Shown: positions 1 through 64,000 of the stretch, in pieces
Layout of the letters: the number at the start of each line of letters is the position of its first letter
How positions within the stretch are numbered: position 1 is the stretch's first letter
DNA from: Euzebya tangerina
GTDB taxonomy: Bacteria; Actinomycetota; Nitriliruptoria; Euzebyales; Euzebyaceae
DNA: 64,000 nucleotides
Reading direction: 5' to 3'
NCBI RefSeq assembly: GCF_003074135.1
Contig: NZ_PPDK01000001.1
Span: forward strand, 1,054,001 to 1,118,000
Program-made: the position numbers and the translations under genes
Notes under the pieces: generated by a model
Told to the model about the DNA's origin: nothing
The model's database searches: none
The model's input: only the letters and a program-made list of their open reading frames with translations

Positions 1-602
1 AAACGCGATCTGATGGCGCGCACCGTCTCGGCTGCGACCTTGTCGAGCAGCGACCCGACCCGCAACGCCTTGGCCGTGTGATCGATCGACCCGAGGACCG
101 CCAGCAGGGAGGCGACGGCGAGCACCACGGCGAGCAGCACCGACAAGCGGGGCAGATACGCCTGCACGTCGGTGGCGTCTGAGGGGTCTTGGACGACCCG
201 CAGCACCAGCAGCGAGTAGGTGAAGGTGCCGACGACGATCCCGATCACGATCTGCTGGAACCGGTCGCCGAGGAACCCCCGTACCACGCGAGGTGAGAAC
301 TGGGACGCGGCCAACTGCACCGCCACGAGCGTCAGCGAGAACACGATCGAGGCGGCGCCGATCGTGCCGCCGGCGATGGTGGACAGGATCGAGCGGGAGT
401 TGTCGACCGTGGTGGAGAAGTAGGCCGGCAGCGCGGTGTCCACCAGCAGCTGGTCGAGCTGGGTCATGACCACGGCCAACGCCACGGCGCTGACCACGAA
501 GATCGCCGGGAGGAAGAACAGGCTCTCCCTGAAGCGCGCGCTGGCCCCGCGAAGTCGGAGGAGGCCGACGCCGCCGTCGTTGTTCGGACTGCTGGAGCTC
601 AC
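1..602 (-). CDS. DUF2254 membrane protein, truncated by the window edge
   Basis: Predicted integral membrane protein of the DUF2254 family, whose function is not established. Only about the first 200 residues are present because the gene runs off the left edge. Translating from a GTG at 602 gives a short polar start (VSSSSPNNDGG), then hydrophobic helices at roughly residues 28-46, 75-95, 113-132 and 155-172. The segment AASQFSPRVVRGFLGD between helices 2 and 3 is typical of the family. No ATG is available in frame and no strong ribosome binding site is visible, so the GTG start is the best guess. It lies upstream of nothing else in the window; the next gene ends 26 nt beyond this start. Confidence 0.85.
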   Translation of the reverse strand, partial: MSSSSPNNDGGVGLLRLRGASARFRESLFFLPAIFVVSAVALAVVMTQLDQLLVDTALPAYFSTTVDNSRSILSTIAGGTIGAASIVFSLTLVAVQLAASQFSPRVVRGFLGDRFQQIVIGIVVGTFTYSLLVLRVVQDPSDATDVQAYLPRLSVLLAVVLAVASLLAVLGSIDHTAKALRVGSLLDKVAAETVRAIRSR

Positions 603-628
603 GGGCGAGCCGTACCCACCCGTGACCC

Positions 629-1990
629 TCAGCAGTCCCGCTGGGTCCCGCCGCGGCGTGAGTCCCCGGCGGCTCCGTCGTGGCCGGCAGCGCTCACACC
701 ACCGAAGAAGTGGTGCCTGGTCGACCAGCGGTTGGGCCGGAAGCCGGCCGCGGCCAGACGGGCCTCGTCTTCCTCGGGCATGGTCGGCTCGATGTGGATG
801 ACGCCGCCGGCCCGGTGCAGACGCGGAAGCTCCACGGCCGGCAGCGGTGCCAGACCCTGGCGAACGATGCCGTCGATGACACGCACCATGGCGCTCGGGA
901 TGCGGCTCCCGCCCGCGGAGCCGACCGCGGTGAGCTTCCCGCCTGGCGACTGGACGACCGTCGGGGCCATCATGCTGCCCATCCGGGTCCGTGGGCGGAG
1001 GGGCCCGGCAAGGAGGTCCCGCTCGCCGAGCATCGAGTTGAGCTGGCAGCCGTGGAACCAGTCGCTGGTGCCGAGGCCGAGGCTCGCGGTGACGGCGCAC
1101 ACGTTGCCGTCCGCGTCGGCGGCGGCGAACGAGGTGGTGCCCGTCACCTTGGTCACGTGCGGCCGTTGGACCTGTGCCAGCGTGACGACGTCGACCTTGG
1201 CCTGCGGGTGGCCGGCCAGGTTGTCCAGGTAGTCGAGCAGTGGGGAGAGGCCGACGCGGGTGTGCGCCTGGTGTCCGAAGAGCGAGACCTGCGGGGGTCG
1301 ATGGGGGATGGCCTGGCAGGCGCGGAGGTCCGCTGCGGTCACCAGCGAACCCTGCTCCGCGCAGAACTCGGCCAGCGCGGCGGCGATCTCGCCGGTGTAG
1401 ACGGAGGAGGGCCCGTCCTGTGCCAGCACCTCGAGCAGGGGGCCGATGTCCGGCAGGCGGATGGTGTCGCCGCACTGCTTCAGTGACCCGTCCTCGTGAC
1501 AGAAGACCGACCGGCCGGTGTTCAGCGTCATGACCGGCTCGACCAGCTGGAGCAGGGAGTCGTCCTCGGCGGTCAGCTCCACACCCGTCCGGGCTAGCTC
1601 CAGGGCGGGCTCGACCAGCCGCGACCAGGGCATGCGCCCATCCCGCTCGTGGAGCAGGCCACACCCCGCCACCAGTCCGGGCACGCCGAACGTCGCCCCA
1701 CCCACCGTGTAGGGGATGGCCTCGGTCCCGAAGACCAGCTCGGTCTGGAAGGTCCGTCCACCCTCCGTGGTTCGGGGGACGTCCACGAACCCGTCGACGG
1801 CCATGACCGTGCCGTCGGACCTGCCGTGGATGGCGTGCATCCCCGAGAGCAGGGACACGACCATCGGTTCGGCGACCGACGCCGCCAGCGTCATCGCAAC
1901 GGCCGCGTCGGCGGCAGAGCCACCCTGGGCGAGGATGGCCGCACCAGCGTCAGCCGTGGCCGAGCTGTGTGCGGCGGTCCGACCCTGCAC
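629..1990 (-). CDS. Gamma-glutamyltransferase family protein
   Basis: Ntn-hydrolase of the gamma-glutamyltranspeptidase/cephalosporin acylase family, expected to hydrolyse or transfer gamma-glutamyl groups. The proenzyme self-cleaves before a Thr that becomes the nucleophile. Here that segment is GTTSFAAADADGN at about residues 284-296, so Thr285 is the likely nucleophile. The early GGSAADAAVA segment (about 23-32) and GSAGGSRIPSAM match conserved family motifs. At 453 residues it is shorter than the usual 530-580. No signal peptide is apparent, so it is probably cytoplasmic. The substrate-binding Arg region is poorly conserved (DVPRTTEGG), so an acylase-like role is possible. The GTG start lies 3 nt after the stop of the alpha/beta hydrolase gene, indicating co-transcription. 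Confidence 0.88.
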   Translation of the reverse strand: MQGRTAAHSSATADAGAAILAQGGSAADAAVAMTLAASVAEPMVVSLLSGMHAIHGRSDGTVMAVDGFVDVPRTTEGGRTFQTELVFGTEAIPYTVGGATFGVPGLVAGCGLLHERDGRMPWSRLVEPALELARTGVELTAEDDSLLQLVEPVMTLNTGRSVFCHEDGSLKQCGDTIRLPDIGPLLEVLAQDGPSSVYTGEIAAALAEFCAEQGSLVTAADLRACQAIPHRPPQVSLFGHQAHTRVGLSPLLDYLDNLAGHPQAKVDVVTLAQVQRPHVTKVTGTTSFAAADADGNVCAVTASLGLGTSDWFHGCQLNSMLGERDLLAGPLRPRTRMGSMMAPTVVQSPGGKLTAVGSAGGSRIPSAMVRVIDGIVRQGLAPLPAVELPRLHRAGGVIHIEPTMPEEDEARLAAAGFRPNRWSTRHHFFGGVSAAGHDGAAGDSRRGGTQRDC

Positions 1991-1993
1991 TGG

Positions 1994-3010
1994 TCAGGCG
2001 GTGGGAACGTTCGACGGAGGGGACGGCTCGGCGGCTGCCTGGCCGGGTGGGTGGACTTCCCGCGCCTGAGCGGCGGGAAGTCCACCCACCTCCGACCGAG
2101 CAGCCACCGAGCCCCGCCACGACGCGATGATCTCGGCCAGCCGCTCGGGGCACTCGATCTGCGGGACGTGCCCGATGCCGGCCAGCTCGTGATAGGTCAT
2201 CCCAGGGCTCGTGCTGGCGAGGCGACGGGCCGACTCGACGTTGACCAGCTTGTCCTGGTCGCCGTGGACCAACAGCACGGGCACCGAGGCGGTCTGCAGG
2301 GTGGCCAGGTACGAGGCCTTGTGCTTGGTGAGGGTCCGCATCATCGACCGCTCCGCCTGCAGGAAGGCCGCGTCCGACCAAGGCAGGTCCCGTCGGGCCT
2401 CCGCGCTGCGAACGAAGAGGTCGAAGAGGTCGGGGTCGACGGCATCCGGGTCGGCGCACACGCCCTCCATGAGGATCTGCACGGCCTGCCGCGGGGTCCA
2501 CTTCTCACGACGCCACCGCATGAACCGCTCGCCGACGCGCGGGATGTTGTACAGCGCGAAGAAGAGGGTGAGCTTCGGGTCGGCCTCGCGGATGGTGTCC
2601 CGGTTGACCGTGGCGGGCAGCGCGGGGTCGACCAGGATCATCCCCTCGAGGAGTTCGGGGTTCCGGGCCAGGACCAGCGTGGAGACCGTTCCGCCCATCG
2701 AGTTGCCGGCGATGGTGACAGGTGCGTCCGCGAGGGAGCGGATGAACCGGACCGTGACATCAGCGTTGTCCCGCACCCGGGCCGTGCGGATTCCGGGTTC
2801 GGAGAAGCCGAACCCCGGCAGGTCCATCGCGAGGACGCGGTACCGGTCCCGCAGGTGGGGGATCAGTGGGAGCCACGAGAGGTGGGACGATCCCAGCCCG
2901 TGCACCAGGACCAGGGTCGGCGCGTCCGCCGAGGGGCCGGCGACGTCGACGTAGCGGACGGGACCGTTGAGGTCCAGGGTCTTCAGCGGGTATCCGGTGT
3001 CGAGATCCAT
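1994..3010 (-). CDS. Alpha/beta hydrolase fold protein
   Basis: Serine hydrolase of the alpha/beta fold; substrate unknown. Visible features are the oxyanion-hole segment VHGLGSSHLSW, the nucleophile elbow GNSMGG (Ser near residue 104), an acid-bearing HGDQDKLV, and the catalytic His in GIGHVPQ near residue 281. The globular domain should end near SWRGS (about residue 300). The remaining 35-40 residues are Ala/Pro-rich and encoded across a long hairpin (see 2046-2090), so they look like an acquired tail. A rho-independent terminator lies just upstream, separating it from the MT0933-like gene. It is followed directly by the gamma-glutamyltransferase gene, suggesting a two-gene transcript. Confidence 0.88.
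   Translation of the reverse strand: MDLDTGYPLKTLDLNGPVRYVDVAGPSADAPTLVLVHGLGSSHLSWLPLIPHLRDRYRVLAMDLPGFGFSEPGIRTARVRDNADVTVRFIRSLADAPVTIAGNSMGGTVSTLVLARNPELLEGMILVDPALPATVNRDTIREADPKLTLFFALYNIPRVGERFMRWRREKWTPRQAVQILMEGVCADPDAVDPDLFDLFVRSAEARRDLPWSDAAFLQAERSMMRTLTKHKASYLATLQTASVPVLLVHGDQDKLVNVESARRLASTSPGMTYHELAGIGHVPQIECPERLAEIIASWRGSVAARSEVGGLPAAQAREVHPPGQAAAEPSPPSNVPTA
2046..2090. repeat. 18-bp perfect inverted repeat inside the hydrolase 3' end
   Basis: GGTGGGTGGACTTCCCGC at 2046-2063 is the exact reverse complement of 2073-2090, with a 9-nt loop. It sits within the coding sequence for the last residues of the alpha/beta hydrolase. There is no T-run after it on either strand, so it is not a standard terminator. 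It looks like a REP-type palindromic element that has been captured into the reading frame. Confidence 0.85.
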
Positions 3011-3049
3011 CGGGGGCAGGCTACTGGCCGTCGTGGCGGGACTGGCAAA

Positions 3050-3074
3050 ACGCCCCTCCGAGGTGGAGGGGCGT
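3050..3074 (-). terminator. Rho-independent terminator after the MT0933-like gene
   Basis: ACGCCCCTCC at 3050-3059 pairs perfectly with GGAGGGGCGT at 3065-3074 around a 5-nt loop. Read on the minus strand the stem is followed by TTTTGCC, a terminator arrangement. It lies between the MT0933-like gene and the downstream hydrolase gene. Confidence 0.85.
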
Positions 3075-3102
3075 CGCGTTGGGCCGGACTGTGCGGGGCC
3101 GG

Positions 3103-3345
3103 TCAGTTGGGGGCGGACGGCGGGTGCGGCGTGTCCGGCTCACCCTCCAACTGGTCGACCGCGTCCTTGGCCTTCTCGGCGGCGGCGCGGACCTTGTCGT
3201 CCACGCTGTCCGGCGTCTTGTCGGTGACGAACTCGGTGGCCTTGTCGATGGCCCCGTCGATCTTGTCGCCGTGCTCCTTGGCCAGGCCCTCTGCCGTCTC
3301 CTTGGCGTCGCCCAGCATGTCCTTGGCCTTGTCAGCAAATCCCAT
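3103..3345 (-). CDS. Small MT0933-like (Rv0909-type) antitoxin-family protein
   Basis: An 80-residue, highly charged, helical protein beginning MGFADKAKDMLGDAKETAEG, with alternating Lys/Asp/Glu and a Pro-rich C-terminus. This matches the actinobacterial MT0933-like antitoxin family (PF14013), although the antitoxin role is weakly supported for most members and no toxin gene is adjacent here. A CsbD-like stress-protein role is an alternative. The ATG at 3345 is chosen because GAGG lies about 8 nt before it; a longer frame to 3435 starts before that site. The gene is transcribed alone, divergent from the HerA-type gene, and ends in a clear terminator. Confidence 0.72.
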   Translation of the reverse strand: MGFADKAKDMLGDAKETAEGLAKEHGDKIDGAIDKATEFVTDKTPDSVDDKVRAAAEKAKDAVDQLEGEPDTPHPPSAPN

Positions 3346-3543
3346 TGCGTGTCCTCGTGTTGGTCGAGATCGGGTGAGGGCAACGTACCGAAGTCCCCGC
3401 CGCTCAAACAGTGTCCTCCCGTCTCGGCTCAGCAAGGGAAGTCATATGACTCCGTCTGTGGGCGTACTGGGTCTCCGACGTCGATCTCGTCCTGGCTGGG
3501 TAGGCTCCGGCCGCCCAATCGTCAAGCAACCGGGGTCACGGCA

Positions 3544-6000
3544 ATGAGCGACATGTACGTAGGGGTCGGCGTCACCGAAGGGGAACGCGCCGATGAGCGC
3601 ACGATCATCGAGTCGGAGGACCTCACCACCCACGGCGTCATCGTCGGGATGACCGGGTCCGGGAAGACGGGCCTCGGCGTCATCGCCATCGAGGAGGCCC
3701 TCCTGGGCGGGATACCGGCCTTGGTGATCGACCCCAAGGGCGACATGGCCAACCTGTGCCTGCGCTTCCCCGACTTCGCCGCCTCGGATTTTGCGCCCTG
3801 GGTCGACGAGGGAGAGGCGACGAAGGGCGGACAGTCCATCGAGGAGTTGGCGGCCGCGACCGCCGCCATGTGGCAGGAGGGACTGCGAGGCTCCGGGGTC
3901 ACCGACGAGCAGGTTCGGACCTACGCCGACGTGCCGATGACGGTGTACACGCCGGGCGCGACGACGGGCGTGGGACTCAACCTGGTCGGGTCGCTCGACG
4001 CGCCCGAGGGGGTCGACGCCACCGCCGCCCAGGACGAGATCAGCGATACCGTCAGTGGCCTGCTGGCCCTCGTCGGGATCGAGTCCGACCCGCTGACGGG
4101 ACGAGAGCACATCCTCCTCACCAACCTGATCACCGATGCGTGGACCAAGGGCCGCTCCTTGGACATGCCGCAGCTGATCCAGGAGGTCCAGACCCCACCC
4201 ATCCGCAAGCTCGGCGTGATGGACCTGGAGACGTTCTTCCCAGCCGACGACCGGATGGGCCTGGCACTGCGGTTGAACGGCATGCTGGCCTCGCCGACCT
4301 TCGCTGCGTGGGCACAGGGCCAGCCGCTCGACATCAGCTCGATGCTCTTCACGCCGGAGGGCGGACCGAGGTGTGCCATCGTGTCCTTGGCGCACCTGTC
4401 GGACGAGGAGCGCCAGTTCGTCGTGACCCTCCTGCTCAGCCGGGTGATCACGTGGATGCGACAGCAGGCCGGTACCTCGAGCCTGCGTGCCATGATCTAC
4501 ATGGACGAGGTGTTCGGCTTCGTCCCACCGGTCAAGGCACCGCCGTCCAAGCAGCCCATCCTGACGATCCTCAAGCAGGCCCGAGCGTTCGGGGTCGGGA
4601 TGGTCCTGTCCACCCAGAACCCCGTGGACATCGACTACAAGGCCATCTCGAACGCCGGGACCTGGATGATCGGGCGGCTGCAGACCGAGCAGGACAAGGA
4701 CCGGCTCCTCGAGGGGATGCGCGCCTCCTCGGGTGCGGTCGACATCGACGCCATCAGCGACCAGATCTCGGGGCTCGACAAGCGGCAGTTCGTGCTGCAC
4801 TCGACCCGTGGGTCGGCGCCGTCGGTGTTCGCGACCAGGTGGGCGATCTCCTACCTCAGCGGGCCGATGACCGGACCGCAGATCGCGGAGCTGATGGCTG
4901 ACCAGAAGGCCGCCGTCGCCGAGGAGGAGGGATCCCCGGCGAAACGGGTCCCTGCAGCCGACGCCGCGGGCGCGACGAGTGCGGTGGCAGCGGCAGCCGG
5001 GGCGGAGACCGCCCAGGCCATCCCAGCCGCGCCGCCCGTGGCCGAGCAGGCGCTGGGAGATGACGAGAGCACCGTGGTGCCGACCGTGCCCGACGAGGTG
5101 ATCCAGCGCTTCCTGGATCCGGCGGCCGGGTGGGCCTCGTCGGTCGGCGCCGTCGCCGGGGGAACGCGACTGGTGCCCTACGTCGCCGTCCGCGTCCGCA
5201 TGACGTTCGATGAGACCAAGGCCGACCTGGACCACACCGAGGAGTTCGAGGCCGTTCTGCCCGTCACCACCGAGCCGACGGACACCTCCGGCATGGAGGC
5301 CGTCGACTACGACGACCGGGACCTGCGGCCATCCGGTCCGGCAAACGCCGTCTACGTCATCCCCGGCGCGAAGATCAACACCAAGACGTGGTGGAACACC
5401 GTCGAGCGCACCGTCCGTGACGAGCTGTACCGGACCCGGACGATGACGGTGCTCACCAACGCCGAGCTCAAGCTGTGGTCACGGCCGGGGGAGGACCGGG
5501 AGGCCTTCGAGGCGCGGTGTGACGCCGAGTCGGAGAAGCGGGAGGACGAGGAGGCCGAGAAGCTCCGCGCCAAGATGGAGACCAAGGCCGACCGCCTGCG
5601 TGACGCCATCGATCGGGCCCAGGACAAGGTCACGCAGTTGGAGGCTGACGTGTCCTCCCGCACGTCGAGTGAGCTGATCAACATCGGGACCTCCATCCTG
5701 GGCAGCTTCCTGGGCGGCCGGAAGTCGGCCCGAGGTGTAGCGGCCGACGTCCGCCGCGCCGCACGAGGGCGGGGTCAGACCTCACGCACGAAGCAGCGTC
5801 TGGAGACCGCAGAGGGGGAGGTCGTGGAGAAGATGGACGACCTCCGCGAGTTGGAGGACGAGTTGGCCGCCGAGCTGCTCGACATCGACCACCGCTGGAT
5901 GGAGGCGGCCGACGCCATCACGGAGGTCGAGGTCGGCCTGGAGAAGACCGACGTCCAGGTGACCAACGTCACACTCGTCTGGGTGCCGACCAAGCGCTGA
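3544..6000 (+). CDS. HerA-type ATP-binding protein with C-terminal coiled coil
   Basis: ATPase of the HerA/FtsK superfamily, 818 residues. The Walker A motif is GMTGSGKTG at residues 35-43, with Walker B in MIYMDEVFG near 317-325, followed by QARAFGVGMVLSTQNP. HerA-like proteins translocate DNA or act as hexameric motors; the substrate here is unknown. Residues about 455-540 are an Ala/Pro-rich linker. A C-terminal region (about 650-810) has two long charged helices flanking a hydrophobic stretch (ELINIGTSILGSFLGG), which could be a coiled-coil hairpin. The ATG at 3544 is preferred over a longer upstream frame because family homology starts there. A TAGGCT box lies about 40 nt upstream. Its last codons form the left copy of a direct repeat bounding a foreign-looking island. 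Confidence 0.88.
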   Translation: MSDMYVGVGVTEGERADERTIIESEDLTTHGVIVGMTGSGKTGLGVIAIEEALLGGIPALVIDPKGDMANLCLRFPDFAASDFAPWVDEGEATKGGQSIEELAAATAAMWQEGLRGSGVTDEQVRTYADVPMTVYTPGATTGVGLNLVGSLDAPEGVDATAAQDEISDTVSGLLALVGIESDPLTGREHILLTNLITDAWTKGRSLDMPQLIQEVQTPPIRKLGVMDLETFFPADDRMGLALRLNGMLASPTFAAWAQGQPLDISSMLFTPEGGPRCAIVSLAHLSDEERQFVVTLLLSRVITWMRQQAGTSSLRAMIYMDEVFGFVPPVKAPPSKQPILTILKQARAFGVGMVLSTQNPVDIDYKAISNAGTWMIGRLQTEQDKDRLLEGMRASSGAVDIDAISDQISGLDKRQFVLHSTRGSAPSVFATRWAISYLSGPMTGPQIAELMADQKAAVAEEEGSPAKRVPAADAAGATSAVAAAAGAETAQAIPAAPPVAEQALGDDESTVVPTVPDEVIQRFLDPAAGWASSVGAVAGGTRLVPYVAVRVRMTFDETKADLDHTEEFEAVLPVTTEPTDTSGMEAVDYDDRDLRPSGPANAVYVIPGAKINTKTWWNTVERTVRDELYRTRTMTVLTNAELKLWSRPGEDREAFEARCDAESEKREDEEAEKLRAKMETKADRLRDAIDRAQDKVTQLEADVSSRTSSELINIGTSILGSFLGGRKSARGVAADVRRAARGRGQTSRTKQRLETAEGEVVEKMDDLRELEDELAAELLDIDHRWMEAADAITEVEVGLEKTDVQVTNVTLVWVPTKR

Positions 6001-6004
6001 GCCA
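5977..6004 (+). repeat. Left direct repeat (att-like), 3' end of the HerA-type gene
   Basis: A 28-bp sequence starting GTCTGGGTGCCGACC matches 9146-9173 at 26 of 28 positions; the two differences are A/G at 5992 and T/C at 5998, both transitions. This copy includes the gene's last codons and its TGA stop. The two copies lie 3,169 bp apart and bracket the low-G+C island. Confidence 0.85.
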
Positions 6005-6089
6005 CTGGTGCTTTCACGCTAGACCAGCCGGATCGAGTCAGAGTAACCACGGTCATCCCGCGCCAAAGGTTCGCAGCCCTCAAACAGAG

Positions 6090-8885
6090 CTAGCTAAGTG
6101 GTTCGAGTTCGTCCCAGCGAAGGATCTGGAATTCCCTTCGCCCAACAGAATCGATGCTCCAGACCGCGTCCGCGACGCCTCGGGCGCGTGTGATGGCATC
6201 TCCGGTGATCTGGAGCAACACTGGCGCTCCGTGCCTAGATGCGACCGCAAAGGCCTCCCCCTCCTTGCTCGTAAGGTAGACACTGTTTCGCCCTACAGAG
6301 ATGATGCCCTCATCAACAATGGCATCAAGGGAGCCCCAAGCGGTTCCGTGAAATAATTGGTCTGGTTGGTCACCCATCGGTGAGACTCCGAGGTGCACCC
6401 TAAAACTGTGCCCATAGAGAGCACGCACACACATACCGGCCATTTCGAACCGTGGCTCGTCGGGATGCTGAACGATGTCAATGATCTCAGACATGTCAAC
6501 GTCAAGCACCTCAGCAAGCCAAGTCGTCTTCACAAATCCTTGAGTCGATGGGGACCCCCCGATTCGAGGGGCATCGTGGCGAAGAACCTTTGATATAGCC
6601 TTACTTAAGGTCTTTTGCGATCGTGTGAGAGGTGCTGCCACGAGGCCAGACGCGGAGAGTGCACTGGACACTTCAGAAGCAGCGCGGCGGAGACCTTCGG
6701 ATTCTCCAGAGATGGAGATCCAGTTAGCAAGCCTCCTACCGTATGTGTGACGCTCCTTACTCGTTCGCCCCGAGGTAACTAGCCACATCGCTCGCGAGAG
6801 TGCAAACCACTGATAGGCAGACCAAGCTGTAGACTCCTCGACCCCCAGCTGGGAGGTGTGCTTGTACTCATTGACAACCTGCCTGCGGCAGTGGATGTCG
6901 CTACTCTTGAACCCGTGCACTTGAAAGTCGTCCAGCAGTTGCGCAATATCCCACCCGAATGGGACGGTGCTCGTGCCTTCTAGGTCTACAGCAACGATTC
7001 GTCCAGTGGACTCCAGCAGCCAATTGCTAAGGTGCGCGTCCCTTTTGCGTACACCCGGCAAACCTTGTGGCAGACCTTCTCGGAACCGGGCCATGAACGT
7101 GTCGAGTTGATCGCCCCTCCCAAACAGTGTTCTCCCGCTGAGCTTGATGGCCTCCTTCGCAGTCCGCCAACCCTGTCCCTCGACCAGATCGTCATATGAC
7201 CTGTGGTAGTGCCCCAATAGGCGCGCAGTCTGAAGAAGACTTGCCGCGGCGTCTTCCCTTGAAAGGGAACTGAGCGGCACCCCCTTTCGCCGCTCTATGA
7301 TGTGGATGGATGAGTCGTCTCCTGTGACGACCGCTATGCTCGTAGGCGTTGCAAAATCCTGCGTGAGTCCGTGCTCTTCGAGGTATGCAGATAGGTGGGT
7401 ATGGTTTCGAGCCTCCCGGGAGCCGCCCTCGATGGAGGGCAACGGCTTCACGACGATGAGCCTGGACGCGTCTCCACGAACATCACCAATGGCAAAGACC
7501 CTGCTTCTCCCTCCTAGGTCTTCTCTGCGGTACTGGTTCGTTCGACGCTCTAGTTCAATAAATTCCTTCCATAAGCGATCGCTGTCGTCGGACTCGAAGG
7601 CTTGAGCTAGGCGGGCTGCAGTCAAAGCGGGAAGAGGCCAGCTCGGATGTTCTCTCCTTAGTTGAAGTGTCTTGCCAGCAGCTGCGTTTAGTTGGGACAC
7701 TTGTCGACTAAAGATGGCTTGAGACGCAAGAGTCTCTACGTATCGCCACTGGTTATGGCGGCTGGCAGTCAGTCTTGCCAACTCATCGGAGACGGCAGCG
7801 CAGCTCTTGTGAAGGTCTGGCGAAGCCAAGGCTGGTCGGTCAAGCTGCTCTCGCAAGAGAGACCAGATCACCATCGCAGCTGGAACGTTGACTTGTCTGT
7901 GACTCGCCCTTAGTTCGCGTTGCATTCTCCTGAGTGGTGGTAGGAGCACTCCGACGATTGTTTGCAGTTTCGCGTCTGGTAGAAGGGAAAGCTGGTCCAA
8001 GAGACCAAAGGGAAGTCGCAGTAACGCCCACGAGAAGCAACGCCTATCTTGCTTTGGCGACGTGATCACAGCAAGGAGCAGTGACTTCTGAAGGTATTCC
8101 CAGGCGTTGGCTGGGGCGAACTCTTGCAGATGGGTCTGGCACTCGGCCTCAACTGAGTCCCTAAGAAATGACTCGTCCTCCCCCGAGTGAGCAAGAAGAT
8201 GGAGGCGACAGGTGACGGAAATAAGGGTTAGATGATGGCGGTCAGCGATGCTAAGCGCTTCTTCGGTTAGGTTGATGTCACGCGTTTGAAAGGCGAGTTC
8301 GGTCAAGAGTTCGGCTAAGTACCGGTGTGCTTGGATAGTGTCGTTGCCCAAGTCAATAGAGGTCTTTAGCCTAGAACAGGCCATCTTGAGTCGACTGAGG
8401 TCCGACTTGCCCCACCTGACTGTGTTTGCGATAGAGACGGCGTAACGACCCAGGGCATCCTTCCGAGAGTGGAGCGGAAGTCGCTCACTCGCAATCGCGA
8501 AATCAAACTCGGAGGCAGCTTCAGAAAAGAGATGGATCGACCGGTCGCTGAGGCCTCGGGACTCCAGTTCTTGGGCTTCCTTCAAGAGCGATCGACCAAG
8601 CGCTAACGAGAGTTCGAGGAGGGCAACGGAGAAGGGCGAACGGCCGTGCATCTTCAGGGCTAGTCGAGCCCTGTGCGGATGTCGGCGGGCAAAATCGGCA
8701 GCAATGCAAAGAATAGGGGCCGAGAGATCAATGCCACGGGCCCAAGCTTGCACTAGAACATGCCCAGCCTCATCGTTGATCGGGCTGTCATGGAGTCTAG
8801 TTGGGAGAAGTGGTTCTGCTTCAACAACTCGCCCATATTCATCCATTGCGGCGAGAAGGGTTAATCGATCTTGCAAGTTTGCCAA
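6090..8885 (-). CDS. Three-part protein: helical repeats, APH-like kinase fold, Tpt1/KptA RNA 2'-phosphotransferase
   Basis: A 931-residue protein I do not recognise as a named gene. Residues about 1-440 are almost all helical and look like TPR-type repeats. Residues about 455-735 show an aminoglycoside-phosphotransferase/protein-kinase-like fold: Lys480 in VVVKPL, a catalytic loop RDAHLSN with Asp616 and Asn621, and Asp634 in VDLEG. Residues 753-925 match Tpt1/KptA, which removes an RNA 2'-phosphate using NAD+. The Arg-His-Arg-Arg tetrad is intact (R769, H770 in VLRHDAP; R821 in VRALYGHS; R884 in SRHGAPVLL), as is HGTA at 846. KptA alone is about 180 residues. The start is TTG with AGAAGG six nt upstream. 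It is the only gene on a low-G+C island, so horizontal transfer is likely. RNA repair or conflict is inferred. Confidence 0.85.
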   Translation of the reverse strand: MANLQDRLTLLAAMDEYGRVVEAEPLLPTRLHDSPINDEAGHVLVQAWARGIDLSAPILCIAADFARRHPHRARLALKMHGRSPFSVALLELSLALGRSLLKEAQELESRGLSDRSIHLFSEAASEFDFAIASERLPLHSRKDALGRYAVSIANTVRWGKSDLSRLKMACSRLKTSIDLGNDTIQAHRYLAELLTELAFQTRDINLTEEALSIADRHHLTLISVTCRLHLLAHSGEDESFLRDSVEAECQTHLQEFAPANAWEYLQKSLLLAVITSPKQDRRCFSWALLRLPFGLLDQLSLLPDAKLQTIVGVLLPPLRRMQRELRASHRQVNVPAAMVIWSLLREQLDRPALASPDLHKSCAAVSDELARLTASRHNQWRYVETLASQAIFSRQVSQLNAAAGKTLQLRREHPSWPLPALTAARLAQAFESDDSDRLWKEFIELERRTNQYRREDLGGRSRVFAIGDVRGDASRLIVVKPLPSIEGGSREARNHTHLSAYLEEHGLTQDFATPTSIAVVTGDDSSIHIIERRKGVPLSSLSREDAAASLLQTARLLGHYHRSYDDLVEGQGWRTAKEAIKLSGRTLFGRGDQLDTFMARFREGLPQGLPGVRKRDAHLSNWLLESTGRIVAVDLEGTSTVPFGWDIAQLLDDFQVHGFKSSDIHCRRQVVNEYKHTSQLGVEESTAWSAYQWFALSRAMWLVTSGRTSKERHTYGRRLANWISISGESEGLRRAASEVSSALSASGLVAAPLTRSQKTLSKAISKVLRHDAPRIGGSPSTQGFVKTTWLAEVLDVDMSEIIDIVQHPDEPRFEMAGMCVRALYGHSFRVHLGVSPMGDQPDQLFHGTAWGSLDAIVDEGIISVGRNSVYLTSKEGEAFAVASRHGAPVLLQITGDAITRARGVADAVWSIDSVGRREFQILRWDELEPLS

Positions 8886-9145
8886 GAGGTGCCTTCTGAT
8901 GGTGTGTCGGTCAGCTTCTGAACCGGGATTGTCGGCCTAATCGGAGCATGTAGTCACTGGCCGGTGGTGACCATCGACCCACGAGCGGGTAGCAACTCGA
9001 ACTGCGCGGGCCTACGTTGAACGCGGCTGCAAAGTTTGAAGTGGGCGGCATTAGACCACTCATCACGCAATCGCTTTGCGCGGAGGCCTAAAATCGCCAT
9101 CAATTCTACATTGCGGGGATCCGGCCGGATGACAGCCTCACCTGG
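8886..9145. other. Gap upstream of the kinase-Tpt1 gene, right end of the island
   Basis: No recognisable gene. On the minus strand a 48-residue frame (ATG near 9100 to a stop near 8957; MAILGLRAKRLRDEW...) is possible, Arg/Lys-rich in part, without a recognised family or a convincing ribosome binding site. It may be the remnant of an element gene or chance. The region must also carry the promoter of the kinase-Tpt1 gene; no convincing -35/-10 pair could be singled out by eye. Confidence 0.35.
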
Positions 9146-9173
9146 GTCTGGGTGCCGACCGAGCGCCGAGCCA
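9146..9173 (+). repeat. Right direct repeat (att-like)
   Basis: Second copy of the 28-bp repeat of 5977-6004. Read in the corresponding frame from 9131 it encodes DSLTWVWVPTERRA, closely like the C-terminal end of the HerA-type protein (VTLVWVPTKR-stop), but the stop codon is CGA here. It therefore looks like the displaced, decaying 3' end of that gene. It lies between the island and the convergent AI-2E transporter gene. Confidence 0.8.
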
Positions 9174-9198
9174 GGGACACCCAGCGCTGCGGACCCGG

Positions 9199-10233
9199 CT
9201 ACCGGGCCGGCTCGGTCACGAGCATGGCATGCGCCGCTGCGGACAGCGCCGCCGCGAGGGGTACCGCGAACAGGGCACCGACGATGCCGGCCTTCAGTCC
9301 GCCGACCGTCAGCACGACCAGCACGACCGCCGGGTGCAGCGGCAGGCGGTTGCCCATGACGAAGGGCTGCAGCAGGTTGCCGTCCACCTGTTGGATGGCC
9401 ACGTACAGGATGAGCACGATCACCGCCGTGGTGGTGCCGCCGCCAGCGAAGGCCAGGGCCACCGCGAGGCCACCCACGACGAAGGCTCCGACCACCGGGA
9501 CGAACGCGGCCAGGAACGTCAACACGACGAGGGCTGCGGCCATCGGCACCCCCAGTGCGAAGAGTCCGATGGCGCTCAGCGCCGCGTCGGCCAGGGCCAC
9601 GATGCACAGGCCCTGGACGTACTGGGAGACGGTGTTCCAGGCGGCTCCCGCGACCGCGTCGACCCGGTCGGACCGGTCGCCGAGCAGTGCCAGCGTCCAC
9701 TGCCACATGTCCCGCCCGTCGCGGAGCAGGAAGAAGGAGAGGACGATCGCGAGTGCGGCACCCGAGAGGAACTCTCCGACCGCACGAAGACCCCCCGAGG
9801 CTCGGCTGGACGCCCACTCCTGCGCGCTGGACAGCAACTCGGACGTGCGCGAGACGTCCACCGGCAGCTGCGGGTACTGCTCGCGCAGACGCTCGAGCGC
9901 GGCCGACACCTGATCGATCAGCTCCGGGAGCGTCTCCGCAAAGCGCCACCCGACCAGCGAGAACAGGGCCATCAGCGCCACCAGCCAGCTGACCGTGACC
10001 GTCAGCGCGGCGGCGGTACGGGGCCAGCCGCGAGCAGCGAGCCACTCCATCGGTGGGCTGAACGTGGCCGCCAAGAAGAGTGCGAAGGCGATGGCGGCAA
10101 CGACGACGATCAACTGCGCCAGGAGCCACACCACCAGGCCGACGGCCAAGGCGAGGCCGACGAACTGCCACGACCGACGGCCTATCGCGCTCAGCGGGAG
10201 CCGTTCGGGGAGCGGCGCGCGTTCATCGTCCAC
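9199..10233 (-). CDS. AI-2E family transporter (PerM/TqsA-like)
   Basis: A 344-residue polytopic membrane protein of the AI-2E/PerM family. Members have been linked to autoinducer-2 or cation export, so the substrate cannot be assigned here. The usual order is seen: two or three N-terminal helices (residues about 22-80), a soluble segment with ELIDQVSAALERLREQYP (about 105-150), then five or so helices. The family signature QVDGNLLQPFVMGNRLPLHP lies near residues 275-294, close to the C-terminal helices. The gene converges on the island and is divergent from recC across about 128 bp. Length is typical of the family. Confidence 0.9.
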   Translation of the reverse strand: MDDERAPLPERLPLSAIGRRSWQFVGLALAVGLVVWLLAQLIVVVAAIAFALFLAATFSPPMEWLAARGWPRTAAALTVTVSWLVALMALFSLVGWRFAETLPELIDQVSAALERLREQYPQLPVDVSRTSELLSSAQEWASSRASGGLRAVGEFLSGAALAIVLSFFLLRDGRDMWQWTLALLGDRSDRVDAVAGAAWNTVSQYVQGLCIVALADAALSAIGLFALGVPMAAALVVLTFLAAFVPVVGAFVVGGLAVALAFAGGGTTTAVIVLILYVAIQQVDGNLLQPFVMGNRLPLHPAVVLVVLTVGGLKAGIVGALFAVPLAAALSAAAHAMLVTEPAR

Positions 10234-10361
10234 AACCTCGCGTTTCCCCGATGCGGACGTTCTGAATACCGGCCGCGGGCCGATCCGATGGGACGGTGGG
10301 TGTCGCAGGCCCCCGGCATACTGCCTGTGGTGATGTGGCAGCGACGAGGAGGGTGGGCGAG

Positions 10362-13300
10362 GTGCTTAAGGTAGTCCGCGGCTCCCGTGGCGCCGACCTC
10401 GCCGATGCCCTGGCCGAGCGGCTGTCCAACCCGCTGCACGACCCGCTGGCGGCCGAGCAGATCGTCATCCACCGGCCAGGTCTCGAGCGCTGGCTCAGCC
10501 AACACCTCTCCGAGCACCTGGGTGCCCACCTCGGGTCCGACGGCATCTGCGCCAACGTGGATTTCCCGCGCCCGCTGGACATCGTGCGCAGTGCCATCAG
10601 GGCCGCCGGCGGGGTCGATCCTGCCGTCAGCCGGTGGAGCCCCCAGCGGCTGGTCTGGCCCCTGCTCACGCTGCTGACCTCGTCCGCCGGACCGCCTGCC
10701 TGGGCGGGGGTGCGGGCACGGATGAGCAGTGGTCCTGCGCAGCGATACGGGGTGGCTCGCGGGATCGCCGACCTCTTCGACAGCTACGCCACCCACCGTC
10801 CAGACATGGTCCTGTCGTGGCTCGAAGGCCACTCGGTCGACGGCCGAGGGACGTCGCTCGATGACACCGACGCGTGGCAGCCCGACCTCTTCCGAGCGCT
10901 GCGGGAGCTGGTCGACCAGCCGACGCTGGCCGAGTCCGTGCGTGACGCTGCAGCTCGGATGACCGCACCGGCGGACCTGCCCGACCGCATCAGTCTGTTC
11001 GGCTTCACCGCCCTTCCGGCCACGTACCTGACGATGCTGGTCGCACTTGCCCAGCACCTCGACGTCGACCTCTACACCCTTCACCCCTCACCAGGGCTGT
11101 GGCAGTCCCGGGCCGACGTGGGTCACGCCGCAAGCGACGCCCCGGGCGGGGCGGTGGGGTCCATCGTGCAGCTGCCGACCCGTGAGGAGGCGGCCCTCCC
11201 CCCACCGCAGAACCAGCTGCTCCGGTCATGGGGCACCCACGCAGCCGAGCTCCAACTGGTCGTGAACGCGGTCGCCCAGGATGCCCCCGTCACGGACGTC
11301 TCGGGCCCGGTGTCCGGGACCAGCACGTTGGCTCAACTCCAGGCGGGCATCAGCCGTGACACGTCGGTCCGGATCGATGCGGTCGACGACTCCGTCCAGA
11401 TCCACGCCTGTCACGGGCGCACGCGCCAGGTGCAGGTGCTGCGCGACGAGATCCTCCGGCTGCTGGCCGCCGACCCCACGCTGCAGCCCCGCGACATCGT
11501 CGTCATGTGCCCCGACGTGGAGGCCTTCGCGCCGCTGGTCACGGCCCACCTCGCGGTGCCCGACGACGACCCGGAGGGTCGGCCGGACCTCCGGGTTCGG
11601 CTGGCAGACCGCTCCATACGCCAGACCAACCCGGTCATGCGGGCGCTGGACGAGGTGCTCAGGCTGGCTGCCGGCCGCGTGACCGCGTCCCGGCTGCTCG
11701 ATCTGGCGGCCGCCGAACCGGTCAGCCGGCGGTTCGGCTTCACCACCGACGACCTGGCCACGCTCCGCGACTGGGCAGTTGAATCAGGCATGCGCTGGGG
11801 GCTGGACCTGGAGGACCGCGCCCGCGTCGGCGTCGGACTCGACGCCGGGACCATCGAGTTCGGCCTCTCGCGGATCCTGCTCGGTGTGGCCATGGCCGAT
11901 GAGGATCTCCGCACCGTTGGCCAGGTGACCCCGCTGGATGAGGTGGAGGGCAGCGCGGTGGTCCTCGCAGGACGGATGGCTGAGTTCGCCAGCCGCTTGA
12001 ACCAGGTGCTGCGGTCGCTGCGGACGACCGCGCCGCTGCACCAGTGGATCGACGCACTCCGGCAGGCCGTCAACCTGCTGATGCTGGAGCCCTGGGAGGA
12101 GACGTGGCAACGCACCCAGGTGCTCGACGTCCTGGCTGAGATCGGCGACTCGGCCGAGCGAGGACTGGCGCAGTCTCCGACGGTCGATCTCGACCTCTCC
12201 GACGTCCGGGCGTTGATGCACGAGCCGCTGCAGGGCCAGCCCACCCGCGCCAACCACCGGACCGGGGACCTGACGGTGTGCACCCTGGTGCCGATGCGGT
12301 CGGTGCCATACCGCGTGGTCTGTCTGCTGGGCATGGACGACGAGGTCTTCCCCCGACCGGACCACCAGCGAGGTGACGACCTGGTGGTCAGGGCTCCACG
12401 CGTGGGGGATGTGGACCGCCGCGGTGAGGATCGACAACTCCTGCTCGATGCCGTCATGGCGGCATCGGAGACGCTGATCGTGACCTACGACGGCATGGAC
12501 GTCCGGACGGGACGGCCCCGACCGCCGTGTTCCCCGATCACGGAGTTGGTGACCGTGCTCGGCGGCAAGGATGTGATCACCCGACATCCGTTGGCTCCGC
12601 ATGATCCGCGGGCCTTCCGCGCCGAGCGGCCGGGCTTCGACCCACAAGCGTTCGCTGCCGCGCAGGCGTTCGCTGCCGCCCAGCACACCCCCAGGCCGGG
12701 GAGCCGTAGTGCCTCCGCGGGGAGTCCCGCCGACCCCGTGGGGAGTCGTGCGGGCCGGGCCGAGCAGCTGCCCGACGACCCGGCGCCGCCCGTTCGGGTG
12801 GCGGACCTCGCCTCCTTCATGGTCGACCCGGTCGGCTACTTCTACCGCCACACCGCCGGGGCCTACGTGCCCTCGGACCCCGAGCAGGGTGACCAGCAGG
12901 TGCCACTCTCACTGCGCGGCCTGGACTACTGGAGGGTCGGTCAGTCGATACTCGATGCGCTGGTGATCGCCGGTGATGAGCCGGTCGAGGAAGCGCAACG
13001 AGAGGCGTCCGACAGCGACGCCGGTGATGACGCCGTCAGGGCGATCGTCGAGCACCTCCGCGGGACGGGACTCATGCCCCCACCTGGCATGTCGAACCAG
13101 CTGGACGGCATCCGGGACATCGCGGTCTCGATCGCGGACCTGATGACGCTGCGAGATCTACCCGCGAGCCCTGCTGGGCGGGTCGAGGTCGAGCTGCAGA
13201 TCGACGGGAGGACGCTCTTCGGTCGTGTCGACCGAATCGACGGGAACCTCCGGGTCGTCAGGTCCTTCTCCCGGGTCCAGGCCAAGCAGATCGCGAAGGC

Positions 13301-13835
13301 GTGGGTCAACCATCTGGTGCTCACGGTGCACGACCCGGCTACCCCGTGGGAGTCCTGGGTCGTCGGCCGCCACGGCGCCGAGGAGAAGAAGAAGCGACCA
13401 CACGCGGCCGTCTTCGAGCCACTGGGCCGCACCCTGGAGCAGCGACGTCGAACGGCCGAGATGATCCTGCGCGACCTGCTCGAGGTCCATGACGAGGCCC
13501 TCCGGCAGCCGCTGATCGTCCCGGCGCAGACGGCAGCCGCGTACGCCAAGGCACGCGTGCTGCAGCACCGGTCAGCCGCCGAGGCCGACGACGAGGCCGC
13601 CCTTGCCTGGGACCACGACGACTTCGGATACGGCAAGGATGCTGACCTGCCAGCGCACCTGATGCTCTTCGGTGACCAGGTCGCCTACGAGACCCTGACG
13701 GGGGAGCCTGCCCGGCCACAGGACACCCGTCTGGGTCAGGAGCCCGAGCCCCACCGGTTCGGTGGCCTGGCGGTGCGGCTATGGCAGCCGCTGCTGACAC
13801 ACTGCACGGCGGCGGGGCCGGGTGTTCGGCGATGA
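10362..13835 (+). CDS. recC: RecC, exodeoxyribonuclease V gamma subunit
   Basis: Subunit of RecBCD, which processes double-strand breaks and recognises Chi-like sites. The 1157-residue sequence has the RecC layout: an inactive helicase-like N-terminal half beginning KVVRGSRGADLADALAERL, the segment VIHRPGLERWLSQHL, a CHGRTRQVQVLRDEILRLL element and a C-terminal domain with HAAVFEPLG. The GTG at 10362 is preferred because AGGAGGG lies 8 nt upstream; an extra 22-residue N-terminal extension is otherwise possible. Two copies of an 18-bp unit encode AFAAAQ repeats near 12650. The stop overlaps the recB ATG (ATGA). It is the first gene of recC-recB-recD-pyrE-like. Confidence 0.92.
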   Translation: MLKVVRGSRGADLADALAERLSNPLHDPLAAEQIVIHRPGLERWLSQHLSEHLGAHLGSDGICANVDFPRPLDIVRSAIRAAGGVDPAVSRWSPQRLVWPLLTLLTSSAGPPAWAGVRARMSSGPAQRYGVARGIADLFDSYATHRPDMVLSWLEGHSVDGRGTSLDDTDAWQPDLFRALRELVDQPTLAESVRDAAARMTAPADLPDRISLFGFTALPATYLTMLVALAQHLDVDLYTLHPSPGLWQSRADVGHAASDAPGGAVGSIVQLPTREEAALPPPQNQLLRSWGTHAAELQLVVNAVAQDAPVTDVSGPVSGTSTLAQLQAGISRDTSVRIDAVDDSVQIHACHGRTRQVQVLRDEILRLLAADPTLQPRDIVVMCPDVEAFAPLVTAHLAVPDDDPEGRPDLRVRLADRSIRQTNPVMRALDEVLRLAAGRVTASRLLDLAAAEPVSRRFGFTTDDLATLRDWAVESGMRWGLDLEDRARVGVGLDAGTIEFGLSRILLGVAMADEDLRTVGQVTPLDEVEGSAVVLAGRMAEFASRLNQVLRSLRTTAPLHQWIDALRQAVNLLMLEPWEETWQRTQVLDVLAEIGDSAERGLAQSPTVDLDLSDVRALMHEPLQGQPTRANHRTGDLTVCTLVPMRSVPYRVVCLLGMDDEVFPRPDHQRGDDLVVRAPRVGDVDRRGEDRQLLLDAVMAASETLIVTYDGMDVRTGRPRPPCSPITELVTVLGGKDVITRHPLAPHDPRAFRAERPGFDPQAFAAAQAFAAAQHTPRPGSRSASAGSPADPVGSRAGRAEQLPDDPAPPVRVADLASFMVDPVGYFYRHTAGAYVPSDPEQGDQQVPLSLRGLDYWRVGQSILDALVIAGDEPVEEAQREASDSDAGDDAVRAIVEHLRGTGLMPPPGMSNQLDGIRDIAVSIADLMTLRDLPASPAGRVEVELQIDGRTLFGRVDRIDGNLRVVRSFSRVQAKQIAKAWVNHLVLTVHDPATPWESWVVGRHGAEEKKKRPHAAVFEPLGRTLEQRRRTAEMILRDLLEVHDEALRQPLIVPAQTAAAYAKARVLQHRSAAEADDEAALAWDHDDFGYGKDADLPAHLMLFGDQVAYETLTGEPARPQDTRLGQEPEPHRFGGLAVRLWQPLLTHCTAAGPGVRR

Positions 13836-16800
13836 GCGGCGCCTGGACCAGCGGCCCCCCGGAGCCGACGCGATTCGACCTCGGTGACCCCCTGCCACAG
13901 GGCCACGTGACGCTGGAGGCGTCAGCCGGGACCGGCAAGACGCACAGCATCGTGGGGTTGGCCGTCCGATACCTGGCCGAGGGGCACTGCACCGCCGCAG
14001 GTCTCCTGGTCGTGACGTTCGCCCGGTCGGCGACGCGCGAGCTGCGAGAGCGGCTGCTGGAGGGCCTCGCCTGGGCTGTGGCCCTGCTAGAGGACCACCT
14101 GGACGGTCGCCTGGTCACCGATAGCGACGAGCCGGACGGATTGCGACGTGCCCTCTGCGGCGGCACCGATCAGGCCGTGCTCCACGCACGACATGATCGC
14201 CTGGCTCGGGCCCTGGCCGACATCGACCAGGCAACCGTGACGACGATCCACGGCTTCGCCGGTCTGATGCTGCAGCTGATCGGCGACCAGATCGACGCCA
14301 GCCGTCTGATCGAGGACGACACCGAACTGCTCCAGCAGATCGCCGGTGACCTGCGGCTGCGGGTCCTGGCGGACTCCCCCGACGACGTGGCCTCCCTGCC
14401 GTGGGTGGACAGCGGACCCGAGTTGGCGCAGAAGGGAACCCGATACGGCCCAGACGCCGTCATGCCCCCACCGTCGCTGGGGAGCTGGGAGACGGCGCCG
14501 TCATGGATGGCGGTCGAGGCCGGCCGTGAGTACCGCCGGCGGTCGGACCAGATGCTGGTCCACACCCACGACGACGTCCTCCGAACCCTGCGTGATGCGC
14601 TGCAGGACACCGCAACCGCCGCCCGATTGGGACAGCGCTTCCGCGTCGCGCTGATCGATGAGTTCCAGGACACCGACCCGGTCCAGTGGGACATCGTCTC
14701 CCTGCTCTTCCCACCACCGCCAACCCTGCAGGTGGTCGGAGCCTCACCCCCATCCGGCTCAGCCGGCTCGCCGGCCGTGGTCATGGTGGGGGATCCGAAG
14801 CAGGCCATCTACGCCTTCCGCGGCGCGGATGTCCACGCCTACCTCGAGGCCCGTGGTGCCAGGGCTTCCTACACCCTGCCCACCAACCGTCGATCGGACC
14901 GGCCGCTGGTCGACGCCGTCCTCGACCTGTTCACCGACCAGAACCTCGGTGCAGGCATCGACGTGCCGCGGGTCGAGGCCCACGTCGACCGCTCGCGGCT
15001 AACCGGTACGGCCATGGCCCCGGTCGATGTCCGGCTGGTCCCTGATGACGCCGCCGTGCGTCGCACCAAGGACGGTGGGATGAGCACGAGCAGCTTGCGC
15101 GAGTTCGTGGCCCGGGATGTGGCCGTCCAAGCGGCAGCGCTGCTCGGCGCCGGTGTGCAGATCGCCGACGCCCCGACGGAGGAGGACGCGGCCCCGCGGG
15201 AGGGGCGGGCACTGGTGCCGCACGACCTCGCCATCCTCGTCCGCACCCGGCGGCAAGCCTCCATCGTGCAGCGACAGCTGACCACCGTGGGTGTGCCCTC
15301 GATCCTGAACGGCGTTGGCAACGTGCTGCGCACCCGAGCGGCCAGGGACTGGGCGCACCTGCTGCGCGCCCTGGCCGAGCCGTCCAGGTCCTCACCGGCT
15401 CGCCTGGCTGCGCTGACGGACCTCATCGGCTGGACGCCCCACTCGATCAGCCTGGCCACGTCGGCGGAGTGGGACCGGTTGCACATCAACCTGCACGACT
15501 GGCGAGCCGTCCTCGAGGGGGACGGGGTCGCCGCGGTCCTGCGCCACGTCGAGGCCGCCACCCAGCTCTCCGTCAGGTTGGTCTCCGAGGCCGATGGGCT
15601 GCGGCGGCTGACCGATCTGCGGCACGTCGCCGAGTTGCTGCACCAGGTGGCCAGTGACGAGCTCGTCGGCATCCCTGGCCTGGTCGCCTGGCTGGAGGCA
15701 GGGCTCGCGGTGGCCGGGGAGGCCGACTCACCGGTCCCGCCCGAGAGCATCGCCTCACGGCTGGAGCGGGAGGACGGCGCGGTCCAGATCATGACCGTCC
15801 ACGGCGCGAAGGGACTGGAGTTCGGCGTCGTCTTCGCCCCGTACCTGTGGGACACCGGCGGCCGCGCAACGGCCGCGTTCGACGTCCACGACCCACGACT
15901 TGGTCACCGCGTGCTCTACGCCGGCCGCAGCAAGAAGGCACCCGAGTACCAGCACTACAAGGACCTCCACACGCAGCAGGCGGAGGAGGAGGAACGACGG
16001 CTGGCCTACGTCGCCGCGACCCGCGCCAAGCACCACCTGCGGGTGTGGTTCGCACCGGGCCGTCGGGTCGCGGACTCGCCGCTCGGAACCCTGCTGTCCC
16101 GAGGAGGTGAGAGGGTCACGTCGACCGCGGACGCGGAGGCGTCCCTGCGGCTGCTGCAGGAGGAACGCTCCAGCGCGATCGCGATCAGTCACGTATCGGA
16201 CGAGGCTCCGGTCCCCGACGTGCATGTGGAGCGGAGATCGCAGGTCGCTCCGGTGCTGGCTCGGTTCGACCGCAGCATCGACGGCCAGTGGCGCCGGACG
16301 TCGTACAGCCGCATCTCCGGCCAGGCCAGTGACCCCGCCACGGCTGGGATGGCCGGGCAACAGGACACGAGCGCAGGTGGTCTGGCCGGTCCGGTTGACG
16401 GCACGCCACCGGAGGACCGGCCTCCACGAGCACCCGCGCTCCACGAACTCGGTGGGGAACCTGACCTCTCTGCCGGTGGGGAACCTGACCTCTCTGCCGG
16501 GGAGTCTGACGGTCCTGGTGGGGAACCTGACCCTGCTCTGGAGGCGCCCGTTCCGCTCCGACGGCTCCGCGGCGGCGCAGACGTCGGGACGGTGATCCAC
16601 TCGGTGCTCGAGAACCTGGACTTCCGGGACGCCGACGTCCGCGGAGCGTCGCTGGATGCCCGGATCGCGGGCGAACTGTCGCGCCAGATCACCCGCCAGG
16701 CGCTCGATCTCGGCGATGCGGAGGAGGTCGACGTCGCGGGCGGTCTCGCGGCGGCACTGCGCACCCCCCTCGGACCCGCAACCGACCCGACCCTCGGCTC

Positions 16801-17449
16801 GGTCTGCCTCACCGATCTGACCCGAGCCGACCGGCTGGACGAGATGGCCTTCGAGTTGCCCGTCGACAGCCAGCGACGACCGACCAGCCGGCTCGAGGCG
16901 GAGCAGGTCCTCGTCGGTGACATCGCCGACCTGATGGAACAGACCCTGCCTGCCAGCGACCCACTGGTCAGCTACCCGGCACAGCTCCGGTCCGAGTTGG
17001 CCGACATCCCGATCCGCGGCTATCTGGCTGGCTTCGTCGACCTGGTCGCCCGGATCCCCGGCAGCAACTCCTACCTGGTCGCGGACTACAAGACCAACCG
17101 GCTCGGCCCACCGGGGGCCGAGGACCTCACGTTCGCCGACTACACCGGCACGTCGATGGCCCTCGCCATGGCCCACCACCACTACCCGCTGCAGGCACTG
17201 CTCTATCAGGTGGCGCTGCACCGCTACCTCCGCTGGCGGCTGCCCGACTACGACCCGGCCCGACACCTGGGTGGCAGCGCCTACCTCTTCCTCCGCGGGA
17301 TGGGGGGACCGGAGACCCCGGCTGCCGCTGGCATGCGGTGCGGCGTCTTCCTCTGGCAGCCCCCGCCAACGCTGATCGTGGGCGTTGATCGCCTCTTCGG
17401 TCAGGGCCGTTCCCGGACCGATCTCGACTCCGGAGGTGACCGTGACTGA
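13832..17449 (+). CDS. recB: RecB, exodeoxyribonuclease V beta subunit
   Basis: 3'-5' helicase and nuclease subunit of RecBCD, 1205 residues. Helicase motifs in order are Walker A EASAGTGKT (about 29-37), LIDEFQDTDPVQW (near 274), VGDPKQAIYAFRGAD (near 322) and MTVHGAKGLEFG (near 653). The RecB-family nuclease motif VADYKTNR lies near residue 1085, so nuclease activity is expected. The ATG overlapping the recC stop is chosen over a start 51 nt earlier. A low-complexity linker between helicase and nuclease domains contains a 24-bp tandem repeat (16451-16532). Overlaps recD at its end. Confidence 0.93.
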   Translation: MSGAWTSGPPEPTRFDLGDPLPQGHVTLEASAGTGKTHSIVGLAVRYLAEGHCTAAGLLVVTFARSATRELRERLLEGLAWAVALLEDHLDGRLVTDSDEPDGLRRALCGGTDQAVLHARHDRLARALADIDQATVTTIHGFAGLMLQLIGDQIDASRLIEDDTELLQQIAGDLRLRVLADSPDDVASLPWVDSGPELAQKGTRYGPDAVMPPPSLGSWETAPSWMAVEAGREYRRRSDQMLVHTHDDVLRTLRDALQDTATAARLGQRFRVALIDEFQDTDPVQWDIVSLLFPPPPTLQVVGASPPSGSAGSPAVVMVGDPKQAIYAFRGADVHAYLEARGARASYTLPTNRRSDRPLVDAVLDLFTDQNLGAGIDVPRVEAHVDRSRLTGTAMAPVDVRLVPDDAAVRRTKDGGMSTSSLREFVARDVAVQAAALLGAGVQIADAPTEEDAAPREGRALVPHDLAILVRTRRQASIVQRQLTTVGVPSILNGVGNVLRTRAARDWAHLLRALAEPSRSSPARLAALTDLIGWTPHSISLATSAEWDRLHINLHDWRAVLEGDGVAAVLRHVEAATQLSVRLVSEADGLRRLTDLRHVAELLHQVASDELVGIPGLVAWLEAGLAVAGEADSPVPPESIASRLEREDGAVQIMTVHGAKGLEFGVVFAPYLWDTGGRATAAFDVHDPRLGHRVLYAGRSKKAPEYQHYKDLHTQQAEEEERRLAYVAATRAKHHLRVWFAPGRRVADSPLGTLLSRGGERVTSTADAEASLRLLQEERSSAIAISHVSDEAPVPDVHVERRSQVAPVLARFDRSIDGQWRRTSYSRISGQASDPATAGMAGQQDTSAGGLAGPVDGTPPEDRPPRAPALHELGGEPDLSAGGEPDLSAGESDGPGGEPDPALEAPVPLRRLRGGADVGTVIHSVLENLDFRDADVRGASLDARIAGELSRQITRQALDLGDAEEVDVAGGLAAALRTPLGPATDPTLGSVCLTDLTRADRLDEMAFELPVDSQRRPTSRLEAEQVLVGDIADLMEQTLPASDPLVSYPAQLRSELADIPIRGYLAGFVDLVARIPGSNSYLVADYKTNRLGPPGAEDLTFADYTGTSMALAMAHHHYPLQALLYQVALHRYLRWRLPDYDPARHLGGSAYLFLRGMGGPETPAAAGMRCGVFLWQPPPTLIVGVDRLFGQGRSRTDLDSGGDRD
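16451..16532 (+). repeat. 24-bp tandem repeat within recB
   Basis: Two perfect 24-bp copies (16451-16474 and 16475-16498) encoding GGEPDLSA, then a diverged 18-bp unit, then a partial third copy at 16517-16532. All stay in frame, so the repeat lengthens the linker before the nuclease domain. Copy number could vary by slippage. Confidence 0.9.
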
Positions 17450-19379
17450 TCTCGACCCCTTCCACCCCGACCTCGTCATGGCCGACCTGCCGGCACGACT
17501 GCAGGCCTTCAACGGCGCGGGTGTCCTCTCCAGCGCGGACATCCACACGGCTCGGCGGTTGGCACGCCTGACAGGCTGCTTGGACGATGATGTGGTCCTC
17601 GGCGCGGCGTTCGCCGTCCGCGCGACACGCTTCGGGCACGTCTTCGCTCAACTCGACCAGCTCCGCGACACGGTCACCGACGACGACGGACGCGTGACCG
17701 ACCTCGACCCGGCCGCCTGGCCGACCGACCTGGAGGCTTGGGTGGGGACCATCGCCGCTTCACCCATGGTCCGCGTCCACCCGCCAGAGCGGCCAGGTGG
17801 ATCGGGGCGGCCGGATCCGGGACCGCCGAGAGACGAGGCGCCGCCTCGGCGCCAGCCCGCGCGGCCACTCCACCTGGATGGCCGGCGGCTCTACCTGGAC
17901 CGCTACTGGCGGTACGAGCACCGCGTGGCGGGACACATCCGGGAGCGGCTGAGGGAACGGGACGGCGCGCTGACGCTGGACCAGCAGGGCCGAGCCGTAC
18001 TGCAGGAGCGCATGGGTGGGGACCCCGCACAACACGCCGCGGCCCTCGCCGCCCTGTCCACCTCCTTCACCGTCATCGCCGGCGGGCCCGGGACCGGGAA
18101 GACGTGGGTCATCGCCCAGACCGTATCGGCCGCAGCCAGCCACACCAGCCGAGCCGGCGGTCAGCCACCCCGGATAGCCATCGCCGCACCCACGGGCAAG
18201 GCCGCAGCCCGGTTGGGTGAGCAGTTGCGCGATTCCGGACACGCCGCTGCTGACATCAGGCCCACGACGCTCCACCGGCTGCTCGGGTGGCGTCCCAACC
18301 GGACCCGTTTTCGGCATGACGCCGACAACCCGCTCCCGTTCGACCTGGTCGTCGTCGACGAGGTCTCCATGGTCTCGCTGGCCATGCTGTCGAGTCTGTT
18401 GGAGGCACTGGAGCGGCAGGCCCATCTGGTGCTGGTCGGCGACCCCGACCAACTGGCGGCGGTCGAGGCTGGCACCGTGCTGGGTGACCTGGTCGTCGGC
18501 GCCGGCAGCCCCCGCCCCGACGCGGCGAGCGAGCCGACCAGCCAGCCGGGCCCGGTCATCAAACTCGAGCGGGGCTACCGGTTCGACGACCGCATCAAGG
18601 CCTTCTCGTGGGCCGTTCGCGACGGCGACGCCGAGACCGCGATCGCGGCGTTGACCGTCGACCCGGAGGACCTGGCTGGCCAGCCCCTCGCCCTCGTCGT
18701 ACCCGAGCGGCCAGGCGAGTGGCCCGACCGGGACCCCGCGCTGGCCGATCTGCGCCGCGTCATCACGGCGGAGACGACCGATGTGATCCGCCACGCCGTC
18801 GCTGGGGACGCGGCCAGCGCCATCACGGCCGCCCTGACGGTCAAGGTCCTCTGTGCGCACCGGCGCGGCCCGGAGGGTGTGGGCGTCTGGAACGCCACCA
18901 TCGAGGGGTGGATCCACGATCTGCCCAGCTACCGCCGCCCGGAGTGGTATCCCGGCCGGCCGGTGATGATCACCGGCAACGACCACGACCTGGGCGTGTA
19001 CAACGGCGACCTGGGGGTTGTGGTCGCCGGGCCGAACGGCAGCCGCCAGGTGGTCATCGACGGACGCAGCGGCGGCCCGATCGAGCATCGCCGCCTGGGC
19101 GACATCCAGACGGTCCACGCCATGACGGTCCACAAGAGCCAGGGCTCGCAGTTCAACCGGGTCGTGGTCGTGCTGCCCGCCGAACCATCGCCGGTCCTCA
19201 CCCGCGAACTGCTCTACACCGCCGTCACACGGGCGAAGCAGTCGGTGGTGATCGTGGGCTCGCCCGATGTGCTCGCCGAGGCCATCAACCGCCCGGTGTC
19301 CCGCGCGTCGGCTCTCCCGGAGCGGATCGGTGCTCTGGACAGTAGAACGGTCGCACCCGCTGCGTCGACATCCGCATGA
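17442..19379 (+). CDS. recD: RecD, exodeoxyribonuclease V alpha subunit
   Basis: 5'-3' helicase subunit of RecBCD, 645 residues. An N-terminal non-helicase domain is followed by Walker A GGPGTGKTW (near 213), Walker B VVVDEVSMVS (near 303), VGDPDQLAAVE (near 330) and the C-terminal motif VHKSQGSQF (near 563) with YTAVTRAK. The GTG at 17442 has GGAGG five nt upstream and overlaps the recB stop; a longer frame from 17385 lacks such a site. The stop overlaps the next gene's ATG, so the four genes are probably one transcript. Confidence 0.93.
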   Translation: MTDLDPFHPDLVMADLPARLQAFNGAGVLSSADIHTARRLARLTGCLDDDVVLGAAFAVRATRFGHVFAQLDQLRDTVTDDDGRVTDLDPAAWPTDLEAWVGTIAASPMVRVHPPERPGGSGRPDPGPPRDEAPPRRQPARPLHLDGRRLYLDRYWRYEHRVAGHIRERLRERDGALTLDQQGRAVLQERMGGDPAQHAAALAALSTSFTVIAGGPGTGKTWVIAQTVSAAASHTSRAGGQPPRIAIAAPTGKAAARLGEQLRDSGHAAADIRPTTLHRLLGWRPNRTRFRHDADNPLPFDLVVVDEVSMVSLAMLSSLLEALERQAHLVLVGDPDQLAAVEAGTVLGDLVVGAGSPRPDAASEPTSQPGPVIKLERGYRFDDRIKAFSWAVRDGDAETAIAALTVDPEDLAGQPLALVVPERPGEWPDRDPALADLRRVITAETTDVIRHAVAGDAASAITAALTVKVLCAHRRGPEGVGVWNATIEGWIHDLPSYRRPEWYPGRPVMITGNDHDLGVYNGDLGVVVAGPNGSRQVVIDGRSGGPIEHRRLGDIQTVHAMTVHKSQGSQFNRVVVVLPAEPSPVLTRELLYTAVTRAKQSVVIVGSPDVLAEAINRPVSRASALPERIGALDSRTVAPAASTSA

Positions 19380-19984
19380 ACGAAGGCCACGTCGTGACCC
19401 CACCAGCTGAGTTCGCCCAAGAACACGACCAACTCCTCGAGGTCGTCAGGGCCAAGGGCTATCAGCGTCGTGACGAAGCCTTCCAGCTGGCCTCGGGTGA
19501 GTACAGCCACGACTTCATCGACGCCAAGGCGGCCCTGTCCCACGGCCGCGACCTCACGGTGGCCTGCGACCTCATGCTCAAGTTGGTGGCGGCTGACGGC
19601 ATCGAGTTCGACGCGGTCGGCGGCCTGACGATGGGTGCGGACCACTTCTCCCACGGCATTGCCCTGCTCGGCCAGAAGCACTGGTTCGTCGTCCGCAAGG
19701 CGCCGAAGGGACGGGGAACCAACCAGCTCATCGAGGGCACGGCCATCGGCCAGGGCACGCGGGTGCTACTGGTCGACGACGTGGTGACGACCGGCGGCTC
19801 GATCCTCAAGGCCTACGACGCCGTGCAGGCCACCGGAGCACAGATCGTTGCCGCGACCACCCTCGTCGACCGGGGTGACCGGGCCTCACGGGACATGCAG
19901 GATCGCGACGTGCCCTACTACCCGGTGATCACCTACTCAGACCTGGGCATCGAACCCGTGGGACAGGGGACTAGCGCGGCGTGA
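19376..19984 (+). CDS. Orotate phosphoribosyltransferase-like protein
   Basis: Type I phosphoribosyltransferase of 202 residues. The PRPP-binding signature VLLVDDVVTTGGS lies at about 131-143. The segment FVVRKAPKGRGTNQLIEG before it matches the orotate phosphoribosyltransferase (PyrE) loop containing the catalytic Lys, and YSHDFIDAKAAL matches its N-terminal substrate region. PyrE converts orotate and PRPP to OMP in pyrimidine synthesis. Overlap with recD (ATGA) is an unusual setting for a pyrimidine gene. No other pyr gene is in the window. The 3' end overlaps the convergent gene by 14 nt. A pyrE paralogue with another base substrate cannot be excluded. Confidence 0.82.
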   Translation: MNEGHVVTPPAEFAQEHDQLLEVVRAKGYQRRDEAFQLASGEYSHDFIDAKAALSHGRDLTVACDLMLKLVAADGIEFDAVGGLTMGADHFSHGIALLGQKHWFVVRKAPKGRGTNQLIEGTAIGQGTRVLLVDDVVTTGGSILKAYDAVQATGAQIVAATTLVDRGDRASRDMQDRDVPYYPVITYSDLGIEPVGQGTSAA

Positions 19985-20384
19985 AGCGCACGACCGCCAC
20001 ACCCTGCGCGGCCTGTTCCATCTCCGCCGGTCCGGCTGCGGCGTCGACGCCGAGTGCGGTCCACTCGCCGGGGTACTTCTGCAGATAGCGGAGGATGGAC
20101 TCGTCCAGCTCCTCCCCCGCGGCCATGGTTGCGGTCATCGGGACCTGGTGTCCCTTGAACCCCACGGTCACCGCCACACCGTCGGCACCGGTCGGGACGC
20201 GGCGCCACCATGACGCCTCCGGCTCACCCAGCACGATGTGGGCACCCTCGTGGGTGGCGTACCGCAGGGGGATGGGGTCCTCCAGCGTCGTCCCGTCCAA
20301 CGAGATCAGCAGCAGGAACCGGCGTGAGATGGTCTGGTGCAGCGGCGAGGCCAGGACCAGGCGCTTGAGAACGGTGCGGATCAC
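19971..20384 (-). CDS. Small hypothetical protein, possibly F420/flavin-type split-barrel fold
   Basis: A 137-residue protein, last of an overlapping four-gene operon. It begins [23 protein letters not shown] and continues with [37 protein letters not shown]. The order of a PVRY-like strand, a hydrophobic strand and a WWRRV segment resembles deazaflavin-dependent nitroreductase (Ddn/DUF385) proteins, but the match is by eye only and weak. The GTG at 20384 overlaps the stop of the uracil-DNA glycosylase gene (GTGA), which decides the start. Its end overlaps the pyrE-like gene tail to tail. Confidence 0.62.
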
Positions 20385-21079
20385 GGCTGCGCAGGGTAGG
20401 CCAGCTCGAGGGCGGTGCCGAGCGCCCGGTCGAACATGTCCTCGGTCAGCCGGCCGGTGAACGTGTTCTGCTGACTGACGTGGTAGCTGCCGACCAGGGT
20501 CAGATCGGGCCTGCCCTGGACCGTCACATCCGCCACGGCACCGTGCCCGAAGACCGGCTTCGGCGACGGCCGTCCCAGGAAGATCAACGCCCCGTCCCAC
20601 GCGAAGCGGCCCAGGCAGAGGATCACCCGGGGCTCCAAGAGTTCTAGTTCGCGATGGAGGTACGGGGCGCAGGTGTCCCGCTCCGCCGCCGTCGGCTTGT
20701 TCTTCGGGGGCGCACACTTCACCGGGGAGGTGATCCAGACCCGGTCGAGCTCCAAGCCGTCGTCACGCGCGACCGACGTGGCCTGGTTCGCCAACCCAGC
20801 GCGGTGGAGCGCGGCGTACAGGAAGTCGCCGGACCGATCCCCGGTGAACATGCGCCCGGTGCGATTCGCGCCATGGGCTGCCGGCGCGAGACCCAGGACC
20901 AGCAGCTTCGCCTCCGGGTCGCCGAAGCCGGGCACGCCTCGACCCCAGTAGGTCTGGTCCGCGAAGGCCTTCCGCTTGACCGCGGCGACCTCCTCCCGCC
21001 AGTCCACGAGGCGGGGACACGCGCGGCAGGTGCTCACCTCGCTGCCGACCTGGGCGAGGCTGTCGGACGACGCACTCAC
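20381..21079 (-). CDS. udgB: Type 5 uracil-DNA glycosylase (UDGb)
   Basis: Base-excision repair enzyme removing uracil and related deaminated bases. Its 232 residues show four Cys expected to hold a 4Fe-4S cluster (C18, C21, C122, C137). Family-5 motif A is GLAPAAHG (63-70), lacking the polar catalytic residue of family 1, and the C-terminal motif is [15 protein letters not shown] with His200. This matches Mycobacterium UdgB. The GTG at 21079 overlaps the stop of the M50 protease gene (GTGA), and its own stop overlaps the next gene the same way. The tight packing implies translational coupling. Confidence 0.92.
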
Positions 21080-21837
21080 GCCGTGCGATCCCCGATCATG
21101 CCGCGCAGGTAGATCCACCCGCCCAGCGCCAACGCTGCGAGGCTGACCAGACCGCAGACGGCCCCCCAGAACCAGTACGGCCCGATCAGTGCCTCCGCGA
21201 TCGCGGAAGAATCCGAGAGGCCGACACCTGCGCCCGTGACCGCACCCTCGGCGAAGAGGTACTCGCTGCGGCTGAACACCGACAGGGCCATCTGGACCGA
21301 GAGGAACACCACCAGCAGCTGGGACCAATGGTCCTGGCGGATGCCGAGCGCGACGGCCAGCGAGACCAGCACCAGACCGAGCGCAACCAGCCAGCCGATC
21401 AGCGAACGGACCCAGAGCAGCGACGCCAGCAGGACCCCGGCAGACCCGATGACCAGCACGATGCGGGACAGCCGAGCTCGACGGCCGACCACGAACCCGA
21501 CGGCGGCTGCCACGGCTGGCCCGACCAGTCCTCCGGCGGAGATCCAGGCGCGCTGAAACCGTCCGCCGTCCGTCGCGGTGCGCGCCACCCCGGATCCGTC
21601 GGAGAACACCTCCAGGTCCACGAAGTCGCCACCCGAGACGACGGCGGCCAGGCCGTGGCCCATCTCATGGACGAAGGTTGACAGCAGGATCAACGGATAG
21701 GCGATCAGGCTGCCACCGGGGATGACGTAGAGCGCCGCCGTCACCCCGACCGATATCAGCAGCACCCGGCGGGCCTGGGTCGCCTGGACCGACGCGGGGG
21801 CTTGGACCCTGCCGCGGCCCGGAAGAGCGTCACCCAT
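21076..21837 (-). CDS. M50-family (site-2-protease-like) membrane metallopeptidase
   Basis: A 253-residue membrane protein with the zinc motif HEMGH (57-61) in a hydrophobic segment, followed by about six predicted helices. [13 protein letters not shown] is near 125. M50B-like proteins of this type often act as membrane proteases, but the second metal-binding motif (NxxPxxxLDG) is not evident, so activity is uncertain. Starts at the ATG overlapping the end of the PP2C gene; a longer frame would begin inside that gene. Second gene of the PP2C operon. Confidence 0.8.
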
Positions 21838-22570
21838 CGGCCACCGCCCGGGCCACCACGACCGTGATGTTATCCGGTCCACCCGCCTCACGCGCCGCGG
21901 TGATCACGTCATCGACTGCGGTATCCAGCGGCCGTCCGTGGACCAGTCGCTCGATGTGGTCCTCGTCGATGACGCCGTGCACCCCGTCGGACACCAGGAC
22001 GATCTCATCGCCGATCTGGAGGGCGACCCGCTCGCCCACCTCCGGCTCGACCGTGGGCTCCAGGCCGACCGCCTTGAGGATCACGGACCGCTTGGGATGC
22101 ACGCGGGCCTCCTCCTCGGTGATGTACCCCGCGTCCACCAGCGCCCCCACGAATGAGTGGTCCGGGGTCAGCCGCCGGAGTTGGTCGGCACCGCGCTTGA
22201 GGTAGGCGCGGGTGTCGCCGACCTGGGCCAGCACCAACGTCCGATCGTGCACCAGCGCGGCGGTGACGGTGGAGGCCATGCCCTCCCGCTCGGGCTCGTG
22301 GATGGCCCGTTGGTGGATGCGATCATTGGCCTCGACGATCTTGTCGGCCAAGGCCGCCTCGGCCTCGTCGGCTGAGGCGAACCGGAGGACATCCAGGTCG
22401 TCCATCAGGGACACGACCATGGACGAGGCAACCTCGCCAGCGTTGTGCCCGCCGACCCCGTCCGCGACGACGAATATGCGCTCGCCCACCAGGGCTCGGT
22501 CCTCGTTCTGCTTCCGCACGCGGCCCACATCGGTTCGTCCGTACGCTTCCATCCTCACTGTGGTGCCCAT
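21830..22570 (-). CDS. PP2C-family Ser/Thr protein phosphatase
   Basis: Soluble Mn/Mg-dependent phosphatase of 246 residues, similar to the catalytic part of PstP. Motifs include DVGRVRKQNEDRA, FVVADGVGGHNAGEVAS, GDTRAYL, LVSDGVHG and GGPDNITVVV, which carry the metal-binding Asp residues. It has no membrane anchor. The ATG at 22570 is preferred to an upstream frame start at 22624 that would overlap the divergent gene. First gene of an operon with an M50 protease, UDGb and a hypothetical. It could counteract the Ser/Thr kinase encoded at 57830, but nothing in the sequence links them. Confidence 0.92.
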   Translation of the reverse strand: MGTTVRMEAYGRTDVGRVRKQNEDRALVGERIFVVADGVGGHNAGEVASSMVVSLMDDLDVLRFASADEAEAALADKIVEANDRIHQRAIHEPEREGMASTVTAALVHDRTLVLAQVGDTRAYLKRGADQLRRLTPDHSFVGALVDAGYITEEEARVHPKRSVILKAVGLEPTVEPEVGERVALQIGDEIVLVSDGVHGVIDEDHIERLVHGRPLDTAVDDVITAAREAGGPDNITVVVARAVADG

Positions 22571-22594
22571 GATGACGTCATTGTCGCACCCCGC

Positions 22595-22600
22595 TAGGCT
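22595..22600 (+). promoter_or_regulatory. TANNNT -10-like box (TAGGCT), probable leaderless start
   Basis: TAGGCT ends 11 nt before the ATG at 22612, and ATGACG lies 17 nt upstream as a weak -35. No Shine-Dalgarno sequence is present, so a leaderless or nearly leaderless mRNA is likely. Confidence 0.5.
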
Positions 22601-22611
22601 TCGGCGGTCGT

Positions 22612-24714
22612 ATGCGGGCCTCAACCGACCGGATTTCGGCCCTCGGCCGGATGCCCGCTCCTGACCTGGCCGCGCTGCTGTCGAGGGTGCCCGACCTGGC
22701 CTCGCAGCTCGGGCTGACCGATGTGAGCGGCGGGGCCACCTCGGACGTTGGCCTGACCGATCTCGGCATCCTGCTGGCGTCGCCGCGCGGGATCCTCTCG
22801 GTCATCCGATCACTCAACCGCCTCGAACGCCAGTTGCTGATCATGGCCGCACTCCACGACGGAGCGGTCAGCCGAGAGCAGGTCATCGCCGAGGCACCGG
22901 ACACGCCGGAACTGGATCATGCGGCGTCTGCGCTGGCCCTGCTGACGCTCGCCTACCCGGCCGACAGCGAGGGGGCGTGGCTGGTCCTACGGCCCGGCGT
23001 CACGCGTCATGTCCCGCTGCCGGGGATCCGGATCTACTCCGCTCTGGCGAATCTCGCCAGCGCCGACCTCGACATGCTCCTGCAGCGCCTGGGGGCGATC
23101 GACATCCCCTATCGCCACGAGGACCGTCGCCGACTGGTCGGACGGCTGCTCCGCCAGCCCGACGTGGCCCGTGACCTGCACGAGTCCCTGGAGCCGGAGG
23201 CCGCGCGCATCATCGACCTGCTGGTCGAGCACGGCGACCAGCGCATCGCCGACCTCGGCCTGCCACCCTTCGACCCGTGGGACCGCCGCGGCGGGCCGCT
23301 GCACCAGCTGGTCCAGTCAGGAATGGCGGGCGTGGACCTGAACAAGCAGCGGGCATTCAGCTGGCTGGACCTGCGCATCGGCCTTCGTGGGAGCCTCTTC
23401 GACGACTGGCCGACCGGCCCGCCAGCCGTGCGGCCCGAGCCGCTGCAGGACACCGGAGCCGCCACGCCGTCGGTGCTGCGCCGCCTGCACCAGTTGCTGG
23501 AGTTGTGGGGGAAGGAGCCGGCGGCGGCCCTCGCCTCCGGTGGTATCGGCGTCCGGGTCATGCGCGGCACCGCCAAGGCCTTCGGCATGGACGTCGGCGC
23601 GGTCGGGATGCTGGTCAGCCTGGCCATCGACCTGGGTCTGCTGGGCCAGACCGAGGAGGCCGACGCCTGGGGGCCGACGGCCGCTGCCGCAACCCTCGAT
23701 CAGGAGACCACGGGGACGCAGTGGGCGCAGCTGGTCGCCGCCTGGCAGCACGCCACCACCATCGACGAACGGGCTGGACTGCCGACCCGGTGGAACGGGG
23801 ACGCCGTCTGGCCCGCCCAGGACGCCAACCGGGCGGCCGTGCTCCGAGTGCTCACCAGCCTGGACCCGGGCGTCGGGGTGCCGCCCGAGGTGCTCGGGGA
23901 GCTCTGCGCGTGGCACTACCCGGAGTCCCTGGGCGTCGAGGGCGCCACGGCGATGGTCCAGGCTCTCCGGCTGCTCGGACTCGTGCCGGCCGCCGGTCCC
24001 GTCGGGCTGACGACGCTCGGGCGGACCCTGCTCACCAGCGGGCCGACGCAGGTCGACCGACAGCTCGGCATCGCCGCGGAGCACGTGATCGTGCAGGCCG
24101 ACCACTCCGTCGTCGCCCCGCCCAACCTGGCCCCGGGAATTGCCCGCCAGCTCGCCTCCGTCGCGGTCCTCGAGTCCGAGGCGGGGGCGCAGATCTGGCG
24201 AATCACCAGCGAGCGCATCGCCGAGGCCATGGCGGCCGGCCGGTCACGAGACGAACTCGTGACGTTCCTGACCGAGACCAGTCAGGTCCCCGTCCCGCCC
24301 AACGTCGTGGTCACCATCGACGACGCTGCGGCCCGGCACGGGCGGCTCCGCGCCGGAGTGGTCGGCTCCTACCTGCGCTGTGAGGACCCGGTGGACATGA
24401 CCGGTGCGGCCGCTGTCTCCGGCGCCAAGCTGCGGGTGCTCAGCCCGACCGTCGCGGTCAGTCCCCTCAGTCGTGAGAAGCTGATCGGCGCTCTGCGGGC
24501 CCGCGGCCTGCTGGCCGTGGCCGAGGACGGCGACGGGTTGACCATCCCGCCACGCCGGGTGGTCACCGAACCGCTGGAGTGGGTCGACCAGCCGGACCTC
24601 GACCTGGTCCACACCCCCGACGGCCTGGCGATCGCCGAGCGGCTGCTGGCCTCCTCCTCCTCCACCGCCGCCTCCTCCACAGCGCGGCCCATCTCACCCC
24701 CCGACGCCCGCTGA
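22612..24714 (+). CDS. Helicase-associated protein (Rv0862c-like), partner of XPB
   Basis: A 700-residue protein of the family annotated as helicase C-terminal/XPB-associated (Rv0862c type), found next to XPB helicase in actinobacteria. It has several winged-helix-like segments: LERQLLIMAALHDGAVSREQ near 65, an Ala/Leu-rich central region, and a C-terminal part (about 485-640) with HVIVQADHSVVAPPNLAPG, resembling the damage-recognition-like domain of XPB. No Walker motifs are seen, so it is not itself a helicase. The stop overlaps the XPB start (TGATG), strongly suggesting the two act together. The last 25 residues are a Ser-rich tail. Confidence 0.8.
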   Translation: MRASTDRISALGRMPAPDLAALLSRVPDLASQLGLTDVSGGATSDVGLTDLGILLASPRGILSVIRSLNRLERQLLIMAALHDGAVSREQVIAEAPDTPELDHAASALALLTLAYPADSEGAWLVLRPGVTRHVPLPGIRIYSALANLASADLDMLLQRLGAIDIPYRHEDRRRLVGRLLRQPDVARDLHESLEPEAARIIDLLVEHGDQRIADLGLPPFDPWDRRGGPLHQLVQSGMAGVDLNKQRAFSWLDLRIGLRGSLFDDWPTGPPAVRPEPLQDTGAATPSVLRRLHQLLELWGKEPAAALASGGIGVRVMRGTAKAFGMDVGAVGMLVSLAIDLGLLGQTEEADAWGPTAAAATLDQETTGTQWAQLVAAWQHATTIDERAGLPTRWNGDAVWPAQDANRAAVLRVLTSLDPGVGVPPEVLGELCAWHYPESLGVEGATAMVQALRLLGLVPAAGPVGLTTLGRTLLTSGPTQVDRQLGIAAEHVIVQADHSVVAPPNLAPGIARQLASVAVLESEAGAQIWRITSERIAEAMAAGRSRDELVTFLTETSQVPVPPNVVVTIDDAAARHGRLRAGVVGSYLRCEDPVDMTGAAAVSGAKLRVLSPTVAVSPLSREKLIGALRARGLLAVAEDGDGLTIPPRRVVTEPLEWVDQPDLDLVHTPDGLAIAERLLASSSSTAASSTARPISPPDAR

Positions 24715-26390
24715 TGGCGGACCCGCAGGGCCCCCTCATCGTGCAGGCCGACATGACCGTCCTGCTCGAGACGGCGTCCCCGAAGGCCGGTGATGCCCGG
24801 GGCGAGTTGGCCCGGTTCGCCGAGCTGGTGACCGCCCCCGAGCACGTCCACACCTACCGCATCACCCCGCTGTCGCTGTGGAACGCCGCAGCGGCCGGTC
24901 TGACCGCCGAGCAGGCCACGGCCGTGCTCCGCGACCTCGCCAAGTTCGACCCACCGCCGGCCGTCCTGGCCGAGGTCGCCGACCAGATGAGCCGCTACGG
25001 GGCGGTGCGGTTGGTGCGGGACTTCGACAGCGGCGGGCTGGCGCTGACGACCACCGACCCCGGTCTCCTGGAGCAGCTCGTGGCGGACCCCGAGTTGGCG
25101 CAGTGGGTCGGGGACCGGCTGGACGGCAACCGGTTCGCCGTCCGCATCGCCGACCGGGGAGATCTCAAGCGCCGGCTGGTCGCGCTGGGCTGGCCGCCGG
25201 CGGATGAGGCCGGGTACGCCGACGGCGCGGCGCTCGACATCGACCTGACCTGCACCCCGCGCGGCTATCAGGGTGATGCCGTGTCGGCGTGGTGGGCGGA
25301 CGGCTCGGCCGCCGGCGGCAACGGTGTGCTGGTGCTGCCCTGCGGTGCCGGCAAGACCGTCATCGGCCTGGCCGCCATGGTGCAGGCCGGGACGCGAACG
25401 CTGGTCGTTGCGACCTCGGTGTCCGCCGCGCGGCAGTGGATCGCCGAGGCGCTGGACAAGACCGACCTGTCGCCGGACGACATCGGTGAGTACTCCGGGC
25501 ACCACAAGGACACCAAGCCCGTGACCGTCGCGACCTACCAGATCCTGACCTGGAAGCAGCCGGGGGTGGCCGAGGGGGCGGACGAGGAGCTGTCGCACCC
25601 GCACCTCTCCCTGCTGGACCGTGAGCCCTGGGGCCTGATCATCTACGACGAGGTCCACCTGCTGCCCGCACCGGTCTTTCGGGCAACCGCCAAGATGCAG
25701 GCGATCCGGCGGCTGGGGTTGACCGCCACGCTGGTCCGTGAGGACGAGCGGGAGGAGGACGTGTTCAGTCTGATCGGCCCGAAGCGGTACGACGCGCCGT
25801 GGAAGGAACTCGAAGCCCAGGGGTGGATCGCCCCGGCGACCTGCACCGAGGTCCGCGTGGGGCTGGGCGAGGACCTGCGGATGCGGTACGCCGAGGCACC
25901 CACCCGCAGCCGCTACCGACTCTCCGCGACGGCGCCGTCCAAGCTCAAGGCGGTGGACCGGATCATGGACCGCCACCGCGGCGACCGGGTGCTGGTCATC
26001 GGGCAGTACCTGGACCAGTTGAATCAGGTGGCCCACCACCTGGGCGCACCCGTCATCACCGGCCAGACCTCACAGCTGGCCCGGGAGGAGCGGTTCGCGG
26101 CCTTTCGCGACGGCGAGCTCGACGTGCTCGTCGTCTCCAAGATCGCGAACTTCTCGATCGACCTGCCCGAGGCCAACGTGGCGATCCAGCTGTCGGGGGC
26201 GTTCGGGTCTCGGCAGGAGGAGGCGCAACGTCTGGGTCGGATCATCCGACCCAAGGCCGACGGCGGACAGGCGCACTTCTACACCGTGGTGGCACGCGAG
26301 ACGATCGACGCGACGTTCGCCACGAAGCGCCAGCGGTTCCTCACCGAGCAGGGCTACACCTACCGCATCACCGATCTCGCCCTGCTCTGA
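24714..26390 (+). CDS. DNA repair helicase XPB
   Basis: SF2 3'-5' helicase of the XPB/Rad25 family, 558 residues. An N-terminal damage-recognition-like domain (LIVQADMTVLLET) is followed by LTCTPRGYQGDAV, Walker A LPCGAGKT (near 207), VATYQILTW, DEVH box IYDEVHLLP (near 309), the XPB-typical RED motif in LVREDERE, and motif VI QRLGRIIRP. It probably works in nucleotide excision repair or DNA unwinding at lesions, as known for archaeal and mycobacterial XPB. The ATG overlapping the previous stop is used instead of a frame that would start 135 nt earlier. Confidence 0.93.
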   Translation: MADPQGPLIVQADMTVLLETASPKAGDARGELARFAELVTAPEHVHTYRITPLSLWNAAAAGLTAEQATAVLRDLAKFDPPPAVLAEVADQMSRYGAVRLVRDFDSGGLALTTTDPGLLEQLVADPELAQWVGDRLDGNRFAVRIADRGDLKRRLVALGWPPADEAGYADGAALDIDLTCTPRGYQGDAVSAWWADGSAAGGNGVLVLPCGAGKTVIGLAAMVQAGTRTLVVATSVSAARQWIAEALDKTDLSPDDIGEYSGHHKDTKPVTVATYQILTWKQPGVAEGADEELSHPHLSLLDREPWGLIIYDEVHLLPAPVFRATAKMQAIRRLGLTATLVREDEREEDVFSLIGPKRYDAPWKELEAQGWIAPATCTEVRVGLGEDLRMRYAEAPTRSRYRLSATAPSKLKAVDRIMDRHRGDRVLVIGQYLDQLNQVAHHLGAPVITGQTSQLAREERFAAFRDGELDVLVVSKIANFSIDLPEANVAIQLSGAFGSRQEEAQRLGRIIRPKADGGQAHFYTVVARETIDATFATKRQRFLTEQGYTYRITDLALL

Positions 26391-26420
26391 CCCGGGCGAT
26401 GGTCCACCTGCGCGCCCCGC

Positions 26421-27389
26421 TCAACGGGGTCGGCAGGGGACACCCGCGGCCATCCCCTCGATGATCTGGAGGGCACGGTCCCGTTCGCCCTCGGGAACGC
26501 TCTCCACCAACGTGTCACACGGCACCAGGGGCGGGGCGGGCGCGGACGGCTCACACCCGATCCGATCGAGCAGGGCGGCGAGCACGTCGGCGTCCATCGT
26601 GGTGGACACGCTCGTCGTCACATCGCACTGGAACACCCGCTGCCTGGGCCCGTTCTCCTGCGGGATCATCGCCGCACGGCCACCCGCGAGGTCGCTGGTG
26701 GTGAAGGCCACCGGCAGCGCGGATCGCGTTCGAGCGCGGGAGTCCAGCCGCCATACCCGCTGTGCTGGGGGCACGCTGGCAAGGGTGTCGGTGGCCAGGG
26801 TGATGTCCAGCCAGCGGTCCCGCCTGGCGTCGGTAGGTGCTTCGAAGGCCACGTCGACATCGGCGTCGGCCAGCGCCTGCAGGATCTGCACCCCCCAGAC
26901 CTCCACCGCACCGCCGCCGAGCACCAGATCGCCGGGGAGTTCGGGACGGCACCCCCGGATCGTGCCGAGTTCCAGCGCGGCGGCGATCAGGGCCTGGAAC
27001 GGCACGTCGCCGGCGGAGCTCCGCAGCGTCGTCGGTCCACCGTTGCAGGTGAAGTGAACGGGGGGATACGGATCGTCCAAGTCGGTCGCAGGGACGGCGA
27101 ACCGGGCGCCCTCAACCGTCGCCACGCCGTAGCCGCGATCGGCGGGCACCGGTCCCGCACTGATGGTGATGGTGTTGCCCAGGAACTGCTGTGTCGGCTC
27201 CTCGGCCTGCGGGCGAGGGGTCTCGGTGACCACGCTCAGGCCTTCGGGCGCCTCGACCTCGGCTCCGGGAGATGCCGCCAGCGCAGCCCCGGCCGCAATG
27301 GCCACCACACCGAGCAGCAGTCCGAGTGTGCGTCGACGTGGCCGTGAGGAGGGCGTCTCCCACTCCGATGCGTGGCCCGCCGCCCTCAC
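26421..27389 (-). CDS. Membrane-anchored secreted protein of unknown function, paralogue A
   Basis: I do not recognise a family. About 322 residues from a GTG at 27389: a basic start (HASEWETPSSRPRRRT), a single hydrophobic helix (LGLLLGVVAIAAGAALAA) and an extracytoplasmic domain of about 270 residues rich in beta strands, with five Cys. It is a paralogue of the gene just upstream: FLGNTITISAGPVPADRGY, VHFTCNGGPTTLRSS, GTIRGCRPELPGDL and RVFQCDVTTSVSTTMDADVLA align with corresponding parts of that protein. The start is uncertain; the frame stays open to 27488. Convergent with XPB. Confidence 0.68.
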   Translation of the reverse strand: MRAAGHASEWETPSSRPRRRTLGLLLGVVAIAAGAALAASPGAEVEAPEGLSVVTETPRPQAEEPTQQFLGNTITISAGPVPADRGYGVATVEGARFAVPATDLDDPYPPVHFTCNGGPTTLRSSAGDVPFQALIAAALELGTIRGCRPELPGDLVLGGGAVEVWGVQILQALADADVDVAFEAPTDARRDRWLDITLATDTLASVPPAQRVWRLDSRARTRSALPVAFTTSDLAGGRAAMIPQENGPRQRVFQCDVTTSVSTTMDADVLAALLDRIGCEPSAPAPPLVPCDTLVESVPEGERDRALQIIEGMAAGVPCRPR

Positions 27390-27411
27390 CGTGGCGTGGC
27401 TTCGAGCGGGG

Positions 27412-28599
27412 TCACGTTGGCATCGATGCTGGCCGAGCCAGCGTGCACGCGCCGCTGTCGGCAACCGCCCGCAGCGTGGGGATGGCAATCGGCTCGTACT
27501 CCGGATCGATGGCCAGGATCAGATCGCCGCACGCGGCCACGGTTCCCCCATCCCGGCGCCGGATGACCTCACCATCTCCCACGGGCACAGGGCGGTCGCC
27601 CGCGCGGTCTGCTGTCACGTCGGTCAGGGCCAGCATCCGAACCTCGCCGGCTGGCCCGGAGACGGTGAAGCGGATCGCCGGCCGGTGGGGACTGATGTCG
27701 AAGATCTGGACGGCCGTGTCGTCGAGGGCGGTGACCAAGCGATCGGTCGCGTCGCGCAACTCATCCATGGGGTCCCGTGGTCGGGCCGGCGCGGTCGGCA
27801 CGCAGTCCAGCAGGCCGAGATAGGTCGACAGCAGCTCGGTCTGTCCGGTCACCTGGAGCATGGTCCCCCGGTCGCACTGCAGATATCGCGTGTCTCCGAA
27901 CAGGAGCACCTCGCCTCCGGCGAAGTCGGCGTACCGCGACCCGACCGTCGGGTGGCCGTCCTGGGCGAACGCCGCCCGCAACGTGACCCGCAGGCTCTCG
28001 TCGGTGCTGCTGGTGATGGTCGCGTCCAGCGCCCCCGCCTCGCCGTTGGCCAGGTCGGCGGTCACGGCGCTGTTGTTCAGGCGCATCAGCACCGGCAACG
28101 ACCACGAGGCCACACCGGTCGAGTCGAGTGGCACGTCGGGAACGTTGGGGGAACAGCCGACCAGACGCGAGTGGATCCCCGCACCGGCGATCACCAGCGC
28201 AGTCGGCAGATCGGGCTCCGCGGCGGCCACGCGCACCACGTCCCCGCCGCACACGTAGTAGACGCGGTCAGGGCCCGGCCCATCGCCGGTGCTGGGGACG
28301 GCTATGGACCCCCCGCCCCACTGGACGGACACGTACCGGCTGTCCCGCGGCGGTCTCACGTTGTCGATGGACAGGCTGTTGCCCAGGAACGTCACCCGGT
28401 CGATGGTCGGCGGCGGAGGTTGCTCGGTCGCCAGCGCAAGCTCGGCGTCGTCCGGCTGCACGATCGTGCTGGGACTGGTCGCCAGCCACGCGACGAGGGC
28501 GACACCGGCCAGGAGCCCCAGGATCAGGCGGCCCGAAGCGGCTCGGGAGCGCAGAGGCAGCTCGGCCGGCTCCTGGCTCTCCCAGGCGTCGACGTCCAC
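27412..28599 (-). CDS. Membrane-anchored secreted protein of unknown function, paralogue B
   Basis: About 395 residues, no recognised family. A cytoplasmic start is followed by one hydrophobic helix (LILGLLAGVALVAWLA, near residues 25-40) and a Cys-containing outer domain. It shares an arrangement with the following gene: FLGNSLSIDNVRPPRDSRY, VYYVCGGDVVRVAA, HSRLVGCSPNVPDV and RYLQCDRGTMLQVTGQTELLS, so they look like a tandem duplication; this copy has an extra C-terminal domain of about 110 residues. GGGAGG lies five nt before the GTG at 28599, which favours that start over a GTG six nt earlier. Confidence 0.7.
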   Translation of the reverse strand: MDVDAWESQEPAELPLRSRAASGRLILGLLAGVALVAWLATSPSTIVQPDDAELALATEQPPPPTIDRVTFLGNSLSIDNVRPPRDSRYVSVQWGGGSIAVPSTGDGPGPDRVYYVCGGDVVRVAAAEPDLPTALVIAGAGIHSRLVGCSPNVPDVPLDSTGVASWSLPVLMRLNNSAVTADLANGEAGALDATITSSTDESLRVTLRAAFAQDGHPTVGSRYADFAGGEVLLFGDTRYLQCDRGTMLQVTGQTELLSTYLGLLDCVPTAPARPRDPMDELRDATDRLVTALDDTAVQIFDISPHRPAIRFTVSGPAGEVRMLALTDVTADRAGDRPVPVGDGEVIRRRDGGTVAACGDLILAIDPEYEPIAIPTLRAVADSGACTLARPASMPT

Positions 28600-28620
28600 G
28601 TACACCTCCCAGGACGAGGG

Positions 28621-28836
28621 CTACTCCATGGCCTTGCGTCCGGCCTCGGTGACCTGCAGGTCGTGGGTGATGTAGCCACTGGCGAACAACTCGTTGATGA
28701 GGTCGTAGGTGTCCATGTAGGTCAACCGGCCGGCGATGGCTGCCGCGTGAACGGTGACGACCTGCCGGCTGTCAGCCAGCTGCTGCAGCGTGCGAAGCAC
28801 GGTCACACCGGGGTCGGTCACGTCTGTGGCAGTCAT
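28621..28836 (-). CDS. Small winged-helix-like hypothetical protein
   Basis: A 71-residue protein (MTATDVTDPGVTVLRTLQQL...) with three helices and a strand hairpin (GYITHDLQVTEAGRKAME) that resembles a winged-helix fold, but no family is recognised. It is first in a three-gene minus-strand unit with the two paralogous membrane-anchored proteins, 21 nt away. The ATG at 28836 is chosen because a TATCCT box ends 7 nt before it, giving a leaderless start; a GTG two codons earlier is possible. Confidence 0.6.
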   Translation of the reverse strand: MTATDVTDPGVTVLRTLQQLADSRQVVTVHAAAIAGRLTYMDTYDLINELFASGYITHDLQVTEAGRKAME

Positions 28837-28843
28837 CCGCACC

Positions 28844-28849
28844 AGGATA
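28844..28849 (-). promoter_or_regulatory. TANNNT -10-like box (TATCCT) for the small gene
   Basis: On the minus strand TATCCT is followed by 7 nt and then the ATG at 28836, without a Shine-Dalgarno sequence. This is the spacing expected for a leaderless transcript. Confidence 0.5.
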
Positions 28850-28864
28850 CGTCCTGATATTCGC

Positions 28865-28894
28865 CGACGTCTCAGATTGTGGCGAACGTCTCAG
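28865..28894. promoter_or_regulatory. Direct repeat in the divergent promoter region
   Basis: ACGTCTCAG occurs at 28867-28875 and again at 28886-28894, 19 bp apart (about two helical turns). Both copies are preceded by a similar GCCG/GCGA stretch. It sits between the divergent small gene and the CWB2 gene and could be a tandem regulator site. Confidence 0.4.
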
Positions 28895-28964
28895 GCCGGG
28901 GCTCCGCCAGCCGATCAGGTCTTCGCCCACACCGATGGCCACGTCTGCGTGCGGCACAAATGTG

Positions 28965-28994
28965 TTGACAGGAGCCGACTACCCAGCGTAGTGT
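28965..28994 (+). promoter_or_regulatory. Candidate promoter of the CWB2/TSP3 gene
   Basis: TTGACA at 28965-28970 and TAGTGT at 28989-28994, spaced 18 bp, fit the actinobacterial housekeeping consensus (TTGACA, TANNNT). Transcription would start near 29001, leaving a leader of about 80 nt before the ATG. Confidence 0.65.
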
Positions 28995-29081
28995 CTAGTT
29001 ACAAAGAGTGAGCAAGCAAGCACGGCGCGTTCTGACTGGCTGATCGGAACCACCGTCTGCAACGCAGATGAGGAGGGGCCG

Positions 29082-31838
29082 ATGGAGGCCAAGGGGACAG
29101 GGACCGTACGAACGTGGCGCATCCAAGGGATTGCGGTGTTGCTCGCAGCGCTGGTGATCATGGGGTTGCCGGTGGCGGTGGGCGCCCAACTGGCGACCAT
29201 CGGCAGCCAGGCCGATGCGCGGGGCATCCTGACCGATGTCGATCTGCTCGGCATCGAGATCGCGCCGATGCAGGGCCTGCCGAACGTCGATGTGTACAGC
29301 ACCGACGACTCGGCATCGGATACGACCACGACGCTGGCTGTATCGGCGGGCGGCGTGGTCGATGCGTCCGTCATCACCACGACCGCGTCAGTGGATCCTG
29401 CGACGCCCAGCGGTTCGGCCCAGGCCACCGTGGAAGATCTGGCCGTGCTCGATCTGGGACTGACGAACCTGCTCGAGATCGGAACGCTGGACACCTCAGT
29501 TGCCGTGGACTGCGAGGGTGAGGTGTCGGTCAGCTCGACCCTGACGGACCTGTTGGTCGCGGGGTTGCCGGTCTTGGACGTCGATCTGTCCGGCGAGATC
29601 GCACCCAACTCGCACGTGGACCTTGACTACCTCGGCGTGGAGGTCGGAACGGTCGTCCTGAACGAGGTCGTGCTCGACACCGATGCGCGAGGTGTCACTG
29701 CACGCGCCGCCCACATCTACCTCGGCGACACACTGCAGGAGTTGGTCGATGTTCTGGACCCGCTGGGCCTGGGAACCTTCGACGGCCTGCTCGAACTGGC
29801 GGGGCTCGACATCGTGGTGGGCGAGACGCACGCGTCGGTGGCGTGCGGCGAATTGGTCACGATCGATGAGCTGCCGGTCGAGCCGTTCCAGTTGCCCGTG
29901 ACCCCGGTGCTGGACTTCTCGACCGGAACGACGGCGGGTGACCTGCTCACCATCCCCCTCAGCATCATCAACCCAGCCGCTGAGCCGATCACCGTGACGG
30001 AGCTCACGGCTTCGCTTCCACCGACGGTCGAGCTGGTCGCCTTCGACGGCTTCGCACCCAGCGGCAGCAACCTCGGGTTGACCGACGCACTGGGTCTGAA
30101 CACCAACAACCCGCGCGAGACGGTGGTGACGCTCAACGCCGACGTTGCCGCCGGTGACACCATCAGCGGCACGATCACCGTTCGCATCGTGGCCGAGGGG
30201 CCGATCCACATGGATGCCCGAATCCAGACGACCGCGAGCAACGTGCGTACCGGCCTGACCGGCGACCTGCGCGACGCTGACAACGACGGCATCGGCGACC
30301 CGGACGACAACTGTGTGATCACGCCCAATCCGGACCAGGAGGATCTGGATGGGGACGGCATCGGGGACGTGTGTGATCCCGACATCGATGGGGACGGCCT
30401 GACCAACGTGGAAGAGGAGACCGTCCACGACACCGATCCGCGGGACCCGGACTCAGACGACGACGGGTTGGATGATGGTCGTGAGGTCACTGACACCAAC
30501 ACCGACCCGGGCGACCCGGACTCCGACGATGATGGGTTGAGTGATGGTGAGGAGGTCTTGACCGTCGGGACCGACCCGGGCGACCCCGACACCGACGATG
30601 GCAGTGTGAGCGACGGTGATGAGGTCGCGCAGGGCACCAACCCCCGTGACAACCCCGGCGACGACATCATCGAAGGACCGCGCCCCGGTGATCCGCTGGC
30701 AGACCCGCCTCCAGCGCCAGAACCCGGTCAGGACAACCCGGGGCCCGATCCCGGACCGCAGCCGGACGGTGAGCCGCAGGGGGGACTGGAGAGCGAGCCG
30801 AGCCAGAGTCCCGAGAGCGAGCCAGCTGAGCAGGCGGACGGTCCGCAGACCGAGGAGCCCGAACCCGACGGCCAGAACCCGGCCATGGGTCCGAATGCGG
30901 CGGTGCTGAGCGGCGAACGGCTGAGTGGCGCGGACCGGATCACGACCGCCATCGAGGTGGCGACCGCCACGTTCAACGACGCACCAGCGGTGGTCCTCGC
31001 CCGGTCCGACGACTTCGCCGATGCGCTGGCCGCCTCCACCCTGGCGGTCGAGGTCGGCGCACCCATTCTGCTGACGCCTCCCACCGTCCTGGACAGCCGT
31101 GTGCTGCTCGAGATCGAGCGACTGGGTGCCGAGACGGTCTACCTCATGGGCGGGACGGCTGCGCTGAGCGAGGACGTTGAGTCCACGCTGCGCAACGCCG
31201 AACTGGAGACCATCCGGTTGGCTGGCGCCTCCCGCTTCCACACTGCGGTGTTGATCGCGGAGGAGGTCGTGGAGCTCGGCGGGCCGGTCGACCACGCGAT
31301 CGTGGCGCGCGCCGACGCCTTCGCCGATGCGCTCGGATCCGCGAACCTGGCAACCGCCGTTCGAGCACCCATCCTGATGACGGCGACGGACGAGTTGACC
31401 GGCGTCACCCGAGACGCACTGGACACGCTCCTCGAGGACGGGGATCAGGTCTACGTCGCCGGCGGGGTCGCGGCTCTGCAGACCGACATCGACCGCACGC
31501 TGGAAGCCGATGGGCTCGACCCCATGCGGGTGGCGGGTGCCACGAGGTACTCCACAGCCCTGGCCTTCGTCGAGCTGAGCCAGGAGATGACGCAGGAGAA
31601 CGGAACGCTCTGGCTGGCCTCAGGCGAGGACTTCCCGGATGCGCTCACGGCCGCCGTCGGCGTCCACCGGTTGGGCGGATCGCTGTCGTTGGTGAACCCC
31701 GTCGATCTGATGGCAAGCCCAGCGGTGGCCGAGTACGTCACCGGCCGTGGTGACACCCTCGACCGGGTCCTGCTCGTGGGCGGCGACAGCGCTGTCAGTC
31801 CAGCCGTTGCTCAGCAGATCATGGAGCTCATGACGTAG
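29082..31838 (+). CDS. Secreted surface protein with TSP3 calcium repeats and three CWB2 repeats
   Basis: A 918-residue exported protein. A signal sequence ([20 protein letters not shown]) precedes a beta-rich domain of about 360 residues without a recognised family, then Asp-rich thrombospondin-type-3 repeats ([37 protein letters not shown]) at about 399-523. A Pro/Glu-rich spacer follows, then three cell-wall-binding repeat 2 modules (about 605-918) with the family phrases [31 protein letters not shown] and [14 protein letters not shown]2 modules bind anionic wall polymers, so the protein is probably held on the cell surface. GGAGGGG lies just before the ATG. A terminator hairpin follows. 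Confidence 0.88.
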
Positions 31839-31890
31839 GACACGCCTCTCGTGTCGCGAGCGGGCCCCCCTCAAGCCTCGCTCGCGGCCA

Positions 31891-31917
31891 GGCCGCCCGA
31901 TCACTGCTCGGGCGGCC
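31891..31917 (+). terminator. Terminator hairpin after the CWB2/TSP3 gene
   Basis: GGCCGCCCGA at 31891-31900 pairs perfectly with TCGGGCGGCC at 31908-31917 around a 7-nt loop and is followed by the pyrimidine run TTCCTCCTCTCC. A second smaller hairpin (GCGAGCG...CGCTCGC) lies just before it. It also separates the convergent Rpf-like gene. Confidence 0.75.
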
Positions 31918-31948
31918 TTCCTCCTCTCCCGGTTCGGGCTGACCCCGC

Positions 31949-33139
31949 TCAGTCGACGATGAGCCCGAGCCGGCGGGCGCACTGCGGCCACGCTTCCCAC
32001 CCCTGGATCTGCCACAGCAGCGTGCCACGGTAGATCTGCTCCTCCCGGCTGTGCTCGTGGGGCAGCCCCTGGCCACCGACCAGCGCCCAGGACTCGGGGA
32101 GGAACTGGATCCCGCCGTAGTACCCGTTGCCGGTGTTGATGTGCCAGTCACCGCTCGACTCGCAGAGTGCCAGGTGGTCCCAGACGTTCTCCGCCGTGAG
32201 CCCCTCGGGCGGCACCACCGTGTCGGATCGCGGCGCCCGGGGATCCCGTACCTCCTCGGCCGGGATGCCCTGCTGGCCCAGGGCTCGCACGGCCGCAGCG
32301 GAGGACGAGCCCTCCGCCAGTGCAACCAGCACCACGGGACGGCCTTCGTCGGGGAGGGCTCCCTCCACCACGACGGCATCGGCCACCGGTGGGGTGCCGT
32401 TGGTGGCGAAGGCACCCACGCGCAGGAGGTGCGGGTCTCCCAGGTCGTCCGCGAGGTCGGTGGCGAGGAGGGCTCCCAGGGGGACCTCGTGGCGCGTTCC
32501 GAACTCATGGGTCACCGCGACCTGGCCTTGCGCCAACAGGTGCCACAGCGGCCGATGCTCCGCCGTCGAGGCGGGCGTGAACGGGCGGAAGTCCACAGGG
32601 TCGATGTGGCCCAGGGTCGCGGGTACACCACCCAGCACCCGCTCGGCCAGCCACACGGTTGCGGCGTGGCGATACCCCTCCAGGGCCTCGGCGGCTTCGC
32701 GGGCCTCGGCCAGCTCGTCGGGGGTGGTCTCGATCCTGACGTGCGGTTGCAACGCGGGCACGGGCGGCAGGTCGGGCAGGGCTGATGGCGGTGTGGGCAT
32801 CGACGCGATGTTGGTCGTTGCCTGGCTGGGACCGTCGGTCGGCGCTGCCGTCGGCGTGGGGGCTGGCGCGGCCGTCTCCTGCTGCGTCGCGACGGCGTCG
32901 TCGGGGGTGACCGCGTCCAGCGGCGACGGGGCCGGCTCGGCTGCGCCGACCAGCGGTGCGGTCAGCGGGGCCGGCGTCACGCTGGCCGGCTGCTCGGGCG
33001 AACTCACCGAGGGTGTGGCCGAGGCCGTCTCCTGGGGGGTGTCCGTGATCGCAGCAGCCAACGCGCCCACGGCGGTCAGGCAAGCCACCGCGGCGGCGAC
33101 GACCGCGGCCCAGAAGGTGGCTCCCCGGCGAGGGCTCAC
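31949..33139 (-). CDS. Rpf-like transglycosylase-domain secreted protein
   Basis: A 396-residue exported protein. A hydrophobic N-terminal helix (TFWAAVVAAAVACLTAVGALAAA) is followed by a long Pro/Thr/Ala-rich region, a middle domain (about 125-310) of unknown type, and a C-terminal resuscitation-promoting-factor-like transglycosylase domain. The latter shows ENVWDHLALCESSGDWHINTGNG with the presumed catalytic Glu after Cys, YYGGIQF, and WPQCARRLGL carrying the partner Cys. Such domains cleave peptidoglycan during resuscitation and growth. The GTG at 33139 has GAGG six nt upstream. The frame is open much further upstream, but that part overlaps the divergent MFS gene. Confidence 0.87.
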   Translation of the reverse strand: MSPRRGATFWAAVVAAAVACLTAVGALAAAITDTPQETASATPSVSSPEQPASVTPAPLTAPLVGAAEPAPSPLDAVTPDDAVATQQETAAPAPTPTAAPTDGPSQATTNIASMPTPPSALPDLPPVPALQPHVRIETTPDELAEAREAAEALEGYRHAATVWLAERVLGGVPATLGHIDPVDFRPFTPASTAEHRPLWHLLAQGQVAVTHEFGTRHEVPLGALLATDLADDLGDPHLLRVGAFATNGTPPVADAVVVEGALPDEGRPVVLVALAEGSSSAAAVRALGQQGIPAEEVRDPRAPRSDTVVPPEGLTAENVWDHLALCESSGDWHINTGNGYYGGIQFLPESWALVGGQGLPHEHSREEQIYRGTLLWQIQGWEAWPQCARRLGLIVD

Positions 33140-33166
33140 ACGATCAGCCTCATGACGAGCCAACGC

Positions 33167-33172
33167 TATCGT
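33167..33172 (+). promoter_or_regulatory. TANNNT -10-like box (TATCGT) for the MFS gene
   Basis: TATCGT ends 10 nt before the ATG at 33183, and no Shine-Dalgarno sequence is seen, so the transcript is probably leaderless or nearly so. It lies in the 43-bp gap shared with the divergent Rpf-like gene. Confidence 0.45.
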
Positions 33173-33182
33173 CGGGTCGACG

Positions 33183-34433
33183 ATGAGCCAATCCGTCCCG
33201 CTGAAGCGCCTCTTCGGCCAGCCCCTGTTCAGGCGCTGGGCAGTGGCGAACCTGCTCGCGCGGCTGCCCCTGACGATGAACCTGTTGGTTCTGGTGCTGG
33301 TCGGCGAAGCACTGACCGGTGAGGTCTCCACCGGCGCCACGCTGGCCGGCGGCGCGACCTTCGCTGCCGGTGCGACGGCCCAGTGGCGCGGGCGACGATT
33401 GGACCGTGTCGAGTTGAACCGCGGGCTGCGAACCGATCTGGGGTGGTCGTCAGTGGCCTTGGCGGCCCTTGCGGGTGCTGCCGTGATGGGTGCCCCGGTG
33501 CCGGTGATGCTGGGCCTCGCGGTTCTCCTCGGTGTGGCGTTCGCTGCCATCCTCGGTGGCTTCCGGGCGCTTCTGGTCCAGGCCGTTCCGGACGACGACA
33601 TCGAGGCGGCCAACGCCATGGACGCCGTGTTCGTCGAGGTCGCCTTCGTGGTCGGACCGGCCCTGGCTGCCATCCTGGCGTTGCTGATCCCACCCGCCGG
33701 GCTGCTGCTGCTGATGAGCGCCACGTTCCTCCTGGCCGTGCCGATGACCGCCGGGCTGCCCACCCGTGAGCCGGTCGCCGGCGGCGTCGACCCGGTCGGG
33801 CCGGCTCCCCTGTTCACGCACGGCGCGACGCCGATCTACCTGCTCGGCCTGGCTGCCGGGCTGGTGCTCGGCTCGTTCGAGTCGTTGATCCCTGCGCGGG
33901 TCGAGAGCTTCGGCTTCTCGGCGGAATCTGCCGGGCCGTTCCTGGCACTGACGGCACTCGGCAGCGGGATCGCCGGTGTTGTGGCGGCCAACCAGTCCAA
34001 CCAGCTGCGTCGAGGTCGGCTGTACGCCGCGGCGCTGCTGGGCCTCCTCAGCCTCTTCTTCCTGCCAGTGGCGTTCGCCGGGCAGCTCTGGGTCCTGGGC
34101 ATCGGGATGTTCCTGCTGGGTGTGCCGCTGGCGCCGCTGAATGCACTCGGCAGTCTCGCCTTGCAGCGGATCGTGGCCCAGCAGCGGCAGGCCGAGGGGT
34201 TCAGCATGTACACGGCGACGATCCTGATCGGGGCGGGGTCAGGCCAGTTCCTGGTGGGCTTCCTGCTGCCGCGCTCGACGCCGGAGGCGCTGCTGGCCTC
34301 GCTGGTCGCAGTTGCCGGTGTGATTGCGCTGGCGATCTTGGGTGCGGCGATGCTCCGGCGACGCCGCGGCCTGCCGCCGGGACTGGGGTCGGACCACGAC
34401 CCGACGGTGACCAAACCCTCCGCCTACGCCTAG
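33183..34433 (+). CDS. MFS transporter
   Basis: A 416-residue polytopic protein with about twelve hydrophobic segments and a cytosolic break near residues 198-215, as in major facilitator transporters. The start (LFGQPLFRRWAVANLLARLPLTMNLLVLVLVGEALTG) and the loop motif ANAMDAVFVEVAFVVGPALAA resemble YfiS/multidrug-exporter-like members. The transported compound cannot be told. It is divergent from the Rpf-like gene. Two palindromic boxes follow its 3' end. Confidence 0.87.
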   Translation: MSQSVPLKRLFGQPLFRRWAVANLLARLPLTMNLLVLVLVGEALTGEVSTGATLAGGATFAAGATAQWRGRRLDRVELNRGLRTDLGWSSVALAALAGAAVMGAPVPVMLGLAVLLGVAFAAILGGFRALLVQAVPDDDIEAANAMDAVFVEVAFVVGPALAAILALLIPPAGLLLLMSATFLLAVPMTAGLPTREPVAGGVDPVGPAPLFTHGATPIYLLGLAAGLVLGSFESLIPARVESFGFSAESAGPFLALTALGSGIAGVVAANQSNQLRRGRLYAAALLGLLSLFFLPVAFAGQLWVLGIGMFLLGVPLAPLNALGSLALQRIVAQQRQAEGFSMYTATILIGAGSGQFLVGFLLPRSTPEALLASLVAVAGVIALAILGAAMLRRRRGLPPGLGSDHDPTVTKPSAYA

Positions 34434-34490
34434 TCCGGCCAGTGCTTCTACTAGCTGGGCGAGCGGGTCCGGTTCGGTGAGCTCGCGTGT

Positions 34491-34539
34491 ACGCATGCGT
34501 GAGTTGACCCCCTCAGGCCGGGAGAAGTCACGCATGCGT
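34491..34539. promoter_or_regulatory. Paired palindromic boxes ACGCATGCGT
   Basis: The 10-bp palindrome ACGCATGCGT occurs at 34491-34500 and 34530-34539. Extended to 12 bp (ACGCATGCGTGA and TCACGCATGCGT) the two form an inverted repeat with a 25-nt spacer. They lie in the 227-bp gap between the MFS gene and the CWB2-propeller gene, about 120 bp upstream of the latter's start. Possible operator pair; otherwise the gap holds no gene. Confidence 0.6.
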
Positions 34540-34660
34540 CGGCGCATCCCGAGGCTGAGTCGGTGCTGGGCGTCCGGCGGAGCTTCGACTCGACGGAACA
34601 TCGGTGTCTTGACCGGCGTCATAGGGTCATCCCAGAGCCGTTGATCCGCGAGGACCTCCG

Positions 34661-37600
34661 ATGTCACCAACCCTCCCCACCACGTCACGGGCACTGGCCG
34701 CACCGTCGCTGCTGCTGGTCATGGCCCTGCTGCTCGCCGTGCCCTCACCGGCTGACGCCCAGCCCGCCGGCTTCGACGGCGACCCGGCCACCACGGAGCG
34801 CATCGCGGCGGGTGACCCCGTCCAAGCCGCGGTGGCGGTCTCGCAACAGCGCTTCCCCGACGGCGCGCCGTACGCGGTGCTGGCGACCTCGGAGACGTTC
34901 GCGGACTCCCTGGCGGGCGCGGCGCTGACAGATGAGGGGCCGTTGCTGCTCACCGCCAGCCAGTCGCTGACGGCCTCGGCAGCCACCGAACTGGACCGCG
35001 TGCTGGACGAGGGGGCGACGATCTACGTGCTCGGTGGCGTCGATGCCATCGCGGCGGGTGTGACGGAGGGGCTCGAGTCCGGCGGGTACCGCGTCACCCG
35101 GCTGGCCGGCCCGACCCGGATCGAGACCGCGATCGCGGTCGCGGACGAGGTCCGGGCGCGGAATCCGGAGGGGGAGGCGGCCGACACCGTCCTGATCGCC
35201 CGGTCTGACGGGACCCAGGACAACCCGACGAGCGCCTGGGCGGACTCGGTGGCGGGTGGCTCGCTGTCGGCGGCGGCGGGGATCCCGATCCTCTTCACGC
35301 CCACGGACGGTGTCACCTGTGAGAGCCCGGAGACCCCGTGCCCAGCTGTGTACGTTCCGCTCCACCCAGCCGTGGAAGAGTGGTTGGACGGCGACCGCTC
35401 CCAGGTAATCGCCATGCTCGGCGGTGAGGAGGCACTCACCGAAGGTGTCGAAGACGCGCTCGAGGCTCGGACCGATGCCATCATCACCCGGCTCGCCGGC
35501 CCCGAGCGGACCGCCACCGCGGCCGCCATCGCCGACTCCGACCTGTGGCCACGCGGCGAGGAGCGCCGGTACGTCGTCCTCGATGGAGCCCGCGACGACG
35601 GCTGGGCCTACGGCCTCTCCGCGGCCGGGATCGCGGCGGACACGGGCTCGCCGCCACTCCTCGTCACCTCGATCATCACGCCGGAAACCCGGCGGCTGGT
35701 CTCGACCTGCGGGAGCCCCGACGTGGACCTGCTGCTGGCCGGTGACACCTCGGTCATCTCGGCCGACATCGAGGGCCAGCTGACCAACTTCGACGGGCAG
35801 GCCTGCGCCAGCGACTTCGCCGCCCTCGCCCCGTTCGCGGACTGCGACGAGACCCTGGCCTACTTCCGCAACCGGGCCCTGGAGGAGGTCACCGCCTACG
35901 GCCTGCAGAACCACTACTACCAAGTCGAGGGTCTCGCCATCGATGAGGAGGCCGCGGCTGACGAGGAGGGTCCTGCCCCGATCGCCGTCCCCGCTGCACC
36001 TGCCGACGGGGGAACGACCGATGGCGACAGTGCCACGCCAGAGGTCTCCGACACCAACGTCCAGGAGGTCGGCGTGGACGAGCCCGACACCGTCAAGGTG
36101 ACGGCCGAGGCCGCCTACATCGTCGCCGAGCAGGCTGTCCAGGTCATGGACTTGGCCGCGGAGGTTCCGGCACGGGCCGCCACCCTCGATCTCCCCGAGG
36201 ATTCCTACCGCCACGAACTCCTGCGCGACGGGGACACCCTGGTGGTGCTCTCCTCCGGCGACGGCTACCGCCCCGTCCCGATCGACGACGGTCCTGGGCC
36301 GGTCATCGCAGCCCCGGACTACTACTACCCCGAGCCGACCACCACCCTGACCCGGTACGACGTCACCGACCGGACCGACCCGACCCTGATCGACACCGCG
36401 GAGCTCGACGGGGCCTACCGCTCAGCCCGCATGATCGACGGCGTGGCCCACGTCGTGGTCTCGGCCAACCCCACCGGTCTGCCGTTCGTCTTCCCCGCCG
36501 ACGGCACGCCCGAGTCCCAGGCGGCCTCGCTCGATGCCAACCGCGAAGCCATCACCAACTCGACCATCGAGGACTGGCTGCCCTCGCTCACCGCAGGCGC
36601 GGACACCGGCGCACTGGTCCCCTGTGACCAGGTGCTGGCGCCGCCCGTCTTCTCCGGGCTGACGACGGTTGCCGTCGCCTCGATCGACGTGTCCGAGTCG
36701 TTGGTCCCGACCTCCAGCGCCGCCGTGGTGGCCCAGGGCGAGACCGTCTACGCGTCGATGGACCGCTTGGTGGTGACCTCGACGCGGTGGGGTAGGTGGA
36801 ACGACGAACCATCCACACCGGGCGAGGTCACGACCGAGGTCCACAGCTTCGACATCACCGACTCGTCGTCGACGACCTACGTCGCCAGCGGCCAGGTCGA
36901 GGGACGGGTGCTGAACAGCTACTCGATCAGCGAGCTGAACGGGTACTACCGGATCGCAACGACCAGGGATCGGTTCATCGACGGCGACGACGGCAACAGC
37001 GACAACGGCATCACCGTGCTGACCGAGGGCGGCGGCGAGCTGTTCGAGGTCGGTCGGGTCTTCGGTCTCGGCCTTGGCGAACGGATCTTCGCGGTCCGGT
37101 ACCTCGGCGACATCGCGGCGGTGGTCACCTTCCGCCAGGTCGACCCGCTGTACCTGGTGGACCTGAGCAACCCGGCGGCGCCGCGGGCCACCGGCGAGCT
37201 CAAGATCCCCGGGGTCTCCCGGTACCTCCACCCGGTCAGTGAGGATCTTCTCCTCGGTGTCGGTCAGGACGGCACCGATGACGGTCTCCTCATCGGGCTG
37301 CAGGTCAACCTGTTCGACATCAGCGACCGGGCCGAGCCGACGCGGGTGGACTCGATCGAGTACGGGGCCGGAGAGTCGCCGGTCGAGTTCGATGCACGTG
37401 CCTTCCTCTACTGGCCAGCACTCGACCGCGCCTTCGTCCCCGCCGATCTCTACGAGGGAGACGTGTTCTCCGGAGGTCTTGCGATCGACGTGGATGCCCC
37501 TCGCCGGGCCCTCGAGGACGCCGGCCGCTTCGATCAGGGGACCGACCAGTTCAGCTCGATGGAGCGGATCTTCGTCGTCGGCGATCGCGTCTTCGGAGTC

Positions 37601-37672
37601 AGCCGGCAGGGTGTCAGCGCTCACGACCTGGAGTCACTGGACACCCTGGGGTTCGAGTCGTTCACGGAGTGA
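34661..37672 (+). CDS. Secreted CWB2 protein with C-terminal beta-propeller domain
   Basis: A 1003-residue exported protein. The signal peptide ends at ADAQ near residue 34. Three CWB2 modules follow at about 45-385 (YAVLATSETFADSLAGAAL, IYVLGGVDAIAAGV, RLAGPTRIETAIAVAD). The remainder, from about 395, matches the secreted beta-propeller family PF09826: SDTNVQEVGVDEPDTVKV is its hallmark opening, followed by repeated strands such as LTRYDVTDRTDPTLIDTAEL and YLVDLSNPAAPRATGEL. Placing the wall anchor at the N-terminus with the propeller as cargo is unlike the first CWB2 protein. Role unknown, probably surface protein display or interaction. Confidence 0.87.
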   Translation: MSPTLPTTSRALAAPSLLLVMALLLAVPSPADAQPAGFDGDPATTERIAAGDPVQAAVAVSQQRFPDGAPYAVLATSETFADSLAGAALTDEGPLLLTASQSLTASAATELDRVLDEGATIYVLGGVDAIAAGVTEGLESGGYRVTRLAGPTRIETAIAVADEVRARNPEGEAADTVLIARSDGTQDNPTSAWADSVAGGSLSAAAGIPILFTPTDGVTCESPETPCPAVYVPLHPAVEEWLDGDRSQVIAMLGGEEALTEGVEDALEARTDAIITRLAGPERTATAAAIADSDLWPRGEERRYVVLDGARDDGWAYGLSAAGIAADTGSPPLLVTSIITPETRRLVSTCGSPDVDLLLAGDTSVISADIEGQLTNFDGQACASDFAALAPFADCDETLAYFRNRALEEVTAYGLQNHYYQVEGLAIDEEAAADEEGPAPIAVPAAPADGGTTDGDSATPEVSDTNVQEVGVDEPDTVKVTAEAAYIVAEQAVQVMDLAAEVPARAATLDLPEDSYRHELLRDGDTLVVLSSGDGYRPVPIDDGPGPVIAAPDYYYPEPTTTLTRYDVTDRTDPTLIDTAELDGAYRSARMIDGVAHVVVSANPTGLPFVFPADGTPESQAASLDANREAITNSTIEDWLPSLTAGADTGALVPCDQVLAPPVFSGLTTVAVASIDVSESLVPTSSAAVVAQGETVYASMDRLVVTSTRWGRWNDEPSTPGEVTTEVHSFDITDSSSTTYVASGQVEGRVLNSYSISELNGYYRIATTRDRFIDGDDGNSDNGITVLTEGGGELFEVGRVFGLGLGERIFAVRYLGDIAAVVTFRQVDPLYLVDLSNPAAPRATGELKIPGVSRYLHPVSEDLLLGVGQDGTDDGLLIGLQVNLFDISDRAEPTRVDSIEYGAGESPVEFDARAFLYWPALDRAFVPADLYEGDVFSGGLAIDVDAPRRALEDAGRFDQGTDQFSSMERIFVVGDRVFGVSRQGVSAHDLESLDTLGFESFTE

Positions 37673-37930
37673 TCGCGGCCTCGGATTCAGGAGGTGGGCA
37701 CCGACGACGAGGCACCGGCCGAGCAGCTCCCCGCGCCACCAGAATCGACCACGCCCGGTGAGGCGGCGCCAGCCGCGGCTCCCCGAGAAGCTGTCCCGGC
37801 GCATCTGGAACAAGCTCAGAGGCTGACGACCACGGCGCTGCGGCCGCGGCGCCTCCCCGGGATCAGGCCGAACGCTTCGTAGCGTTCAGCCATCCGACGA
37901 AACCGACCCGGCCGTCCTCGGGCCACGCAG
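37673..37930. other. Gap between the two propeller genes
   Basis: No gene is assigned. A plus-strand frame from a GTG at 37694 gives a 62-residue Pro/Ala-rich peptide with poor codon bias. On the minus strand a frame ending at 37816 (RMAERYEAFGLIPGRRRGRSAVVVSL) has high G/C at third positions and could be a short gene or remnant, but has no recognised family. Confidence 0.3.
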
Positions 37931-39595
37931 GTGCAGCCGTCAACCGTGACGCGGCGACAGCCGGCCACGGTCAGTCGGCGCCTGAACCTGGTCCTGTCCA
38001 TCGTGGTTGCCGTGCTGGCCGGAGCTGCCGTGGCACCCCAGCTCGGCGGCTGGATCCCCGACGCGACGGCGGCCACGGCGGACGCATCCCCGGTCCCGCG
38101 CCCGAGCTCGTCTGCCAGCACGCAGCCGACGTCGGACCCGGCACCCCGCGTGGCCTTTCCGGGTGCCTCGACACCCACCGCCACGGACGTCGGCGTCGTC
38201 GAGACCGTCGACCTGCGGCAGGAGCCCGAGCCGGCCGAGGAGGAGGCCCCGATCTCATCGGGGTGGGAGACACCCGGGGTGCTGACCTTCCGCGGCAGTG
38301 CCACCCGCAGCTACCACGGCACCGGACCGATCCCCGACCAGGCGAGCCTCGCGTGGAGCTATCCCGACCGTGCGATGTGTGGCCCGTCAACAGTGGGGGA
38401 GGAGACGACCACGTGGTGCGGGACCGGCTGGACCGGTCAGCCGGCCGTCTTCGAGCGCGAGGGCCGTACCTGGGTGGTGTTCGGGGCCTACGACCACCAC
38501 GTCCACTTCGTCGACGCCGCCACGGGCCTCGATCTGCTTCCGCCCTTCCCGACCGGCGACATCATCAAGGGGTCGGTCACCGTCGACCCTGATGGGTTTC
38601 CGATCGTCTACACCGGGTCGCGAGACGGCCGCTACCGGGCCATCGCCATCGATGGTGCGGAGGCCGAGGAGCTGTGGTCGCTGACCGCCGCCGACGCCAC
38701 CGGGCCGACGCGGTGGAACGACGACTGGGACGGCTCGGGCCTGGTGATCGATGACCGATTGATCATCGGCGGGGAGAACAGCCGTGTCTTCGTCGTCCAG
38801 CTCAACCGAGACTGGGACGCCGACGGCCGCCCGACGCTGGACCCGGAGGTGCTGTGGGACGCCGCCGGCTGGGACACCGAACTGGACGAGGTGCTGGGTG
38901 ACGGCAACGTCTCGATCGAGAACTCGGTCACGGTCGTGGACCAGACGGTCTACTTCTCCAACTCCGGCGGTCTGGTCCAGGGCTGGGATCTCGGTCCCCT
39001 GGATGAGGGGCAGGCGCCGGTCCAGACACTGCGCTGGTGGATGGGAGATGACACCGACGCCTCGATCGTCGCCGACGAGGAGGGGATGCTGTACGTCGCG
39101 GCCGAGTACGAGCGCTTCAACGACCGCTCTGCCGAGGTCGGGCAGGTGGTCAAGTTGGACCCATCGCGGCCAGACGACCCGCTGGTGTGGTCCTTCCACG
39201 ACCCCGCTGCGGGGGCCGGTCAGGTCGCTGGCTCCTGGGCGACACCCGCGCTGTACGGCGACGTGCTGATCGCGAACACCACCGCAGGTGTCAGCTACGG
39301 CCTGGACCGTACGACCGGAGCGGTCCGGTGGGAGCTCTCCTTCCCCGGTCCGTTCTGGTCCTCACCAGTGGTCGTCGACGACGTCCTGATCCAGGGGGAC
39401 TGCGCCGGCGACCTGCACGCCTTCGATCTGGACCCGGCAGTGGTTGCGGCCGCACCGGTCCATCGCTGGACGGTCAGCCTCGGCGGCTGCGTCGAGTCCA
39501 CACCCGCGGTGTGGGAGGGCCACATCTACGTCGGCACCCGATCAGGACAGGTGCACGCGGTCTCGGGCGTGGACGGCGTCGTGACAGCGGGCTGA
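37931..39595 (+). CDS. Secreted PQQ-like beta-propeller repeat protein
   Basis: A 554-residue exported protein: basic start, hydrophobic helix (LNLVLSIVVAVLAGAAVAP), Ser/Pro-rich spacer to about residue 115, then a beta-propeller with PQQ-type repeats (LTFRGSATRSYHGTGPIP, IYVGTRSGQVHAVSGVDG, LIANTTAGVSYGLDRTTGAVRWEL). It resembles outer-surface quinoprotein-like propellers without an enzymatic domain; the cofactor residues cannot be confirmed. The GTG at 37931 lacks a good ribosome binding site, and a GTG five codons later is an alternative. It follows the other propeller gene in the same direction. Confidence 0.8.
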   Translation: MQPSTVTRRQPATVSRRLNLVLSIVVAVLAGAAVAPQLGGWIPDATAATADASPVPRPSSSASTQPTSDPAPRVAFPGASTPTATDVGVVETVDLRQEPEPAEEEAPISSGWETPGVLTFRGSATRSYHGTGPIPDQASLAWSYPDRAMCGPSTVGEETTTWCGTGWTGQPAVFEREGRTWVVFGAYDHHVHFVDAATGLDLLPPFPTGDIIKGSVTVDPDGFPIVYTGSRDGRYRAIAIDGAEAEELWSLTAADATGPTRWNDDWDGSGLVIDDRLIIGGENSRVFVVQLNRDWDADGRPTLDPEVLWDAAGWDTELDEVLGDGNVSIENSVTVVDQTVYFSNSGGLVQGWDLGPLDEGQAPVQTLRWWMGDDTDASIVADEEGMLYVAAEYERFNDRSAEVGQVVKLDPSRPDDPLVWSFHDPAAGAGQVAGSWATPALYGDVLIANTTAGVSYGLDRTTGAVRWELSFPGPFWSSPVVVDDVLIQGDCAGDLHAFDLDPAVVAAAPVHRWTVSLGGCVESTPAVWEGHIYVGTRSGQVHAVSGVDGVVTAG

Positions 39596-39633
39596 CGGTC
39601 GCAGCACCCACGACCGAGTGGGCTCCGCGCCGC

Positions 39634-40086
39634 TCAGGTCGACGACGCGGACCAGCGCTGGACCCCTCCAGCGCCGTACTGCTTGAGCACCACCGCGCGT
39701 GAGGGTGTGACCGCGACGAAGCCGGTGCCAGGTGAGTTGTCCGGACCTCCCGGTGCGAAGGCGTTCAGGTCGTAGTCGAACACGTCGCCGTTCCAGAGTC
39801 GCCGCTTGGTGTCGGGGTCCGTGTGCATCTCCGCGGTACCCCACACCTCCACGCCGTCCCCGACCTCACTGACCTGCCAGTGGAGGGCCACCCGATCGTT
39901 GGCGCCCATGTTGCTCGCCTTCACGGAGTCGACGCCTGCCATGATCCACAGCGTGTCGCCCTCCCAGCAGGGATGGACCGGGACCACATCCGGTTCGCCG
40001 TCGGCGCCCACCGTGGCCAGGTGTGCCCAGGGGCTCAACTCCGTGGCGAAGGCCTTGACCTCATCAAGGCTGATCTGATCGCTCAT
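39634..40086 (-). CDS. Pyridoxamine 5'-phosphate oxidase-like (split barrel) protein
   Basis: A 150-residue flavin- or F420-binding split-barrel protein. The layout LSPWAHLATVGADGEPDVVPVHPCWEGDTLWIMAG followed by NDRVALHWQV and WGTAEMH is typical of PNPOx-like/F420-dependent reductases in actinobacteria. The natural substrate is unknown. GAGGAGG lies about 6 nt before the ATG. Converges with the PQQ-propeller gene; the gap between them is under 40 bp. Confidence 0.85.
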   Translation of the reverse strand: MSDQISLDEVKAFATELSPWAHLATVGADGEPDVVPVHPCWEGDTLWIMAGVDSVKASNMGANDRVALHWQVSEVGDGVEVWGTAEMHTDPDTKRRLWNGDVFDYDLNAFAPGGPDNSPGTGFVAVTPSRAVVLKQYGAGGVQRWSASST

Positions 40087-40148
40087 GCTCGACCTCCTCG
40101 TCGTCCCCCGTCCGGTCGAGGAAGGCTACTGGCCGTGCATCAGGAGGT

Positions 40149-41198
40149 CTAGAGGTCGTAGGTCGCCGCCAGGTCCGGGTCCCGGGACGCCAGCTGCGAC
40201 GCCAACTCCAGCACGACCTTGCACTGCTTCACGCTGGCGTCGTCCTCCATCTTCCCGTCCAGCATCAGGGCGCCGGTCCCGTCGCCCATGGCCTCCACGA
40301 CCCGCTTGGCGTGCGCCACCTCCACTGGGTCGGGGCTGAAGACGGTCTTGGCAATGCCGATCTGGACCGGGTGCAGCGACCAGGCGCCGACACAGCCCAG
40401 CAGGTAGGCATTGCGGAACTGGTCCTCACACGCGGTGGTGTCGCGGATGTCGCCGAAGGGGCCGTAGTAGGGAAGTATCCCGTGCATCACGCAGGCATCC
40501 ACCATGCGGCTGATGGTGTAGTGCCACAGGTCCTGCTGGTAGGTCGTGCGAGGTGCGTCGGCGTCGTCCGGGTCGGGGTCGGTCCGGACCAGGTAGCCGG
40601 GGTGGCCGCCGCCGACCCTGGTCGTCTTCATCCGCCGGTTGGCTGCCAGGTCGGCGGGCCCGAGAGAGAGGCCCTGCATGCGCGGCGACGCACCGCAGAT
40701 CGCCTCGACGTTCGCAACACCGCGGGCGGTCTCGAGGATGGCGTGGACCATCAGCGGCTCGGTCAGGCCGGCCTTGGCCTCCAACTGGGCGAGCAGACGG
40801 TCGACGTAGTGGATGTCCTCCGGCCCCTCGACCTTGGGGACCATGATGACGTCGAGGGCCTCGCCGCCCTCGAGCACAGCGGCCGTCAGGTCATCCAGGC
40901 ACCAGGGGCTGTCCAGCGAGTTGACCCGGGTCCACAGCTGGGTGTCGCCCATGTCGACGGTCTGGGCGACGTGGATCAGGCCGGCCCGCGCAGCCTCCTT
41001 GTCGGAGGCGGGGACGCCGTCCTCGAGGTTGGCGAGGAGCACGTCGACGGTCGGGGCGATGTCGGGCACCTTGGCCAGCATCTTCTCCACGGAGGGCGGG
41101 AAGAAGTGGATCATCCGGGACGGGCGGAAGGGCACCTCGCGGACGGGCTCCGGGGCACCGACGGCCAAGGGGCGGTAGAAATCTCGAGCGCTGCGCAT
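40149..41198 (-). CDS. HpcH/HpaI-family C-C lyase, malyl-CoA-lyase-like
   Basis: A 349-residue TIM-barrel aldolase of the citrate lyase beta/malyl-CoA lyase family, which cleaves or forms malyl-CoA-type esters (acetyl-CoA or propionyl-CoA plus glyoxylate). Recognisable parts are [21 protein letters not shown] with the acidic residue before the Mg site, RVNSLDSPW with the catalytic Arg, MVPKVEG, a Glu-bearing [10 protein letters not shown], and [25 protein letters not shown], which is close to bacterial L-malyl-CoA/beta-methylmalyl-CoA lyase. The ATG at 41198 is 7 nt after a TACCGT box; a longer frame to 41411 would overlap msrB. No neighbours point to a pathway. Confidence 0.82.
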
Positions 41199-41205
41199 GG
41201 CCGGG

Positions 41206-41235
41206 ACGGTACGAAACGACCGACGCCCAGGGCAA
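41206..41235 (-). promoter_or_regulatory. Promoter of the malyl-CoA-lyase-like gene
   Basis: On the minus strand TTGCCC (41230-41235) and TACCGT (41206-41211) are 18 bp apart; the ATG follows the -10 box after 7 nt. This fits a sigma-70-type promoter with a leaderless mRNA. Confidence 0.6.
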
Positions 41236-41302
41236 AGCCGACGGCGCGGGGTGTGTCGCCTTCGCGTGCCGGGGCACGCAGACATGACACACCCCTGGAC
41301 GG

Positions 41303-41728
41303 TCAGTCGGACTCGAGCTCCATCGAGACGGAGTTCATGCAGTACCTCGTACCCGTCGGGCCGGGGCCGTCGGGGAAGACATGGCCGAGGTGGCCACCAC
41401 ACCGAGCGCACACCGCCTCCGTGCGCACCATCCCGTGCGAGCGGTCAACCCGTTCCTCGACGGCGTCCGGCGAGATCGGCTCGGTGAAGGACGGCCAGCC
41501 CGAGCCGCTGTTGTACTTGGTCTCGGAGCGGAACAGCTCCGCGCCACAGCCCGCGCAGCGGTACAGGCCCGGGTCCTTGGTGTCCCACAGGGCCCCGGTG
41601 AAGGCCCGCTCCGTCCCGGCCTGACGCAAGACGTGGTACTGCGCCGGGGTCAGCCGACGCTGCCACTCCTCGTCGGTCAGCTCGACTCGGCCGCTCTCCG
41701 GAGAGGTCTTGGGGGTGACATCGGTCAT
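41303..41728 (-). CDS. msrB: Peptide-methionine (R)-S-oxide reductase MsrB
   Basis: Repairs oxidised methionine in proteins. The 141-residue sequence has the structural zinc cysteines C58/C61 (CAGC) and C107/C110 (CARC), the substrate region [12 protein letters not shown], and the catalytic Cys130 in [12 protein letters not shown]. Length is typical. The ATG at 41728 follows an AAGGAAAGGA stretch; an upstream in-frame start at 41758 is less likely. It is divergent from the alkyltransferase-like gene, whose start is 71 nt away. Confidence 0.95.
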
Positions 41729-41798
41729 GACTGGTCCTTTCCTTGCTGAGGGGGACACTCACGGTAGGTGCAGCGTGCTGTGCAACGATGACTATTCC

Positions 41799-42086
41799 GT
41801 GACATCCGACCCGCCACACTTGACCGAGTTCGCCCGGTCGGTGTACGCGGCGATCCGCACCGTCCCGCCAGGCACCTGTGCCAGCTACGGCGAGATCGCG
41901 CAGGAGGCCGGCCGACCCGGAGCGGCCCGAGGGGTCGGCAGCATCCTTGCGCAGTCCGGCGGGGCAGACCTGCCGTGGTGGCGCATCATCCGTGCCGACG
42001 GGTCCCTGCCCAAGGGGGCCGACCAAGAAGGCCGGTTGCGGGCCGAGGGCGTGACTATCATCAACGGGCGAGTACGGATGACGTGA
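41799..42086 (+). CDS. Alkyltransferase-like (ATL/MGMT family) DNA-binding protein
   Basis: A 95-residue protein homologous to the DNA-binding domain of O6-alkylguanine-DNA alkyltransferase (FARSVYAAIRTVPPGTCASYGEIA, AARGVGSIL). The position of the acceptor Cys in PCHR is Trp60 in PWWRII, so it cannot transfer alkyl groups and belongs with alkyltransferase-like proteins, which flag bulky or alkylated guanines for nucleotide excision repair. Usual ATLs have PWHR; here the His is also Trp. The GTG at 41799 is the likely start. It precedes the 5'-3' exonuclease by 4 nt, forming a small repair operon. Confidence 0.87.
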   Translation: MTSDPPHLTEFARSVYAAIRTVPPGTCASYGEIAQEAGRPGAARGVGSILAQSGGADLPWWRIIRADGSLPKGADQEGRLRAEGVTIINGRVRMT

Positions 42087-42090
42087 CGCG

Positions 42091-43167
42091 ATGGGAGACC
42101 GCACCGGCATGGACTCGATGGCGCTGTTCGACACCGACCTGTCGGTCAACCCTGACGCCATCGCACCGCCGGCCCCGACGGCTGCGGCGACGCCGGCCCC
42201 TGCGCCAAGTCCGGTCCTGGGCGAGACGGTCCTCGCCGTCGACGGCAACTCGCTCGCCCACCGGGCCTATCACGCCTACGGCAACCGTCCGGAGGTCACC
42301 AACCCCGTCGGTGCCGGCCTCTACGGCTTCCTCGCCCTCCTGGCTGCGGTGGTCGACCTGGTGCGGCCCGCCGCGACGATCATCGGGTTTGACTGCCGCA
42401 CGTCCTCGTTCCGCAAGGACCTGTTCTCCGAGTACAAGGGCCAGCGTCCCGAGAAGCCCGACGCGCTGGATGCGCTGCTCGACGAGATCCCCGTGGCCCT
42501 GGACGAGCTGGGCGCGGCCGTCAGGACCGAGCAGGGATATGAGGCCGACGACATCTGCGGGTCCGTCGCTGGAGCCAGCAAGCAGTCGGGCCGGCACTGC
42601 GTCGTCGCCACCTCCGATCGTGACGCCTTCGGGCTGGTCGGCGATGGCGTGGAGGTGCTCCGGATCCGCTCGGGGATGCACCGCGCCCAGCAGTACACCG
42701 CCCGCCGGTTCCGCCGCGAGCTCGGCATCACGCCAGGGCAGTACACCGAGTACGCGGCGCTCCGGGGTGACTCGAGCGACAACCTGCCGGGCATCCACGG
42801 GATCGGGCCGAAGCGGGCCCGAGATCTGCTGCGGCGCTTCGACACCGTCGCCGATGCGGTGGCCGACCCGCTCGGCTGTCGCAGCGTCCTCGGACCCGAG
42901 GTCGGTCAGGTGCTGATCGACGACCACGCCTCGTCGGACTCGGTCTTCCACCGCAACGTCCAGCTGATGACCATCGTGCAAGACCTGGACGTCGACTTGG
43001 ATGATGGGCTGCCGACAACGCCGCCAACCGTGATCGATGAGTGCCTCCGGGAACGCCGGCTGGCCGGCCTCATCGGTCGGATGACCCTCTGCTTCGCCGA
43101 TACCGCCCCGAACGCGCAGGCGCCACCTCTGACCGACGCCGACGTGCCCTCACTGGAGGTCGAGTAG
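42091..43167 (+). CDS. Standalone 5'-3' exonuclease (Pol I N-terminal/FEN type)
   Basis: Structure-specific 5' nuclease of 358 residues, like the isolated 5'-nuclease domain of DNA polymerase I known in actinobacteria. After a Pro/Ala-rich N-terminus of about 35 residues come metal-binding blocks LAVDGNSLAHRAYHA, EQGYEADDICG, VATSDRDAFGLV and the helix-hairpin-helix segment GDSSDNLPGIHGIGPKRA. It should remove RNA primers or flaps. The ATG at 42091 directly follows the alkyltransferase-like gene; an ATG at 42109 would trim six residues. Confidence 0.92.
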   Translation: MGDRTGMDSMALFDTDLSVNPDAIAPPAPTAAATPAPAPSPVLGETVLAVDGNSLAHRAYHAYGNRPEVTNPVGAGLYGFLALLAAVVDLVRPAATIIGFDCRTSSFRKDLFSEYKGQRPEKPDALDALLDEIPVALDELGAAVRTEQGYEADDICGSVAGASKQSGRHCVVATSDRDAFGLVGDGVEVLRIRSGMHRAQQYTARRFRRELGITPGQYTEYAALRGDSSDNLPGIHGIGPKRARDLLRRFDTVADAVADPLGCRSVLGPEVGQVLIDDHASSDSVFHRNVQLMTIVQDLDVDLDDGLPTTPPTVIDECLRERRLAGLIGRMTLCFADTAPNAQAPPLTDADVPSLEVE

Positions 43168-43244
43168 CCGGGGCTGTCGAATTCGGGCCCGCAGGTTCGT
43201 CGTCGGTGGTAGGACCACTGCCACAACCACCGAGGAGCCCGATC

Positions 43245-43919
43245 ATGTCCTTCGACGGCTGGCCACCGGCCATGACCCACTTCTACGCCGAACTCGAGGT
43301 CAACAACACCAAGGAGTTCTGGCAGGCCAACAAGACCACCTACGACGAGTCGGTCCGGGCGCCGATGGAGGCACTCGTCGCCGAACTCGAGGAGGAGTTC
43401 GGGACCGCGAAGGTCTTCCGGCCCTACCGCGACGTCCGCTTCAGCACGGACAAGACGCCCTACAAGACGGAGGTCTCGGCGGTGTTCATGACAGGCGATA
43501 CGCCGGCGATGAGTACCAGTGGTCTCTACGTCCGGGCGAACGCGGATGGCCTTGGCGCCGGAGGGGGCTGCTACCAGATGGCGTCCGACCAGCTCGCCCG
43601 CTTCAGAGCGGCCGTGGAGCAGCAGTCGCTCGCCGACGAGCTGCGTGGTCTCATCAATGACCTGGAGGACGCCGGGTTCACGGTCAACTCCACCACCCTG
43701 AAGACCGCGCCGCGTGGCTGGTCCAAGGACCATCCGCAGATCGACCTGCTCCGCCGCAAGGACATCACCTTCATGCGCGAGGCCCACGTGGACACCCAGC
43801 CGGACCTGGTCCACACCGCAAGAGCCAAGGACTTCGTGGCCGAGACCTTCCGGCGGGGCCAGCCCCTGGTTGCCTGGCTGGACACCCACGTCGGGCCGAC
43901 CACCAAGCCCCGGCGCTAG
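43245..43919 (+). CDS. DUF2461 domain protein
   Basis: A 224-residue cytoplasmic protein of the DUF2461/TIGR02453 family; function unknown. Typical phrases are FYAELEVNNTKEFWQANK, YRDVRFSTDKTPYKTEVSA and GLYVRANADGLGAGGGCY. GAGGAG lies before the ATG at 43245, while a longer frame from 43041 overlaps the exonuclease gene. A 12-bp palindrome follows its stop near 43934 but has no T-run. Confidence 0.9.
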   Translation: MSFDGWPPAMTHFYAELEVNNTKEFWQANKTTYDESVRAPMEALVAELEEEFGTAKVFRPYRDVRFSTDKTPYKTEVSAVFMTGDTPAMSTSGLYVRANADGLGAGGGCYQMASDQLARFRAAVEQQSLADELRGLINDLEDAGFTVNSTTLKTAPRGWSKDHPQIDLLRRKDITFMREAHVDTQPDLVHTARAKDFVAETFRRGQPLVAWLDTHVGPTTKPRR

Positions 43920-43999
43920 CGGGGCCAGATCGCACCATGGTGCACCTGCCCCACAGGGTGAGGTCCACCTGCAACATGTTCCTCCAGGGCGACGGGGGC

Positions 44000-44005
44000 T
44001 AGGCT
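44000..44005 (+). promoter_or_regulatory. TANNNT -10-like box (TAGGCT)
   Basis: TAGGCT ends 7 nt before the ATG at 44013 with no Shine-Dalgarno sequence, the spacing expected for a leaderless transcript. The -35 region is not clear. Confidence 0.45.
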
Positions 44006-44012
44006 CCCACCG

Positions 44013-44375
44013 ATGGAACCGGCCAACGCGCGGAAGTACCTGGGGACGATCCGGATGGGACTGGGGGCGCTCTGGCTGACCCCTCGGGTGGGCGCCCGCT
44101 TCTTCGGCCTGGAACCGGAGAACGACGGAATCGCCTTCCTCGCCCGCCTCTTCGCCGCTCGGGATCTGGCCCTCGGTGCGGCGCTGCTGCAGGCCAGCGG
44201 CGCCGACGTCGCTAGGCAGGTCGACCTCGGCATCATGGTCGACAGCCTCGACCTGGCGGCGGTCCTCTTCGCCGCGCTCCGCAAGGACATCGGCGCCAGG
44301 ACCCTCCTGCTGGCCGGCACCACCGCCGGAGCCGCCATCGCGCTGGGCCTCATGGGACGGGAGCTGGACAGCTGA
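44013..44375 (+). CDS. Small integral membrane protein, DUF4267-like
   Basis: A 120-residue protein with three or four hydrophobic helices (LGTIRMGLGALWLTP, FAARDLALGAALLQ, LDLAAVLFAALR, TLLLAGTTAGAAIALGLMG). The pattern of an Arg-Asp pair at the second helix (AARDLALG) resembles DUF4267 proteins of actinobacteria, often found beside oxidoreductases. The stop overlaps the ATG of the GMC oxidoreductase, so the two are probably translated together. Confidence 0.72.
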   Translation: MEPANARKYLGTIRMGLGALWLTPRVGARFFGLEPENDGIAFLARLFAARDLALGAALLQASGADVARQVDLGIMVDSLDLAAVLFAALRKDIGARTLLLAGTTAGAAIALGLMGRELDS

Positions 44376-45961
44376 TGACCAGCACCACGGGATACGACTA
44401 CGTCATCGTCGGGGCCGGGTCGGCCGGCTGCGTCCTGGCCGGCCGGCTGTCGGAGGACCCCGCCGCCCGGGTCCTGCTGATCGAGGCGGGGTCAGATGAC
44501 ACCCACCAGAACATCCACATCCCGGCCGCCTTCGCCACCCTCTTCAAGACCAAGTGGGACTGGAACTTCGAGACCGAGCCGGCCAAGCAGCTCCACGACC
44601 GCCGGATCTTCTGGCCCCGGGGCAGGATGCTGGGCGGCTCGTCCAGCCTGAACGCCATGATCTACATCCGCGGTCACGCCCGCGACTATGACCGCTGGCG
44701 CGACCACTGGGGCTGCACCGGATGGGGCTACGACGACGTCCTGCCGTGGTTCCGCAAGAGCGAGGACAACGCCACCCACGTCGACCGCTACCACGGCACC
44801 GACGGGCCCCTCCACGTGAACGAGCAGGTCGAGCCACGACCGATGACCCACGCCTTCGTCGAGGCCGCCCAGGAGGCCGGGCACGCGCTCACCCCCGACT
44901 TCAACGGCGAGACCCAGGAGGGCGCCGGGTTCTACCAGGTCACCCAGCACAAGGGCCGCCGCTGGAGCACCGCCGACGCGTTCCTCCGCCCGGCGCTGGA
45001 CCGCCCCAACCTCGACGTCTGGACCGACACGCCGACCCACCGGATCACGTTCGACGGCACCACCGCGACCGGTGTGCAGGTCCGCCGCGAGGGTCAGATC
45101 CAGACCATCGCAGCAGGCGAGGTCATCCTCTCGGCCGGGGCCATCGGCTCACCCCACCTCCTGCTGCTCTCCGGGGTCGGTCCCGCCCACCACCTGGTCG
45201 ACACCGGTGTCCCGGTCGTTGCTGACAGTCCCGGCGTCGGCCAGAACCTGCAGGACCACCTGACGGCCGGGCCCATCTACAACTCGCCCACCAGCGACAG
45301 CCTGCTCGGCGCGGACGACCCGGCCAATCTGCTCAACTTCCTCATCCGCGGCAGGGGTCCCCTCACCTCCAACGTCGGTGAGGGTGGCGTCTTCGCCAAG
45401 ACCGACCCATCGCTGGACGTCCCGGACGTGCAGATGCACTTCGTGCCGGCGACCTACCTGGACGAGGGGCTGACCGAGCCGAAGGAGCATGGTCTCACCC
45501 TCTCCTGCTGCGTACTCCGCCCCCGGTCGGCCGGTTCGATCACGCTCCGAAGCGACAACCCCGAGTGGGCTCCCGCGATCGAGAGCAACTACCTCGACGA
45601 CCCCATCGACGGCGACACGCTGATGGCCGGCTGGGCTCTGGCGGACGAGGTCCTGCACCAGCCGGCGCTGCGCCCGTTCCTGGGTGAGCGGATCGTCCCG
45701 TCGCCGTCGGCGACCACACCCGATGAGCTGCGTGATGCGACACTGCGGCAGGCGCAGACCCTCTACCACCCGGTGGGCACCTGCGCGATGGGGACCCACG
45801 AGGAGGCCGTGGTGGAGCCAGAGGGGCTGACGGTCCGTGGCGTCGACGGCGTCCGCGTGGTGGATGCCTCCGTCATGCCGGACATCGTCGGCGGCAACAC
45901 CAACGCCCCGACGATCATGATCGCCGAGAAGGCAGCCGCCGCGATAGCCCGCAGCGGCTGA
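44375..45961 (+). CDS. GMC-family FAD oxidoreductase (choline dehydrogenase-like)
   Basis: FAD-dependent alcohol oxidase or dehydrogenase of 528 residues. The ADP-binding motif is VGAGSAGCVLAGRLSE (12-27); the first GMC signature is GRMLGGSSSLNAMIYIRG (about 88-105) and the second is SAGAIGSPHLLLLSGVG (about 252-268). The C-terminal catalytic His is in LYHPVGTCAMGT near 466, with the usual Asn in GGNTNAPTIM. Choline, other alcohols or sugars are possible substrates; betaine genes are absent nearby. Followed by a clear hairpin terminator. Confidence 0.92.
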   Translation: MTSTTGYDYVIVGAGSAGCVLAGRLSEDPAARVLLIEAGSDDTHQNIHIPAAFATLFKTKWDWNFETEPAKQLHDRRIFWPRGRMLGGSSSLNAMIYIRGHARDYDRWRDHWGCTGWGYDDVLPWFRKSEDNATHVDRYHGTDGPLHVNEQVEPRPMTHAFVEAAQEAGHALTPDFNGETQEGAGFYQVTQHKGRRWSTADAFLRPALDRPNLDVWTDTPTHRITFDGTTATGVQVRREGQIQTIAAGEVILSAGAIGSPHLLLLSGVGPAHHLVDTGVPVVADSPGVGQNLQDHLTAGPIYNSPTSDSLLGADDPANLLNFLIRGRGPLTSNVGEGGVFAKTDPSLDVPDVQMHFVPATYLDEGLTEPKEHGLTLSCCVLRPRSAGSITLRSDNPEWAPAIESNYLDDPIDGDTLMAGWALADEVLHQPALRPFLGERIVPSPSATTPDELRDATLRQAQTLYHPVGTCAMGTHEEAVVEPEGLTVRGVDGVRVVDASVMPDIVGGNTNAPTIMIAEKAAAAIARSG

Positions 45962-45970
45962 CGGCGAGGG

Positions 45971-45991
45971 AAGGCCGGCCACGCCGGCCTT
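45971..45991 (+). terminator. Terminator hairpin after the GMC oxidoreductase gene
   Basis: AAGGCCGGC at 45971-45979 and GCCGGCCTT at 45983-45991 form a perfect 9-bp stem with a 3-nt loop, ending in TTT. It lies 10 nt after the stop codon. Confidence 0.75.
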
Positions 45992-46067
45992 TCGCGGATG
46001 CGCTGAGCGGAGTACCGTTGTCGGCGGACTGGCGCTCGTCGCCGCAACCACCGCAGTAGGGCTGCAC

Positions 46068-48131
46068 ATGCGCACACGATTCTTCTCCACCGGACTCATC
46101 CTCACGCTGCTCGTCGGCCTCCTCGCCGCCGCTCCAGCCGCGGCCCAGGAACCTGACGCGAGCGTGGAGGTCGTCGACAACGACTTCTCTCCCAACGACG
46201 TCACCATCGATGTCGGCGGGACGGTGGAGTGGGAGTGGACCGGCAACAATCCCCACACCGTCACCAGCAACGATGATGCCTGGGAGGCCTCGCCCGTCCA
46301 GATGTCCGGCACCTTCGAGGTGACGTTCACCGAGCCGGGTACGTACGACTACTTCTGCAGCATCCACAGCGGTCAGGTCGGAAGCGTCACCGTTCGCGGC
46401 GACGAGGGCCCCGTGGGTCCGGTCGACCCCGAGAACGTCAGCGGTGACGACCCGGTCGAGACCGCGCTGTCGTACAGCGCGACCCTGCCGGACGGGTCCA
46501 GTGCCAACGCCATCATCGGGACCTCCGGCACGTTCCCCGACTCGCTGGCCTCCGGCTCGCTGCAGGGCTTCCTGGACGCGCCGCTGCTGCTGACGCCGAC
46601 CGACGATCTGGACGACCGGGTGGAAGCGGAACTGCAGCGCCTGCAGGTGACCGACGTCACGATCCTCGGTGGGGTCGACGCCGTCTCACAGGCGGTGGAG
46701 GACGAACTGGCGGCGCTGGTCTCGCAGGTCACGCGATTGGAGGGCCCCACGCGCATCGAGACCGCGCTCGACATCGCGACGCAGCTGAACACCAGCCAGC
46801 CGGTCGACACCGTGATCCTGGCCCGCGCCTTCGGCGCTGATACGGGCGGCGGGCCCGAGGGCTCGGACGCCTTCGCCGACGCGCTCGGTGGCGGTGCCGT
46901 GGCCGCCCAGAACGAGATCCCGGTACTGCTGACCCGGACCGACGTGCTGGAGCCCGGCGTGTCTGCCTGGCTGACCGACAACCAGGTCCAGACGGTGATC
47001 ATCGCCGGCGGAACGGCGGCCATCTCCGACGGCGTCGCCAGCGGGATCACCGACCTCGGCATCACCGTCGAGCGTCGCGGCGGCAGCAACCGCGTCAGCA
47101 CCGCCATCCGGCTGGCGCTGGGTGGGGCGGAGCCGCTCCTGGAGCCGCTGGCTGACGTCACCCAACCCGCCACCGTGGTCCAGGGGGAGGGCGAGTTGGC
47201 CTGGGCCTCCGGCTTCGCGGCGGCACAGACCTCACCGGGCGGGATCCTGCTGGCGACCGGCGACATCATGCCGGCGGACACGCTCAACTCGGTGTTCGCG
47301 ACAGGTGCGGTCAGATGTGGCGCCACGCTCAGCGACGAGCTGTGCGGCCAGGCGCAGGCCGCCGCGTCAGTCGACGGCAAGGTGCCGGCCCAGTACATCG
47401 CCGTGATGGACAGCGATCAGGAGACACCGCCGAACGACACCGGTGCATCAGGGACTGCTGCGATCTATGCGGCCGGTCCTGAGGGTCTGTGCTTCACCGT
47501 CCAGACGTTCGAGCTGTCGGGACCGATCACGGTCTCCCACATCCACGACGGCGACTTCGGCGTGGCCGGGCCGCCCACGATCACGTTCACGACCGCTGCC
47601 GCGGAGCTCGCTCCGGGGACTCGTACCGGCTGTGTCAACGGCATCCCCCAGGAGCCGCTGGCGGCGTTCACCGCCGATCCGGCAGCGCACTACGTCAACA
47701 TCCACACCGACGCGAACCCGGGTGGCGAGATCCGGGGCCAGGTCTTCGAGCCCGAAGGTCTGCTGGTGGCCGGCCTGAACGGGGACAACGAGGTCCCCGA
47801 ACCCGGTGACCCCGACGCAGAGGGTGTGGCCGTCGTCTGGGACACCGGTGTGGCCGACGAGCTCTGCTACGTCGTCGACCAAGGCGGCCTGACGCCGGCG
47901 GCATCGATGGCTCACATCCACCGCGGCGCAGCGGGTGAGAACGGCGACGTCGTCGTCCCGCTCGACCTCGGCGCCGGTGGCAACCTGTTCGCGCACTGCG
48001 ACCGGGGGCTCGACACCGCCCTGGTCGAGGAGATCCTGACCACCTCGTCGGAGTTCTACGTCAACGTGCACAACGAGCCCTTCCCGGCCGGCGCCATCCG
48101 TGGTCAGCTGGCCGAGGAGTCTCGCGACTAG
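46068..48131 (+). CDS. Secreted cupredoxin-CWB2-CHRD fusion protein
   Basis: A 687-residue exported protein; the signal peptide (LILTLLVGLLAAAPAAAQ) ends near residue 27. Residues 30-110 are a plastocyanin-like cupredoxin with copper ligands His63, Cys97 and His100, but the usual axial Met is Gln103 (CSIHSGQ). Three CWB2 modules cover about 120-445 (TVIIAGGTAAISDGV, GPTRIETALDIATQL). Two CHRD domains follow, near 443-560 and 565-687 (VSHIHDGDFGVAGPP, VNIHTDANPGGEIRGQV, VNVHNEPFPAGAIRGQL). Probably a wall-held electron-transfer or metal protein. Its stop overlaps that of the convergent regulator gene. Confidence 0.88.
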   Translation: MRTRFFSTGLILTLLVGLLAAAPAAAQEPDASVEVVDNDFSPNDVTIDVGGTVEWEWTGNNPHTVTSNDDAWEASPVQMSGTFEVTFTEPGTYDYFCSIHSGQVGSVTVRGDEGPVGPVDPENVSGDDPVETALSYSATLPDGSSANAIIGTSGTFPDSLASGSLQGFLDAPLLLTPTDDLDDRVEAELQRLQVTDVTILGGVDAVSQAVEDELAALVSQVTRLEGPTRIETALDIATQLNTSQPVDTVILARAFGADTGGGPEGSDAFADALGGGAVAAQNEIPVLLTRTDVLEPGVSAWLTDNQVQTVIIAGGTAAISDGVASGITDLGITVERRGGSNRVSTAIRLALGGAEPLLEPLADVTQPATVVQGEGELAWASGFAAAQTSPGGILLATGDIMPADTLNSVFATGAVRCGATLSDELCGQAQAAASVDGKVPAQYIAVMDSDQETPPNDTGASGTAAIYAAGPEGLCFTVQTFELSGPITVSHIHDGDFGVAGPPTITFTTAAAELAPGTRTGCVNGIPQEPLAAFTADPAAHYVNIHTDANPGGEIRGQVFEPEGLLVAGLNGDNEVPEPGDPDAEGVAVVWDTGVADELCYVVDQGGLTPAASMAHIHRGAAGENGDVVVPLDLGAGGNLFAHCDRGLDTALVEEILTTSSEFYVNVHNEPFPAGAIRGQLAEESRD

Positions 48132-49537
48132 GAGACGCCGAGCGCCCGGGCCAGGCCGCCGATCCCTCGATCGATCTGGTCGGGGGTGACGTTCCCGTAG
48201 CCCACGACCCAGCCGGGTCGTTCGGGCGAGCCGGTGTAGTGGTCGGCAAGCGGCACCATGCCGACGGGAGCGGCGCCGCGCTTCACCGCGTCGGTCCACG
48301 GCGCGGGCCGGCCCCTCGGCGGATACAGCGCGGCGTGGATGCCGGCGGCCACGCCTTCGACGGTGTAGCCCGGAAGGTGGCGCTCCACGGCTCGGAGGAG
48401 CCTGGCGCGCCGCTCGCGATAGCGGCCGGTCACCCGCCGGACGTGCCGATCGATGGCTCCTGACTCGAGCAGGATCGCCAGCGCAACCTGGTCGATCGCG
48501 GGGCTCGCCACATCGGAGACGAACTTGAGGTCTTCGAGTGTCCCCACGGCCCACGCCGGAGCGACGACCCAGCCCAATCGAATGGCCGGGGCCAGGACCT
48601 TCGACACGCTGCCGCCGTAGACCACCCGGTCGGGCGCCAGTCCTTGCAGCGCGCCGACGGGCGAGCGGTCGTAGCGGAACTCTGCGTCGTAGTCGTCCTC
48701 CACCACCACGCCACCGGCAGCAGCCCACGCGAGCAGGTCGGCCCGTCGCTGCGGCGACAGCACGGCACCGGTGGGGAACTGATGCGCGGGTGTGACGACC
48801 ACGGATCGTGCCGGGCTCGCGGCGAGTGCGTGGACGTCCAGCCCGTGCTGGTCGACGGCGATCGGCACGGTCTGCGCGCCCCCCGCCTGCATCGTCAGGG
48901 TCACTCCGACCGAGCCGGGATCCTCCACCGCCACCGGACCGGTGTCGTGCTCCACGAGCGCTTCGGCGATCAGCCGGCAGCCCTGTGCATACCCGGTGGT
49001 GACGATGATCCGGTCTGGTGGTGCGACCACCGCCCGAGTTCGGCCGAGATAGGCCGTCAGGGCTTCCCGCAGCCGGGATTGGCCACGGGCATCCCCGTAG
49101 GCCAGATCTCGGTCGGTCATCTCGGTCAAGGCCTGCTCGACCGCGCGGGACCACTCCCGCCGTGGAAACGACGCGAGGTCGGGAAGTCCGGGGTTGCGCG
49201 CCCGACTGCGGTCGACGCCGCGGCGGGCCGTGGTGGCCGCGCTGGCCACCTGACCGACCACGGTTCCCGACCCGGTCTGAGCCACGAGGTAGCCCTCGGC
49301 GGTGAGTTGCTCATAGGCCCGGACGACCACCCCGCGGGACACGCCGATGTCATCGGCCAGCGGCCGAGATGCCGGCAGCGTCGTCCCGACCGGCAGCCTG
49401 CCCGTTCGCACTGCCGCTCGGATCTCCTCGGCCAGCGCGGCCGAACGACCACGAGGTGGGGCCTGTGCAACTCGCTCGACCATCATCCGACGGCCGAAAT
49501 TGGTCCCGTTGTTGGGAGACGATTCGGCATCACTCAC
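48128..49537 (-). CDS. MocR/PdxR-type transcriptional regulator
   Basis: A 469-residue fusion of an N-terminal GntR winged helix and a C-terminal class I aminotransferase-like PLP domain. The helix-turn-helix part reads LAEEIRAAVRTGRLPVGTTLPASRPLADDIGVSRGVV and the PLP Lys lies in GGSVSKVLAPAIRLGW. MocR proteins sense PLP or amine ligands and often regulate a divergent operon. Here it is divergent from azlCD, with only 28 bp between the two start codons, so branched-chain amino acid export is the likely target. The GTG at 49537 is the start in use. Confidence 0.9.
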   Translation of the reverse strand: MSDAESSPNNGTNFGRRMMVERVAQAPPRGRSAALAEEIRAAVRTGRLPVGTTLPASRPLADDIGVSRGVVVRAYEQLTAEGYLVAQTGSGTVVGQVASAATTARRGVDRSRARNPGLPDLASFPRREWSRAVEQALTEMTDRDLAYGDARGQSRLREALTAYLGRTRAVVAPPDRIIVTTGYAQGCRLIAEALVEHDTGPVAVEDPGSVGVTLTMQAGGAQTVPIAVDQHGLDVHALAASPARSVVVTPAHQFPTGAVLSPQRRADLLAWAAAGGVVVEDDYDAEFRYDRSPVGALQGLAPDRVVYGGSVSKVLAPAIRLGWVVAPAWAVGTLEDLKFVSDVASPAIDQVALAILLESGAIDRHVRRVTGRYRERRARLLRAVERHLPGYTVEGVAAGIHAALYPPRGRPAPWTDAVKRGAAPVGMVPLADHYTGSPERPGWVVGYGNVTPDQIDRGIGGLARALGVS

Positions 49538-49553
49538 GGGGCCATACTGCCCC

Positions 49554-49559
49554 TATCGT
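49554..49559 (+). promoter_or_regulatory. TANNNT -10-like box (TATCGT) for azlC
   Basis: TATCGT ends 6 nt before the azlC ATG at 49566 and no Shine-Dalgarno sequence is present, indicating a leaderless start. It lies between azlC and the divergent MocR gene, so the regulator's site should overlap. Confidence 0.5.
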
Positions 49560-49565
49560 GATCGC

Positions 49566-50258
49566 ATGACCACACCAGACCGCCACGGAGAGGTTCGCCC
49601 CGCCCTGATCGAAGCACTTCCCGTCGCCGCCGCCATCGGTGTCTTCGGCGTCATCTACGGTGCAACCGCTACCAGCGTGATGACGCCTGCCCAGACGGTG
49701 GCCAGCTCGGTCCTCATGTTCTCGGGCGCTGCGCAGTTCACGTTGATCGGGCTACTGGATGCCCAAGCGACGGCGGTCGCCGTCGTCATGGCCGTGGCCG
49801 CACTGGGGCTGCGACACCTGCCGCTGGCCGCGGTGCTGCTGCCCCGGCTCCCTTCGGGCCGCGTCGGCCGGGCCGGCTTGGCACTGCTCCTGGTCGACGA
49901 GAGCGCGGGTTTGGCCGTCGCATCACCCCGATCGGCGCGGTTGACCATGCTGACCGTCGGTCTGAGCGCCGGTGGCGCCTGGGTCGTCGGCACGATCGTG
50001 GGGGTGCTGGGTGGCAACCTGCTCGGCTTGGCAGGGGTGGCGTCGGCCGTGTTCGTGATCCTGTTCATCGGCCTCAGTGCGCTGACGACACGAGACCGCT
50101 CCGACGGCGTCCGAGCCGGGATTGCGGCCGGTGTCACCGCCGTGCTGCTGACGGTGGTGCCACAGGTCGGGGCCATCGGTGCGGTTGCCGTTGCGACCCT
50201 CGTCGCGCTGACCACGCGGCGGGGTGCGACGCGACCAGCGGCGGAGGTCGGCAGATGA
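49566..50258 (+). CDS. azlC: AzlC-type branched-chain amino acid exporter subunit
   Basis: Large subunit of a two-part exporter for branched-chain amino acids or analogues, 230 residues with about six helices. The start PALIEALPVAAAIGVFGVIYGATA and the segments SVLMFSGAAQFTLIGLL and GLRHLPLAAVLLPRL are typical of AzlC/BrnF. The ATG at 49566 is used; an open frame extends far upstream through the divergent regulator gene. Overlaps azlD by ATGA. Confidence 0.9.
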   Translation: MTTPDRHGEVRPALIEALPVAAAIGVFGVIYGATATSVMTPAQTVASSVLMFSGAAQFTLIGLLDAQATAVAVVMAVAALGLRHLPLAAVLLPRLPSGRVGRAGLALLLVDESAGLAVASPRSARLTMLTVGLSAGGAWVVGTIVGVLGGNLLGLAGVASAVFVILFIGLSALTTRDRSDGVRAGIAAGVTAVLLTVVPQVGAIGAVAVATLVALTTRRGATRPAAEVGR

Positions 50259-50545
50259 CCTGGCCGCTGCTTGGCGGGCTCGCCCTCGTGACCATCGCAT
50301 CACGGGTCCTGCCGATGACGCTGTTGCCGACTCCGACGGGTCGAGCCGCGGAGGTGCTGGCCGCCCTTCCCGCCCCGCTCTTCGCCAGCCTGTTCGCGCT
50401 GTCGCTGGTGGGGGACGGACCCCCCGACGTGCCGCTGCTGGCCGCATCCGTGGCCGCGCTGGCTGGCGCCCGGAGCCGCTCCCTGCTGCTGGTCCTGCTG
50501 TGCGGGCTGGCCGGCTACGGCGCGGCCGGGGTGCTCGTGGGCTGA
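50255..50545 (+). CDS. azlD: AzlD-type small exporter subunit
   Basis: A 96-residue membrane protein with three or four helices (LLGGLALVTIASRVLPMTLL, LAALPAPLFASLFALSLVG, SLLLVLLCGLAGYGAAGVLVG), the usual partner of AzlC. Start codon overlaps the azlC stop. Length and order are normal for the pair. Confidence 0.88.
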   Translation: MTWPLLGGLALVTIASRVLPMTLLPTPTGRAAEVLAALPAPLFASLFALSLVGDGPPDVPLLAASVAALAGARSRSLLLVLLCGLAGYGAAGVLVG

Positions 50546-50575
50546 TCCTGGTGGCCGGGCGCGTCGTGGGCTTCG

Positions 50576-50581
50576 TAGACT
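50576..50581 (+). promoter_or_regulatory. TANNNT -10-like box (TAGACT)
   Basis: TAGACT ends 7 nt before the ATG at 50589 without a Shine-Dalgarno sequence, as for leaderless mRNA. Confidence 0.45.
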
Positions 50582-50588
50582 CCTGCTC

Positions 50589-51200
50589 ATGGGCTACCCA
50601 CGGCGGCTGCTGAACGACAACGAAGAGATCGTGCTGGACCTGAACCCCCATTGGCGGATCTTCCTGGCACCGGGGTTGCTGCTGCTCATCGCACTGGCGG
50701 CCCTCGTCGCCGTTCCCTCACTGATCGAGGATGCGGAGTCGTGGGTCACCATCGTGTCGGCGATACCGCTCGGCCTCGGACTGATCTGGTTCGCCTACCG
50801 GTACGCGACCTGGCGGACCACGCACTTCGTCGTCACGACGGACCGGGTGATCTACCGCTCGGGGATCATCTCGAAGGCCGGGCAGAACATCCCGCTCGAG
50901 CGGATCAACAACGTTGCGTTCAGCCAGACCGCCATCGAGCGACTGCTCCGCGTCGGCGACCTCGCGATCGAATCGGCCGGGGAGACGGGGCGGCAGACCT
51001 TCGAGGACGTGCTGAACCCCAGCAAGGTCGAGAACCGCATCTACGCCGAGATCGAACGGGCTGCTGAGCGGGACGACACGCGGGCGGCGCGCGCGGGCAT
51101 CTCGGTGGCCGACGAACTCACGAAGCTCGAGGACCTCCGCCGCCGTGGCGTGATCACCGTCGAGGAGTTCGAGGCCCAGAAGGCCAAGCTGCTCAGCTGA
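50589..51200 (+). CDS. Bacterial PH-domain (DUF304) membrane protein with SHOCT tail
   Basis: A 203-residue protein: two hydrophobic helices (IFLAPGLLLLIALAALVAVP, VTIVSAIPLGLGLIWFAYRYA) then a bPH2-type domain (TTHFVVTTDRVIYRSGIISKAGQNIPLERINNVAF). It ends with a short SHOCT motif (ADELTKLEDLRRRGVITVEE), which usually mediates oligomerisation. Function unknown; such proteins are common in actinobacterial membranes. Its stop abuts the convergent amine-oxidase-like gene. Confidence 0.88.
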   Translation: MGYPRRLLNDNEEIVLDLNPHWRIFLAPGLLLLIALAALVAVPSLIEDAESWVTIVSAIPLGLGLIWFAYRYATWRTTHFVVTTDRVIYRSGIISKAGQNIPLERINNVAFSQTAIERLLRVGDLAIESAGETGRQTFEDVLNPSKVENRIYAEIERAAERDDTRAARAGISVADELTKLEDLRRRGVITVEEFEAQKAKLLS

Positions 51201-52817
51201 TCACTGCTGCCGGACGAAGTGGTCCACGGGGAAGTGGACCTGGAGCCGGACGCCCGTCGAGTGCCACAGGTCCGGCCCCTCGTCGGCCGTGTGGGGCAGG
51301 AACCCGCGGTACCACAGCACCACGTCCTGCCCGTCGATGGGCTCCTCCTCGTTCCCGGGGATGTAGTCCAGCGCCGGCCAACGCCACGTGCCGGCCTCCG
51401 AGTTGGCGTACTGCCGGCCGTAGACCCGGTTGGTGTCGTACAGCACCTCGGGGATCACGACGCCGGGCACGTTCCAGGTTCCGTCGTCGAAGGTCAGGTC
51501 GACCGTCACACCCGTCGCGCGGTCCCTGACCCGCCAGTCGTGCTCCACGGCCTCGGCCGCGGATCGGTCGAACTCGACCGGCTCGTCGACCAGGAAGCCG
51601 TCCGCGGCCCGACGCGAGATCACGTCATCTGCGGCTCCGTTGATGTCGAAGTCGAAGCGCCAGAAGGGGTAGTGGACGTGATCGACCACGCACTGCAGGC
51701 CCTTGGCGAAGGTGTGGGCGTCGATCTGCCCGTCCTCGCCGATGTAGTAGTTCTGGTACAGCACGTACTCGCCCAGGATGTCCAGGATCCCGAGTTCGAG
51801 CCACTGCTGCCCGTCCTGCTCGAACTCGCGGAGCACGATCTCGGCATCGTCGGCCCACTCGACGGCGAAGAGCTCGCCGCCGAGCCGGTCGACGAAGGGC
51901 CCGCAGGCATCGTCGTCGTAGAACACCGTCATCGAGGGCATGCTGGCCCGATCCATGATCGGGACGTCCTGATAGGTCACGTCGTTCAGCGAGATGCCGT
52001 CGTTCCGTCCGCTGACGTCGTAGACGAAGCTCCAGCCGTTCCACTCGACCATCCCCTGCCGGGGGGTGCCGTCCCCAGGGCCGTCACCGAAGCCGAGGAA
52101 CGAGGTGTCCATCGCATGGGTCGGCTCAGCCGGCGCCGGACCTGAGGCGTCGTCCTCCCGCGAGCGCTCGACCGTCCCGGAGCTCAGGTCCACCCAGGTC
52201 AGCAGCTGCGGGCGCGCATCGACGTGCTCGGCGAACGTCACGTAGGCCAGGCGGCGGTCGGGGTAGCTGCCGTCGGTCTCCATGGTGTGCATCACGAAGC
52301 CCTGCAGCCCGGCAGCCCGCTCGCCCCAGTGCTCCCGCCCGATGGCGATGGCGGTGTCACCCTCCGCGGCCGACAGCGGCGGCTGCCACTCGCTGGCGGC
52401 CGTGCGGACCACCTCGGTGACCGACCCCTCTACGACCACGGCCTCGACCGTCTCGTTCGCGGCGGTGTCGAACCAACCCACCCGATGTGAGACCTCGCCG
52501 TCCTTGGGGTCGACGGTCTCCACACCCAGCAACTCCGCATCCGGGCCGAGTTCCGCCTGGACCGCCGGGTCAGCGGAGGCAGCGGCAGCGATGGCGTCCG
52601 GTGTGGCCGACGCTGTCGCGAACGTGACCGGTTGCACCGGACGGATGTTGGTCGCGTCCCGCGGCTGCGGCGGGTACGGCGCGTCCTGGGTGGTGAAGCG
52701 ACTGTGCTCGTTGTGCTGGCCGGGCGTCGGCGGCTGCGTCGATCCCGACACGGCGATCAGCAGGACACCAGCAGCAACGAGGCCGATGACACCGGCTCTG
52801 GTGATTCGTCGTGGCAT
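51201..52817 (-). CDS. Secreted copper amine oxidase homologue with altered cofactor motif
   Basis: A 538-residue protein with an N-terminal signal/anchor (AGVIGLVAAGVLLIAVSGS). The C-terminal two-thirds follow the copper amine oxidase fold: WNGWSFVYDVSGRNDGISLNDVTY, RASMPSMTVFYDD, the copper His-X-His in DHVHYPFWRFDFDINGAADD, and a C-terminal WYRGFLPHTADEGPDLWH with the third probable copper His. The strand carrying the topaquinone precursor, normally N-Y-D/E-Y, aligns without gaps as E-Y-V-L (LGEYVLYQNYY). The Tyr is kept but its flanking Asn and acidic residue are lost, so self-processing may not occur. Substrate unknown. Convergent with the PH-domain gene. Confidence 0.78.
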   Translation of the reverse strand: MPRRITRAGVIGLVAAGVLLIAVSGSTQPPTPGQHNEHSRFTTQDAPYPPQPRDATNIRPVQPVTFATASATPDAIAAAASADPAVQAELGPDAELLGVETVDPKDGEVSHRVGWFDTAANETVEAVVVEGSVTEVVRTAASEWQPPLSAAEGDTAIAIGREHWGERAAGLQGFVMHTMETDGSYPDRRLAYVTFAEHVDARPQLLTWVDLSSGTVERSREDDASGPAPAEPTHAMDTSFLGFGDGPGDGTPRQGMVEWNGWSFVYDVSGRNDGISLNDVTYQDVPIMDRASMPSMTVFYDDDACGPFVDRLGGELFAVEWADDAEIVLREFEQDGQQWLELGILDILGEYVLYQNYYIGEDGQIDAHTFAKGLQCVVDHVHYPFWRFDFDINGAADDVISRRAADGFLVDEPVEFDRSAAEAVEHDWRVRDRATGVTVDLTFDDGTWNVPGVVIPEVLYDTNRVYGRQYANSEAGTWRWPALDYIPGNEEEPIDGQDVVLWYRGFLPHTADEGPDLWHSTGVRLQVHFPVDHFVRQQ

Positions 52818-52954
52818 GCGGTCAGACCCCTCAGGTTGCGACCCACCAATCTATGTCGGCTCGATGACGGATGCGAGGTCCGGCCGATCGTGCCCGGGCA
52901 GGTGCTATCGTCACGCCGTTCAGATCAACTCAACATGAGGGCAAAGGGGTCACG

Positions 52955-54373
52955 ATGTTGAGTGGCAGTCAGGTCATCGCCTTCGTCCTGTTCGACTTGG
53001 CCGTCATCCTGGTGGCGGCGCGGGCCTGCGGAGCGGCGGCGCGTCGAGTCGGCCAACCGGCGGTCGTGGGCGAGATCATCGCGGGCGTCCTGCTGGGCCC
53101 CACCCTGCTCGGTCCGGCCCTGGCCGGATTGGACAATCCCCCCGGCTTCCTCGACTGCGAGGCCGCGTTGGCCCTGGTCGAGGTGGCGCCGAGCGTGACG
53201 TCCTGTCTGTTCCCACCGCAAGCTCAGGGCGTCCTGAACGGCTTCGGGCAACTGGCTCTGCTGCTGTTCATGTTCCTGGCCGGTCTCGAGCTCGACTTCT
53301 CCCAGTTGGCCGGCAAGTACGTGCAGATCGTGACGGTGGCGGTGGCCGTCGTCGCCGTTCCGGTCGTCGTCGCATTCGGCATCAACCCGATCCTGTACAC
53401 CGACGTCTTCATCGGGCAGGACTCGGTCAGCAGCGTCGCGTTCGCGCTGTTCGTCGCGGCGCTCATCTCGATCACCGCACTGCCGATCATGGTGCGGATC
53501 CTGCAGGAGAAGGGGATCGCCACCAGCGATCTCGGGGCAGTCGGCATCGCCGCTGCGGCCGTGGTGACCGTTCTCATGTTCCTGCTGGTCTCGTTGGCGT
53601 CCGGCGTTGCTGCGGGTCGGTCCACCGCGGCACTGGTGGGCAACGTCGGATTGGCCGGGGTGTACCTGGCGGTGATGGTCTTCCTGGTCCGACCGGTGCT
53701 GGCACGGCGACTGGGTGGGCCCTACATGGACCGGGTCGATGAGTTGGGGCTGCTCACCCCCACGGACGGGCCGGTGCGTGACCGCGACGACGACGCCTGG
53801 TCCCAGATGGACGAGTTCGCGCCGGCTGGTGCAGGGACGGCGATGAGTCACGCCATGTTCGCGTGGATCCTCGTGCTGGTGCTCCTCAGCGGGTGGGTGG
53901 CTCATCTGCTCGGCATCAACGTCATCGTGGGCGGGTTCGTGGCCGGTGTGATCCTCCCGGTGCGCAAGGGCTTGGTCCGAGACATGACCACCGAGCTGTT
54001 CGACTTCACCGTCGTAATCCTGCTCCCGGTCTTCCTCGCCTTCGCAGGGCTGAACACGGACTTCTCCGCGCTGACCGTCGGGGCTCTCCCCGGCCTGGTG
54101 GTCTTCCTGGTCGCGTGCGTCGCCGCGAAGTGGGGTGCCGGCGCGCTGGTGGGGCGGACGGTGGGCTTGAGCGCAGGCGAGAGCAACCTGCTCGGAATCC
54201 TGATGAACTGTCGGGGACTCCTCCCGCTGGTGGTCGCACTCATCGGGGTGCAGCAGCAGGTGATCAGCCCGGCCCTGCAGGTCGGCGCCGTCATCATGGC
54301 CCTCGTCACCACGGCGATGACCGGACCGCTGTTCGACCGGTTCAACAGCGCTGAGCCGGTGACGACCGCCTGA
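52955..54373 (+). CDS. CPA2-family cation:proton antiporter
   Basis: A 472-residue membrane protein with about twelve helices of the Kef/NapA type. The first helix is followed by RRVGQPAVVGEIIAGVLLGPTLLGP, then LALLLFMFLAGLELDF, SVSSVAFALFVAALISITALPIM and NVIVGGFVAGVILPV. A loop of about 60 residues (DGPVRDRDDDAWSQMDEF) lies mid-protein. It lacks the C-terminal TrkA/RCK domains of KefC. Likely exchanges Na+ or K+ for H+. AAGGGG precedes the ATG at 52955; the frame opens further upstream without homology. Confidence 0.88.
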   Translation: MLSGSQVIAFVLFDLAVILVAARACGAAARRVGQPAVVGEIIAGVLLGPTLLGPALAGLDNPPGFLDCEAALALVEVAPSVTSCLFPPQAQGVLNGFGQLALLLFMFLAGLELDFSQLAGKYVQIVTVAVAVVAVPVVVAFGINPILYTDVFIGQDSVSSVAFALFVAALISITALPIMVRILQEKGIATSDLGAVGIAAAAVVTVLMFLLVSLASGVAAGRSTAALVGNVGLAGVYLAVMVFLVRPVLARRLGGPYMDRVDELGLLTPTDGPVRDRDDDAWSQMDEFAPAGAGTAMSHAMFAWILVLVLLSGWVAHLLGINVIVGGFVAGVILPVRKGLVRDMTTELFDFTVVILLPVFLAFAGLNTDFSALTVGALPGLVVFLVACVAAKWGAGALVGRTVGLSAGESNLLGILMNCRGLLPLVVALIGVQQQVISPALQVGAVIMALVTTAMTGPLFDRFNSAEPVTTA

Positions 54374-54447
54374 GCCGGCCGTGTGAAGGCGATGCGGATG
54401 AGGTAGGTCCGCCTGACATCGAACAACGACCCGGAGGTACCAGCACC

Positions 54448-55590
54448 GTGGAGAAGGCAGAAGCCGTCCTTGAAGGCGTGACCGGGTCACACGTGATCCC
54501 TGGGAACGAGGTGGAGGTGCTGCGCAACGGCGAACAGATCTTCCCGGCCATGCTGGAGGCGATCCGGTCGGCCGAACGGACCGTCGACCTGCTGACCTAC
54601 GTCTACTGGACCGGGGACATCGCCCAGGAGATCGCCCACACGCTGGCGGAGCAGGCGCGCAAGGGGTTGCGCGTCCGGGTGATCCTGGACTGGCAGGGCA
54701 GTTGGGCGATGGACAACGCCCTGGCCGATGAGATGGTCGAGGCCGGCTGCCTGGTCGAGCGCTTTCGTGAGTCAGATGAACGACCGACCCGCCTTCACCA
54801 TCGCACGCATCGCAAGCTGCTGGTGTGTGACGAGTCGGTTGCCTTCACCGGCGGCGTGGGCATCGCCGAGGAGTGGGAAGGCGACGCCCGGAATCCCGAG
54901 GAGTGGCGCGAGACCCACTTCCGCGTCACCGGACCCGCGGTGCGGCCGATGGTGTCCTCCTTCATCGAGCACTGGGTCGAGTGCGGTCACCCCTCCTTCT
55001 CCGACGACGACCACTTCCCGGACCTCGAGCCCGCCGGCTCGACGAGCCTGATGGTCCTGCGAGGATCGTCGGGACCCTTCTGGCACGACATCGGCCTCGC
55101 AATGGACGTGCTGCTCCGGGGCGCCCAGGACACGATCAACCTGACGACCGCCTACTTCGCGCCGGGCGAGCGGATGCTCGGTCTGCTGGCCGAAGCGGTC
55201 GGCCGTGGCGTCACCGTCCGGGTGCTGCTGCCCGGCAGCCACATGGACCGTCGGGTCGTGCAGCTCGCCTCCGCCGACGAGTACGAGCAGCTGCTCGACG
55301 CCGGTGTGGAGGTGTGGCACTACGAGCAGACGATGCTGCATGCCAAGATCGTGACCGTCGACGGGCACCTGTGCCTGTTCGGGTCGGCCAACGTGGACGA
55401 GCGGAGCATGCGTCACAACGAGGAGTTGGCGGTCGTCGGGTTCGACACCGCGCTGTGCGACACCCTGGACGAGCACTTCGAGGCCGACCTCGAGGTCAGC
55501 GAGCAGATCGACCTGGAGCGCTGGCGCGACCGGCCGGCATGGCGAAAGCTGGTGGAGAAGGCGGTCGACCCGATCGAGCACTGGCTCTGA
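54448..55590 (+). CDS. Phospholipase D-family protein, cardiolipin synthase-like
   Basis: A 380-residue enzyme with two HKD motifs: HRKLLVCDESVAFTGG (near 123-138) and LHAKIVTVDGHLCLFGSAN (near 297-315). The order matches bacterial cardiolipin synthase (ClsB type), which joins phosphatidylglycerol molecules or uses PE as donor. There are no N-terminal membrane helices, unlike ClsA, so it should be peripheral. GGAGG lies 10 nt before the GTG start. Follows the antiporter gene in the same direction, 74 bp away. Confidence 0.88.
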   Translation: MEKAEAVLEGVTGSHVIPGNEVEVLRNGEQIFPAMLEAIRSAERTVDLLTYVYWTGDIAQEIAHTLAEQARKGLRVRVILDWQGSWAMDNALADEMVEAGCLVERFRESDERPTRLHHRTHRKLLVCDESVAFTGGVGIAEEWEGDARNPEEWRETHFRVTGPAVRPMVSSFIEHWVECGHPSFSDDDHFPDLEPAGSTSLMVLRGSSGPFWHDIGLAMDVLLRGAQDTINLTTAYFAPGERMLGLLAEAVGRGVTVRVLLPGSHMDRRVVQLASADEYEQLLDAGVEVWHYEQTMLHAKIVTVDGHLCLFGSANVDERSMRHNEELAVVGFDTALCDTLDEHFEADLEVSEQIDLERWRDRPAWRKLVEKAVDPIEHWL

Positions 55591-55618
55591 CGAACGGCGC
55601 TGCTGTCATCAGATTGTC

Positions 55619-55680
55619 CTTGTCCCGACCACGTTCCCCCGTATCTTTCACACCGGTGAGACGTTCCCCATCGGGACAAG
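55619..55680 (+). promoter_or_regulatory. Inverted-repeat control region upstream of the oxidoreductase-kinase-FHA-GDH group
   Basis: CTTGTCCCGA at 55619-55628 is the exact reverse complement of TCGGGACAAG at 55671-55680, with 42 nt between. Inside are two direct copies of ACGTTCCCC (about 55631 and 55661, 30 bp apart) and a TATCTT box near 55642 with TTGTCC about 16 bp before it as a possible promoter. The next start codon is at 55730. An operator overlapping the promoter, or a leader RNA hairpin, would both fit. Confidence 0.5.
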
Positions 55681-55729
55681 CCTCGGTGAGGCAGGCAGTG
55701 ACGACGAACAGGTAGGACGGCAGACCATC

Positions 55730-57313
55730 GTGGACGCAAACGAGACGATCACGTTCAATCCCGGCAGCGGCCGGGCCGCCCCCGGGTCGGGTCCGGGCGA
55801 CCTGACCGACCAGCTCATCGAGACGGACTGGTGGACCGACCAGATGATCGTCGATGCCGGGATCCCGATCATCGATGTGCCGTTCGTCTCCGTCGGGGGT
55901 GGGATCGGCTCCTTCGTGATGGTGGACTACCTTCGGGTCGCCGGGGTGCCACCGGAGCAGATCAAGGTCCTCACCAACATCGACCGGCCGTACCAGACGT
56001 ACAAGTTCCTGTGCAAGAACTCCCAGATCCCCGAGCACGAGCGGCTGCGCTCGGACTCCGCGGCCACGCCGGACAACATCTGGGGCTTCCCCGGCTACGC
56101 CATCCGTGAGGGGTGGACTGACAAGTCGCTGAAGCCCTGGTTGAACGTGTTCGTCGAGCCGGTCGCCAAGGACTTCTACACCCCCCGGGCAGGTGACGTC
56201 TTCACCTCGATGGACCGAGAAGCAGCCCGGATCCGCTGGTCGTCGATGGTCGACAAGGGGCAGGTGCGGATGGTCCGGCGTCGCCAGGGCGGCGGGTACT
56301 ACACGATCCTGACCCCGCCGCAGGGCACCTCACGGACCAAGCGGATCGCGTACCGGTCGACCTGGGTGCACGTGAGCGTGGGCTACCCGGCGCTGCGATA
56401 CCTCAAGGACCTGCAGACCTACCGCGAAACCCACCAGGACTTCCGCCACGTCGTCAACGCCTACGAGCCACACGAGCACGTCTACGACGACCTGAAGCGC
56501 CGTCCCGGCGTGGTGATGGTCCGGGGCGCGGGGATCGTGGCCAGCCGGATCCTCCAACGACTGGTGGACGACCGGGATCACAACGGCGCCCAGACCCTGA
56601 TCATCCACCTGTTCCGGACCTATCGGACCGAGCCGAAGTACGACAAGAAGTGGGGCGGCGGCCAACAGGAGGTCCGGCACGGCTGGGCCTACCAGGGGTT
56701 CAACGTCACCAAGGCCTCGTGGGGCGGCCAGCACCGCTTCAAGCTGCTCGAGCTCGAAGGCCAGGAGCGCAAGGAGTTCCTCGACTACATCGGCGGTGGC
56801 GCCCACACGCCCCGGCGTGAGGACTGGCGCGAGCAGATCGACCGGGGTCTCTCCCAGGGCTTCTACCGGCAACACGTCGGGACGGTCGACACCGTCGAGC
56901 CCGGCGAGAACGGCGACGGTGTGATGGTCCGGGTCAGCGGTCAGGACGGCTCGACCCAGGACTTCCCCGTCCGCTACGTCATCGACTGCACGGGCCTGGT
57001 CGGCAAGCCCCAGGACCACCGGCTGCTGAACGACCTGATGACCCACGGCGGAGCGGGGGAGAACGTCATGGGCCGGCTGGACTGCGAGCGCAACTTCGAG
57101 GTCCGCGGGGCGCAGTCACAGCCCGGGAAGATCTACGCCGGAGGCGCGGCGACCGCGGGGGCGTACTACGGCGGCGTCGACTCCTTCCTCGGGCTGCAGT
57201 ACACCGCTCAGCAGATCTACCTCGATCTCGTCAAGACCGGCTTCTGCAAGAAGATCGGTGTGGGCCGCAGCCTCAGCCAGTGGCTCAAGTGGGCCAACAA
57301 CACCCAGATCTAG
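55730..57313 (+). CDS. Putative nucleotide-binding oxidoreductase-like protein of unknown function
   Basis: A 527-residue soluble protein. A Rossmann-type glycine motif lies in VSVGGGIGSFVMVDYLR (about 54-70), a second conserved VRGAGIVASRILQRL near 265-280, and VIDCTGLVG near 420, which resembles the second nucleotide-contact strand of FAD enzymes. A C-terminal Gly-rich segment (YAGGAATAGAYYGGVDSF) follows. I do not recognise the family, so FAD or NAD(P) binding is inferred. Start GTG at 55730. Only 10 nt separate it from the 4-TM gene, and the kinase-FHA-GDH genes follow, suggesting one transcript. Confidence 0.65.
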   Translation: MDANETITFNPGSGRAAPGSGPGDLTDQLIETDWWTDQMIVDAGIPIIDVPFVSVGGGIGSFVMVDYLRVAGVPPEQIKVLTNIDRPYQTYKFLCKNSQIPEHERLRSDSAATPDNIWGFPGYAIREGWTDKSLKPWLNVFVEPVAKDFYTPRAGDVFTSMDREAARIRWSSMVDKGQVRMVRRRQGGGYYTILTPPQGTSRTKRIAYRSTWVHVSVGYPALRYLKDLQTYRETHQDFRHVVNAYEPHEHVYDDLKRRPGVVMVRGAGIVASRILQRLVDDRDHNGAQTLIIHLFRTYRTEPKYDKKWGGGQQEVRHGWAYQGFNVTKASWGGQHRFKLLELEGQERKEFLDYIGGGAHTPRREDWREQIDRGLSQGFYRQHVGTVDTVEPGENGDGVMVRVSGQDGSTQDFPVRYVIDCTGLVGKPQDHRLLNDLMTHGGAGENVMGRLDCERNFEVRGAQSQPGKIYAGGAATAGAYYGGVDSFLGLQYTAQQIYLDLVKTGFCKKIGVGRSLSQWLKWANNTQI

Positions 57314-57323
57314 GACCGCACCG

Positions 57324-57791
57324 ATGACTCCCACACTGAACGGACGAATCCAGTCCAAGCTCTTCCTGCTGCTCGTCGTCGCGCCGCTCTGGACGGTGGT
57401 CATCACCGTCCTGCTCGTGCCGCTGGTCCGCGGGGCCGATGCGACCATGACCGCCTCCTACGGGGTGGTGCTGTGGAACGCCATCCAGGTGCTGCTCTGG
57501 ACGGCCCTGTTCGGCGTCGGCTGGGAGTTCCTGTGGCACGCCCTCCAGCAGAGCCGCTGGGAGAAGGACTGGCCGATCCTGTACGGGCTCCTGCAGTTCA
57601 TCCCGGAAGGCATCCTCATCTTCTTCCTCGTCAACCCGCGGTGGGGAGGCCTGACCACCGGGGGTGGTGTGCCAACGGCCGCTTTCCTGCTTCACTACAT
57701 CTCGACCGTCCTCGTCACCTGGACCTGGATCAACGGCCCGCACCGGATCCTGTTCCTCAAGTGGCGCTTCGAAGGAGGTCGCTTTGTGTAA
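57324..57791 (+). CDS. Four-helix membrane protein of unknown function
   Basis: A 155-residue protein with four hydrophobic segments: SKLFLLLVVAPLWTVVITVLL, VLWNAIQVLLWTALFGVGWEF, ILYGLLQFIPEGILIFFLV and AAFLLHYISTVLVTWTWI. It ends with a short basic tail. No family recognised. Placed between the oxidoreductase-like gene (10 nt) and the kinase gene (38 nt). It could be the membrane partner of the signalling group. Confidence 0.72.
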   Translation: MTPTLNGRIQSKLFLLLVVAPLWTVVITVLLVPLVRGADATMTASYGVVLWNAIQVLLWTALFGVGWEFLWHALQQSRWEKDWPILYGLLQFIPEGILIFFLVNPRWGGLTTGGGVPTAAFLLHYISTVLVTWTWINGPHRILFLKWRFEGGRFV

Positions 57792-57829
57792 GGTCCCGGT
57801 GACACAGTAGAAGGCACAGTTGGACAGGT

Positions 57830-58663
57830 ATGACAGGAACCACGATGACGCGAATCGCTGACTACCGGGTGCTGGAACCACTGGGCAACGGCAGTCATGG
57901 GCAGGTCCACAAGGCGTTCCCGCCCGAGCGACTGGGGATGGGCACGGAACTGGTCGCGCTCAAGGTCTTCGACCGGTCGACGGACTACGCCGAGTACCAG
58001 CGAGTCGTCGAAGAGGTCCAGGTCTACGCGGCCGCTGCCAACCAATCTGATGAGCTCGCCAACATGTTCGACGTCGGTCGGCACGGCGAGCGCCTCTTCA
58101 TCTCGATGGCCTACTACCCCGAGGGGTCATTGGCCGCCCGCGCACGTGGTCTGACCAAGAAGCAGGTCGTGCAGCTCGTTGCATCCGCCGCCCGTGGCGC
58201 CCACGCGCTCCACGAGGCCGGCGTCGTGCACCGCGAGATCAAGCCGACCAACATCCTGCTCGCCGACACCGAGCACGGCGTCCTGTCCGACCTGGGTCTG
58301 GCTCACGTCGTCTCCCCGGGCCAGACCGTGACCGGGCTGGGCGTCTCCTCCCTCGAGACGATGGAGCCGGGTCTGGTCCGCGGTGAGAAGAGCGCCCGCG
58401 CCTCGGACATCTGGTCGCTGGGGGCCTGCCTCCACTGGGGTCTGACCGGGCTCGGGGTGTTCGCGGACCTCCCGGACTCCAGTCTCATCGCGGTGCTCCG
58501 TCACATCATGACCGCCTCCCCCCGGATTGCCGATGACGGCATCCCGCCGCCGATTCGCGAGGTGCTGGCCCGGTGCCTGGACCAGGACCGCATGGAGCGC
58601 TACGGCACGGCTCTGGAGTTGGCGGATGACCTGCAGACGATCGTGGAGGGCATTGGCCGATGA
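57830..58663 (+). CDS. Soluble Ser/Thr protein kinase-like protein with HRE instead of HRD
   Basis: A 277-residue eukaryotic-type kinase domain without membrane anchor. Visible motifs are the Gly loop LGNGSHGQV (about 16-24), VALKVF with the invariant Lys, and a DLG in LSDLGLAH. The SDIWSLGACLHW segment with the helix-F Asp is also present. The catalytic loop is HREIKPTN: Asp is replaced by Glu136 (codon GAG at 58235-58237), which makes it weak or a pseudokinase unless Glu serves. Start could also be the ATG at 57845. Its stop overlaps the FHA gene start (ATGA). Probably acts on or binds the FHA protein. Confidence 0.86.
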   Translation: MTGTTMTRIADYRVLEPLGNGSHGQVHKAFPPERLGMGTELVALKVFDRSTDYAEYQRVVEEVQVYAAAANQSDELANMFDVGRHGERLFISMAYYPEGSLAARARGLTKKQVVQLVASAARGAHALHEAGVVHREIKPTNILLADTEHGVLSDLGLAHVVSPGQTVTGLGVSSLETMEPGLVRGEKSARASDIWSLGACLHWGLTGLGVFADLPDSSLIAVLRHIMTASPRIADDGIPPPIREVLARCLDQDRMERYGTALELADDLQTIVEGIGR

Positions 58664-60426
58664 GCAGCGAAGACGTCCACGTAGCTCTTGTTCCCGGCGA
58701 CGGTGTGGTGGCCCGTCGCGGCGTCGGCCTGATGGTGATGTTGCCTGGCGGGGCCGACGAGGTGCGCGAGCAGCTCGTCGCTGCCTTCGAGGAGGCCTGC
58801 ACCGACGAGGCAACTCCCGGACGCATGATGGCGCGGAAGCTGGTCGGCCTGCTCAGCCAGAGCGATCCCGATGCCCTGCCGCCCTTCGGTGCCTGCGCGC
58901 CGAACGAGCGTGGCTGGGCCGTCATCCTCCATCAGGGGGTGGCGCTGCACCTGACCTCCGCCGGCGAGACCGAGGTGGTTTCGGGCTACGACGCCTCCAC
59001 CTGGGTCGACCGCATCGTGGATGGCGAGTTCGACGCGATGTCCTTGCTGGCCGACGGCAGCACCCCTCCCGAGGTCGACAGCCGCTTCCGGCTGGACAGC
59101 GGGGTGGTCCCGGGTGCCGGCGCCACGATCGTGCCGCGCGATGCGGTGCCCGGCGCACGCCCGGCCGCGCCCGCAGCCCAGATGGCGGTGCCGGCCGCGC
59201 AGCCAGCCGCGGCGATGGAGGAGACGGCTGACGAGCCAGCCGAGACCAGCACGGCACCGTCGATGCCGCAGGCCGAAGCTGACACGGCTGCCGACGTCCC
59301 CGCGGACGCGGGTGCGGAGCCCTCGGCCGACGAGCCCGCGGCGGGGCAGCAGACGACCATCGACTCGGCGCAGGACGAGACCATCACGAGCATGCCGGAG
59401 GCCCCGCCGGTCGACGCGGACCCCGGTCTACCAGGCCGACAGCCTCCGCCGGCCACCCCACCCCCGGACGAGCCGTCGGGTGGGATCTTCACCGCCGGTC
59501 CCGCACCGGCCCCGCCCGCCCCCGGCCTCGCCGAGCAGACACCAGCCGTCCAGACGCCGGCCGCACCGCCGCCGCTCCCGAGTGGCTTCGCGCAGGCACC
59601 GACGCCCACGGACAACCCTGAGCAGCAGGGCGTCTTCGAGGCGACTCCGGCATCACAGGACATCCCCCGATCGCTCACGGATCCCGCCGCCGCCGACCCT
59701 GCGGACAACGCTCCGCAGCACGAGGAGGAGGACGAGCCGCCGACCTTGATCCAGGCCCCAAGTCGTGAGGCGGCCGAGCCCGCCCCGATCGAGGGGACAC
59801 CGGAGCCGGAGGCGATGCCTGATGCGGACGTCGCCTTCGAGTCCGTCCCGCTGGCTGACATCGGCATCGACGGCAAGCGCGAGGCCCTCCCGGTCCTCAC
59901 CGTCGACACGCCGAAGGAGGAGACCGAGGACAGCGACGCGCCGTTGGTCCACGGGGTGATGTCTCCGGCGGGGTACTTCAACCACCCTGACGCCCTGTAC
60001 TGCGCGGTGACCGGTGTGGCGATGCTGCACCGCACCCACGTGCTGGTCGAGCGGCCCCGCCCACCGCTCGGGGTGGTCGTCGCCGACGACGGGTCGACCT
60101 TCACCCTCAACGCCAACTACGTCGTCGGTCGCGAGCCGGAACGTGACCCGCTGGTCGACGGGGACGATGCGCGTCCCCTCAAGCTGCAGGACACCGAACG
60201 GTCCCTGTCACGCGTTCACGCGGAGATCCGTCTGCAGGACTGGGACGTCTTCGTCGTCGACCGCGGGTCGGCCAACGGCACCTACGTGCTGCCGCGGGGC
60301 GCCCAGCAGTGGAAGCGACTGGTCGCAGACGTCGAGGAGAAGATCGTCCCCGGCACACGCGTGGCGTTCGGCAAGCGGGTCGTGACCTACGAGTCCCACC
60401 ACCAGATCAACCAGGCGGCCGGCTGA
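58660..60426 (+). CDS. FHA-domain protein with long acidic/proline-rich linker
   Basis: A 588-residue cytosolic protein. An N-terminal folded region of about 150 residues of unknown type is followed by a disordered Ala/Pro/Glu-rich stretch (about 165-440) with Thr clusters such as QTTIDSAQDETITSMPE and EPPTLIQAPS. A C-terminal FHA domain (about 475-575) shows GREPERDP, SLSRVHAEIRLQDW and RGSANGTYV, including the Arg, Ser-X-X-His and Asn expected for phosphothreonine binding. FHA proteins read kinase signals; in GarA/OdhI the phosphorylated N-terminal Thr turns off binding to metabolic enzymes. Glutamate dehydrogenase follows 2 nt later. Confidence 0.88.
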   Translation: MSSEDVHVALVPGDGVVARRGVGLMVMLPGGADEVREQLVAAFEEACTDEATPGRMMARKLVGLLSQSDPDALPPFGACAPNERGWAVILHQGVALHLTSAGETEVVSGYDASTWVDRIVDGEFDAMSLLADGSTPPEVDSRFRLDSGVVPGAGATIVPRDAVPGARPAAPAAQMAVPAAQPAAAMEETADEPAETSTAPSMPQAEADTAADVPADAGAEPSADEPAAGQQTTIDSAQDETITSMPEAPPVDADPGLPGRQPPPATPPPDEPSGGIFTAGPAPAPPAPGLAEQTPAVQTPAAPPPLPSGFAQAPTPTDNPEQQGVFEATPASQDIPRSLTDPAAADPADNAPQHEEEDEPPTLIQAPSREAAEPAPIEGTPEPEAMPDADVAFESVPLADIGIDGKREALPVLTVDTPKEETEDSDAPLVHGVMSPAGYFNHPDALYCAVTGVAMLHRTHVLVERPRPPLGVVVADDGSTFTLNANYVVGREPERDPLVDGDDARPLKLQDTERSLSRVHAEIRLQDWDVFVVDRGSANGTYVLPRGAQQWKRLVADVEEKIVPGTRVAFGKRVVTYESHHQINQAAG

Positions 60427-60428
60427 CC

Positions 60429-61718
60429 ATGACTGACCTGTTCGAGGGCGCAACCGGCATCATCGACGAGGCGCTGACGTACGCCTCCGTCTCGGAGGAC
60501 ACGGTCGAGCGTCTCAAGCACCCGCAGAGTGCCCTGGCTGTCTCGATCCCGGTCCGCATGGATGACGGGTCGCTCCGCACCTTCCGCGGGTACCGGGTCC
60601 GGTACAACGACGCCCGTGGTCCTGCGAAGGGTGGCATCCGCTTCCACCCGGACGTCACGATCGAGGAGGTCCAGACGCTGGCGTTCTGGATGACGATCAA
60701 GTGTGCGGTCGTCGACATCCCCTACGGCGGCGGGAAGGGTGGCGTGACCGTCCAGCCCAAGGACCTCTCCATGGCTGAACTCGAGCGCCTCAGCCGCGGC
60801 TTCATCGATGGGATCGCCGACGCGATCGGCCCTGACATCGACATCCCGGCACCCGACGTCTACACCAACGCGATGATCATGGGCTGGATGATGGACGAGT
60901 ACGCCATCATCAAGCGGGCCAAGACGCCAGCGGTGATCACCGGGAAGCCGCTCAGCCTGGGTGGCTCCCTGGGCCGGGACACCGCGACGGCAGACGGCGG
61001 CTTCTTCATCACGCAGACGCTCGCCCCGAAGATCCTGGGTGACGCGTCCGGGCCGCGGACGGCCGCCGTCCAGGGGTTCGGCAACGCCGGCATGACCATG
61101 GCCGAGTTGCTCCACGACGCCGGCTGGACCGTTGTGGCCGTCAGCGACTCCAAGGGTGGGATCCACGCCCCCGAGGGTCTGCACATCCCGTCAGTCGCCA
61201 AGGTCAAGCGCGAGTCGCGGGCACTGAGGGGTGTCTACTGCGAGGGCAGCGTCTGCGAGACCGTGGACCACAAGGTCATCACCAACGAGGAGTTGCTGGC
61301 GCTCGACGTCGACCTGCTCGTCCCGGCGGCGCTCGAGAACGCCATCACCGAGGACAACGCCGCTGACGTGAAGGCCCGCATGATCGTGGAGTTGGCCAAC
61401 GGCCCGATCACCCCCGAAGCCGACGAGGCCCTCTACCAGCGCGGGATCACCGTCATCCCCGACGTGCTGGCCAACGCCGGCGGCGTCACCGTGTCCTACT
61501 TCGAGTGGGTCCAGAACCGGCAGGGCTACGCCTGGACGGCCCAGCAGGTCCGCGACCGACTGCAGGACCGCATGGTGGAGCAGGCCATGGGCGTGTGGGA
61601 GCGCTCAGGCGGGGGGCACAACATGTCGTTGCGTGTGACCGCCTACGCCCTCGCGCTCGAGCGGATCGGCGCTGCCGTGGACGCCACCGGCCACAAGGAG
61701 ACCTTCCAGGGCCGGTAG
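60429..61718 (+). CDS. Glutamate dehydrogenase (small hexameric type)
   Basis: A 429-residue Glu/Leu/Phe/Val dehydrogenase, converting glutamate to 2-oxoglutarate and ammonia with NAD(P). Active-site segments include GGIRFHPDVTIEEVQTLA, PYGGGKGGV with the catalytic Lys (near 100), PAPDVYTNAMIMGWMMDEY, and the coenzyme motif QGFGNAGMTMAE (near 215). NPITPEAD-like ELANGPITPEAD and PDVLANAGGV follow. It is about 50 kDa, not the 180-kDa mycobacterial form regulated by GarA. The ATG at 60429 follows the FHA stop by 2 nt. Its position after a kinase and an FHA gene suggests control by them. Confidence 0.92.
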   Translation: MTDLFEGATGIIDEALTYASVSEDTVERLKHPQSALAVSIPVRMDDGSLRTFRGYRVRYNDARGPAKGGIRFHPDVTIEEVQTLAFWMTIKCAVVDIPYGGGKGGVTVQPKDLSMAELERLSRGFIDGIADAIGPDIDIPAPDVYTNAMIMGWMMDEYAIIKRAKTPAVITGKPLSLGGSLGRDTATADGGFFITQTLAPKILGDASGPRTAAVQGFGNAGMTMAELLHDAGWTVVAVSDSKGGIHAPEGLHIPSVAKVKRESRALRGVYCEGSVCETVDHKVITNEELLALDVDLLVPAALENAITEDNAADVKARMIVELANGPITPEADEALYQRGITVIPDVLANAGGVTVSYFEWVQNRQGYAWTAQQVRDRLQDRMVEQAMGVWERSGGGHNMSLRVTAYALALERIGAAVDATGHKETFQGR

Positions 61719-61743
61719 TGCTCTGCCGTCGGGCGGAGGACGT

Positions 61744-63216
61744 TCAGACCTGCAGGATCCGAGCCGTGAACTTGCCGGCCAGCTTCGCGGCGTACAGGGC
61801 CTGGTCGGAGCCGCGGACCAAGTCCTGCGGTCTGACCTCGGCATCGGTGCTCCAGGCCGCACCGATCGACAGGCGGCAGCAGATCTCCTCGTCGATGCCG
61901 GCCGACCGCACCAGTGATGCGACCAGGTCGCCGTCGAAGGCCTCGAGGATCCGATCCGCCACGGCCCGCACGTCGACGCCGGAGGCGATGCCCGGGATGA
62001 TCAGCATGAACTCGTCCCCGCCCCACCGGCCCACGATGTCACCGGCACGGGTGAGGCGTTGCAGGCCCGTGGCCACGGCACGGATGACCTCATCACCCAC
62101 GTCGTGACCGAGTTGGTCGTTGATCGGCTTGAAGTCGTCGATGTCGATGAAGAGGACGGCCACGCCGGCGCCATCGGCAGCGGCGGCCGCCACCGCCTCG
62201 GCCAGCGAGGCCTCGAGCTGTCGTCGGTTCGCGATGCCGGTGAGACCGTCGTGCATCGCCAACTGCCGGTAGGCCTCACGCTCCTGCAGGAGGGCTGACT
62301 CCAGCTCACGACGTCGCACCAGGTCGGCGATCAGTCGGCCGAGTACGGTGGTCATCTCGACACTGGTCGCGTCGAAGGCGTCACGGTCATCGAAGTTGTC
62401 GAGGCTGAGGAAGGCCCGCGGCTCACCGCCGATGAACACCGGCGACGAGACGTTCGACTCGATCTCTCGGATCCGACCGACCTCGATCATCCAGGTCTCC
62501 TGATCGGGCGGGAGGGGCATCTCCGAGACCGATCGGTTGATCGCAGCTTCGGGCGTGTCGACGTCACGGAACATCATGTTCTCGTAGAGGCAGCGCTGCT
62601 GGAGTCCCGCGAGGTCGAAGCCGCGGGCTGCCACGAAGTGGTACTCGTCGGTCCCCTCCTTGTTGAGCAGGATGCTGCCCGCCTGGGCGCCCGGAACGAC
62701 GGCGACGGCACGGTCGATCAGCGCGTCGAAGAAGGCGTCGTCATCGATCAGCGAGTGGGAGAGTTCGCTCAGCTCCAGCAGCGCCGTCCGGAAGGCCCGC
62801 TGCTGGGGGTACGTCGCGCCGGAGGCTGACTCCGCCGGGTCCGTGAGTTGGACCACGACGGTCCCGTCCGGGACGCGGCCGGCATGCATGGTCGCGACAT
62901 CGGTCACACCGGGCCACAGCGCAACGTCACGACGGCGGATCGTGGGTGCTGTGGCGTGAACGGCGTCCCCCAGCGCCGCTTGCACGACGACCCGTGAGTC
63001 GGCGTTGACCAGGTCCGAGAACCGTTGCCCCTCGAGGCTTCCGGCGCTGTCGCCGAGGATGTCCTCGGCCGCGATGTTCGCGGTCAGGATCAGACCCTCC
63101 GCATCCAGGACCACTCCGGCGACGGGCGCATGGTGAAAGGCCAACGCGAGCCCAGCATCCTGGGCACGAGGTCGAACCGGGTCGATCGTGCTGGCCATCA
63201 CCTCGGTGATCGGCAC
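61744..63216 (-). CDS. PAS-GAF-GGDEF diguanylate cyclase
   Basis: A 490-residue soluble signalling protein: PAS-like region (about 25-130, VLDAEGLILTANIAAEDILGD), GAF domain (about 150-310, with SSPVFIGGEPRAFLSLDNF), then GGDEF (about 330-490). The active-site motif is RWGGDEFML. An inhibitory I-site RAGD lies five residues before it, so product feedback is expected. It should make cyclic di-GMP from two GTP. HDGLTGIANRR opens the domain. A start at 63198 (MASTIDP) is also possible. It follows the NAD kinase gene by about 32 nt in the same direction. Confidence 0.9.
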   Translation of the reverse strand: MPITEVMASTIDPVRPRAQDAGLALAFHHAPVAGVVLDAEGLILTANIAAEDILGDSAGSLEGQRFSDLVNADSRVVVQAALGDAVHATAPTIRRRDVALWPGVTDVATMHAGRVPDGTVVVQLTDPAESASGATYPQQRAFRTALLELSELSHSLIDDDAFFDALIDRAVAVVPGAQAGSILLNKEGTDEYHFVAARGFDLAGLQQRCLYENMMFRDVDTPEAAINRSVSEMPLPPDQETWMIEVGRIREIESNVSSPVFIGGEPRAFLSLDNFDDRDAFDATSVEMTTVLGRLIADLVRRRELESALLQEREAYRQLAMHDGLTGIANRRQLEASLAEAVAAAAADGAGVAVLFIDIDDFKPINDQLGHDVGDEVIRAVATGLQRLTRAGDIVGRWGGDEFMLIIPGIASGVDVRAVADRILEAFDGDLVASLVRSAGIDEEICCRLSIGAAWSTDAEVRPQDLVRGSDQALYAAKLAGKFTARILQV

Positions 63217-63248
63217 GCCCCGGACCGAGGTTGAGCGTTACTGGCGGA

Positions 63249-64000
63249 TCAGCCGAAGCTGAACTGCTCGGTGAGGATGCGCTCCTCGAGGTTGTGGTCG
63301 GCGTCGAACAGCATCCGGACCTCGGCCTCGGGGTCCTCGGCGATCTCCACGCTGATCACGTTGCGGGCTTCGTTGTGGTCGGCCACGGCGCTCACCGGTC
63401 GCTTCCACCGCTCGATCACCTCGACACGGATGTGGGCGGCGGCAGGCAACAGGGCGCCGCGCCAGCGTCGCGGGCGGAACGGACTGATCGGGGTCAGGGC
63501 CAGCATCGGCGAGCCGATCGGGATGATCGGACCGTTGGCCGACAGGTTGTAGGCCGTCGACCCGGCAGCCGTCGCGACGATGATCCCGTCGCAGATGAGC
63601 TCATCCATCCGCTCGCGGCCGTTGATCAGGATGCGAAGCTTCGCCGCCTGGCGCTCCTGCCGCAGCATCGAGACCTCGTTGAACGCGACGGCCTCCAAGC
63701 GGGCCCCGCCCTCGGACTCAGCCGTCATCTTCAGGGGTCGCAGGGGCTGCAGATGAGCCTGCGCGACACGCTCGGGCAGCGAATCCGCGTCGTAGGCGTT
63801 CATCAGGAAGCCGATCGTGCCCCGGTTCATCCCGAACATCGGTGTGCCCAGGCCCATGTAGCGGTGCATGGACTCGAGCATGAACCCGTCCCCACCCAGC
63901 GGGATGATCACATCGGCCTCGTCCGGGTCGTGATTGCCGTATCGATCCGTCAGCTGACGACGGGCGGTCTGCGCCGACGAGCTGCTGGAGGCGACGAAGG
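63249..64000 (-). CDS. nadK: NAD kinase, C-terminal part (5' end outside the window)
   Basis: ATP-dependent NAD kinase, about 250 residues present; the start lies past the right edge. Family landmarks are [11 protein letters not shown] (the GGDG motif), [22 protein letters not shown] (NE motif), and [22 protein letters not shown], which binds the adenine moiety. Supplies NADP. The sequence entering the window ([22 protein letters not shown]) is in frame up to base 64000. Downstream gene is the diguanylate cyclase. Confidence 0.92.

Follow-up and report, generated by a model that had tools for sequence, protein, structure and literature searches.

A kinase-Tpt1/KptA fusion protein with a TPR-like region on a single-gene island of Euzebya tangerina, and its relatives in other phyla

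The fusion gene and its island in Euzebya tangerina

Within the window, the 64,000-nucleotide stretch of Euzebya tangerina DNA analyzed here, one gene encodes a three-part protein composed of a predicted TPR-like helical region, an APH-fold kinase domain, and a Tpt1/KptA domain. The first-pass annotation had placed this reading frame at 6090-8885; its coordinates are confirmed, and it lies on the minus strand. The plus strand across the same interval is crowded with stops. The gene, its domains, and the surrounding island are as follows.

6090..8885, minus strand: fusion gene, 931 aa, with a TTG start and AGAAGG at 8892-8897, six bases upstream
7551..8885, minus strand: residues 1-445, TPR-like helical repeat region, a putative sensor or scaffold (AlphaFold2 and weak fold matches)
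6630..7550, minus strand: residues 446-752, kinase domain of the APH fold plus a helical linker (Pfam, AlphaFold2, and Foldseek)
6090..6629, minus strand: residues 753-931, Tpt1/KptA NAD+-dependent RNA 2'-phosphotransferase domain (Pfam and PDB Tpt1 chains)
5977..6004, plus strand: left direct repeat, 28 bp, covering the 3' end of a HerA-like gene (repeat search)
9146..9173, plus strand: right direct repeat, 26 of 28 positions identical, a probable att-like site or target duplication (repeat search)
6005..9145, no strand: 3.1-kb single-gene island between the repeats, 56% GC

The description of this region as a foreign-looking island is borne out by base composition: the fusion ORF has 56% GC and a GC3 of 0.59, versus ~70-71% GC and a GC3 of 0.85 in the neighboring recC. 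The repeat pair had no chance matches in 100 shuffles, and no integrase is found between the 28-bp repeats. Judged from its sequence, the island resembles an insertion at a gene end, with that end either duplicated or brought in. The right repeat looks like another copy of the HerA-like gene's 3' end, the kind of pattern that site-specific gene-end insertion leaves. In the nearest relatives (L049 and L050), siderophore-uptake-type genes lie between the HerA-like gene and recC, and both the island and the AI-2E gene are absent, indicating that this spot is variable; since it is occupied by the siderophore-type cluster there, no clean empty site can be demonstrated. Far outside the window, the same genome also encodes a canonical stand-alone KptA (contig C1:2281669-2282160 of G000; L001), and the fused copy is thus an addition.

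Domain organization and catalytic residues

The proposed fusion of helical, APH, and Tpt1 parts is real, and both catalytic sites are intact by residue. At the C terminus, residues 757-899 match Pfam PTS_2-RNA (PF01885; E 6.6e-22, 78.8 bits versus a cut-off of 26) over profile positions 3-159 of 177, and residues 757-903 match PDB Tpt1 chains with E values down to 5e-15. The catalytic tetrad of CthTpt1 consists of Arg18, His19, Arg68, and Arg121, with Arg139 as the NAD-phosphate arginine and an HGT motif at 101-103 (PMC6333775). The corresponding residues, placed by alignment to PDB Tpt1 and the published CthTpt1 numbering, are these.

6576..6581, minus strand: tetrad residues R769-H770
6423..6425, minus strand: tetrad residue R821
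6288..6290, minus strand: tetrad residue R866, equivalent to CthTpt1 Arg121
6234..6236, minus strand: R884, NAD-contacting arginine, equivalent to CthTpt1 Arg139

An earlier reading of the tetrad as R769, H770, R821, and R884 holds for its first three members, while the alignment to CthTpt1 makes R866 the fourth; the published numbering, the spacing from the HGT motif at 846-848, and the HMMER alignment equate Arg121 with R866 and Arg139 with R884. Both arginines are conserved among family members, and the R-H-R-R tetrad is invariant in all six fused proteins whose KptA was readable. The HGT motif of the window protein (H846-G847-T848) is replaced by HGS in the other fused proteins. In genome searches, the fused KptA is ~31-38% identical to stand-alone relatives. 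By these features the domain is a complete Tpt1/KptA, predicted to remove RNA 2'-phosphates in an NAD+-dependent manner. It has the tetrad, HGT motif, and NAD-contact arginine in common with the family (PF01885), whose members normally stand alone with ~180-200 aa, whereas the window copy follows a helical region and a kinase in the same chain.

In the middle of the protein, Pfam APH (PF01636) matches residues 461-654 above the cut-off when the whole protein is scanned (E 3.5e-6), improving to E 1.6e-7 when the kinase segment is scanned alone. The AlphaFold2 model of the kinase is confident (pLDDT 87.8) and has an APH fold, as had been anticipated for this segment; its best Foldseek match is 3csv (E 4e-7, probability 1.00), followed by aminoglycoside, maltose (maltokinase), and glucosamine kinases. 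A profile search of the kinase returned 3csv as its sole structure. The principal catalytic residues are listed below.

7446..7448, minus strand: Lys480, ATP-binding lysine, invariant in 12 of 12 proteins
7020..7046, minus strand: catalytic loop K614-R-D616-A-H-L-S-N621-W622; KRDxHxxNW invariant in 12 of 12 proteins, partly by construction for KRD, N, and W
6984..6986, minus strand: Asp634, metal-binding aspartate, invariant in 12 of 12 proteins

The kinase residues named by the first-pass annotation (K480, D616, N621, and D634) are thus present as claimed and invariant in all 12 proteins, although the invariance of KRD, N, and W is partly by construction, because those positions sat in the search bait. 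E491 and H561 join the conserved set; together with K480 they were absent from the bait, yet all three are invariant in 12 of 12 proteins. Sequence and model together identify the segment at ~455-735 as an APH superfamily kinase with predicted activity. Its fold and catalytic residues are common to the superfamily, including 3csv (a putative aminoglycoside phosphotransferase), maltokinase, and glucosamine kinase, but it differs by its KRDxHxxNW loop and by being embedded in a 931-aa TPR-like/KptA protein.

Membership in the ArkI kinases was considered and rejected: the HGQ motif is absent, the catalytic loop reads KRDxHxxNW, and the listed PDB matches include no ArkI. ArkI, an ePK-like kinase in which HGQ and DFE motifs occur, is encoded by a gene of its own, whereas the window kinase is APH-type.

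The N-terminal region has no match in a Pfam scan, TPR included. The AlphaFold2 model shows all-helical hairpin repeats at moderate confidence (pLDDT 72), and its Foldseek matches are weak (TM 0.2-0.3) and mostly to TPR superhelices, which agrees with the earlier description of the first ~440 residues as TPR-like. In profile comparisons, the fused N terminus matches its Actinoplanes sister protein weakly and its Chloroflexota sister not significantly; the latter protein carries a Pfam TPR-S sensor domain (E 1e-8).

Conservation across phyla and genomic context of the family

How widespread is this architecture? The window's own genome aside, none of the 397 sampled genomes of the phylum showed the fusion, and neither the N-terminal part nor the kinase has a convincing relative among the phylum genomes sampled. 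Exact-peptide single-sequence scans of genome and viral contigs found nothing. As a search device, we used a bait alignment in which the catalytic motifs were kept and the filler sequence was deliberately varied. This motif-based search led to the edge of an IMG/VR provirus, where locus L030 encodes a full-length homologue of 958 aa (31% identity over 919 aa), and a second, stricter motif alignment returned eleven loci in a collection of 84,980 species genomes. A Pfam re-check, which does not depend on the search motifs, confirmed the kinase and/or KptA in the matches. Because the searches leaned on few motifs, the counts of relatives are lower bounds. One pattern match (L029) was discarded as a chance match, and KptA matches with long open frames in related genomes proved to be stand-alone KptA genes with overlapping frames rather than fusions. 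Plasmid and phage collections gave only stand-alone KptA matches; the Listeria phage contigs OR848121 and OR846722 each carry an unannotated stand-alone KptA.

The architecture is not unique to the window, as at least six more fusions were found. Complete fusions with the same domain order are present in Aquitalea (the same protein as in the IMG/VR provirus), Pseudomonas sp. SJZ079, Stenotrophomonas, and Chromobacterium, and the existence of full-length homologues with this order in other phyla indicates that the fusion is not due to chance. The Gallionellaceae copy retains kinase and KptA but has lost its start at a contig edge. In Chitinolyticbacter, the gene is split inside KptA, with the KptA part on a second contig and divergent contig ends, reflecting either a misassembly or a real disruption. 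The Acidimicrobiaceae copy ends at a contig edge before any KptA could appear. Sister proteins lacking KptA are found in Actinoplanes, Kribbella, Nocardia, and Chloroflexota. Proteobacterial fusions are 59-80% identical to each other and ~29-33% identical to the window copy, which forms a long separate branch beside them in the kinase tree.

The fused KptA is the sole KptA in all six proteobacterial genomes that have the fusion, indicating that it is no stray duplicate there. Among the genomes with sister proteins, those of Kribbella and Actinoplanes encode a separate ordinary KptA, and those of Nocardia and Chloroflexota have none.

Fused copies are GC-poor, solitary genes. The Aquitalea fusion lies between tmRNA (0.9 kb off) and a prophage tail/D12-methyltransferase end, and the Gallionellaceae fusion is ~160 bp from tRNA-Asn; the Pseudomonas, Stenotrophomonas, and Chromobacterium copies showed no flanking repeats like those of the window. 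At locus L031 (7294-11446), the fusion has tmRNA on one side and a prophage end on the other, and it is preceded by a tandem-like repeat of 154 nt (7950-8331). Upstream of the fusion, the Chitinolyticbacter contig (L034, 825-7653) has a gene for an AbiEi-type antitoxin and what is probably a fragment of a transposase. The first-pass annotation had raised the prospect of RNA-repair or nuclease genes nearby, which the loci examined do not bear out: the gene is alone, with no ligase or nuclease partner recognized adjacent to it. RNA ligase, RtcB, cyclic phosphodiesterase, and Pnkp were not recognized among the neighbors read or scanned in the window and the homologous loci, a subset of these neighbors having been profiled.

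The surroundings of the sister genes are different. The KptA-less sister genes of Kribbella and Nocardia are each convergent with a gene encoding a large WD40 protein, in which Kribbella has a NACHT/AAA region; next comes a lipase-like gene, classed as LCAT by Pfam in Kribbella and similar by sequence in Nocardia (sister, WD40, and lipase-like genes at L039, 7364-16472, and L040, 7217-16555). This arrangement is possibly a new conflict-system cluster of Actinomycetota. A caspase label for the Kribbella STAND-type protein was dropped, as its first 270 aa have no Pfam match. The Chloroflexota locus (L041) is probably a defense island; at 7670-16723, an SspD-like gene and further genes of low GC lie close to its TPR-S kinase gene. 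PADLOC defense models gave no match. The sisters resemble STAND/TPR-S conflict systems in adjoining STAND-type NTPase/WD40 genes and, in Chloroflexota, in having a TPR-S domain, and active APH kinases have been reported as occasional effectors in such systems; the fused gene differs in being solitary and without a STAND partner, and the term KptA is absent from the paper that describes these systems (eLife 2020 e52696).

The earlier impression that no such three-part protein had been described agrees with the literature and family libraries searched: the papers searched contain no description of a kinase-Tpt1 fusion, which may still have been mentioned before, for example in RNA-repair reviews, and Pfam, NCBIfam, and PADLOC contain no whole-protein family of this kind.

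A candidate writer and eraser of phosphate in one chain

What would a kinase and a Tpt1/KptA do in the same protein? The reading we prefer, tentatively and knowing that it may well prove wrong, is that the fusions form a small, horizontally moving family in which the kinase adds a phosphate and Tpt1/KptA removes or caps the same phosphate, possibly on RNA. The TPR-like N-terminal region would sense or dock a signal or substrate and gate the process, the APH-fold kinase would phosphorylate a hydroxyl group, and the same kind of phosphate would be attacked with NAD+ by the C-terminal Tpt1/KptA, which would either release it as ADP-ribose cyclic phosphate or cap it with ADP-ribose. RNA would be the most economical substrate: its ribose 2'-OH would be phosphorylated and then cleared by a writer and an eraser in one chain, and the module may serve phage defense or stress control. 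We infer the coupling of both active sites on one phosphate, the RNA substrate, the TPR gating, and the defense role.

KptA chemistry is known only on phosphates, the 2'-PO4 or 5'-PO4 of RNA (PMC6333775, PMC11833690), so the fused kinase can supply a KptA substrate. The authors of the CthTpt1 structure suggested that internal 2'-OH groups of RNA might be targets of a kinase yet to be discovered (PMC6333775). ArkI phosphorylates the 2'-OH of tRNA U47 and KptA erases that phosphate (PMC9095486); this pair, found in archaea and some bacteria, is by analogy a precedent for the writer/eraser principle, a logic that it would have in common with the fusion. Our explanation is supported by the retention of both catalytic centers across deep divergence, with the same domain order at 31% identity, by the fused KptA being the sole one in the six proteobacterial genomes, and by the STAND-type/WD40, LCAT-like, and SspD-like genes near the KptA-less sisters; the solitary, low-GC, att-like settings (tmRNA/prophage, tRNA-Asn, and 28-bp repeats) support mobility. 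The occurrence of the fusion in unrelated bacteria and a prophage suggests a self-contained phosphate-switch or defense module, and the context favors a role in conflict or as mobile cargo. Against the explanation, the kinase fold is nearest to small-molecule and sugar kinases, not to ArkI, and no PADLOC model matches. A bolder version, in which a one-protein, TPR-triggered RNA 2'-phosphate writer-eraser marks RNA in phage infection or stress and spends NAD+ on erasing, is unlikely.

The existence of KptA-less sisters, two of whose genomes lack any KptA, implies that the kinase is useful without an eraser, and it makes a different division of labor the main rival and a serious alternative, even if we rate it as rather unlikely. 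TPR and kinase would here be a sensor/regulator shared with the KptA-less relatives, and KptA an attached NAD+-dependent effector. The sensing of phage or stress would release this effector, which would ADP-ribosylate RNA ends with toxic effect or deplete NAD+; the kinase would act on its own protein or a partner instead of on KptA's substrate. Such a TPR-kinase core without KptA occurs in Actinoplanes, Kribbella, Nocardia, and Chloroflexota, adjoining STAND-type/WD40 and LCAT-like genes in Kribbella and Nocardia, as in conflict systems, and carrying the TPR-S sensor domain (E 1e-8) in Chloroflexota. KptA-like toxins that ADP-ribosylate RNA ends have already been proposed (PMC11833690). However, the fused KptA keeps the full tetrad for two-step 2'-phosphate removal, which would be dispensable for a toxin that only ADP-ribosylates, and the link to partner genes is based on two loci.

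Small-molecule substrates come into question because the kinase is APH-type, not ArkI-type: it might phosphorylate a sugar, a nucleotide, or an antibiotic whose phosphate KptA removes or caps, RNA being uninvolved. The nearest structures are indeed sugar and aminoglycoside kinases, but a large TPR-like region and a prophage/att-site context are unusual for drug-modifying enzymes, and no resistance genes were recognized next to the fusion; the drug modification suggested beforehand gained no specific support, and we regard this option as quite unlikely. Healing of RNA ends, with the kinase phosphorylating 5'-OH and KptA clearing 2'-phosphates after cuts by metal-independent nucleases, would combine two steps of the fungal (yeast-type tRNA repair) ligation pathway, and a role in RNA repair has been discussed for phage and bacterial KptA (PMC9503650). 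The loci examined showed no recognizable RNA ligase, cyclic phosphodiesterase, or RtcB beside the gene, and without a ligase partner such healing is improbable. Known polynucleotide 5' kinases are P-loop enzymes, not of the APH fold, which also counts against it. An accidental fusion or annotation artifact, which the rarity of the protein among the 397 phylum genomes might have suggested, is refuted by homologues in other phyla that conserve the ORF at 31% identity with all catalytic residues, and we give it practically no weight.

Tpt1/KptA is widespread in bacteria, and a kinase and a Tpt1 in one conserved chain are a direct candidate for answering the question of its natural substrate, one that a single purified kinase-Tpt1 protein makes testable. 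If the 2'-phosphate writer-eraser is true, bacterial Tpt1 would gain a long-missing endogenous substrate and a new defense mechanism would be defined; if the fusion is a defense module, bacterial immunity would gain a novel use of NAD+.
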